DNA of 37,963 nt from an uncultured Micrococcales bacterium. GTDB taxonomy: Bacteria > Actinomycetota > Actinomycetes > Actinomycetales > Microbacteriaceae. The position numbers and the translations under genes are program-made. The stretch covers positions 1-37,963 of the forward strand of contig CAJXZO010000009.1 in the NCBI GenBank assembly GCA_913062975.1. Direction: 5' to 3'. The notes under the pieces were generated by a model. That model made no database searches. It saw nothing but the letters and a program-made list of their open reading frames with translations, and was not told the DNA's origin. Below, one piece after another: positions 1 through 37,963 of this stretch (its first letter is position 1; each line of letters starts with the position of its first letter).

Positions 1-15
1 CGCGAGGAGCGCTAA
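1..15 (+). CDS. 3' end of an upstream gene, possibly ribosomal protein L33
   Basis: The first five codons read R-E-E-R-stop, directly before the rpsN start at 16. In many actinobacteria rpmG (L33) precedes rpsN, and L33 proteins tend to end in a short basic/acidic tail, so rpmG is the natural guess. Only four residues are visible, so this rests on gene order and not on sequence. The GAGGAG stretch inside these codons also serves as the ribosome binding site for rpsN. Confidence 0.35.
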   Translation, partial: REER

Positions 16-321
16 ATGGCTAAGAAATCAAAGATTGCTCGTAACGAGCAGCGCAAGGTAATTGTTGAGCGCTACGCAGAAAAGCGCGCTGAGCTAAAAA
101 AGACAATCTCAGACCCAAAGGCTAGCGAGCAGGACCGCGAGGCAGCTCGCCTGGCTCTGCAGAAGCTTCCAAGAAACGCCTCTCCAGTCAGAGTTCGCTC
201 AAGGGATGCAATTGACGGTCGTCCACGCGGAGTCCTAACCAAGTTTGGTGTCTCCAGGGTTCGTTTCCGTTCAATGGCTCACAAGGGTGAGCTTCCCGGA
301 ATCAGCAAATCCAGCTGGTAA
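16..321 (+). CDS. rpsN: 30S ribosomal protein S14 (uS14), long zinc-free form
   Basis: This encodes ribosomal protein S14, a component of the small-subunit head. The 101-residue product begins [13 protein letters not shown] and ends in the family signature [21 protein letters not shown]-like block, with the conserved RCRxTGRPRG-type loop present here as [12 protein letters not shown]. The length and the absence of a CxxC pair mark it as the long zinc-independent form; many actinobacteria also carry a 61-residue zinc-binding S14 in the spc operon, which cannot be checked here. The start ATG has GAGGAGCG upstream, inside the end of the preceding gene. A strong terminator follows, so it is the last gene of its operon. 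Confidence 0.96.
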
Positions 322-333
322 GAATTTTGCCTC

Positions 334-368
334 AACCGCCTTCCGCTTAATAGCGGACGGCGGTTTTG
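334..368 (+). terminator. Rho-independent terminator after rpsN
   Basis: An inverted repeat of CCGCCTTCCGC against GCGGACGGCGG (one mismatch) with a 6-nt TTAATA loop is followed by TTTT. It lies 13 bp past the rpsN stop codon. A-residues before the left arm and T-residues after the right arm extend the stem. Confidence 0.85.
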
Positions 369-507
369 CACTTAATGCTCAAAAACCCCGTAAAAACAAG
401 GGAAAATTAGGCTACGACACACCCGTAAACAGGGACTTTTGCCGCTTTTCAGGCTATATCTTGAATGCAGACAATATTGTCCCTATAACAAGTCCAGGAG
501 GACACAA
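369..507. other. Intergenic leader of the HU gene
   Basis: This stretch separates the rpsN terminator from the HU gene. It must hold the HU promoter, but no well-spaced -35/-10 pair stood out; TATATC near 455 and TATTGT near 475 are weak -10 candidates. A strong ribosome binding site, CCAGGAGGAC at about 494-503, decides the HU start. Confidence 0.5.
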
Positions 508-780
508 ATGAACAAGAGTGAATTGGTAGCAGCAGTAGCTGCACACACAGGCGAGTCACAGGCAGCAGTTGCCCGCGTGATCGACGGAATGTTTGACACC
601 ATTGGAGCCGAGATCAAAAAAGGCGGCAAGGTTACCATTCCTGGTTACCTTTCAGTTGACAAGGGCCACCGTGCAGCACGCACCGGTCGTAACCCACAGA
701 CTGGCGCAACCATTCAGATTGCTGCTGCAAACACCGTCAAGGTTTCTGCAGGTTCAAAGCTGAAAGCTGCTGTTAAGTAG
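508..780 (+). CDS. hup: HU-family DNA-binding protein
   Basis: A small basic histone-like protein that bends and compacts DNA as a dimer. The product from ATG 508 is 90 residues, the usual HU length, and starts MNKSELVAAVAAHTGESQAAV. Residues about 45-75 hold the beta-arm signature (VTIPGYLSV...RAARTGRNPQTGATIQI), where the RNPQTG tip with its proline intercalates in DNA. An in-frame extension upstream to 439 exists, but the AGGAGG site 6 nt before ATG 508 and the family length choose 508. It has no long lysine-rich tail of the mycobacterial HupB kind. It is monocistronic, bounded by terminators on both sides. Confidence 0.96.
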   Translation: MNKSELVAAVAAHTGESQAAVARVIDGMFDTIGAEIKKGGKVTIPGYLSVDKGHRAARTGRNPQTGATIQIAAANTVKVSAGSKLKAAVK

Positions 781-796
781 TAAACAAAAAACTTAT

Positions 797-825
797 AAGG
801 CGCTGGGATTCCAGCGCCTTTTTGT
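797..825 (+). terminator. Rho-independent terminator after the HU gene
   Basis: A perfect 10-bp stem (AAGGCGCTGG / CCAGCGCCTT) with a GATT loop is followed by TTTG, 16 bp past the HU stop codon. It is the clearest intrinsic terminator in the window. Confidence 0.93.
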
Positions 826-860
826 TTAACTTGCCAGATTAAAAAATTAGAATTGGGGAC

Positions 861-1325
861 ATGAACCTTAACGCCCGGGCGGCAAGCTATGTGCTGATGC
901 AATTCATTTTGCTAGCTCTGCTGATTCTTGCCCCCAGAGATGCAAGTTTGTATGGGGACTTGCGACTCCCTCTGTCAATTCTCGGCCTAGTGCTGATAGC
1001 TGCCGGCATGGGGATTATTCTTTATAGCTTTTTCGCTCTTGGCAGGTCCCTTACCGCATCTCCTGTTCCCAAAGAAGATGGGCAGCTGATTACCAACGGT
1101 TTATATGCGCGGGTTAGGCACCCAATCTACTTTGGACTACTGCTGGCAGCCTTTGGTGTTGTTCTGGACGCAGGACCATGGCCCCAGCTTGCAATCTTTT
1201 TGCTGCTGCTTGTCTTGCTCAATATCAAGGCCAGTTTCGAGGAACAACTCTTGTCACAGAGATATCCCGAATATAAGGAATACTCAAAAAAGACCCCAAG
1301 ATTTTTCCCAAGGCTGGCATCGTGA
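861..1325 (+). CDS. Isoprenylcysteine carboxyl methyltransferase-like membrane protein
   Basis: A 154-residue integral membrane protein of the ICMT/phospholipid-methyltransferase-like superfamily. It has hydrophobic segments at roughly residues 9-25, 32-55 and 95-115. The hallmark C-terminal block is present: RHPIYFGLL near residue 85, then EEQLLSQRYPEYKEYSKKTPRFFP, the SAM-binding RHPxY...EE...YxxY signature. Bacterial members mostly have unknown substrates; true prenyl-cysteine methylation is not implied. ATG 861 is preceded by GGGGAC. The stop overlaps the next gene's GTG start by 4 nt (GTGA), so the genes are translationally coupled. It heads a three-gene operon with CopD-CtaG and a PIF1-like helicase. 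Confidence 0.8.
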   Translation: MNLNARAASYVLMQFILLALLILAPRDASLYGDLRLPLSILGLVLIAAGMGIILYSFFALGRSLTASPVPKEDGQLITNGLYARVRHPIYFGLLLAAFGVVLDAGPWPQLAIFLLLLVLLNIKASFEEQLLSQRYPEYKEYSKKTPRFFPRLAS

Positions 1326-3310
1326 GCGTTGTTGAAAGCGTTCAGACCAGGTCTATAAACGCAAGGCTGGTCACCTCTGTCTATCTGCTTGGAGGGTTTG
1401 GTTTTGTTGCTGTTATCGCTGGCATGGTGATTGGTGGCGGGGCGGTTGAGAGCCAATTTGGAGACCCCGGTGCAGTTGTTAGATGGGGAACCCCTGTTGC
1501 GAAGCTAGTGATGAATCTCAGCATTGCAATCACAGTTGGTTCTTTGGTCCTAGGAGCCTTTGCTGCAAGCAAGGGTGAGGAGCAAAGAAAGCTTCTCAAT
1601 GTCGCAGCTGTGTCATCAGCTCTGTGGCTGTTGTCTGGGATTTTATATTTTTTAATGACCTATCTCTCAGCAAGTGGTCTGGGAATCGGTTTTACTCCCG
1701 AGTTTTCAGAGGGCCTTTGGCTTTTTGCAACTGAAATTGAACTTGGTTCTGCCCTTGCTGCCAACCTTGTGTTTGCGGCAGTTCTAAGCGTCTTGACCTT
1801 GTTGTTTATCGGCACTAGAGCCTTGGGCATCATGGCAGCAATTTCCTCTCTGTCTCTTTTTCCTCTCGCAGAGACCGGTCACGCATCAAGTGATGCTTAT
1901 CACGCACTGGCAGTGAACTCACTGCTTATGCACTTGGCCGGTATTTCAATCTGGGTGGGTGGATTATTCGCCATGTATTTGATTTGGACCAAAAACAACC
2001 AGCGGAACCTGGATCTCCTCCTTCGCTACAGCTCATTGGCATTGGCAGCTTATGCACTAGTTGGAATCAGTGGTGTTGCCAATAGTGCGATCAGGATTTA
2101 TCAACCGAGTGACATACTCTCACCCTATGGGCAGCTGATTCTGGTCAAGGTGGCACTGATGGTGGTGTTGGGTGTCTTCGGAGCCCGCTACCGGCTTCGA
2201 GACATCAAACTGATGCGAGCGGGCAAGAGTTATAAGTTCTGGCGGATCGCACTTCCAGAGTTGTCGGTGATGGCAGTTGTTATGGGTTTTGCAACAGCTT
2301 TGGCCAGAACCCCAACCCCAATTGACGAAATCCCATTTACCCCTCCAACACCAGCTCAGATCTTGACTGGAGATGTTCTGCCACCTGAACTGACTGCTGC
2401 TTCTTGGTTCACCGTTTGGGACATAGATATTTTGTGGTTGACCATTTCAATTGCAGGCATCGGGTTTTATCTGGCGGGGGTTAGGCGCCTGCAAAAGCGC
2501 GGTGACAAATGGAATATCGGCAGAACCGCTAGCTGGATAGCAGGGATGTTGGTGTTGTTGTATGTGACCAACGGTGCACCTAATGCCTATCACGAGTTTT
2601 TGTTCTCAGTGCACATGGTTGGTCACATGATGCTCAGCATGCTGGTTCCCGTGTTGTTGGTGCCAGGAGCACCAGTGACACTGCTGTCCAGAGCTGTTAG
2701 GGCTCGTAAGGACAATTCATGGGGTCCAAGGGAATGGGTGTTGTGGGCGGTGCACACGCCGTTTGCGAAACTCATCAGTCACCCGATCTTTGCAGCAATC
2801 AACTTTGCTGTCTCACTCGTGCTGTTTTATTACACACCTCTGTTTCGTTGGGCAAACGAGGAACACCTCGGGCACCAGTGGATGTTGGTTCACTTTTTGC
2901 TTGCTGGTTATATGTTTGTTCAAGCAGTCGTCGGTGTTGACCCCACCCCACACTCAGTCCCCTACCCGTTGAAACTGGTGCTGCTAATTGGAACCATGGC
3001 CTTCCATGCGTTCTTTGGTGTCGCACTCATGAGCGACAATAGCCTTTTGCTGGCTGATTGGTTTGGAGCAATGGGACGAGAATGGGGAGCTGATCCACTC
3101 AGGGATCAATCAGATGGTGGCGCAATTGCATGGGGTATTGGAGAATTCCCAACACTGATTTTGACAATCATGGTTGTCTACCAGTGGAGCAAGAGTGATG
3201 ATCGTGAGCGCAAGCGCAAAGATCGTGTTAGCGACCGTAGCGGCAACAAAGACCTTGAGGACTACAACGAGATGTTTAGAAAGCTAGACGAGTACGATAG
3301 GTCTCGATGA
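1322..3310 (+). CDS. CopD-CtaG fusion: copper transport / cytochrome c oxidase assembly membrane protein
   Basis: A 662-residue polytopic membrane protein that joins two families. Residues about 20-330 resemble CopD copper-resistance proteins (conserved HASSDAYHALAVNSLLMHLAGISIWVG-like helix with His residues). Residues about 360-620 resemble caa3-type CtaG assembly factors (HEFLFSVHMVGHMMLSMLVPVLLVPGAP-like helix, further His and Met residues). The fusion is common in actinobacteria and is thought to deliver copper to the aa3 oxidase; the role is from family knowledge. The C-terminus (after about 620) is a charged cytoplasmic tail. GTG 1322 overlaps the upstream gene, and the end overlaps the helicase start by 4 nt. 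Confidence 0.88.
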   Translation: MSVVESVQTRSINARLVTSVYLLGGFGFVAVIAGMVIGGGAVESQFGDPGAVVRWGTPVAKLVMNLSIAITVGSLVLGAFAASKGEEQRKLLNVAAVSSALWLLSGILYFLMTYLSASGLGIGFTPEFSEGLWLFATEIELGSALAANLVFAAVLSVLTLLFIGTRALGIMAAISSLSLFPLAETGHASSDAYHALAVNSLLMHLAGISIWVGGLFAMYLIWTKNNQRNLDLLLRYSSLALAAYALVGISGVANSAIRIYQPSDILSPYGQLILVKVALMVVLGVFGARYRLRDIKLMRAGKSYKFWRIALPELSVMAVVMGFATALARTPTPIDEIPFTPPTPAQILTGDVLPPELTAASWFTVWDIDILWLTISIAGIGFYLAGVRRLQKRGDKWNIGRTASWIAGMLVLLYVTNGAPNAYHEFLFSVHMVGHMMLSMLVPVLLVPGAPVTLLSRAVRARKDNSWGPREWVLWAVHTPFAKLISHPIFAAINFAVSLVLFYYTPLFRWANEEHLGHQWMLVHFLLAGYMFVQAVVGVDPTPHSVPYPLKLVLLIGTMAFHAFFGVALMSDNSLLLADWFGAMGREWGADPLRDQSDGGAIAWGIGEFPTLILTIMVVYQWSKSDDRERKRKDRVSDRSGNKDLEDYNEMFRKLDEYDRSR

Positions 3311-4653
3311 GCTTTTCTTTATCTGAAGAACAACAGAAATTATTCGATTACATCGAGTCAACAGATGCGAATATATTCATCACCGGGCGTGCTGGAACAG
3401 GAAAATCAACACTTCTTAGCTATCTGATTGCCAACACCGATAAAAGTTTTGCTGTTTGCGCTCCAACCGGTGTTGCCGCTTTGAATGTAGGCGGAGTCAC
3501 AATTCACTCACTTTTCACCTTTCCGTTTGGAGTGTTAGGAGAGGTGGACATCGCTCGTCACATGTCCAGAAGAACCCGTGAGGTGTTGAGGGCCATTGAT
3601 GTTTTGGTGATTGATGAAATTTCCATGGTCAATGCAGACCTGATGGATGCCATCTCCAAGGCAATGGGGATTGCCAGGGGAAGAAGAAAGCTACCTTTTG
3701 GTGGCGCTCAGGTGGTGATGTTTGGAGACCCCTATCAGCTGTCTCCAGTCCCACCGAATGACCCTCAGGACCGTGCCTATATGGCTGAGACCTATCAGTC
3801 TCAGTGGTTTTTTGATGCCCACGTTTGGAAAGAATCTGATCTCGAAAGATACGAACTCAGCCACATCTTCCGGCAAAGCGACGATGAGTTCAAACAAGTC
3901 CTGGATGCCATTCGAGATGGCTCAGTTGACCAAGACATGCTGGATGTTCTAAACCAGGCGGGAAACAGATTTCCCCCTCACCCCGATGTCATTCGCCTTG
4001 CAACCATCAACAACACCGTGCATGAGGTCAACAGAAGACGCCTTGATGTTTTAGAAACCGAGTCAAAGATGTTTGAGGCTAGATACTCAGTTGATGCCAA
4101 AGAAAAATTCGGCAAGCAACTCCCCGCCGAGACTGGGCTTGAACTAAGAATCGGCGCTCAGGTGATGTTTATCAAAAATGATGACACGGCCAATGGAGAG
4201 CGTCGATGGGTGAATGGAACCATTGGTCACGTTGTTGAGTTTCCATCCAGTGGCGGTGTTGTGGTGGAGGCCGAGGGTGAGCAGCTGCAGGTTGGCTATG
4301 CCACCTGGGAAAAAGTTCGCTATGAGATCGAAGAAGTTTTTGATGAGGCGAGTGGCACTGCCAAAGAAAAATTGGTGCCGGTAACGGTTGCTGAGTTCAA
4401 ACAGATCCCTCTGAGACTTGCATGGGCTGTTACCATCCACAAATCTCAGGGTCAGACCTATGATGAGGTTGTTGTTGACATGGGTGGGGGCGCCTTTTCA
4501 CCTGGACAGACCTATGTTGCGCTATCCAGGGTGAGGTCTTTACAGGGGTTGTATTTGACCCGTGCCATCAGAATGCAGGACGTGATGGTGGATGGTGATG
4601 TGAAGAGGTTTATGACTAACGCCCGTGAGCCGAGGCTTGAAACTCTCTATTGA
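3307..4653 (+). CDS. PIF1-like ATP-dependent DNA helicase (superfamily 1)
   Basis: A 448-residue helicase. The Walker A motif GRAGTGKST is at residues 27-35, Walker B VLVIDEISM near 100, a QxxP-type motif in FGDPYQLSPV near 140, motif V as WAVTIHKSQGQTYDE near 380 and motif VI as YVALSRVRSLQGLYL near 405. Together these define the PIF1/RecD-like SF1B class, which unwinds 5' to 3' at forks, R-loops or G-quadruplexes in characterised members. ATG 3307 overlaps the CopD-CtaG stop (ATGA), so expression is coupled to a copper/oxidase assembly gene, an odd partnership that may reflect genome compaction. The 3' end overlaps the convergent DUF2834 gene by 7 bp. Confidence 0.9.
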   Translation: MSFSLSEEQQKLFDYIESTDANIFITGRAGTGKSTLLSYLIANTDKSFAVCAPTGVAALNVGGVTIHSLFTFPFGVLGEVDIARHMSRRTREVLRAIDVLVIDEISMVNADLMDAISKAMGIARGRRKLPFGGAQVVMFGDPYQLSPVPPNDPQDRAYMAETYQSQWFFDAHVWKESDLERYELSHIFRQSDDEFKQVLDAIRDGSVDQDMLDVLNQAGNRFPPHPDVIRLATINNTVHEVNRRRLDVLETESKMFEARYSVDAKEKFGKQLPAETGLELRIGAQVMFIKNDDTANGERRWVNGTIGHVVEFPSSGGVVVEAEGEQLQVGYATWEKVRYEIEEVFDEASGTAKEKLVPVTVAEFKQIPLRLAWAVTIHKSQGQTYDEVVVDMGGGAFSPGQTYVALSRVRSLQGLYLTRAIRMQDVMVDGDVKRFMTNAREPRLETLY

Positions 4654-4979
4654 ATCTGTAAAGACTTTTTCTTCATCTCCCTCAAGCCCATAAACAGTGG
4701 GAAGGTGAAAGCAATGGCGGTGATTCCAGATAGCAGGAAATAGATCCAAACTCTTTTCATGCCAAGCTTCCTAGCCTCAACAACCATGAACACAACAATC
4801 GCCAGAGCAACCACCAACAGATCCACTGACAACACCCAGTCAAGGTAGCTTCCGAACCATTGGTCTAGGTAGTCTTCACCATTGGCAACACCCAATGGAT
4901 TTAAAGTCCAGGCTGTTATCAGGCCTATTGCTGAGATAATGAAGTAGGTGATTGCCAAGGGAGTCAATTTACTTTTCAT
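4647..4979 (-). CDS. DUF2834-family small membrane protein
   Basis: A 110-residue protein with three or four hydrophobic helices (about residues 8-25, 47-68, 76-98). The pattern WTLNP...SVDLLVVALAIVVFMVVEARKLGMKRVWIYFLLSGITAIAFTFPLFMGLRE-like matches my memory of DUF2834 proteins, whose function is unknown; the EARRLGM-x-WWxY and FxLPLFLxxRE segments are the recognisable parts. It is convergent with the helicase (7-bp overlap) and divergent from the MMPL gene, so its promoter must lie in the 61-bp gap 4980-5040. Confidence 0.7.
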   Translation of the reverse strand: MKSKLTPLAITYFIISAIGLITAWTLNPLGVANGEDYLDQWFGSYLDWVLSVDLLVVALAIVVFMVVEARKLGMKRVWIYFLLSGITAIAFTFPLFMGLREMKKKSLQIQ

Positions 4980-5040
4980 ATTGGAATGTTCTCACGCTTT
5001 TCGTTGCTGAACCAGTGGGGGAAATAAAGATAGGTATTGA

Positions 5041-7197
5041 ATGCACGTCCTTGGCGTTTGGATTACTAAGTATGCTCGCTTAGCTTTATTTGGGTTTATC
5101 GGTTTAGTTGCAGCCAGCAGTTTCTGGGGGTTTCAGTCGTTTGGCAACTTAGCGGGTGGTGGTTATGACGACCCCAATGCGGATTCAGAGACCGTTAGAA
5201 CGATTCTGAATGAAGATTTTGACATCGATCCAGCAGAAATTATTGTCCTGGTTGACCTTGAAGACGATGCCGACACAGAAACCAGCGCTAACACGGTCAG
5301 TGCTCTGAATCGTGAGCTTGCAGGTCTAGACGGTGTTGTCTCAGTAAACGATTACTACACCCTTGGAAGCCCTGATTCATTGAAATCAGAAGATGGCAAG
5401 CTGGTGTATTTATTTGTCGATGTTGACAATGACGAAGAAGCGGGACCGGTGGTTGACATCATCGTCGATGATTACACCGGAACTTACCTCACCGCTGACA
5501 TTCACGTCGCTGGCTATGAAGCCATCACGAAAGCTCTCAATGAGACTATCTATTCAGACATCATCACCGCTGAGCTGATTGCTGTCCCATTGGCGATTTT
5601 GTTACTGGTGTTCGTGTTTGGCACTTTGGTGGCAGCGGGATTGCCGCTGATGGTTGGAATCCTTGCCATTATCGCTAGCTTCTTTGTTGTTTGGGTGTTC
5701 AGCCAGTTCACCGAGATGAGTGTTTTTTCATTGAACTTAATCACGGGTCTGGGCTTAGGTCTTGGTATTGATTACAGCCTCTTGGTTATCAATCGATGGC
5801 GAGAGGAACGTGGCCGGGGACTGAGCGTTTCGGAGGCAACCGTTAGGACAGTTGAAACTGCTGGACGAACAGTGTTTTTCAGCGGTTTGACAGTTGCCGT
5901 CACACTTTTGTCATTGGGCTTTTTCCCACAGGCGTTTTTGCAATCATTCGCAATCAGCGGTTTCACGGTTGTGTTGATGGCCGTGTTGGGTGCGATCATT
6001 GCCCTCCCCTCAGCCTTGCAACTTCTTGGCGATCGAGTTAATAAACTGAAGGTAATCAAGGGGGATTTAACCCCTAGGCCATTTGGCCTTTGGTATAAAG
6101 TGGCGAAGTTTTCTGCTCGAAAATCAATAGTCGTTGCCATTGTTGCCGTCACCGGCCTTGGCGGTCTTGCCAGCTTGGCAAGTGATGCTGAGTTTGGACA
6201 GGTTGATGACAGGATTCTGCCAAAAGACAATCCAGCTGTGGTTGCCAGTGATTTGATCAGAGATCGTTTTGATGGCAGAGCTAATGATCCGGTTGAGATA
6301 GTGGTCTCTGGCTTTGATGAGCAGCAGCTGAATGATTATGTTCAGGATCTATCTCAGGTTGAGGGGATTACCTCGGTTCAGTCACCACTTGGCCTAACTG
6401 AGAATGGATCAACCATCCCGCAGACCGCGTCTTTCTTTGAAGGTTATACCGGTGATGATTATTCAAGAATTGTTGCAGTCAGTGATGTTGAACCAAGAAG
6501 CACTGAGGGCTATGACCTGATTGTTGAAATCAGGGAGCTTGACTCAGGTTTTGAAGAGGTTTTGGTTGGTGGCGGGGCTGCTTTCTACACAGACAGCCAG
6601 CAGGGCATTGAGCGCAACGCACCAACAGCCTTGATTTGGATCTTGATCGCCACCGCTATTTTGCTGTTTTTGTTCACAGGATCAGTTGTGTTGCCGCTGA
6701 AGGCAATTTTCCTAACGGTGTTATCTTTGGGGGCAACCCTTGGCTTTATCACCTGGGTATTTATTGGCGGGGAGCTGATGTGGCTGATTGGTGATTTCCA
6801 GGTCACAGGGGTTTTGGACACCTCATCGCTAGTGCTGGTGGGAGTAGTGGCATTTGGTCTGAGCATGGATTATGAGCTATTCCTGCTAAGTCGCATCAAA
6901 GAAGAACATGAAAAGGGTGTTCCAACATCTGAAGCTGTTGCAACTGGTCTTCAAAAGAGCGGAAGAATTATCACGGCAGCCGCTGTTATTCTGGCAATCA
7001 CTTTTGGTGCCTTCGCAGCCAGCGGGGTGTCGATCATGAAGATGCTGGGTCTGGGAATTGCCTTTGCGATTTTGTTGGATGCAACAGTGGTGAGAGCCAT
7101 TTTGGTGCCTTCGGTTATGAGGCTTTTGGGCAAATACAACTGGTATGCGCCTAGACCGCTGAAGAAGGTCTACGACCGTTTAGGCATCAGCCACTAG
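5041..7197 (+). CDS. MMPL/RND-family transporter
   Basis: A 718-residue exporter of the MMPL type. It shows the expected two-fold repeat: TM1 (about 12-30), an extracytoplasmic domain (about 35-175), a five-helix block (about 178-325), TM7 (about 358-375), a second extracytoplasmic domain (about 380-525) and a final five-helix block (about 530-695). The TM4 proton-relay motif GLGLGLGIDYSLLVINRWREE and its repeat partner FGLSMDYELFLLSRIKEE carry the paired Asp-Tyr residues. In mycobacteria such proteins export lipids; the substrate here is unknown. The Shine-Dalgarno is weak (AGG at 5032). dcd follows after 9 bp in the same direction. Confidence 0.92.
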   Translation: MHVLGVWITKYARLALFGFIGLVAASSFWGFQSFGNLAGGGYDDPNADSETVRTILNEDFDIDPAEIIVLVDLEDDADTETSANTVSALNRELAGLDGVVSVNDYYTLGSPDSLKSEDGKLVYLFVDVDNDEEAGPVVDIIVDDYTGTYLTADIHVAGYEAITKALNETIYSDIITAELIAVPLAILLLVFVFGTLVAAGLPLMVGILAIIASFFVVWVFSQFTEMSVFSLNLITGLGLGLGIDYSLLVINRWREERGRGLSVSEATVRTVETAGRTVFFSGLTVAVTLLSLGFFPQAFLQSFAISGFTVVLMAVLGAIIALPSALQLLGDRVNKLKVIKGDLTPRPFGLWYKVAKFSARKSIVVAIVAVTGLGGLASLASDAEFGQVDDRILPKDNPAVVASDLIRDRFDGRANDPVEIVVSGFDEQQLNDYVQDLSQVEGITSVQSPLGLTENGSTIPQTASFFEGYTGDDYSRIVAVSDVEPRSTEGYDLIVEIRELDSGFEEVLVGGGAAFYTDSQQGIERNAPTALIWILIATAILLFLFTGSVVLPLKAIFLTVLSLGATLGFITWVFIGGELMWLIGDFQVTGVLDTSSLVLVGVVAFGLSMDYELFLLSRIKEEHEKGVPTSEAVATGLQKSGRIITAAAVILAITFGAFAASGVSIMKMLGLGIAFAILLDATVVRAILVPSVMRLLGKYNWYAPRPLKKVYDRLGISH

Positions 7198-7206
7198 CAT
7201 TAAGCC

Positions 7207-7800
7207 ATGCTGCTTAGCGATAAAGACATCCGATCAGAGATCGAACAGGGACGCATTGGCCTAGATCCACTGGATATGGATTTATTGCAACCATCCAGCA
7301 TTGATGTCAGGCTCGATAGATTCTTTAGGCTTTTTGACAACCATCGCTATGCATACATCGACCCAGCAACCCAGCAGGATGACCTAACTCGTTTTGTTGA
7401 GGTGAAATCTGACGAGGCTTTTATCTTGCACCCTGGTGAGTTTGTTCTGGGAAGCACATTTGAAACAGTTTCTCTGCCAGCCGATGTCGCAGCAAGACTT
7501 GAGGGCAAAAGCTCTCTGGGAAGACTGGGGCTTCTGACCCATTCAACAGCAGGTTTTGTTGACCCAGGGTTTTCTGGCCACGTGACACTGGAGCTATCCA
7601 ATGTTGCAACCCTGCCAATCAAGCTATGGCCTGGGATGAAGATTGGTCAGCTGTGCTTTTTTAGACTCAGTAGCGAATCAGAAAACCCATATGGCTCAGC
7701 CAAGTATGGTTCAAGGTATCAGGGTCAGAGGGGTCCAACGGCCTCAAGGAGTCACAAGAATTTCCACATCTCAGATGTTGGGAATACGCCCCTAGATTAG
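7207..7800 (+). CDS. dcd: dCTP deaminase (probably dCTP deaminase/dUTPase)
   Basis: Deaminates dCTP on the way to dUMP for thymidylate synthesis. The 197-residue product has the trimeric dUTPase-like fold signatures: [14 protein letters not shown] near 98-111 and [19 protein letters not shown] near 112-130, with the catalytic Glu in the latter block. The C-terminal YQGQRGPT segment is the nucleotide-closing lid. Length and motifs match actinobacterial enzymes such as the M. tuberculosis one, which are bifunctional and give dUMP directly; that is family knowledge. No strong Shine-Dalgarno is visible; TAGCAT six bases before the ATG overlaps the upstream stop. The stop overlaps that of the convergent MFS gene. 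Confidence 0.95.
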
Positions 7801-9113
7801 TTTTCGGGAATGTAGCGGACGTCTTTGACCAAGAGCATCACCAAAAAGCCCGCCCCCAGCACAACCATAAGTCCCAGAATTCCATAGATTGCCCCAAAGC
7901 TACCTACAAAGACAGTCCAGGCTGCAGGAGCCAGGAAGCTTATGGATCTGCCAGTGGTGGCATACAGACCAAACATCTCTCCCTGCTCATCCTCTTTGCT
8001 CAACCTAGAAAGCATCGTTCTGCCGGCAGCTTGGGCTGGACCAACAAAGGTTGACAGTACAAGACCAAAAATGAAAAACGCTGGAGTTCCCCAGTCTGCA
8101 AAAACAAAGACCGCAAATCCGCCCACCATGACCATCATTATTGAAAACAGCATTACCCTCTTCGAGCCGAACCTGTCCTCAACCAGTGCAGCTCCAAAGG
8201 CACCGGCACCGGCCACTAGGTTTGCTGCAATGCCAAACAAAATCACCTCGGTGAGGCTCAGGCCAAAGGCCAGTGACCCCAACACGGCACCATAGGCGAA
8301 AACCCCATTGAGGCCGTCTCGATAAACGGCCGAGCCGACCAAAAAAACAAGCAGGTTTCGGTCACGACGAGCGAGGCCAGCGATTTTTTTAAACAAATCC
8401 AGGTAGCTCTGGATAACTGAAACTTTATCCATCTCCCTAGCGGGGGGAGTTTCTGGAACATTTATCAATAGGGGAATCGAGAAAATCAGCACCCACACCA
8501 TTGAAATAAGCATGACTACCCTGATGGGCAGCGCCTGCTCATCAGGTATTCCGAGCAATTCAGCTCCACCGAACTGAATGATGAACAGTGCGATGACCAG
8601 CAATAGAATGCCACCCATGTAACCGAGGCCCCAACCGAACTGGCTTATCTTTCCTCGCGAGCTTGGGTGTGCAACCCAACTGAGCATGGCGTTGTAATTC
8701 ACGGATGCGAATTCGAAAAAGATTCCACCCAGTGCAAGTAGAACCAGTCCAAAGATAAAAAAGTCGTTGTCGGGAACAACGAAAAACATTAGACCAATCA
8801 TGATTGCAAACAGATAGGTGTTCACAAAAAGCCAAAGTTTTTTCCTGCCCATCGCGTCTGATCGTCTACCAACGATTGGGGCAATTAGGGCAATTATGAT
8901 TCCAGCAATTGTTCCGCTGAGTCCAAGCAGCGAACCTGTGTATTGCTCGAACTCACCTTCGCTCATGCCATCAGGAGCAAAAGCCTGACTGGTTATGTAA
9001 ACGGAGAACACGAATGAGGTGATAACTGTGGGAAATGACTGGCTGGCCCAATCCCACATCGCCCAGCTGAGAGCACCTTTTGGCTTTTTGACTTCATTGT
9101 CTGCAGTGACCAT
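7797..9113 (-). CDS. MFS transporter, UMF1 (Atg22-like) family
   Basis: A 438-residue major facilitator protein with about twelve hydrophobic segments. The opening [20 protein letters not shown] and the loop [13 protein letters not shown] are typical of UMF1-family members, related to yeast Atg22 amino-acid effluxers; substrates of bacterial members are unknown. The central hydrophilic loop lies at about residues 205-230. The gene is convergent with dcd (4-bp overlap of the stop regions) and divergent from the response regulator at 9276. No clear Shine-Dalgarno is seen before the ATG at 9113. Confidence 0.88.
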
Positions 9114-9176
9114 TTCTACAGACTAGTCACCGCTGGAACGATTGCAAGCGTGATCTTGATTAGTTCATTTTTTGGT

Positions 9177-9187
9177 AACCGCCGGTT
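9177..9187. repeat. Inverted repeat in the divergent MFS / response-regulator promoter region
   Basis: AACCG-C-CGGTT is a perfect 11-bp inverted repeat in the 162-bp gap 9114-9275, about 90-100 bp upstream of the response regulator start. It continues into TTAAC, giving CGGTTTAAC, close to the CGGTTAACCG palindrome at 17676-17689 before the second response regulator. It may be a regulator binding site. The rest of the gap shows no other clear element; TTGTGG (9244) with CTTATAG (9261) is a weak promoter candidate. Confidence 0.35.
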
Positions 9188-9275
9188 TAACAGATTTTCA
9201 GTGTGACACTTCGATGCCTTCAGGGTTCTGAACTAGAACGTTTTTGTGGCCGATTGAGTCCTTATAGGGCATTCT

Positions 9276-9896
9276 GTGCCTATGGAATTTCGGCTCAAAG
9301 TCCTATTGGTTGAAGACGAGACGTTGGTCAGTTCGCTCCTGGCTTCGACGCTTAGCTCAGCCGGTTTTGATGTAGCCGAGAGCAGTAACTCATCTGAGGC
9401 TGTGAAAACCTGTAAAAGCTTTGATCCCGATGTTGCTCTCATTGATGTAGATCTTGGCCAGGGGCCTTCAGGAATTGATGTTGCACACAGATTGCGAATG
9501 GAAAATGAAACCATCGGCATTTTGTTTCTGACAAACATCTCAGTTGGCTACATGAGAAACCTGGTAAATAGCTTTGACAGGGGTCCTTACGGGTACCTTC
9601 CAAAAGACTCGATAACACAGCTTGATGATTTGGCGAGTGCCGTGAAGCTGGCCTCTCGGGGTATCTATGATGATTCAGAGTTAGAAGAGACCGGGGAGGT
9701 GAAACTAACCGCATCACAGTTTGAGGTTCTTAGCCTGTTATCCAAAGGGCAGTCAGTTAGACAAATTGCAAAAGATAGAAACACATCCACCCGGGCTGTG
9801 AATCGAGTCATCAACCGAGCTTGTGATTCGTTGGGGGTTGAGGGTGAAAACAGCTACCACCGAATTATTAATGCCTTAAAGGTATTCAAAGAATGA
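9276..9896 (+). CDS. Response regulator with LuxR-type helix-turn-helix (copy 1)
   Basis: A 206-residue response regulator. The receiver domain (about 7-125) has acidic E13/D14, phosphoacceptor D57 (ALIDVDLG), T86 and K110. A LuxR/GerE-like HTH fills about 140-203 (LTASQFEVLSLLSKGQSVRQIA...STRAVNRVIN). The usual Glu in the LTxxE opening is Gln here, a change shared with the paralogue at 17741. The start is either GTG 9276 (AGGGC 5-10 nt upstream) or ATG 9282. The stop overlaps the kinase start (ATGATG/TGA), so the pair is one unit. It is transcribed toward the heat-shock operon. Targets are unknown. Confidence 0.88.
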   Translation: MPMEFRLKVLLVEDETLVSSLLASTLSSAGFDVAESSNSSEAVKTCKSFDPDVALIDVDLGQGPSGIDVAHRLRMENETIGILFLTNISVGYMRNLVNSFDRGPYGYLPKDSITQLDDLASAVKLASRGIYDDSELEETGEVKLTASQFEVLSLLSKGQSVRQIAKDRNTSTRAVNRVINRACDSLGVEGENSYHRIINALKVFKE

Positions 9897-11653
9897 TGTT
9901 TTCTATACCCAACGCAATCCGCCTGTTGCCGGTGGAACTTCGCCTGGCTGACATCGCCAGAGGTTTCAGTTCGAAGAGATTCCCGAGTCCGTTTTTAGCG
10001 TCGGTGGCAATCGTAACCTATAGCCTGCACTATCTACTTTTTGACTTGCTGCCAGCGGAGCAAGACCGGTTGCTGATTGGCATCTCTCACATACTGAGCA
10101 TGATTGCGTTGGTAGCAGCGATTGCTTTAGGAAAATTCATAGTTGATCGAATTCCCAGCCCTAGCTGGCGATTGGTCAGTAATTTGTTTTTTCTGCTGAT
10201 AGCGGTGTCGGCCCGGACGACGGTTCTAGTTTTGGCATTGGAGGCATTGGCTGATGTCGAACCAGAGGGTCAGGTATTCAGGATTTTTGGAACACTGACG
10301 TCTTTTGGTTTTTACGGAATCATTGGAGCCGTTTATGCAGGTCCAAGAGATGAATACGAAAATTCACTGGACAACTATTCGAAAACGGTGCAAAGCCATC
10401 GTCACAACATTAAGGAATACCGAAATCAGCTAGATCTGATGGATAGAAAAATTCGCAGGGTTGTGGAAAACGATCTTTTGTTCTCTTTGAAATCGCTTTC
10501 TTCAAGATTGCAATCGGCTGCAAAAAACAGCCAAGACCTGACTGATTATGCGACTGAGGTGCTGCAAGATCTGGTACTTCGAACCAAACGAGTGATTTTG
10601 GATGCTGACCGAATCTATAGACCAGTTGCCGATTCGGTGCCCGTCACATTTTTGACCGGCCGGCATAAGTTCGCCCAAAAGATTCCTTTGAAATCGACGC
10701 TTGCTCCGATTGCCAGCACGCTGCTACTTCTGTTTTTCGGCGCTCCCCTGGGCCTCAGCATCGCCGAGCCAAGCCCGATGGCCATCTTCGGAGCGGTGTT
10801 GCTTGGTTCAGCCATCTTGATTGCCCTACTGGTTTTAGCTCTCCCATCCAAACTTCAAATCTCTTCGGCAGGGGCCTTGATGGTTTCTTTCGGCATTGGT
10901 GCTTTGATTGGAGTCATCACCTTTTTCACATTGAATCAGCTCTATCCGGTGCAAGGTATCGATTTCTATTTGCAACTGACCCCAATTCCAGTCTCAGCCT
11001 TGGCAAACACGACAATGTCATTTGCAATTGTCATGAAAAAGCAGAGAGCTTTGATCTTGGAGGGTGTTAGGTCTTTAGAGCAAGAGCAAAGAAGATCGCT
11101 TGAGCTAGTTCAGCAGGAAGTTTGGCAGTCCAAGCGGAAGTGGAACCTTTTGCTGCACGGCTACCTGCAGAGTGTGTTGACAGCAGCCATCGGAAGGTTG
11201 AATCAAAAACAGGGATTAGACACCTACACGGTGCTAAAAGAGGTTGATCGGGCAGTCCAGATAACCTCGCAGGGACCGGAACCGGCAATGGACTTTGCAT
11301 TGATCAAGCAACAGTTGATTGAAACTTGGGAGGATGTTTGTGAGGTGGAGATTGATATCTCCATGGATGCAATCGAAGTTTTGAAATCAAACCCTGTTTG
11401 TAGCGAAAGCGTTTCCGAGATTTTGAGAGAGAGCCTTAGCAACGCCATTAGGCACGGAAACGCAAACCGCTTTGATGCCAAGATTGAAAGAACTGGCAAT
11501 CACCTGGTGCTAGAGGCTGTCAACAACGGAGAGCACTTAGTGGAGAAATCAAAAGAGGGCATCGGAACACAGATATACAGGGAGCTAGCCAGTAGCTTCA
11601 ACGTCGAAAACCAAGATAACGGCGTCAAATTCACCGCCAAAATCACCATTTAG
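9893..11653 (+). CDS. Membrane histidine kinase, 4TM-coil-4TM layout (copy 1)
   Basis: A 586-residue protein paired with the preceding response regulator. Four hydrophobic helices (about 34-150) are followed by a charged, helical cytoplasmic block (about 151-265), four more helices (about 268-382), a short coiled coil and a phosphoacceptor helix with H422 in LLLHGYLQSVLTAAIGRL. The ATPase domain has an N-box E513...N517...H521 (ESLSNAIRHG) and a G-box GIGTQIYREL near 556. This resembles NarL-partner (HisKA_3) kinases, but the residue after His is Gly and not Asp/Glu. No known sensor domain is recognised. It has the same architecture as the kinase at 18358. A HAIR operator/hairpin begins 3-6 bp past its stop. 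Confidence 0.82.
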   Translation: MMFSIPNAIRLLPVELRLADIARGFSSKRFPSPFLASVAIVTYSLHYLLFDLLPAEQDRLLIGISHILSMIALVAAIALGKFIVDRIPSPSWRLVSNLFFLLIAVSARTTVLVLALEALADVEPEGQVFRIFGTLTSFGFYGIIGAVYAGPRDEYENSLDNYSKTVQSHRHNIKEYRNQLDLMDRKIRRVVENDLLFSLKSLSSRLQSAAKNSQDLTDYATEVLQDLVLRTKRVILDADRIYRPVADSVPVTFLTGRHKFAQKIPLKSTLAPIASTLLLLFFGAPLGLSIAEPSPMAIFGAVLLGSAILIALLVLALPSKLQISSAGALMVSFGIGALIGVITFFTLNQLYPVQGIDFYLQLTPIPVSALANTTMSFAIVMKKQRALILEGVRSLEQEQRRSLELVQQEVWQSKRKWNLLLHGYLQSVLTAAIGRLNQKQGLDTYTVLKEVDRAVQITSQGPEPAMDFALIKQQLIETWEDVCEVEIDISMDAIEVLKSNPVCSESVSEILRESLSNAIRHGNANRFDAKIERTGNHLVLEAVNNGEHLVEKSKEGIGTQIYRELASSFNVENQDNGVKFTAKITI

Positions 11654-11655
11654 AG

Positions 11656-11684
11656 AAACTTGAGTCAATCTAACTCAAGTTTTT
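11656..11684 (+). terminator. Hairpin formed by HAIR operator 1; likely terminator of the upstream kinase gene
   Basis: AAACTTGAGT and ACTCAAGTTT form a perfect 10-bp stem around a 7-nt loop, followed by a short T-run. It starts 3 bp past the kinase stop codon. The stem is AT-rich, so termination may be partial. The same bases contain the first HspR operator. Confidence 0.6.
11659..11679. promoter_or_regulatory. HAIR element 1 (HspR operator)
   Basis: CTTGAGT-N7-ACTCAAG exactly matches the HspR inverted-repeat consensus known from Streptomyces and mycobacteria. It lies 98 bp upstream of the dnaK start codon. Confidence 0.95.
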
Positions 11685-11716
11685 GGAATAATCTCTTGAC
11701 AACATTGTTGTAATAC
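11685..11716 (+). promoter_or_regulatory. Candidate dnaK promoter between the two HAIR elements
   Basis: TTGACA at 11696-11701 is a perfect -35 hexamer, but no -10 sits 16-18 bp downstream; TAATAC at 11711 is too close. An alternative is GGAAT (11685-11689) with GTT (11707-11709) at a 17-bp spacing, resembling the actinobacterial SigH heat/oxidative-stress consensus. Which is used cannot be settled by eye. Confidence 0.4.
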
Positions 11717-11722
11717 TTGAAA

Positions 11723-11743
11723 CTTGAGTGAAGAAGACTCAAG
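11723..11743. promoter_or_regulatory. HAIR element 2 (HspR operator)
   Basis: A second perfect CTTGAGT-N7-ACTCAAG lies 64 bp centre-to-centre from the first, about six helical turns, so HspR could bind both on the same face. It is 34 bp upstream of the dnaK start, downstream of the candidate promoter. Confidence 0.95.
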
Positions 11744-11776
11744 TCTGAGTAATTTTTCGATGATAGAAGGAGAAAC

Positions 11777-13633
11777 ATGGGTCGCGCAGTAGGAATTGAC
11801 CTGGGAACCACCAACAGTGCTGTAACAGTTCTAGAAGCCGGTGAACCAAAAGTTATTGCCAACGCAGAGGGCATGAGAACCACACCTTCGGTTGTGGCAT
11901 TCACCAAAGATGGAAATATTTTGGTTGGTGAAACAGCCAAGCGTCAGGCGGTAACCAACGTGGATCGCACCGTAAGTAGCGTAAAGCGTCACATGGGAAC
12001 TGACTGGACATTCGAAGTTGAAGACAAGAAATACACCCCACAGGAAATCAGTGCTCGCATTCTGATGAAGCTAAAGCGTGATGCTGAGACCTATTTGGGT
12101 GAAGATGTGACCGATGCGGTCATCACTGTCCCCGCATACTTCAATGACGCCGAGCGTCAGGCAACCAAAGAAGCTGGTGAAATTGCGGGACTAAACGTTC
12201 TAAGAATCATCAACGAGCCAACTGCAGCAGCTTTGTCTTATGGTCTTGATAAGGGCCAAGAGGATGAATCAATCCTGGTGTTTGACCTTGGTGGTGGAAC
12301 ATTCGATGTTTCACTTCTTGAGGTTGGCAAGGATGATGATTTTTCAACCATTCAGGTCCGTGCAACCAGCGGTGATAACCGCCTAGGTGGAGATGACTGG
12401 GATCAGAAGCTGGTTGATCACATGGTCACCGAGTTTAAGAACACCAGCGGTGTTGATGTTTCTGATGACAAAATCGCCCTGCAGCGACTAAAGGAGGCAG
12501 CTGAGCAGGCTAAGAAAGAGCTTTCCAGCTCAACCTCAACCCAGGTTCAGCTTCCATATTTGTCTCTAACTGAATCTGGCCCTGCCAACCTGGACATCAC
12601 CATCAGCCGTGCTCAGTTTGAGTCAATGACCAATGACCTGCTTGAGCGCACCCGCAAGCCATTTGAGGATGTGATGAAAGAGGCAGGCCTTAAGGTCGAC
12701 CAAATTGCTCACGTGGTGCTAGTAGGTGGATCAACCAGAATGCCCGCAGTGAGTGAGTTGGTGAAGTCACTTACCGGTGGCAAGGAAGCTAACAAGACTG
12801 TGAACCCCGATGAGGTTGTCAGTGTTGGAGCCGCATTGCAGGCAGGTGTTATCAAGGGAGACCGCAAGGATGTTCTGCTGATTGATGTCACACCACTGTC
12901 TTTGGGCATTGAAACCAAGGGTGGAATCATGACCAAGCTGATTGAGCGCAACACCGCCATTCCAACTAAGCGAAGCGAGACGTTTACGACCGCTGATGAC
13001 AACCAGCCAAGTGTTTCCATTCAGGTTTTCCAGGGAGAGCGTGAGTTCACCAGGGATAACAAGAGTCTTGGAAACTTTGAGCTAACTGGCATCGCTCCAG
13101 CGCCTCGAGGAGTTCCTCAGGTTGAGGTGACATTTGACATTGACGCCAACGGAATTGTTCACGTCAGTGCTAAAGACAAGGGAACCGGCCAGGAGCAGTC
13201 AATGACTATCACCGGTGGTTCTTCACTCAGTGAGGAAGATATCGAGCGCATGGTGAAAGACGCCGAGGAGCACGCAACTGAGGACAAAAAGCGTCGTGAA
13301 GAAGCAGAGACCCGCAACGCAGCCGAGCAGCTTGCCTTTTCAGTTGAAAAGCTAATCAAAGACAATGACGAGAAGCTGAGCGACGAGGTGAAAACCGAGG
13401 TGCAGGCCGACGTTGACGCTCTGAAGACAGCTTTGGCAGGTGAAGACATCGAGGAGGTCACCAAAGCTCAGGAGAAGTTGATGGAAAGCCAGGGCAAGAT
13501 TGGTGAGGCCCTCTACAGCCAGAGTGAGGAAACCACTGAGACCGAGGAGCCTCAACAAGAGGAAGATGTGGTTGATGCTGAGGTCGTTGAAGAAGAGGAA
13601 GACAACTCAGAGGGCGACGAGGAGAAGAAGTAA
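11777..13633 (+). CDS. dnaK: Chaperone DnaK (Hsp70)
   Basis: Hsp70 folding chaperone, 618 residues, the normal length. The ATPase domain begins [20 protein letters not shown] and contains [15 protein letters not shown] near 145 and [15 protein letters not shown] near 173. The substrate-binding domain (about 370-480) includes [14 protein letters not shown] and the [12 protein letters not shown] strand; a helical lid follows and ends in an acidic Glu-rich tail. In actinobacteria DnaK is also the co-repressor partner of HspR. GAAGGAGA 4-11 nt before ATG 11777 is a good ribosome binding site. It is the first gene of a five-gene operon; its stop overlaps the grpE start (TAATG). Confidence 0.98.
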
Positions 13634-14169
13634 TGGCCGAGGAGCAAAAGCCCGAGGACATGGACTCTGAAACTCAGCAAGAAAACGAATCTGAGGAGCC
13701 TGAAACCGAAGAAGAAGTCTCGGTTGAAGAAGAGCCAAGTGAATTAGACCGCGAGCTGGAGGTCTTTCAAGACCTCCAGCGTCTGCGGGCTGATTTCGCG
13801 AACTACAAAAACAGAGTGGAACGTGACCGAGCCACCGAGCGTCAGGCAAGTGTTGCTGAAGTAATTCGAGCATTTTTGCCAGCACTTGATGACATTGACA
13901 GAGCAGAAAGCCATGGCGATCTGGTTGAGGGGTCTGCGATGGCGGCGGTTGCTTTGAAATTGCGTCAGGCAGCGGAGAAGTTCAGCTTGGAAAGCTTTGG
14001 CGAAAAGGGTGAGAAGTTTGACCCAAGTCTTCATGATGCTCTGGTGCAGAACCCATCTGCCGAGGTTAGCGAACCAACCATTGCCGATGTCATTGAGCGT
14101 GGTTATCGAATCGGGGACAGAGAAATCAGACCCGCCAAGGTTGCAGTATTTGTTCCCACCGAGGATTAG
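13633..14169 (+). CDS. grpE: Nucleotide exchange factor GrpE
   Basis: Releases ADP from DnaK to reset its folding cycle. The 178-residue product has an acidic, probably disordered N-terminus (about 1-35), a long coiled-coil dimerisation helix (about 36-75, DRELEVFQDLQRLRADFANYKNRVERD) and the beta-wing C-terminal domain with FDPSLHDALVQ near 132 and GYRIGDREIRPAKVAV near 155-170, the family signature. Its ATG shares one base with the dnaK stop, so translation is coupled. dnaJ follows after 19 bp. Confidence 0.96.
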   Translation: MAEEQKPEDMDSETQQENESEEPETEEEVSVEEEPSELDRELEVFQDLQRLRADFANYKNRVERDRATERQASVAEVIRAFLPALDDIDRAESHGDLVEGSAMAAVALKLRQAAEKFSLESFGEKGEKFDPSLHDALVQNPSAEVSEPTIADVIERGYRIGDREIRPAKVAVFVPTED

Positions 14170-14188
14170 CAAGAACGGAGTGAGCTAG

Positions 14189-15109
14189 ATGGCAAGTCAA
14201 GATTGGCTGGACAAAGATTTTTATAAAATCCTGGGCGTCAGCAAGGACGTTAGTGACGCCGAGTTGAAAAAGAAATACCGGAAGCTTGCTCGCGATAATC
14301 ACCCTGATTCAAATCCCGGGGATGTCCAGGCAGAGGCTCGATTCAAAGATATTTCCGAGGCTTATTCGGTTCTAAGTGATCCAGAGCAACGCAGGGAGTA
14401 TGACTCGATCAGAGCCATGGGTTCCGGTGCCAGATTTACCTCCGGTGGGGCTAATTCCGGAGGAGGGTTTGAAGACGTGTTTTCAAACCTGTTTGGCGGA
14501 GGTGGCAGACAATCTGCGGGGTTCGGAGGGTTCCCGGGCTTCGGCTTTGATCCAGGACCCCAGCGAGGTCAGGATCTGAAGGCTGAGGTGAAAGTCAATT
14601 TCATTGACTCCATTCAAGGAACCACGGTGAAACTGAACACCGGACGTAGCAGCGTAAATGTGAAGATTCCAGCTGGAATTGAACACCGACAAAGGGTGAA
14701 GCTTGCTGGCAAGGGTCAACCAAGCCCAAACGGAGGTCCAAGTGGCGATTTGTTGGTGACAGTTTTGGTCGGAAACCACCCCGTTTTCACTCGTGATGGA
14801 AATAACCTTCGGGTTCAAGTTCCAGTGACATTTATCGAGGCAACTTTGGGCGCAACCATTGAAGTTCCAACTTTGGGTGGGCCACCGGTGAAACTTAGGG
14901 TTTCACCTGGAACTCCATCGGGCAGGACACTGCGAGTGAAGGGCAAGGGTGTTCAGAAATCAACACCTGGAGACCTACTGGCAACAGTTGAGGTTGCTGT
15001 TCCATCCAGGCTTTCCTCCAAGGCTAAAAAGATTCTGGAGGAGTTAGCCCAGGAGATTCCAAACGAGAATCCCCGAGAAGATTTATTGAGCAAGGCAGGG
15101 CAACTCTAG
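14189..15109 (+). CDS. dnaJ: DnaJ-type co-chaperone without zinc finger (CbpA-like)
   Basis: J-domain co-chaperone that stimulates DnaK ATPase. The J domain is at about residues 8-75, with the HPD motif in RDNHPDSNPGD near 37. A Gly/Phe-rich linker runs from about 80 to 125 (GGGFEDVFSNLFGGGG). The C-terminal substrate-binding domains follow (about 127-295). None of the four CxxCxGxG repeats of canonical DnaJ is present; the 306-residue length fits the zinc-free class II/CbpA type. It is nevertheless in the dnaK operon. GGAG 8 nt before the ATG is the ribosome binding site; the stop overlaps the TAGGAGG site of hspR. Confidence 0.93.
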   Translation: MASQDWLDKDFYKILGVSKDVSDAELKKKYRKLARDNHPDSNPGDVQAEARFKDISEAYSVLSDPEQRREYDSIRAMGSGARFTSGGANSGGGFEDVFSNLFGGGGRQSAGFGGFPGFGFDPGPQRGQDLKAEVKVNFIDSIQGTTVKLNTGRSSVNVKIPAGIEHRQRVKLAGKGQPSPNGGPSGDLLVTVLVGNHPVFTRDGNNLRVQVPVTFIEATLGATIEVPTLGGPPVKLRVSPGTPSGRTLRVKGKGVQKSTPGDLLATVEVAVPSRLSSKAKKILEELAQEIPNENPREDLLSKAGQL

Positions 15110-15118
15110 GAGGCTGGC

Positions 15119-15532
15119 ATGGACTTTGATGAGCACGCACCACTGTTTGTGATTAGCGTTGCCGCGGAGTTATCAGGCATGCACCCGCAGACTTTAAGGC
15201 AGTATGACCGCATTGGGCTGGTGCAGCCAGTGAGGACCTCTGGCAAGTCCCGCCGCTACACAATGCGCAATGTTGCTCAATTACGCGAAGTGGCGAGGCT
15301 ATCTGCCGAGGGAGTCTCACTCGAGGGCATCCGCAGAATCCTGGAACTGGTGGATGAAAACCTAGAGCTAAAACAAAGAGTTAGAGATTTAGAACAAACA
15401 CTTGCCGATCAGGTCATTCAACAACCAGGCTCAAGGGTCTTTGCAGCAGGCGACAGAGGGGTCGTGAGAATAAACCGCGGACAGAGGCCAGACCGAGGTG
15501 ACAGCGTAGTTCTTTACAGGAGGAAAAGATGA
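15119..15532 (+). CDS. hspR: Heat-shock repressor HspR (MerR family)
   Basis: Repressor of the chaperone operon that binds HAIR sites with DnaK as co-repressor. The 137-residue product has a MerR-type winged helix at about 10-80 ([38 protein letters not shown]-like), where the [14 protein letters not shown] stretch is specific to HspR. A leucine-rich dimerisation helix covers about 75-105. The TAGGAGG ribosome binding site is 5 nt before the ATG and overlaps the dnaJ stop. The gene is within the operon it represses, so it is autoregulated through the two HAIR sites before dnaK. It overlaps clpB by 4 nt (ATGA). Confidence 0.95.
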
Positions 15533-17673
15533 ATCAGCAACAGCAGCAGGAACAACCCAAAGCTTTAGAAGAGTTTGGCGTTGATCTCACCGCGGTTGCA
15601 AGATCTGGCAAATTAGACCCAGTCATTGGTCGAGACAGTGAAATCCGAAGAGTCAGTCAAGTCTTGTCTCGACGGACGAAGAACAACCCGGTTTTGATTG
15701 GTGAACCAGGTGTTGGAAAAACAGCAGTGGTGGAGGGTCTCGCCCAGCGCATTGTCGCGGGTGATGTTCCAGAGTCACTGAAAAACAAAACGCTAATCAG
15801 TCTTGATTTATCAGCAATGGTTGCAGGGGCGAAGTTCCGAGGAGAGTTCGAAGAGCGGCTGAAGGCTGTTTTGAAAGAAATTCAAGATGCAGAGGGAAAC
15901 GTCATCACCTTCGTTGATGAACTTCACACCCTGGTTGGTGCGGGAGCTGCTGATGGTTCGATGGATGCCTCCAACATGCTAAAACCCATGCTTGCCAGAG
16001 GTGAGCTTAGGTTGATTGGTGCAACGACACTGAATGAATACCGTGAGCGAATTGAGAAAGACAGTGCTTTGGAGCGCAGGTTCCAACAGGTATTCGTCGG
16101 CGAGCCCTCAGTTGAGGACACGGTGGCAATCCTTAGAGGTCTAAAACAGCGCTACGAAGCTCATCACAAGGTGACTATTGCTGACTCTGCGCTTGTCAGT
16201 GCAGCCCAGCTGTCTGACAGGTATATCACTGGTCGCCAGCTGCCGGATAAGGCAATTGACCTGGTAGATGAGGCTGCCAGCAGGCTTCGCATGGAGATTG
16301 ACAGTGCTCCGGTTGAAATTGATGAGCTAAGAAGAACCGTCGATCGACTAAAACTTGAGCAGATGGCTTTGAAAAAAGAAAAGGACGAAGCCAGCAAGCA
16401 AAGGCTTGAAAAGCTAGAGGAAGACCTAAACCAAAAGACCGAAGAGCTTGAAAGGTTGAACGAGGCTTGGAACAAAGAGCGCTCGGAGTTGAACAAAATT
16501 GGTGAGCTGAAAGAACAACTTGACCAACGCCGAATTGAAGCGGACCGCGCTCAGCGTGAAGGTGATCTAGAAAAAGCCTCCAAGTTGCTCTATGGAGAGA
16601 TTCCTCAATTGCAAAAGCAACTCTCTGATGCTGAGCAGGCAGAACTCGAAAGTGAGGAAAATAAGGAGCGCATGGTCAGTGACCAGGTTGGCGAGGACGA
16701 GATTGCCAGCGTTGTTTCTGCTTGGACCGGAATTCCAACCGGCAGATTGCTAGCAGGCGAGAGCGAGAAGTTGCTGAGCCTGGAAAGGCAGCTTGGAAAG
16801 AGGCTGATAGGTCAAGCGGAGGCAGTGAAAAGTGTTAGTGATGCTGTTAGGAGATCTAAGGCTGGTATTAGTGATCCAAACAGACCAACCGGCAGTTTTC
16901 TGTTTTTGGGACCAACCGGAGTTGGCAAAACCGAGCTTGCCAAGTCATTAGCTGATTTCCTGTTTGATGATGAGCGAGCAATGGTAAGAATTGACATGAG
17001 CGAATATGGGGAGAAGCATTCGGTCAGCAGGCTGATTGGAGCTCCTCCGGGGTATGTGGGATATGAGCAGGGAGGACAGTTAACCGAGGCTGTCCGCAGA
17101 AGACCATACGGCGTTATTTTGATGGATGAGGTTGAGAAGGCCCACCCAGAGGTGTTTGATGTATTGCTCCAGGTTTTGGATGACGGCAGGCTCACTGACG
17201 GGCAAGGAAGAACCGTTGATTTCAGAAACGTGATTCTGATCATGACCAGCAATCTAGGAAGTCAGTATCTGATCGATGATGAGCTAGAGCAGAGCCAGAA
17301 AAAAACGATGGTTATGGAAACTGTTCGCTCTGCATTCAAACCAGAGTTTATTAACCGTCTTGACAGCATTGTTGTGTTTGATGCTCTGACTGAAGCGGAA
17401 CTGAGTCAAATAGTCGATCTAAACATTGACAGACTGATTGAGCGTTTAGAGCAAAAGAGGCTTAACATTGGGGTGACACCAGAGGCCCGTGCATGGCTTG
17501 CCAGAAACGGCTACGACCCAGTGTTTGGTGCAAGACCTCTAAGAAGGTTGATGCAGCAACAAATTGATGATCAGCTGGCAAATCTCTTGCTTTCAGGTGA
17601 AATCACCGATGGTGCAAACGTGAGGGTTGATGTTGATGGGGACGGGCTAAGCGTAAAACCCTTCGAGGCTTAA
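15529..17673 (+). CDS. clpB: Disaggregase ClpB lacking the N-terminal domain
   Basis: Hexameric AAA+ disaggregase that works with DnaK to resolubilise aggregates. NBD1 begins near residue 20, with Walker A GEPGVGKT at 58-65 and Walker [12 protein letters not shown] near 130. A full coiled-coil middle domain covers about 260-385. NBD2 has Walker A GPTGVGKT near 461 and [17 protein letters not shown] near 505. At 714 residues it is about 150 shorter than usual: the Clp_N repeat domain is absent and replaced by a Gln-rich leader [11 protein letters not shown]. The ATG overlaps hspR by 4 nt and has AGGAGG upstream, so this is the genuine start and not a missed extension. It is last in the heat-shock operon. 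Confidence 0.95.
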
Positions 17674-17675
17674 TG

Positions 17676-17689
17676 TTCGGTTAACCGAA
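17676..17689. repeat. 14-bp palindrome between clpB and the second response regulator
   Basis: TTCGGTTAACCGAA is a perfect palindrome 3 bp past the clpB stop and about 52 bp before the response regulator start. No T-run follows, so a terminator is unlikely and an operator is more plausible. TTGCCA (17695) with TAGCTT (17719), 18 bp apart, is a candidate promoter just downstream. It shares CGGTT(T)AAC with the repeat at 9177-9191 before the paralogous response regulator. Confidence 0.5.
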
Positions 17690-17740
17690 TACCGTTGCCA
17701 AACTGTTCCTCGGCATTCTAGCTTTATATGCGGAGGGAAA

Positions 17741-18361
17741 ATGGCCAGGGAGTTTGTTAGAAGAGTTCTAATCGTCGATGACGATGCCCTTATCCGTTCC
17801 TTGTTATCAACTGCTCTGAATTCTTTTGGTTTTGAAACCGAAGCTGCCGCTGATGCAATCTCCGCTCACAGAATGCTCAAGAAATTTGACCCAGATGTTT
17901 TGCTGGTGGACATTGACCTTGGGTCTGGGGTTAACGGCCTAGAGCTGGTTAGTGCTCTGGGGAGAGCTGACAACACCCGCGGCTATGTGATTTTGTCAAA
18001 TTACTCTGCCTCAGTGAAGGCCATCCCCGAGGTTCCCTATATTTCCTATCTAAATAAGCAGGACATGGCAGACACCCAGTTGCTGGTGGATCAAATCGAG
18101 GGTGTTCTCAGAGGGGCTGGCAGCTCTGTCGCAACGGGGGCAGATCTAAATCTGACTCGAGCACAGATGGACCTGCTTCGAATGCTCAGTGAGGGAATGT
18201 CAAATCAGCAAATTGCTGAGAGTAAGGATCAATCCACCAGAGCGGTTGAACAGCTGATAACAAGGACTTATAAGGCGCTGGGGTTTGAGGCAAAATCAGG
18301 CTCCTCGAGAAGAGTTATGGCAGCACAGGTTTATCGTCAGTATTTGAAGGTAAACCCTTGA
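17741..18361 (+). CDS. Response regulator with LuxR-type helix-turn-helix (copy 2)
   Basis: A 206-residue paralogue of the response regulator at 9276, of identical length and layout. The receiver domain has D13/D14, phosphoacceptor D57 (LLVDIDLG), S86 and K106. The LuxR-like HTH spans about 137-200 (LTRAQMDLLRMLSEGMSNQQIA...STRAVEQLIT). The Gln after LTxx and the STRAV turn are shared with copy 1, supporting common descent. A strong GGAGGGAAA ribosome binding site precedes ATG 17741. The stop overlaps the TTG start of the kinase (TTGA). The gene begins 67 bp after clpB; low-level readthrough from the heat-shock operon is possible, as no terminator is visible between them. Confidence 0.88.
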   Translation: MAREFVRRVLIVDDDALIRSLLSTALNSFGFETEAAADAISAHRMLKKFDPDVLLVDIDLGSGVNGLELVSALGRADNTRGYVILSNYSASVKAIPEVPYISYLNKQDMADTQLLVDQIEGVLRGAGSSVATGADLNLTRAQMDLLRMLSEGMSNQQIAESKDQSTRAVEQLITRTYKALGFEAKSGSSRRVMAAQVYRQYLKVNP

Positions 18362-20103
18362 AAAAAAGCATCATCAGAGCTACCCGGTCTATCTACTCAC
18401 CCCCAGGCCTTTCTTATGTCCCTTGGCTAATCATGCTTCCCTTTTCAATTCTGGGCACTGGAGCTTTTGTCCCCGAGGGAACAAGCGTTGGTGAGCCAAA
18501 CTGGATGACTGTCGGGCTTGTGGCTCATTTGGTTTTGCTTCCAATGATTTTTGTTGGAAACCTAATTGCCAAGGCATTCAATTTCCGTTTCGGACTGATT
18601 TTGATTGCAACTCTTGTTTTGATGGGGCTGGCAAGGGGATTTACCGTTTCCACCTTGGCTGAGCAGTTTGTGCTGGTGGAGCAGGCTAATTTCGCATGGC
18701 GCATGGGCACCGGAACCTTTTTGGTGGTCGTTTGGTATGCGGTGGGCAATGCCGCGGTGTTTGAAATTAACAGCTTCACCAAAACACTCAGCAAATTAAA
18801 AACCGAACTTGCCAAACAGTCCAAATACTTGGAGCAGAGCGAGGACGAGTTGGAGCGTTCTCGATCTGAGGTTCTCCAAGAGACGCTGAAGCTTGTTGAC
18901 CTTGGGCTGATTCAGGTTGAAACCAAGGGCAAAGAAAGCCGGGAGCTGCAGAAAATCTCCAATCAGTTGCATCGTTTGGTGGACCAGGGGCTCAGACCAA
19001 TAATTGATCGACTTCACGTTTCCTCCACCAAGCCTGAGTTTGTTGTGATTCCCTATCAAAAGGTAAACGGCTGGCAAGTGGCAACAACGGCCTTCATAGA
19101 AAGACCTTTCCACATCGCAGTGGCAATTGTGTTGCAGATGATTTCTGCAATCACTGCCAAAATCTGGGGATTCGGTGTTGCGGGTGCGTTGCTGGATTTG
19201 CTGTTGGTGGGTACAGCTATCTTCGTTAGCTACACAATCGGAAGGCGGGTTCTTTCCAAGCTTGAGAACCAAACTGCCAAGCTGATTTCGAACCTGAGCT
19301 TTTTAATGATTCCAGCATTCGTCAGTTCAGTTTCACCGCTGATTGTTTTGCCAGGATCTGAGCTAACGCTGATTGCAGCAATGAGTCTTTTCAACAACGT
19401 ATTTGCAGCAGGAATGCTCTCAGCGGTTGGCTTTGCGTCGAAATACGAATACGAGCAGGCCATCGAGAGGCTGAAACTTGCGATTGACCAAACCGCTTTG
19501 GCAAGGTCAAGGGCTGAGCAGATGAGACTGGTGGAAAAGCAGAGACTTGCAAGAATCCTGCACGGAACAGTTCAGTCAAGGATTCGATCTTTGGCCTTGG
19601 AGATTGAAAGAACCGGTGTCGCACCAGATTCTCAGAAACTCAGTCAATTCCGGACTGCGATTGAGACAGAGCTTAAGACCCCATCATCGATCAACCTGGT
19701 TGAGTTTCTTGATCAACTGCACGAGATGTGGGGGGCGAGTGCTGAAATCAGTTGTTCCTTGGATCCGGAAACAGTTGATTTGCTAGCAAACGATCAAAAC
19801 GCCCACGTGGCGGTGGTAGAGATTGTGCGCGAGGTGGCTTCAAACGCCATGAAGCACTCTGATTCCAAAAAAGTCAGTTTCAAAATCGGGCCCTACCATG
19901 CAGTCAGCGAAAGCTTGGGCATCATCATGGTTTCGGCTGAGTTTGATGGCACCAAAATATCCAATACCAAGCCTGGCTACGGGATGAAAACAATTTCCGA
20001 GCTCAGCACCCACTTCAGCTATCACTCTGATTCAAAAGGAAACCACTTCTCAGCTGAGGTGCCAGTTTCCAATCAACTAATGCTGGCAACAACCGGCACG
20101 TGA
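18358..20103 (+). CDS. Membrane histidine kinase, 4TM-coil-4TM layout (copy 2)
   Basis: A 581-residue paralogue of the kinase at 9893. Four hydrophobic helices (about 18-135) precede a strongly coiled-coil cytoplasmic block (about 138-245, TLSKLKTELAKQSKYLEQSEDE-like heptads). Four further helices lie at about 250-362. The phosphoacceptor helix has H402 in RLARILHGTVQSRIRSL, again HG where HisKA_3 kinases usually have HD/HE. The ATPase N-box is E492...N496 (EVASNAMKHS) and the G-box PGYGMKTISEL near 539. The TTG start is supported by GAAGG 7 nt upstream and by the overlap with the regulator stop; ATG at residue 26 is the alternative. The 3' end overlaps convergent xth by 31 bp. Confidence 0.82.
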   Translation: MKKSIIRATRSIYSPPGLSYVPWLIMLPFSILGTGAFVPEGTSVGEPNWMTVGLVAHLVLLPMIFVGNLIAKAFNFRFGLILIATLVLMGLARGFTVSTLAEQFVLVEQANFAWRMGTGTFLVVVWYAVGNAAVFEINSFTKTLSKLKTELAKQSKYLEQSEDELERSRSEVLQETLKLVDLGLIQVETKGKESRELQKISNQLHRLVDQGLRPIIDRLHVSSTKPEFVVIPYQKVNGWQVATTAFIERPFHIAVAIVLQMISAITAKIWGFGVAGALLDLLLVGTAIFVSYTIGRRVLSKLENQTAKLISNLSFLMIPAFVSSVSPLIVLPGSELTLIAAMSLFNNVFAAGMLSAVGFASKYEYEQAIERLKLAIDQTALARSRAEQMRLVEKQRLARILHGTVQSRIRSLALEIERTGVAPDSQKLSQFRTAIETELKTPSSINLVEFLDQLHEMWGASAEISCSLDPETVDLLANDQNAHVAVVEIVREVASNAMKHSDSKKVSFKIGPYHAVSESLGIIMVSAEFDGTKISNTKPGYGMKTISELSTHFSYHSDSKGNHFSAEVPVSNQLMLATTGT

Positions 20104-20855
20104 TCACTTGGAAGATCACCCTTTCTTTCTGCCCTGACCATCTCTGTTTCTGAAACTCTCTCGGCCAATGTTTCAGATGCCAGGATGAAGTCAATTCTCA
20201 TTCCCTCGTTTTTGGGGAAGCGCAGTTGTTTGTAATCCCAATAGGTGTACCCCTCGGGGTGATCGGGTCTAACCACATCGGTTAGCCCAATCTGTTCAAA
20301 CGCCTCAAAAGCCATGCGCTCGTCTTCGCTAACGTGAGTGGAACCGGCAAACTCAGCGATGTCCCAAACGTCTGTGTCTAATGGAGCAATGTTGAAATCT
20401 CCCATCAAAGCCATCTGCAAATCAGGATCTGCTTCGAGCTGTTCTGCGGTGGTGGCGGCCAGATTATGAAGCCATTCGAGTTTGTATGTGTAGTGAGGGT
20501 GGTCTAGCTCTCTGCCGTTTGGAACATAGAGTGACCAAAGCCTTACTCCATCGAAGGTTGCCCCCAGGGCCCGGGCTTCAAAAACATCATTGAATGCTGG
20601 CATTTGTGAAAACTCATACTCGATGTCTGAAACCTGAATGTGTTTTTTATAGGCAAAGGCAACACCGTTCCATTGATTCAGCCCATGGATGATTAACTCA
20701 TAGCCCAGTGCTTCGAACTCAGCTCTTGGGAATTGCTCCGGTTTGCACTTAATTTCCTGCATCGCCAGGATGTCAATATCGGCTCTAGATAGGTAATCGG
20801 TGACTCTTGCCACCCTTGCTCTGATTGAGTTGACGTTCCATGTGGCAATGCGCAT
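20073..20855 (-). CDS. xth: Exodeoxyribonuclease III / AP endonuclease
   Basis: DNA-repair nuclease of the ExoIII family that cleaves at abasic sites. The 260-residue product begins MRIATWNVNSIRAR, then shows MQEIKCKPEQFP near 34 (metal-binding Glu), LYVPNGRELDHP near 108, GDFNIAPLDTDVWD near 150 (catalytic Asp/Asn) and SDHVPVVASI at the C-terminus (catalytic Asp-His pair). It is complete. The start is only 16 bp from that of pyrE on the other strand, so both promoters share that gap. TAGAGT six bases upstream of the ATG suggests a leaderless transcript. The 3' end overlaps the second kinase gene by 31 bp. Confidence 0.95.
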   Translation of the reverse strand: MRIATWNVNSIRARVARVTDYLSRADIDILAMQEIKCKPEQFPRAEFEALGYELIIHGLNQWNGVAFAYKKHIQVSDIEYEFSQMPAFNDVFEARALGATFDGVRLWSLYVPNGRELDHPHYTYKLEWLHNLAATTAEQLEADPDLQMALMGDFNIAPLDTDVWDIAEFAGSTHVSEDERMAFEAFEQIGLTDVVRPDHPEGYTYWDYKQLRFPKNEGMRIDFILASETLAERVSETEMVRAERKGDLPSDHVPVVASIS

Positions 20856-20871
20856 AGCTAAACTCTAATTT
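20856..20871. promoter_or_regulatory. Overlapping divergent -10 elements for xth and pyrE
   Basis: In a 16-bp gap, TAAACT (20859-20864, plus strand) lies 7 nt before the pyrE GTG, and TAGAGT (complement of 20862-20867) lies 6 nt before the xth ATG. Both fit the TANNNT pattern at a distance placing +1 at the start codon. No Shine-Dalgarno is visible for either gene. Matching -35 elements were not convincing. Confidence 0.5.
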
Positions 20872-21423
20872 GTGAGTGATAACAACCCAGACAGACATCG
20901 CCTAATTGAGCTAATAACTGAACTAGCCGTGGTGCATGGAGAGGTGACTCTTTCCAGCGGCATCAAAGCCGATTACTACGTTGATCTGAGAAGAGCGACT
21001 TTGCATCACGAGGCATCAAAGTTGATTGGTGCTCAGATGCTGCAACTGCTCACCCAAAACGGAGTCAACGAATTTGATGCTGTTGGTGGCCTCACAATGG
21101 GAGCTGACCCAGTTGCCGCTGCAATCATGAACGCTAGCGACAACATCGACGCCTTCGTTGTTCGCAAGCAAGCCAAGCAGCATGGCATGGGCAGACAGGT
21201 TGAGGGACCCGAGATTTCAGGCAGAAAAGTTGTTGTGGTGGAAGACACCTCGACCACGGGCGGAAGCCCGCTCACTGCGGCAGAGGCAGTCAAAGAAGCA
21301 GGTGCCGAGATTTTATGCATTACAACCGTGGTTGACAGAGACACAGGCGCCCGCGAAGTGATTGAAAAAGAAGGATATAAATACCTTTCCCTAATCAGTC
21401 TTGAGGATCTGGGTCTTAGCTAA
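20872..21423 (+). CDS. pyrE: Orotate phosphoribosyltransferase
   Basis: Converts orotate and PRPP to orotidine 5'-monophosphate in pyrimidine synthesis. The 183-residue product has the SSGIKADYYVDLRR substrate-binding segment near 25-38, GGLTMGADPVAAAI near 68-80, the flexible RKQAKQHGMGRQVEG loop near 98-112 and the PRPP-binding motif VVVVEDTSTTGGSPL near 121-135. The start is GTG 20872, with no Shine-Dalgarno and a -10-like TAAACT just upstream. In several actinobacteria pyrE is followed closely by an RNA methyltransferase; here a toxin-antitoxin pair lies between them. Confidence 0.96.
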   Translation: MSDNNPDRHRLIELITELAVVHGEVTLSSGIKADYYVDLRRATLHHEASKLIGAQMLQLLTQNGVNEFDAVGGLTMGADPVAAAIMNASDNIDAFVVRKQAKQHGMGRQVEGPEISGRKVVVVEDTSTTGGSPLTAAEAVKEAGAEILCITTVVDRDTGAREVIEKEGYKYLSLISLEDLGLS

Positions 21424-21432
21424 CTTTTCCCA

Positions 21433-21471
21433 CAGATTCCTCGATGTTCCGAAGTCAAGAAACGGAATCTG
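21433..21471. repeat. Inverted repeat downstream of pyrE
   Basis: CAGATTCC (21433-21440) and GGAATCTG (21464-21471) are perfect 8-bp inverted arms around 23 bp, with a nested TTCCG/CGGAA pair. There is no T-run. It may be a weak pyrE 3' structure or mark the edge of the inserted toxin-antitoxin module; neither is proven. Confidence 0.4.
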
Positions 21472-21487
21472 CAAGAGTGATTTGGTG

Positions 21488-21523
21488 TTGATTCAGGATA
21501 ATAAATCAGATAATCTGATTTAT
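21488..21523 (+). promoter_or_regulatory. Promoter and 23-bp palindromic operator of the toxin-antitoxin operon
   Basis: A -35 TTGATT (21488-21493), 17-bp spacer and -10 TAATCT (21511-21516) lie 7 nt before the antitoxin ATG, pointing to a leaderless mRNA. A perfect palindrome at 21501-21523 (arms ATAAATCAGAT and ATCTGATTTAT around a central A) covers the -10 and the predicted start site and abuts the ATG. That is the expected place for antitoxin autorepression. Confidence 0.8.
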
Positions 21524-21787
21524 ATGACAAAAACAATGACCGCCACTGAGGTGTCAAGAAATTTCAGTGATGTTTTGGACCAGGTGGCGGCTGGTGAAAC
21601 AATCCTGATTACCAGGGGAAAATCAGTCATTGCTCAACTCGGTGGAGTCGAGAATGTGGCATCTGGCAAGCGGCTAGCACAAATGCTGACAAGTGTTGAA
21701 AAACCTGAGAGTGATGCAGAAATCGAATCTATCTGGGAGGAAGTCAACAGCCAACGAGATGATGCCGACAACTGGGATAGATATTGA
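21524..21787 (+). CDS. Phd/YefM-type antitoxin
   Basis: An 87-residue antitoxin. The N-terminal half (about 1-50) is the Phd/YefM DNA-binding fold: TMTATEVSRNFSDVLDQVAAGETILITRGKSVIAQL-like, with the typical VSRNFSDVLD and ITRxGKxVA pattern. The acidic C-terminus (ESIWEEVNSQRDDADNWDRY) is the probable toxin-binding tail. ATG 21524 directly follows the palindrome; an upstream in-frame extension exists but would run through the operator, so it is rejected. The stop overlaps the toxin TTG start (TTGA), coupling the two. Expected to neutralise the PIN toxin and repress its own promoter. Confidence 0.87.
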   Translation: MTKTMTATEVSRNFSDVLDQVAAGETILITRGKSVIAQLGGVENVASGKRLAQMLTSVEKPESDAEIESIWEEVNSQRDDADNWDRY

Positions 21788-22197
21788 GCACCAACCTGAG
21801 AGTAGTTCTTGACACATCGGTACTGATTGCAATTGAGCGCGGTGCAGATGTAAAAGTGCTTCAGGATTTGGGTTTTGTTTTGCCAACACCTGTTTTGGCA
21901 GAGTTTGAATACGGATTGCGAAGGATGTCAGCCCAATCAAGTAAACGGGGCTGGAAAGTCCTTGAGGCGTTATTGAGCGTCTCTGAGGTAGCTGGCTTTG
22001 ACTCACGTGCCGCAAGCAAACATGCTGAGTTGAAAGCTACCCTTGCTCACCTTGGCAAACCAAGATCTGGAATGGATCTATTGATTGCCTCTATTGCAGC
22101 CTCTTGGGGTCTTCAACTGGTGACCACTGACCGGAAAGCTCAGTTCGAGAGTATTCCTGGTGTGAAAGTGCATCCGGCGGGCTCTAAACTTCACTAG
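21784..22197 (+). CDS. VapC-type PIN-domain toxin (ribonuclease)
   Basis: A 137-residue PIN-domain protein. The four acidic metal-binding positions are seen: D10 (VVLDTSVLI), E40 (VLAEFEYG), D98 (SGMDLLIA) and D116 (VTTDRKAQF). In the VapC family these form an Mg-dependent RNase, often cleaving tRNA or rRNA; the target here is unknown. The start is TTG 21784, inside the antitoxin stop. The TAG stop shares one base with the GTG start of the RNA methyltransferase (TAGTG), so the toxin is also coupled to a housekeeping gene. The catalytic set is intact, so the module looks functional. Confidence 0.88.
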   Translation: MSTNLRVVLDTSVLIAIERGADVKVLQDLGFVLPTPVLAEFEYGLRRMSAQSSKRGWKVLEALLSVSEVAGFDSRAASKHAELKATLAHLGKPRSGMDLLIASIAASWGLQLVTTDRKAQFESIPGVKVHPAGSKLH

Positions 22198-22823
22198 TGA
22201 CCGAGAAACCGACAGAACAACCAACCTGGGGAGTTGGCCCCTTTGAGGGAGACCCGAGCAAGCATCCCGATTTTGAGAAATTCGATCCTGAGCTTTTGGC
22301 AGAGGGTGACACCAGAAATGTTGTCGATTACTACCGATACTGGTCAATGGAGGCGATTGTTGCTGATCTTGATTCAAAGCGTCACGGGTTTCACGTCGCA
22401 ATTGAAAATTGGCAGCATGATTTGAACATTGGCTCGATTGTAAGAACCGCCAATGCTTTTTTAGCAAAAGAGGTACACATAATCGGAAATCGTCGCTGGA
22501 ATCGTCGCGGGGCAATGGTGACAGACAGGTATCAGCATGTGACTCACCACCCAGATGTTGAGTCTTTCATCAAATACATCGGAGAGTTGCCAATTATTGC
22601 AATCGACAACGTTCCCGGGTGTCAAAAGCTTGAAGAGTATTCGCCGCCCAAAGAATGCGTGTTTCTATTTGGCCAAGAGGGACCAGGTTTGAGCCAAGCT
22701 GCGTTGGACAGTGCAAGTGCTGTTTTAGAGATTTCTCAATTTGGTTCAACAAGGTCTATAAATGCCAGCGCTGCAGCTGCCATCACAATGCACTCCTGGG
22801 TGACCAAGCACGTATTCAGCTAA
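22197..22823 (+). CDS. TrmH/SpoU-family RNA 2'-O-methyltransferase
   Basis: A SPOUT-fold methyltransferase of 208 residues acting on tRNA or rRNA. The three family motifs are present: NIGSIVRTANAF near 81 (motif 1), VFLFGQEGPGLS near 156 (motif 2) and ISQFGSTRSINASAAAAI near 183 (motif 3, with the knotted SAM site). The N-terminal 50 residues are a variable extension. The specific target cannot be told from motifs. GTG 22197 shares a base with the toxin stop; no independent ribosome binding site stands out, so translation probably depends on the upstream toxin or on reinitiation. purA begins 40 bp downstream. Confidence 0.88.
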   Translation: MTEKPTEQPTWGVGPFEGDPSKHPDFEKFDPELLAEGDTRNVVDYYRYWSMEAIVADLDSKRHGFHVAIENWQHDLNIGSIVRTANAFLAKEVHIIGNRRWNRRGAMVTDRYQHVTHHPDVESFIKYIGELPIIAIDNVPGCQKLEEYSPPKECVFLFGQEGPGLSQAALDSASAVLEISQFGSTRSINASAAAAITMHSWVTKHVFS

Positions 22824-22842
22824 GCTGTATTGGGTTTCTTAG

Positions 22843-24153
<1,311 letters not shown>

Positions 24154-24163
24154 GGCAGTAATC

Positions 24164-24679
24164 TTGAAATTCACCCCAATACCAAAAAAAATTGTGGTGA
24201 TGGGCGTCAGCGGTGTCGGTAAAAGTTCCATCGGACAGTCCCTTGCAGATTCTTTGGACTACGCCTTCGTTGATGCTGACAGCCTTCACCCCGAATCGAG
24301 CATCGAAAAAATGAACGCCGGAATCCCGCTAGCGGATGATGACCGATGGTCTTGGCTGGACGCTTGCGCAGAAAGTCTGAACGCCAAAGAAGCGGTTGTT
24401 CTGGCCTGTTCAGCGCTGAAGAGGGTTTATCGAGATCGAATCAGAGAGAACTCTATGGCGGTGCTGTTTCTTCAACTGGATGCTGATAAAAAAACCATCC
24501 TTACTCGAATGGAAAATCGACATCATTTCATGAAGCCAGAGATGCTTGACTCTCAATTAGCAATTCTTGAAAGCATCTCTCAGAACGAAGGCCTAGTAAT
24601 TGACGCCTCCTTGACTCAGGCAGAAATTCTGAACCGAGCGATTCAGTATTTAGAGAATGAGATTTCAGGCTCGGCCTGA
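24164..24679 (+). CDS. gntK: Gluconokinase (GntK type)
   Basis: Phosphorylates gluconate to 6-phosphogluconate for the pentose phosphate or Entner-Doudoroff route. The 171-residue product carries Walker A GVSGVGKSS (about 15-23), the family block DADSLHPESSIEKMNAGIPL near 37-56, DDDRWSWLDA and ACSALKRVYRDRIR near 84. TTG 24164 is preferred because AGGGCAG lies 8 nt upstream at the purA stop; ATG at residue 13 (24200) is the alternative but would cut into the first beta-strand. It follows purA after 10 bp. No gluconate transporter or regulator is adjacent. Confidence 0.9.
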   Translation: MKFTPIPKKIVVMGVSGVGKSSIGQSLADSLDYAFVDADSLHPESSIEKMNAGIPLADDDRWSWLDACAESLNAKEAVVLACSALKRVYRDRIRENSMAVLFLQLDADKKTILTRMENRHHFMKPEMLDSQLAILESISQNEGLVIDASLTQAEILNRAIQYLENEISGSA

Positions 24680-24681
24680 AA
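24663..24681. terminator. Hairpin covering the two convergent stop codons of gntK and the zinc-ribbon gene
   Basis: TTTCAGGC and GCCTGAAA form a perfect 8-bp stem with a TCG loop, and both stop codons lie within it. No clear T-run follows on either strand, so it may be a weak bidirectional terminator. Confidence 0.45.
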
Positions 24682-24850
24682 GAAAATCTTTGATTTCGTG
24701 GGCCATCACCTGAAGTTTCAGGCTCAGTGGCTCTTCGCGGTGAAGCTTGCTGGAGCAGCGAGCACACATAATGTCAACCGACTCAATTGATCTGTGGTTG
24801 ATGGTTACATTGCTACTGCAGTTGCTGCAGTGATACTCAAAAGCGGGCAT
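24665..24850 (-). CDS. FmdB-like small zinc-ribbon protein
   Basis: A 61-residue protein opening MPAFEYHCSNCSSNVTINH, the typical FmdB-family start (MPxYEYxCxxC). C8/C11 and C29/C32 form a four-cysteine zinc site. The C-terminus is a short charged helix. FmdB proteins are putative regulators of unknown role. AGAGAGG 4-10 nt before the ATG (minus strand) is a good ribosome binding site. It overlaps the convergent gntK by 15 bp. The gap 24851-24965 to the LacI gene holds its promoter; TTATAC on the minus strand near 24905 is a weak -10 candidate. Confidence 0.75.
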   Translation of the reverse strand: MPAFEYHCSNCSSNVTINHRSIESVDIMCARCSSKLHREEPLSLKLQVMAHEIKDFLSGRA

Positions 24851-24965
24851 ATTTCCTCTCTTAGCGGATCGGAACTACGCCCTTGTAGATTGGTGATTAC
24901 TAGGTATAACAAAAAGATAACGCACTTATTCCCCGAACTGAAGCGACAGTTTCTAGAACTGACCT

Positions 24966-25979
24966 CTATTTCGTCCGGAGGGAGCTTTCGCGGATAACAA
25001 TCTCCGGTTGGAAAGTGATTTGCCTGTGGACGTGATCCACATCTTGGAGCTCTGAAATCAAAAGCTCAACCGCCGAACTTCCTAGCAAATGAGAGGGCTG
25101 TCTTACTGAAGAAAGCGGGACAATTGTCGACTGGGCAAAATCAATGTCGTCATAGCCAATCATGGCAATCTGCTCAGGAACTTTGATGCTGTTTTCAAAC
25201 AACAGTGCTTGCATCACACCAACAGCCACCAAATCGTTTGCGCAAAAAACTCCATCTGGTCTTTCTGTGGCTGGAAGCTTGCCAATTTCGATGCCAACCT
25301 TTCTACCGGCCAAGACGTTCATCTCGCTAGTTTCGAAAACACTTAGTCGAGCTTTTGGGAAATTCAGCATCTCCTGCCTAACGCCTTCGAGTCGGTCTAC
25401 GGTCTGCTGAATGCTTGGCCCACCTCCGACGAAGGCAATGTGTTTGCGTCCTTGATCCAGCAAATGCCTGGAGGCGAGTCTTCCTCCGGCAACGTCATCC
25501 ACTGATACCGAACAACAAATAGTCGCATCCGCTTCACGGTCCACTATGACCGCGTTTATGCCCATATGGTGCAGTTGCTCAATTCGCTTGTTCACTCCCC
25601 GCACAGGGCTGATCAGCACCCCTCCAACACGCTGTTCGTGGAACAGGTTGATATAAGACGACTCCCTGCTGTTGTCTTCACTGCTGTTACCGATGATGAC
25701 GGCAAACTCCCTTGCAATTGCAAGGTTTTCCGCACCCTTGGCCAGGTCCGCGAAGAAAGGGTTCGAGGCATCAGGGACAACTAAGCCAATGGTCCGGGAG
25801 TTGCCTGCCTTTAATTGTCTGGCGGCATCGTTTCTAACAAACCCCAGTTCTTCGATAGCTCGCTGAACCTTTTTGACCGTTCCTGGTTTCACACGGTTTG
25901 CGTGGTTCAAAACATTTGAAACGGTACCAATTGAAACACCAGCCTTTTTTGCCACATCGCTCACACTCGCCTGTTTCAT
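24966..25979 (-). CDS. LacI-family transcriptional regulator of rhamnose genes
   Basis: A 337-residue LacI/GalR repressor. The HTH covers about 5-25 (SVSDVAKKAGVSIGTVSNVLN) and the hinge helix AARQLKAG contains a Leu at position 56, the residue that in E. coli LacI wedges into the central CpG of its operator. A periplasmic-binding-protein-like effector domain follows (TIGLVVPDASNPFFADLAKGAE from about 63). A TTG six codons upstream (25997) would extend it, but ATG 25979 lies 6 nt after a perfect-looking TATAGT -10 on the minus strand and gives family length. It is divergent from rhaI. The likely effector is L-rhamnose or a derivative, inferred from context. Confidence 0.88.
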   Translation of the reverse strand: MKQASVSDVAKKAGVSIGTVSNVLNHANRVKPGTVKKVQRAIEELGFVRNDAARQLKAGNSRTIGLVVPDASNPFFADLAKGAENLAIAREFAVIIGNSSEDNSRESSYINLFHEQRVGGVLISPVRGVNKRIEQLHHMGINAVIVDREADATICCSVSVDDVAGGRLASRHLLDQGRKHIAFVGGGPSIQQTVDRLEGVRQEMLNFPKARLSVFETSEMNVLAGRKVGIEIGKLPATERPDGVFCANDLVAVGVMQALLFENSIKVPEQIAMIGYDDIDFAQSTIVPLSSVRQPSHLLGSSAVELLISELQDVDHVHRQITFQPEIVIRESSLRTK

Positions 25980-26008
25980 GGGTGTACTATAATTCAAACT
26001 ATTTCAAT
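25980..26008 (-). promoter_or_regulatory. Candidate leaderless promoter of the LacI-family gene
   Basis: On the minus strand TATAGT (complement of 25986-25991) lies six bases before ATG 25979, so transcription would begin at or next to the start codon. No Shine-Dalgarno is present. A weak -35 TTATCA lies 18 bp further upstream, slightly beyond this span. The AATTGAAATAGTTTGAATT stretch here loosely resembles the regulator's operator but is not palindromic. Confidence 0.5.
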
Positions 26009-26030
26009 TTGATAACCGTTTTGTTTTCAT

Positions 26031-26072
26031 TTGCCACCCATAAGTTTAGACTCTAAAATTGAAACGATTCAA
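26031..26072 (+). promoter_or_regulatory. rhaI promoter with LacI-type operator
   Basis: TTGCCA (-35, 26031-26036), a 17-bp spacer and TAAAAT (-10, 26054-26059) form a good promoter. The operator TTGAAACGATTCAA occupies 26059-26072, sharing its first T with the last base of the -10 and covering the predicted start site. The same 14-mer occurs before the transporter and rhamnosidase genes. Confidence 0.85.
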
Positions 26073-26088
26073 AAAAAGTAAGGTCAAC

Positions 26089-27258
26089 ATGAGAAAGTTG
26101 CAGGACAATCACCTACAAATATTAGGCCGTCAAGAAATCGAAGTCCCTTCGTGGGCCTTCGGCAATACTGGCACTAGGTTCAGAGTGTTTGGGCAGCCGG
26201 GTGTTCCGAGGGACACGTTTGAAAAAATCTCTGATGCGGGGCAGGTTCACAAGTATTCTGGCCTGGCACCCAGAGTGGCACTACATATCCCGTGGGACAA
26301 GGTTTCTGACTTTGCTGATTTGAGAAAACATGCCGAGGACCAAGGCGTGGCACTAGGAACAATCAACTCAAACACCTTTCAGGATGACGACTATAAGTTG
26401 GGCTCTTTGGCCCACAGCGACAATGCGACCAGACAAAAGGCAATTGATCACCACCTGGAATGCATTGACATCATGCATCAGACCGGTAGCAAAGATCTAA
26501 AGATTTGGCTGGCTGACGGGACTAACTATCCAGGACAGGATGACATGCGAATCCGTCAAGACAACTTGGCTGATTCACTGGAGAAAATTTACTCGCAGCT
26601 GGGTGAGGATCAAAGGCTTGTTCTTGAGTACAAGTTTTTTGAGCCATCCTTTTATCACACGGACGTTCCCGACTGGGGAACAGCCCTGATGCAGGTGCAG
26701 GATCTAGGTGACAAGGCGGTTGTTTGTTTGGACACCGGACACCATGCACAGGCGACAAACATCGAATTCATCGTGATGCAACTTTCCAGAGCCCAAAAGC
26801 TTGGCTCCTTTGACTTTAACTCACGTTTCTATGCAGATGACGATCTAATCGTTGGAGCAGCAGACCCATTCCAGCTTTACAGAATTATGTATGAGGTTTT
26901 GAGAGCTGGTGCCTTGGAGGCAGATTCAACTGTTGTGTTTATGCTGGACCAAGCACACAACCTTGAGTTGAAAATACCTGCTCAGCTGCGCTCTGTGCTA
27001 AACGTTCAAGAAGCAACCGCTAAAGCGTTGCTTGTAGATCAGGATGCACTTCGAAAAGCTCAGCTGTCAGGAGACGTGTTGGCTGCCCATGACATTTTCA
27101 TGGATGCTTTCAGCGCTGACGTTAGAGAGCAGTTGGCTGAATGGAGAGCCGGACGGGGACTACCAACAGACCCTGTTGCGGCCTTCCGTGAGAGTGGTTA
27201 CCAGGAGACAATAGCCAAAGAACGTGTTGGTGGAGAGCAAGCTGGGTGGGGGGCCTGA
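26089..27258 (+). CDS. rhaI: L-rhamnose isomerase (RhaI type)
   Basis: Converts L-rhamnose to L-rhamnulose. The 389-residue product matches the RhaI class (Pseudomonas stutzeri-like sugar isomerase, TIM barrel), not E. coli RhaA. Recognisable blocks are HIPWDKVSDFADLRKHAEDQG, IWLADGTNYPGQDDMR near 140, EYKFFEPSFYHTDVPDWGTA near 180, DTGHHAQATNIEFIV near 218 and FDFNSRFYADDDLIVGAADPFQL near 245, which contain the expected Glu, Asp and His metal ligands. ATG 26089 is chosen over the in-frame TTG at 26059 because that TTG is within the operator and AAGG lies 6 nt before the ATG. The stop overlaps the next ATG (TGATG). Confidence 0.92.
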   Translation: MRKLQDNHLQILGRQEIEVPSWAFGNTGTRFRVFGQPGVPRDTFEKISDAGQVHKYSGLAPRVALHIPWDKVSDFADLRKHAEDQGVALGTINSNTFQDDDYKLGSLAHSDNATRQKAIDHHLECIDIMHQTGSKDLKIWLADGTNYPGQDDMRIRQDNLADSLEKIYSQLGEDQRLVLEYKFFEPSFYHTDVPDWGTALMQVQDLGDKAVVCLDTGHHAQATNIEFIVMQLSRAQKLGSFDFNSRFYADDDLIVGAADPFQLYRIMYEVLRAGALEADSTVVFMLDQAHNLELKIPAQLRSVLNVQEATAKALLVDQDALRKAQLSGDVLAAHDIFMDAFSADVREQLAEWRAGRGLPTDPVAAFRESGYQETIAKERVGGEQAGWGA

Positions 27259-29279
27259 TGAATCAGGCAAAAAAGGAAATGATCGAAAGATCCAGAAAAC
27301 TTGGCGCCAATCCAGCAAACACAAACTATGGAGGGGGCAACACCTCCGCTAAAGGTGCAGAGACAGACCCACTAACCGGGGAGCAGGTGCCAGTTTTATT
27401 TGTTAAGGGATCTGGTGGAGATCTGGGTTCAATGGATGAAAAAGGTGTTGCAACCCTGAGGCTTGATAGATTCAGAAAGCTCATCGATGTCTATCGAGGG
27501 GAGCAGTTTGAAGATGAAATGGTTGCTCTGTTTGGTGAGTGTAAATTTGATCTAGCGGGTCCTCCACCGAGCATTGACACAGCGATGCACGGTTTGGTTC
27601 AAAAAGAGCATGTGGACCACCTTCACCCCGACAGCGGAATTGCGTTGGCAACTGCAGCCAATGGAGAGGAAGAGACCAAAAAGATTTTTGGCGATGAGGT
27701 GCTCTGGGTTGGTTGGCGCAGGCCAGGTTTTCAACTGGGTGTTGACATTGCCAAACTGCAGATAGAAAACCCGCAGGCAATTGGGGTAATTTTGGAAGGC
27801 CACGGAATTACTGCGTGGGGCAACAGCTCAGAAGAGTGTGAAGAAAACTCACTCAAAATCATTTCAATGGCAGCAGATCATCTCAGCTCATTAAAAGCGG
27901 AACCTTTCGGCAAGACGGTGATGAAGCCCCTCGAGCAAACCAGGCGAAGGGAAATTGCCGCCATGGTTGGTCCGACTGTTCGTGGCATGGCGAGTTCCGC
28001 GGGCTATCAGTTAGGGACCTTCACAGACCAAGACTCGGTGTTGGAGTTTGTCTCCTCTGAGAAACTCAGCACCCTGGCAAGCCTTGGCACCAGTTGCCCA
28101 GACCACTTCCTCAGAACCAAGGTGAAGCCATTGGTCTTGGATGTTGATTTCAATCAGGAGATTGCATCAATCAAAGATGAAATTGAAAAACTGTTTGAGC
28201 AATACAGAGCTGATTACGAGGGTTATTACCAGCGAAACGCTGACCAAGATTCACCTCAGATGCGTGGTTCAGACCCAGCCATTGTTTTGATTCCTGGGGT
28301 TGGCATGTTTAGCTTTGGTGCAAATAAGCAAACTTCCAGGATTGCTGGAGAGTTTTATCTAAACGCCATAAACGTGATGCGTGGAGCAGAGTCAATCTCT
28401 AGTTATCAGCCAATCACCGAAGTTGAAAAGTTTCGAATTGAATACTGGGCTTTAGAGGAGGCAAAGCTTCAAAGGTTGCCCAAGCCCAAGCCTCTCGCCG
28501 GCCGAGTTGCCCTGGTAACGGGTTCAGCAAGTGGCATTGGCAAGGCAACCGCTGAACGATTGGCTGCAGAGGGTGCCTGTGTTGTGATCGCAGATCTAAA
28601 CATCGAGGCTGCCAATGAGGTGGCAAGCTCTCTTGGCAAAGATGTGGCAGTTGGTGTTCAGGTGGATGTTAGTAATCCTGAATCCATCAAAAATGCCTTT
28701 GATGAATCAATTCGAGCATTCGGTGGAGTAGACATCGTTGTGAATAACGCAGGGCTTTCTCTATCTAAGTCATTGGCAGAAACAACAGAAGCCGATTGGG
28801 ATAAACAATTTGACGTTATGTCAAAAGGTTCTTTCTTGGTTAGTAAGGAAGCCGCCAGAATTCTTAAGGAGCAGGGCATTGGCGGAAACATCATCTACAT
28901 CTCCTCTAAAAACAGTGTTTTTGCAGGAGCGAACAACATCGCCTATGCATCGGCCAAAGCCAGTCAGGCTCATCAGGTTAGGTTGTTAGCTGCCGAGTTG
29001 GGTGAAATCGGTGTTCGAGTGAATGGCATAAACCCCGACGGCGTGGTCGCTGGTAGTGGGATATTTGCAGGGGGCTGGGGTGCGAAGCGAGCTGAAGTTT
29101 ATGGAGTAAAGGAAGAAGATCTGGGTAAGTTTTATGCTCAAAGAACTCTTTTGAAACAAGAGGTTCTGCCATTGCACATAGCCAATGCGGTTTTTGCGCT
29201 TTGCTCGTCTGATTTATCACTGACCACCGGAGCTCACCTGCCCGTGGACGCCGGTGTCCCTGCTGCGTTTTTGAGGTAG
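27258..29279 (+). CDS. rhaEW: Bifunctional L-rhamnulose-1-phosphate aldolase / L-lactaldehyde dehydrogenase
   Basis: A 673-residue fusion. The class II aldolase half (about 1-400) has the zinc ligands H121 and H123 (DHLHPDSG) and H182 (EGHGITAWG), and splits L-rhamnulose-1-phosphate to DHAP and L-lactaldehyde. The short-chain dehydrogenase half (about 415-673) has TGSASGIG near 419-426, NNAG near 495, a catalytic Ser in ISSKNS and Y563/K567 (YASAK), and would oxidise L-lactaldehyde to L-lactate with NAD. This matches the RhaEW fusion described in Bacillus and Chloroflexus. ATG 27258 overlaps the rhaI stop; GTG 27246 is a less likely start. rhaB follows after 5 bp. Confidence 0.92.
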   Translation: MNQAKKEMIERSRKLGANPANTNYGGGNTSAKGAETDPLTGEQVPVLFVKGSGGDLGSMDEKGVATLRLDRFRKLIDVYRGEQFEDEMVALFGECKFDLAGPPPSIDTAMHGLVQKEHVDHLHPDSGIALATAANGEEETKKIFGDEVLWVGWRRPGFQLGVDIAKLQIENPQAIGVILEGHGITAWGNSSEECEENSLKIISMAADHLSSLKAEPFGKTVMKPLEQTRRREIAAMVGPTVRGMASSAGYQLGTFTDQDSVLEFVSSEKLSTLASLGTSCPDHFLRTKVKPLVLDVDFNQEIASIKDEIEKLFEQYRADYEGYYQRNADQDSPQMRGSDPAIVLIPGVGMFSFGANKQTSRIAGEFYLNAINVMRGAESISSYQPITEVEKFRIEYWALEEAKLQRLPKPKPLAGRVALVTGSASGIGKATAERLAAEGACVVIADLNIEAANEVASSLGKDVAVGVQVDVSNPESIKNAFDESIRAFGGVDIVVNNAGLSLSKSLAETTEADWDKQFDVMSKGSFLVSKEAARILKEQGIGGNIIYISSKNSVFAGANNIAYASAKASQAHQVRLLAAELGEIGVRVNGINPDGVVAGSGIFAGGWGAKRAEVYGVKEEDLGKFYAQRTLLKQEVLPLHIANAVFALCSSDLSLTTGAHLPVDAGVPAAFLR

Positions 29280-29284
29280 CGAAG

Positions 29285-30535
29285 ATGCATTTAGCCATTG
29301 ATCTTGGGGCTTCTAGTGGTCGACTAATCATCGGAACTGAAGAAGACAACACTGAGTTTTTACGCTTCAACTATGACTTCTATGAATCAGAAAATGAGCT
29401 TTATTGGCCCTTGGACCAGATCATTGAAACCATTCGGGATGGGATTGTGACTGCCAAGCAAAGCTATCCGATTTCAACCGTTGGTATTGATAGCTGGGCT
29501 GTTGACTATGTTGACCTCTTAGCACCCAGCGGCATGAAGTGCTACCGAGACCCAAAGAACAGCCAATACAGCCAAAAGCTTGATGAGCTTTTAGGCTTTG
29601 ACTACATCTTTTCAAGAAACGGCCTGCAGTCCCTGCCCTTTACTTCGCTGTATCAGTTCTATGGAAGTTGGCTGGATTCCAAGGCAACCGCAATCAGGCC
29701 ACTGCTGTTTCCGGATTATCTAAATTTTCTATTTACGGGCAAACAGTTTGCTGAGATTACCAATGCCAGCACAACGGGCCTGTTAAACCCAGCGACCAGA
29801 AGTTGGGATGAGGAGCTGATCTCAAAACTTCCCTTCAACCTGGAGCTTCCTGAACTTATTGAACCCGGAACTGTGATTGGTCCAGGACTGGGGGATTTGA
29901 GCGATGTGCAATTTATTGCTGTTGCCTCTCATGACACCGCGAGTGCATTTGTAGGGGCAGATCTCAAACCAAGTGAGGCGCTGATTTCCATGGGCACCTG
30001 GTCATTGATTGGGGCACAGATTGAAAGCCCTAACCTAAGCACTGTAGCCCGCGACAACGGCTTCACCAATGAACTTGGCCACCCTAACAATGTCAGGTTT
30101 TTGAAAAACAGCAATGGTATGTGGGTGGCAGAACAATTAAGAAAAGCTTGGGGGATCTCATCTTCTGAACTGCATGAAATGATTAGAGACACAAGATCGA
30201 TTGCTCAGCAGCCGGCAATCGATATAAACCACCCAGAATTACTTGGTGTTGGAAACCCCGAGCTTGTGTTGAATCGTCTGTATGCAGACCAAACTGACAG
30301 GCTAACCACCCTGAGAAGGGTGATTGATTCCCTTGCCGCAGGCTACATCTCTATTGTTGGGCAACTGGAAAAAACTCTAGAGACTGACTTTGACACCCTG
30401 AAATTAGTCGGAGGTGGCACCAACAACACGGTTTTGATTGAAGCGCTGACTGAGCTGACTGACAAAGATATTGTTCTGGGAAGTGCCGAATCAACAGCCC
30501 TTGGCAACATCAAAGTTCAATCACTGGCTCTCTAG
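29285..30535 (+). CDS. rhaB: L-rhamnulokinase
   Basis: FGGY-family kinase that phosphorylates L-rhamnulose at O1. The 416-residue product has the N-terminal phosphate-binding loop LAIDLGASSGRLIIG (about 3-17), GIDSWAVDYVDLL near 62, SHDTASAFVGAD near 218 and LVGGGTNNTVLIEALTELTDKDIVLGSAESTALGN near 378-410, the adenosine-binding segment. It is about 70 residues shorter than E. coli RhaB, with compact loops but no missing core motif. It is the last gene of the rhaI-rhaEW-rhaB operon; a hairpin overlaps its stop codon. Confidence 0.9.
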   Translation: MHLAIDLGASSGRLIIGTEEDNTEFLRFNYDFYESENELYWPLDQIIETIRDGIVTAKQSYPISTVGIDSWAVDYVDLLAPSGMKCYRDPKNSQYSQKLDELLGFDYIFSRNGLQSLPFTSLYQFYGSWLDSKATAIRPLLFPDYLNFLFTGKQFAEITNASTTGLLNPATRSWDEELISKLPFNLELPELIEPGTVIGPGLGDLSDVQFIAVASHDTASAFVGADLKPSEALISMGTWSLIGAQIESPNLSTVARDNGFTNELGHPNNVRFLKNSNGMWVAEQLRKAWGISSSELHEMIRDTRSIAQQPAIDINHPELLGVGNPELVLNRLYADQTDRLTTLRRVIDSLAAGYISIVGQLEKTLETDFDTLKLVGGGTNNTVLIEALTELTDKDIVLGSAESTALGNIKVQSLAL

Positions 30536-30567
30536 CTATTGGCTTGCTTGCTAATAGCTGGGGTTTT
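30534..30567. terminator. Terminator between convergent rhaB and permease genes
   Basis: AGCTATT and AATAGCT form a perfect 7-bp stem around a 12-nt loop, followed by GGGGTTTT on the plus strand. The left arm begins within the rhaB stop codon and the downstream T-run overlaps the stop of the permease gene on the other strand. It probably serves rhaB and may work in both directions. Confidence 0.65.
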
Positions 30568-31402
30568 AGCCTTTCACCGCTCCGGCCGTCATACCGCTAA
30601 CAATTCGCCTGTTAAACAACAGGAACAGAATCAGCATCGGAATGGTGATGATCAGGATGTTCATGTAAAGCAGGTTAAACGATGTGTTGAATTGACTCTG
30701 GAAGTTATAAAGAGTCAGCTGCACCGTGGCATTCTCATCTCCCGGCAGGAAGTAGAGGGGGTTTTGGAAGTCGTTGAAAACAGTGATTGACTGCAGGATG
30801 ATTACCGTGGCAATCACTGATCTTAGCAGTGGGAAAATAACCCTGAAAAATAGCTTTATGGGCCCAGCCCCATCAATGATGGCTGCCTCATCCAATTCGC
30901 GTGGGATTGAGGAAATGAATGCCCTGAATAGCAGAATTGTAAAAGCCAAACCAAAAGCGACCTCAATGAATATTAGGCCGTGCAGGGTCTTGAACAGGTT
31001 CAATCCTTGCAGCACCCAAATCGTCGGCACCACTGCAGGTGGAATGATCAATCCCGCAAGAATCAGGGCGTTTATCAATCCGGTGAAGCGTGTCACTCGT
31101 CTTTGCAATACAAAGGCCACCATTGCACCAAAGATAACCATCCCACCCACTGATGCAACGGTTAGAACCGTCGAGTTCACAAAAGCCGTTATGAGCATGT
31201 AATCACGGGCTTCAATCACAGCAATCAGGTTTTCGAAGAACAAAAAACTTTCAGGCAGCGTGAATTCTCGAAGCGCGGCCTGGCCACGGTCTTTCACGGC
31301 CGTGAAGAATATGAACACGAATGGGACGATAAAAATAGCGGCGGTGACAATGATGCCAATGATTCCGGAGAGGTATTTGAAAATGAAAGTATCACGCTTC
31401 AT
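30566..31402 (-). CDS. ABC sugar transporter permease, CUT1 (MalG/LacG type)
   Basis: A 278-residue inner-membrane permease with about six helices. The EAA loop, which docks the ATPase, is visible near 175-195 (ISSIPRELDEAAIIDGAGPIKLFFRVIFPLL). The C-terminal NRRIVSGMTAGAVKG ending is typical of MalG-type CUT1 permeases. It pairs with the permease at 31402 and the binding protein at 32380. Its ATG shares a base with the upstream permease stop (TGATG). The last gene of the transporter operon; no ATPase gene is present. Confidence 0.93.
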   Translation of the reverse strand: MKRDTFIFKYLSGIIGIIVTAAIFIVPFVFIFFTAVKDRGQAALREFTLPESFLFFENLIAVIEARDYMLITAFVNSTVLTVASVGGMVIFGAMVAFVLQRRVTRFTGLINALILAGLIIPPAVVPTIWVLQGLNLFKTLHGLIFIEVAFGLAFTILLFRAFISSIPRELDEAAIIDGAGPIKLFFRVIFPLLRSVIATVIILQSITVFNDFQNPLYFLPGDENATVQLTLYNFQSQFNTSFNLLYMNILIITIPMLILFLLFNRRIVSGMTAGAVKG

Positions 31403-32319
31403 CAGTAGTCAACCTCTTTCTTGTTCAGGTAACGGTTCAGCGGGTAGACAATTGCCGTTACCAAGATAAACAGCACAACGTTTCCAGCTGTTGAGAGACC
31501 ATAGAAGCCCGCTTGATACTGCTTGAAAATAATTGAAGCCAATACATCTGAGGCAAAGCCGGGTCCACCTCTGGTCATTGCCCAGATCAGGTCAAATGAC
31601 CTTAGCCCGCCAATTAGACTCAAGATGATCACCGTCGAAGTTGCCGGAAAAAGAAGCGGCAGGGTGATGTGGCGGAATTTTGTTAATTTGCCAGCCCCAT
31701 CGACGATGGCTGCTTCGTTGTATTCCTGGGGGATGGCTGCCAAGCCAGCTAAATAGATAACTGTTGCAATTCCAACTCCGCGCCAAACATCAACAAGGGC
31801 AACCGAGAAAAGTGCCGTTCCTGGGTCAGCTAGCCACAGTGGTCCCTCTATGCCAAAGAAATTAAGAGAGGCATTTATTACCCCATCCTCGGGTTGCATC
31901 AAAGCCTTGAATGTGATTCCCACGCCCACGGTGCTAACAAGCACCGGGAAGAATATAACTGCTCGCAGGTAGCTCTTGGCAAATACCGCACCTGACAACC
32001 AGATTGCTAGGAGCATCCCAAGGACAACCTTTGTACCTGATGTAAAAAAGGCAAAGAAAACGGTATTTAGTGTTCCTTGAATGAGGAAAGGCTCGCTGAA
32101 AAACTGAGCGAAATTGTCAAAGCCAATGAATTGCCAGTCAAACAGGCTCCAACGTGTGAGGCTGAAAAAGAAGCTTAGGAGGGTGGGGAGCAGGAAGAGA
32201 ACAGCGTAAATGATGGCTGCCGGAGCATAAAACCAACTCGGATAGCTTTTTGCCACATTAAGAGAGCTATATGTGTGTCGTTGATTTTTGTTTTTTCTTG
32301 CAGTTGAAATAACCGCCAT
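31402..32319 (-). CDS. ABC sugar transporter permease, CUT1 (MalF/LacF type)
   Basis: A 305-residue permease with about six helices. The EAA loop is near 205-235 (AAIPQEYNEAAIVDGAGKLTKFRHITLPLL). The N-terminal 30 residues are basic and cytoplasmic. It forms a heterodimer with the MalG-type partner downstream. GGGAGGTG before the ATG on the minus strand is a strong ribosome binding site and sits immediately after a large hairpin that separates it from the binding-protein gene. Confidence 0.93.
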   Translation of the reverse strand: MAVISTARKNKNQRHTYSSLNVAKSYPSWFYAPAAIIYAVLFLLPTLLSFFFSLTRWSLFDWQFIGFDNFAQFFSEPFLIQGTLNTVFFAFFTSGTKVVLGMLLAIWLSGAVFAKSYLRAVIFFPVLVSTVGVGITFKALMQPEDGVINASLNFFGIEGPLWLADPGTALFSVALVDVWRGVGIATVIYLAGLAAIPQEYNEAAIVDGAGKLTKFRHITLPLLFPATSTVIILSLIGGLRSFDLIWAMTRGGPGFASDVLASIIFKQYQAGFYGLSTAGNVVLFILVTAIVYPLNRYLNKKEVDY

Positions 32320-32338
32320 CAGTGCACCTCCCGGATTT

Positions 32339-32375
32339 ATCTAAACCCGGGGCCAATTAGACCCCGGGTTTAGAT
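32339..32375 (-). repeat. Large stable hairpin between binding-protein and permease genes
   Basis: ATCTAAACCCGGGG and CCCCGGGTTTAGAT are perfect 14-bp arms with a 9-nt loop, starting 4 bp past the binding-protein stop. No T-run of note follows on the minus strand (ends GATAAATCC), so it is more likely an mRNA-protecting or partly terminating structure than a full terminator. It lies directly upstream of the permease ribosome binding site. Confidence 0.9.
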
Positions 32376-32379
32376 ATTT

Positions 32380-33738
32380 TTACCAGCCTTCTAGGCCTAG
32401 TTGTTGAGCTTGCTTCTTTACGTCCTCGTCATACAGCTCAGCTCCCTCTAGAGCTGAATACTGTCCTGTACCTACAGCCGCAGTGATCTGTGGCAAGGCA
32501 GGACCCTTCACTGGTGAAAGGAACTCAAGGGCGGGAGTGGTGGCTTCTCTCTCGAAGTAAGGGAACATATCCCGAATCGGAGATGCGAGATTCTCGTCCA
32601 CAGAAGTACAGTCACTTACGAAGTATGGACCCTGTTGGCCAACAGCTTCAGTGATTGCGTCACAACCGTCTGCTGAGACCACGAAATCGAGGAATTGAAG
32701 AGCTGCTTCTCTTTGAGCACCTTCGGTTGTCTGCGGTACATAAAGTGCAGTTGCTAGCCAAACAGTCAGACCATTTGAGTCGGCTGAATCACCTGGCTGG
32801 GCAAAGAAACCGATGTCTTCAACGTCGCCACCATCAACGGCTGCGAGGTCAGGGATGACCGCGGTCAACATTGGGTAGTGTGCACCCTCTCCCAGAGCAA
32901 GCTTGGAAAGACCGTCACTAAATGTAGCTGTGGCGGCGTCGTCGTTCATGTAACCAGCCTCGTAAACCTCTTCAAGTCTTTCGAAGCCCTGAAGCGCCGC
33001 AGGGGTGCTGGCAATGTTGGCCTCGTTTGCAGTGAATTCATCTGCCCATCCTGGCTGTTGCTGCTCAACGTTGTGGTAGTCAGCTAGCACCAAAAGCTGC
33101 GAGCTCCATGATTCACCATGTGTCTGAATAACTGGGTCATAACCGGCCGCCTCAATGACTGCGTTGTTGGCCATGAACTCATCCCAAGTAAGAGGGACTG
33201 AAAGACCAAGTTCCTCATAAATTGGCTTGTTGTAAAGGATACCGCCAGCCATAGCGGTAGCTCCCGGAACGCCGTAAATACCTTCCTCATCTGAGACCCC
33301 GGCGATGAATGACTCACTCACTCTGCTCATGAAGTCCTCGCCACTGAGGTCAACAAGTGTCTGCGATGGGTTGAGCGCCTGCAAAAGTGCACCTGGGTTG
33401 TACCAGAAGATGTCTGTCATCTCATCCGTCGCAAGTCTTGTCTTTACGATGTTGTCACCCTCGTCTCCACCTGGACGGGTTTCCAGTTCAATCGTGATGT
33501 TTGGGTTTTGAGCGGTAAAAGCTGACCCTAGTCCCTCGATAGTCTGAACTGCAGTCTCTTGGGCGTCAACCAATATTGTAAGTTCAATTGGCTCTGAACT
33601 AGCACTGTCACCAGATGATCCTGCGCTGTCGCTACCAGCATCAGTCTCCTCTGTTGAGGCGCAACTACTGAGCGCGAAAGCTGCCACTGTTAGGCCGGCG
33701 ATGGCAGTCATTGCCCTCCGGCTTCTAAGTGAAGTCAT
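32380..33738 (-). CDS. ABC transporter substrate-binding lipoprotein (CUT1, probable rhamnoside binding)
   Basis: A 452-residue extracytoplasmic solute-binding protein. The signal peptide has RSRR, a hydrophobic core (about 10-22) and lipobox LSSC with C26 as the lipidated residue. A Ser/Asp/Glu-rich linker (about 27-50) leads to the family-1 binding domain (PIELTILVDAQETAVQTIEGLGSAF, ...LATDEMTDIFWYNPGALLQAL). The substrate is inferred from the cluster to be a rhamnose-containing oligosaccharide or glycoside. GGAGG before the ATG is strong. It is the first gene of the transporter operon; its leader holds an operator and promoter. Confidence 0.92.
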   Translation of the reverse strand: MTSLRSRRAMTAIAGLTVAAFALSSCASTEETDAGSDSAGSSGDSASSEPIELTILVDAQETAVQTIEGLGSAFTAQNPNITIELETRPGGDEGDNIVKTRLATDEMTDIFWYNPGALLQALNPSQTLVDLSGEDFMSRVSESFIAGVSDEEGIYGVPGATAMAGGILYNKPIYEELGLSVPLTWDEFMANNAVIEAAGYDPVIQTHGESWSSQLLVLADYHNVEQQQPGWADEFTANEANIASTPAALQGFERLEEVYEAGYMNDDAATATFSDGLSKLALGEGAHYPMLTAVIPDLAAVDGGDVEDIGFFAQPGDSADSNGLTVWLATALYVPQTTEGAQREAALQFLDFVVSADGCDAITEAVGQQGPYFVSDCTSVDENLASPIRDMFPYFEREATTPALEFLSPVKGPALPQITAAVGTGQYSALEGAELYDEDVKKQAQQLGLEGW

Positions 33739-33779
33739 AATTTAATACCTCCGATATTTTGTTTCAGCTGAGCTGAGTA

Positions 33780-33833
33780 TTGAATCGTTTCAATACACAA
33801 CAAAGAATATATGTTTCCTAACCTCTTTTCCAA
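33780..33833 (-). promoter_or_regulatory. Promoter and LacI-type operator of the transporter operon
   Basis: The 14-bp palindrome at 33780-33793 reads TTGAAACGATTCAA on the minus strand, identical to the rhaI operator. On that strand TTGGAA (complement of 33828-33833), a 16-bp spacer and TATATT (complement of 33806-33811) form a promoter, placing the operator about 12-26 bp past the -10. Confidence 0.8.
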
Positions 33834-33911
33834 ACTAACAGAAATAACTATCTGATAACGACCAAAGGGCCAGCTAGGTGAAAAGTAGTCCTAATACGTG
33901 TTAGTGTTGTT

Positions 33912-33930
33912 TAATGTTGAAACGATTCAA
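33912..33930 (+). promoter_or_regulatory. -10 element and LacI-type operator of the rhamnosidase-lldD operon
   Basis: TAATGT (33912-33917) is followed by TTGAAACGATTCAA (33917-33930), sharing one T exactly as at rhaI. No good -35 is seen 17-18 bp upstream, so the promoter may be weak or need an activator. The gap between the two divergent operators (33794-33916) shows no further element. Confidence 0.75.
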
Positions 33931-33962
33931 TAAATACGGGTCCCTGAGTGTTAGGTAGAGAA

Positions 33963-36614
33963 ATGAATGAATCCAACATCGCAGTAAAAGGACTAAGTCA
34001 TCAGTTTGCGAAGTCGTTGGTTGCATTGCCACTTGAACCAATCCTTTTGAGCTGGAGCATCGAGGCTCACGCTCAAGGACTAAACCAGCTGGCATATGAA
34101 ATTGAAGTCAGTTCAGACCACAATTTCAGAGATGCAGTTTCATCTGGATTAGTTAAAAGTGCCGAACAAATGGAAATTCAGGCTAAGAACATATCCCCAG
34201 AGCCCAGGGCAGTTTACTTCTGCAGGGTGAGGGTTGAGACCGAGCAAGGTTTATCTCAGTGGTCTGAAACTCTCAGAATTGAGTATGGAGTTCCAAGTGA
34301 GGAACTGACGGCACATGCCATTCGCACAAACTCTTTGCACAGTGCTCCGACAGATCTATTCAGAAAGGAATTTGAGCTTGAGGCAAAGCCAGTTTCTGCA
34401 AGACTTTACTTTTCTGCTCAGGGGGTTGTCCAGCCATACATAAACGGGGCTGTACTTGGGGATGAATACCTGATGCCAGGTTGGACTGCCTATCAAGAGC
34501 GACTAAACCTGGTGACTTTTGATGTCACTGACCACATCAGGGAGGGCTCCAATGCAATTGGGCTAGAGCTAGCTGATGGATGGTTCAGGGGAAAGATGGG
34601 CTTCATGAACAAATACGATAACTATGGAACCCACACCACTGCTATCGCGCAGCTTGAAATTGAGATGTCTGACGGTTCTAGGCAAGTTCATGTGACTGAT
34701 GACAGCTGGACCAGCTCAACCGGCGAAGTCATTTTTGCTGATATCTACGACGGCTCCACGATTGATTTCAATAAAGCTCAGAATGGTTGGACTGAGGCTG
34801 GATTCGATGACTCGGCATGGGATACGGCAAGCATTGCTGAGTTTGATAAGTCGCTGTTGTTGAGCAGGTATGCAGCGGGCATCAGTGTTGTTGATGAATT
34901 ACCGATGACTGTGACTCAAAAACCCGACAGGGTCTTGCTGGATGCTGGCCAAAACATTGCTGGCTGGGTTCGTCTAAGAGTCAAGGGTAAAAGGGGCGAC
35001 CAGGTAACCGTTCGTCACGCAGAGGTTTTGGAGCCCGGTGAAGTTTTGCATACCAAGGCACTTCGCTCAGCCAAAGCAACCGCCACCTACACGCTAAGTC
35101 ACGACGGTCTTTCAGTGCTCGAGCCTAAATTCACTTTCCACGGATTCCAGTTTGCCGACGTGGTTGGCGATGTTGAGGTTGTTGACGCCATTGCGGTGGC
35201 TGTTTCTAGTGCTACTGAAGTTAGGTCACACTTTGCTTCTGCAGATGCACGTTTGAACAAGCTTCACTCAAATGTTGTCTGGTCGCAGATGGACAACTTT
35301 GTTGGTTTGCCAACAGACTGCCCCCAGCGTGATGAAAGGTTGGGTTGGACCGGGGACGCTCAGGCTTTTTCTTATACAGCCAGCACACTGTTCGACACCG
35401 AAGCTTTCTGGCGCTCATGGTTGATTGACCTTGAAATCGATCAGGACCCAGTGGATGGAGTTCCGGCTGTCGTGCCAGACATCATTAAGTTGCAACCGGA
35501 CATCACTGGTTGGAAGACCATTGGTCGAGCTGGTTGGGCTGACGCCGCCACGATTGTTCCGGATGCGGTTTATCAGTCCTATGGTTCAACTCAGATTTTG
35601 CGCCAGCAGTTGAACTCAATGCGTTCATGGGTTGACTCGCTACACGACAGAAGAGATGACAGTGGATTGCTACCAACTGAGTTCCAGTTCGGAGACTGGT
35701 GTGATCCAGATGCACCCGATGACATGCCCTGGCTTGCCAAGGTTTCTGCAGACTTCGTTGCAAACAGCTTTTTCTCTCACTCTGCGAGGCTGCTTGCCAA
35801 GTTTGAAAACTTGGTAGGGGATGCGGCTATGGAGAAAAAATACACCGCCTTAGCTGATGAGATGGCATATATAACCTGGCAGAAACTTGGCGAGGAGGCT
35901 GTTAAGACAACGGCTGGATCAGCCATGGCGTTGCAGTTCAAGATTTGCCCCAGCGATCAGGCTGAAGAGGTAGCTCGCAACCTGGCAAAGATTGTTTCGG
36001 ACGAAAAAGGAAAGATTTCGACCGGGTTTTTGGGAACCCCGTTGATCTTGTTTGCTTTGGAGGATGCTGGTTACACCGATGAGGCCTACACAATGTTGCT
36101 AAGAAGAGAGATTCGTTCTTGGTTGTATCAGGTGGATTCTGGCGCCACCACCATTTGGGAACGCTGGGATGCAATCCGTGAGGATGGCTCAATCCACACC
36201 GGTGAGATGGCCACTGAGAATGAACACCAAGAGGATGAGTCGATGATTAGTTTCAACCACTACGCCTACGGTGCGGTGATTGACTGGGTCTATCAATATG
36301 TGGCGGGTATAGCTAGACATCCAGACGCACCTGGTTACCGCAAGTTCAAGGTTTCACCAAGACCAACTCTGTCTTTGGATAGTGCAGAAGCGAGCATTCA
36401 GAGTAAATACGGGGAGATTTCAATTAATTGGAATCTAACCGGCAACAGCTTGCAGATTCAACTGAGCTCACCATTTGGTACCACTGGGGAGCTAGATCTT
36501 CCACTTACCGAGTCATCTGAGGTTTGGGTGAACGGAGAGCGCTGGGATGGTTCTGAGTTGGGGTACGGCGAATACTTCATCACCGTTTACGATCCAAAGG
36601 TCGCAACTATATGA
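33963..36614 (+). CDS. Alpha-L-rhamnosidase, glycoside hydrolase family 78
   Basis: An 883-residue enzyme that removes terminal L-rhamnose from glycosides. In order: an Ig-like N-terminal domain (about 5-115), the beta-sandwich substrate domain (about 125-300, YINGAVLGDEYLMPGWTAY), a second beta-domain (about 310-420, DAGQNIAGWVRLRVKG), the (alpha/alpha)6 catalytic barrel (about 430-790) and a C-terminal beta-domain. The acidic motif DCPQRDER at 452-459 plus D465, and E733 in TIWERWD, are the GH78 catalytic candidates. No signal peptide is seen, so it acts in the cytoplasm. ATG 33963 is chosen because AGGTAGAG lies upstream; an in-frame GTG at 33948 is weaker. The stop overlaps lldD (ATGA). 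Confidence 0.93.
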   Translation: MNESNIAVKGLSHQFAKSLVALPLEPILLSWSIEAHAQGLNQLAYEIEVSSDHNFRDAVSSGLVKSAEQMEIQAKNISPEPRAVYFCRVRVETEQGLSQWSETLRIEYGVPSEELTAHAIRTNSLHSAPTDLFRKEFELEAKPVSARLYFSAQGVVQPYINGAVLGDEYLMPGWTAYQERLNLVTFDVTDHIREGSNAIGLELADGWFRGKMGFMNKYDNYGTHTTAIAQLEIEMSDGSRQVHVTDDSWTSSTGEVIFADIYDGSTIDFNKAQNGWTEAGFDDSAWDTASIAEFDKSLLLSRYAAGISVVDELPMTVTQKPDRVLLDAGQNIAGWVRLRVKGKRGDQVTVRHAEVLEPGEVLHTKALRSAKATATYTLSHDGLSVLEPKFTFHGFQFADVVGDVEVVDAIAVAVSSATEVRSHFASADARLNKLHSNVVWSQMDNFVGLPTDCPQRDERLGWTGDAQAFSYTASTLFDTEAFWRSWLIDLEIDQDPVDGVPAVVPDIIKLQPDITGWKTIGRAGWADAATIVPDAVYQSYGSTQILRQQLNSMRSWVDSLHDRRDDSGLLPTEFQFGDWCDPDAPDDMPWLAKVSADFVANSFFSHSARLLAKFENLVGDAAMEKKYTALADEMAYITWQKLGEEAVKTTAGSAMALQFKICPSDQAEEVARNLAKIVSDEKGKISTGFLGTPLILFALEDAGYTDEAYTMLLRREIRSWLYQVDSGATTIWERWDAIREDGSIHTGEMATENEHQEDESMISFNHYAYGAVIDWVYQYVAGIARHPDAPGYRKFKVSPRPTLSLDSAEASIQSKYGEISINWNLTGNSLQIQLSSPFGTTGELDLPLTESSEVWVNGERWDGSELGYGEYFITVYDPKVATI

Positions 36615-37840
36615 GCGAAAAGCTTCTGAAGCGGAAATTTCCAAACCCAAAGGATTTTCAGAGCCTTCTGAAGTTTAAGAAAGTTCAATTCAGCCCGAGA
36701 AAGCGAAGACTGGCTAATGCCCACTCCATCGCCGATCTAAGGAACATTGCCAAAAAGACCACTCCCTCGGAGCCTTTTGATTACACTGACGGTGGTGCTG
36801 ATGACGAAATCAGCATGCAGCGCGCGAGAGATGCATTTCGAGAGATTGAGTTTCAACCTCGGATTCTGGAGGATGTCTCCAAGGCGAATCTCAAGGTAGA
36901 CCTGTTTGGAAAAACCTCCAACCTGCCCTTTGGCATTGCGCCAACTGGTTTCACCAGAATGATGCACAGCGAGGGTGAGTATGCGGGGGCAACTGCCGCT
37001 GCAGAGGCCGGGATTCCATTTTCACTCTCAACAATGGGAACCCGCTCAATCGAGGAGGTTGAGCAAGTTGCTCCAACTGGGAGGAATTGGTTCCAGCTTT
37101 ATATGTGGAAAGATCGTGAGCGTAGCCAGCAGCTGATTCAGCGAGCCGCCCAAGCTGGCTATGACACCCTGATGGTGACCGTTGATGTGCCAGTGGCTGG
37201 AAACAGGATGCGAGATAAGCGAAATGGCATGACCATTCCGCCAACCCTCACTGCAAAGACATTGATTGGAGCCATTCCCAGGGTGGAGTGGTGGTGGAAT
37301 TTTCTAACTACCGACCCTCTGGTCTTTGCATCCTTAGATACCTGGGATGGGACCGTAGCTGAGCTATTGGATTTCATGTTCGACCCAACCGTTCAGATTG
37401 AGGATCTGCAGTGGATTAGGCAGCAGTGGACGGGAAAACTGATTGTTAAAGGAATCCAAACAGTTGCTGACGCAAGGCGTGTGGTTGATGCCGGAGCTGA
37501 TGCAGTTTTGTTGTCCAATCACGGGGGCCGTCAACTGGACAGGGCCCCGGTTCCTTTTCTGCTTCTGCCCGATGTTGTGAAAGAGGTCGGCAAGGATGTT
37601 CCAGTTCATGTTGATACCGGGATTTTGAGTGGCATGGACATAGTTGCCTGTTTCGCTCAGGGTGCAAGCTTTACCTACATCGGCCGTGCTTACCTCTATG
37701 GTCTGATGGCAGGTGGAGTTGATGGAGTTCGAAAATCCATTGAAATCCTGGAGTCTGAGGTCAGCAGAACCATGAAGCTTGTGGGGGTGCATGACTTGCG
37801 CGAATTAGAGCCAGAACACTTACAATTACTCACACCGTGA
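36611..37840 (+). CDS. lldD: FMN-dependent L-lactate dehydrogenase (alpha-hydroxy-acid oxidase family)
   Basis: A 409-residue FMN enzyme that oxidises an L-alpha-hydroxy acid, most likely L-lactate to pyruvate. Family blocks: IADLRNIAKKTTPSEPFDYTDGGADDE (about 40-65), PFGIAPTGFTRMMHSEGE near 108 (FMN site), STMGTRSIEEV near 140, FQLYMWKDRE near 165, VTVDVPVAGNRMRDKRNG near 192, and the active-site SNHGGRQLDRAP near 303, with the catalytic His. It overlaps the rhamnosidase by 4 nt and so shares its operator-controlled promoter. Context implies it consumes the L-lactate made by RhaEW; a specificity for another hydroxy acid is possible. Confidence 0.9.
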   Translation: MSEKLLKRKFPNPKDFQSLLKFKKVQFSPRKRRLANAHSIADLRNIAKKTTPSEPFDYTDGGADDEISMQRARDAFREIEFQPRILEDVSKANLKVDLFGKTSNLPFGIAPTGFTRMMHSEGEYAGATAAAEAGIPFSLSTMGTRSIEEVEQVAPTGRNWFQLYMWKDRERSQQLIQRAAQAGYDTLMVTVDVPVAGNRMRDKRNGMTIPPTLTAKTLIGAIPRVEWWWNFLTTDPLVFASLDTWDGTVAELLDFMFDPTVQIEDLQWIRQQWTGKLIVKGIQTVADARRVVDAGADAVLLSNHGGRQLDRAPVPFLLLPDVVKEVGKDVPVHVDTGILSGMDIVACFAQGASFTYIGRAYLYGLMAGGVDGVRKSIEILESEVSRTMKLVGVHDLRELEPEHLQLLTP

Positions 37841-37880
37841 CAATATTGAATAACTGGGCAACAGGGTAGAGAATGTTGGG

Positions 37881-37963
37881 ATGGCTGATGAACGCGAAGA
37901 GGATCTAAACAAGATCCCCTACCCAGATGAAGCATTCAACACCTGGGGTGCTGCTGCTATTGG
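37881..37963 (+). CDS. 5' end of an unidentified gene, cut by the window edge
   Basis: An open frame from ATG 37881 reads MADEREEDLNKIPYPDEAF and continues NTWGAAAIG to the window end, 27 codons. It starts 40 bp after lldD in the same direction. A ribosome binding site is unclear (AGGGTAGAG lies 10-18 nt upstream). No family is recognisable. It could belong to the rhamnose island or be the next housekeeping gene. A competing ATG at 37873 in another frame stops after eleven codons. Confidence 0.45.
   Translation, partial: MADEREEDLNKIPYPDEAFNTWGAAAI

Follow-up and report, generated by a model that had tools for sequence, protein, structure and literature searches.

The founding paper on the bidirectional promoters of prokaryotes is reportedly that of Warman et al. 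(2021). In such promoters, the divergent transcription starts lie 7-25 bp apart and the -10 elements overlap on opposite strands, and in the common 18-bp form, the -7T and the -11A reciprocally coincide (TANNNTA), as described in PMC12825309 and PMC10268837. A second described system is that of the leaderless genes of Actinobacteria, which have a lone -10 element, TANNNT, located some 12 bp upstream of the start codon, and lack both a -35 element and a Shine-Dalgarno sequence (PMC3160421, PMC3898074). According to a figure legend in PMC3898074, divergent promoters in M. tuberculosis often lie in close juxtaposition. Among the titles and opening lines of abstracts that were listed in searches of the open-access literature, none described two leaderless genes that share a -10 element. 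In this study, which was based on a window of 37,963 nucleotides (the whole stretch of DNA that was analysed) and on the comparison of its genome with those of its relatives, we found that the 16 bp that separate xth from pyrE very probably form one leaderless bidirectional promoter that is composed of two interleaved -10-only promoters. As in the known bidirectional promoters, the -10 elements of xth and pyrE overlap on opposite strands. The start separation that is predicted from the motif positions would be 17 bp. Unlike the promoters described in the portions of those two sources that we cite, both transcripts are predicted to be leaderless, so that the start codons fix the geometry, and the clade shows no -35 signal. 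Moreover, in contrast to the common 18-bp form, the two -10 elements are interleaved over 3 bp (over 4 bp in the fused loci of the genus g11) and share no fixed bases. With the leaderless genes of Actinobacteria the pair has in common the motif, its spacing and the absence of a -35 element and a Shine-Dalgarno sequence; those genes are treated singly in the cited parts of PMC3160421 and PMC3898074, whereas xth and pyrE are two genes with interleaved -10 elements. The leaderless bidirectional promoter would be a variant within the known class of bidirectional promoters, and its leaderless interleaved form appears to be new.

The gene xth, which encodes an exodeoxyribonuclease III of 260 aa with an ATG start, occupies 20073..20855 on the minus strand and matches TIGR00633 with 241 bits (cut-off 99), and pyrE, which encodes an orotate phosphoribosyltransferase of 183 aa with a GTG start, occupies 20872..21423 on the plus strand and matches TIGR00336 with 128 bits (cut-off 107). 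Both start positions were set by homology and not by the ORF caller that is blind to upstream motifs, which recovered the pyrE start at 20872 and misplaced that of xth at 20813. In the alignments with the three nearest relatives (L002-L004), the homologues of both proteins align from residue 1. At its other end, xth overlaps the ORF 18358-20103 tail to tail by 31 bp (20073-20103), so that xth is closely packed against its neighbours on either side; this ORF gave only a weak histidine-kinase match below the cut-off. Directly downstream of pyrE (region 21401-22197) lies a VapC-like toxin gene at 21784-22197, the NCBIfam matches of which were below the cut-off, and the small ORF that precedes it could encode an antitoxin.

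The ATG of xth at 20855 (minus strand) and the GTG of pyrE at 20872 (plus strand) are divergent and are separated by the 16 bp AGCTAAACTCTAATTT (20856..20871, assigned to neither strand). The -10 element of pyrE, TAAACT, was placed on the plus strand at 20859..20864, 7 nt before the GTG, and that of xth, TAGAGT, on the minus strand at 20862..20867 (read from 20867 to 20862), 6 nt before the ATG; both assignments are based on the spacer statistics and the conservation that are presented below. The two hexamers share 3 bp (20862-20864), and their fixed T and A positions interleave in the form TANANTNTA with none in common, which yields the core TAAACTCTA at 20859..20867 (no strand). Both elements deviate from the consensus of the clade, with an A at -10 in pyrE and a G at -8 in xth, which counts against the promoter reading. 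As judged by eye, AGGA, GGAG and GAGG are absent from the 20 nt upstream of both starts. This layout is read directly from the sequence and its coordinates, and it bears out the original prediction of a 16-bp gap with overlapping TAAACT and TAGAGT elements 6-7 nt before the start codons and with no Shine-Dalgarno sequence. From the spacers of 7 and 6, transcription is predicted to start at the first base of each start codon, i.e., at 20872 on the plus strand for pyrE and at 20855 on the minus strand for xth. The hexamer TTGACG at 20830-20835 was considered as a -35 element of pyrE and rejected; it lies 23 bp from the -10 element, which is too far given the usual spacing optimum of 17 bp (PMC12825309), it is located within the coding sequence of xth, and the clade has no -35 signal.

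The genome-wide occurrence of this signature was analysed in a sample of 434,828 bases of the window genome (the window and 20 further stretches) and in one 400,000-base sample for each of five relatives. Genes were called without using upstream motifs, and TANNNT was then counted by its spacer to the start codon. In the window genome, the motif was found at spacer 6 in 47 and at spacer 7 in 14 of the 393 called starts, with a background mean of 5.3 per spacer (spacers 20-39). Similar counts for spacers 6 and 7 were obtained in the samples of the four other small genomes (39 and 14 of 318, 34 and 16 of 314, 38 and 13 of 343, 25 and 13 of 331) and in the larger genome G008 (29 and 14 of 338). 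The highest peak was at spacer 6, followed by spacer 7, in all six samples. In the spacer-6 set of the five small genomes, which comprised 183 genes, the -10 consensus was TAG(A/G)CT followed by T, and no -35 signal was found, with at most 0.03 bit at every position from -45 to -16. This suggests that a lone -10 element suffices. Additionally, Shine-Dalgarno-like 4-mers were present upstream of 118 of the 393 genes of the window genome, which indicates that both kinds of starts coexist. On these sequence statistics, TANNNT at spacer 6-7 without a -35 element is the signature of leaderless genes that are driven by a lone -10 element.

A search with pyrE gave matches in 56 of 59 relatives and in 387 of 398 genomes of the family, the two sets overlapping. 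The loci that were examined comprised 55 best matches and the best 80 of 577 confirmed hits, i.e., 135 in total, one of which was dropped due to too little upstream sequence; some of them represent one genome under two names, as seen from identical proteins (L031/L179, L034/L182, L038/L228). When TANNNT at spacer 6/7 was scored, all in-frame starts between positions -60 and +24 were admitted, and xth was scored only where it was divergent within the flank, although not always next door, which was the case in 61 loci. For pyrE, the motif was present in 100 of the 134 best-match loci, as compared to 0, 1, 0, 3 and 4 for five control motifs, and for xth in 53 of the 61 loci, as compared to 0, 0, 5, 0 and 2. 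The placement of TANNNT at xth and pyrE across these genomes is not due to chance. It was missing in the remaining 34 pyrE and 8 xth best-match loci, which counts against the promoter reading and in favour of the alternative that the main promoters are located inside the opposite genes, with ordinary leaders, and that the -10-like motifs at the starts are minor or accidental. This explanation is nevertheless quite unlikely, as a scan of 20600-21140 that requires a -35 element detected no two-hexamer sigma-70-like site, neither start is preceded by a Shine-Dalgarno sequence, the conservation is specific to the spacer with no control above 5, and the motif moves with the start codon as the gap changes. 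Among the 51 best-match loci that have both motifs, the gap was 15 in eight, 16 in eleven and 17 in one, 20 altogether, none had a gap of 18-30, and it was at least 31 in the other 31. In the ten best-match loci that lack one of the motifs, the projected gap was always at least 43.

At the level of genera, the 16 bp were identical to those of the window in G002, the only other genome of the same genus in which pyrE was found; the third genome of this genus, G001, which is 59% complete, gave no pyrE match. In the genus g14, seven of the nine loci have a gap of 15 and the same nine bases TAAACTCTA, L033 has a gap of 39, and L035 has no xth in the flank. In the genus g11, three of the nine loci have a gap of 16 with TTAAACTTA, in which the hexamers overlap by 4 bp, and the gaps of the other six range from 31 to 465; that so few are fused counts against the proposed reading. 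The g11 form of the junction was also found in L176 and L178, the records of which are named Rhodoluna, so that the window most likely derives from an aquatic member of the Microbacteriaceae with a small genome, of the Luna-1 type. Rhodoluna lacicola is reported to be naturally transformable (PMC11577799). The near-palindromic core might suggest an operator for a regulator of both xth and pyrE instead of a promoter. We consider this to be extremely improbable, because the same TANNNT occurs at the same spacer upstream of many other genes and because the core varies by genus (TAAACTCTA versus TTAAACTTA) and TANNNT is nonetheless found at spacer 6-7 on each strand.

In a 39-row tree of the concatenated xth and pyrE proteins, the window genus grouped with g14 with a support of 92/92, and the core TAAACTCTA is kept between both. 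The tree implied at least five changes between the fused and the split states, and with so few changes as a minimum, many of the loci are not independent. L033 was placed inside a 100/100 clade of g14-type rows, the inner forks of which had bootstrap values of 80-90; all of the other members whose gap is known have a gap of 15. In L033, ACAACT stands where the pyrE half of the core used to be, the xth half is still TAGAGT, and a TAGCCT precedes pyrE at spacer 6. As read from the alignment and the tree, an insertion split the pair in L033, pyrE acquired a new -10 element and only the redundant half decayed. This is one single event and not a statistic; it indicates that the overlap can come apart, and here the half that had lost its gene decayed. 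The same observation bears on the possibility that only one of the -10 elements is functional and the other is a by-product of a near-palindromic -10 sequence. The -10 element is inherently near-symmetric, as can be seen from the clade consensus TAGNCT (the principle is set out in the cited part of PMC10268837), but the xth and pyrE motifs are offset and interleaved and do not occupy the same bases. Most of the split loci keep a motif of their own for each gene, as in the 31 loci with gaps of at least 31 that carry both, neither motif is missing in any best-match locus with a gap below 43, and the decay in L033 was confined to the redundant half. A single functional element is, in our view, very unlikely.

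In the leaderless bidirectional promoter that we propose, two -10-only promoters on opposite strands would be interleaved as TANANTNTA, with each placed 6-7 nt ahead of its own start codon. RNA polymerase, bound in either orientation, would initiate at the first nucleotide of the start codon, and we infer that both mRNAs are translated without a leader or a Shine-Dalgarno sequence. With the melted region taken as -11 to +3, the two melted regions would extend over 20861-20874 and 20866-20853 and overlap, and because of this overlap, the junction would be expected to hold only one polymerase at a time. This aligns with the statement in PMC12825309 that two polymerases cannot occupy a bidirectional promoter together. 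The leaderless starts of both genes and the overlapping -10 elements, which had been predicted from the window alone, are strongly supported by the comparative evidence of spacer statistics, conservation and the tree, and the overlap of the melted regions, which had been described as a single melted region, follows from the geometry. The two leaderless promoters were most likely brought together by compaction in the small-genome Microbacteriaceae. If both -10 elements work, two complete promoters and two translation starts are accommodated in 16 bp, which would make this a very small control region for two genes. In leaderless genes, the start of transcription is bound to the start codon, which makes it possible to propose such promoters and to trace them even in genomes for which RNA data are lacking. 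Moreover, split relatives such as L033, or menB where menC is not next door, can serve as natural experiments on the way in which bidirectional promoters arise and are split.

The consequences of the overlap for expression can be considered in the light of the E. coli work in PMC12825309. In the part of that study cited here, none of the five bidirectional promoters that were tested had a basal activity high enough for competition; it arose only once one side was substantially activated, and strong activation could repress the other side. At ordinary activity, xth and pyrE are probably expressed independently, and anticorrelated mRNAs are possible but are not the default expectation. A special case of the leaderless bidirectional promoter, the probability of which is contained in that of the general reading, is that the overlap acts as a regulatory switch in which the firing of one gene excludes the other and the mRNAs are anticorrelated in some condition. 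Steric exclusion and repression by strong activation of the opposite side are known at bidirectional promoters (PMC12825309), but in view of the low basal activity in the same work, of the relatives with split gaps that lost or never had the overlap and yet keep both genes, and of the promoter scan of 20600-21140, in which no activator site emerged, such a switch seems unlikely. Similarly doubtful is the broader suggestion that, in streamlined members of the Microbacteriaceae, the distance between the start codons of two divergent leaderless genes directly records the bidirectional geometry and that selection favoured the interleaved form of xth and pyrE because it lets DNA repair and pyrimidine supply exclude one another (or controls noise between them), and not merely for compactness.

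An analysis of the 272 divergent pairs in the six samples revealed 24 cases in which the start codons are separated by 5-60 bp and each is preceded by TANNNT at spacer 6/7, compared to a total of two for seven control motifs of the same form. Those with a gap of up to 30 had gaps of 16 (xth/pyrE), 17 (four pairs), 22 (one) and 23 (three). The pairs with gap 17 were considered as a class of four and rejected as such, since all four are menB/menC orthologues and hence one locus, which also leaves only few distinct loci. In the genome of the window, the menB/menC pair (L070:13634-15504, G000 C8) is divergent with the palindromic -10 sequence TAGACTA. Both genes of this pair carry the leaderless signature, and on sequence grounds it is a second divergent leaderless pair with a shared -10 element. 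Given the clade consensus TAGNCT, the palindrome TAGNCTA carries the consensus on both strands, and palindromes of this type correspond to the known 18-bp bidirectional geometry (PMC10268837, PMC12825309); the menB/menC junction matches this TANNNTA form, whereas the xth/pyrE core TANANTNTA does not. The layout is not special to the pairing of a repair gene with a pyrimidine gene, as a similar one exists at menB/menC.

menB was present in all of the 20 small genomes that were searched, with a locus in each (L256-L275), and menC was divergent from it at a gap of 17 in 16 of the 20 genomes and at a gap of 18 in two, with TAGACTA in all 18. In G177 and G116, menC is not divergent beside menB; AAGCCT occupies the menC half of the core, and menB retains TAGGCT. 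When 79 genomes across the class were scanned for the bare pattern of the gap-17 form, without gene context, no excess was seen, with 71 forward matches and 70 for the reversed-pattern control. The AT-swapped control gave more matches than the gap-17 form, very many of them in a few genomes; coding sequence is the probable source of a bias in this control. Within the genome of the window, the gap-17 pattern had one match, which was the menB/menC junction itself, and the AT-swapped control three. The result of the class-wide scan counts against a wide claim for the gap-17 form. The divergent leaderless pairs with gaps of 22-23 (L127:3668-3691, L118:4495-4519, L090:12438-12462 and L170:18233-18257) are near the known 23-bp form. 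We take their proteins to be a dUTPase-like protein, a CrcB-like beside an RhtB-like protein, an RsmI-like protein beside a mannosyltransferase-like one, and a ThiL-like protein.
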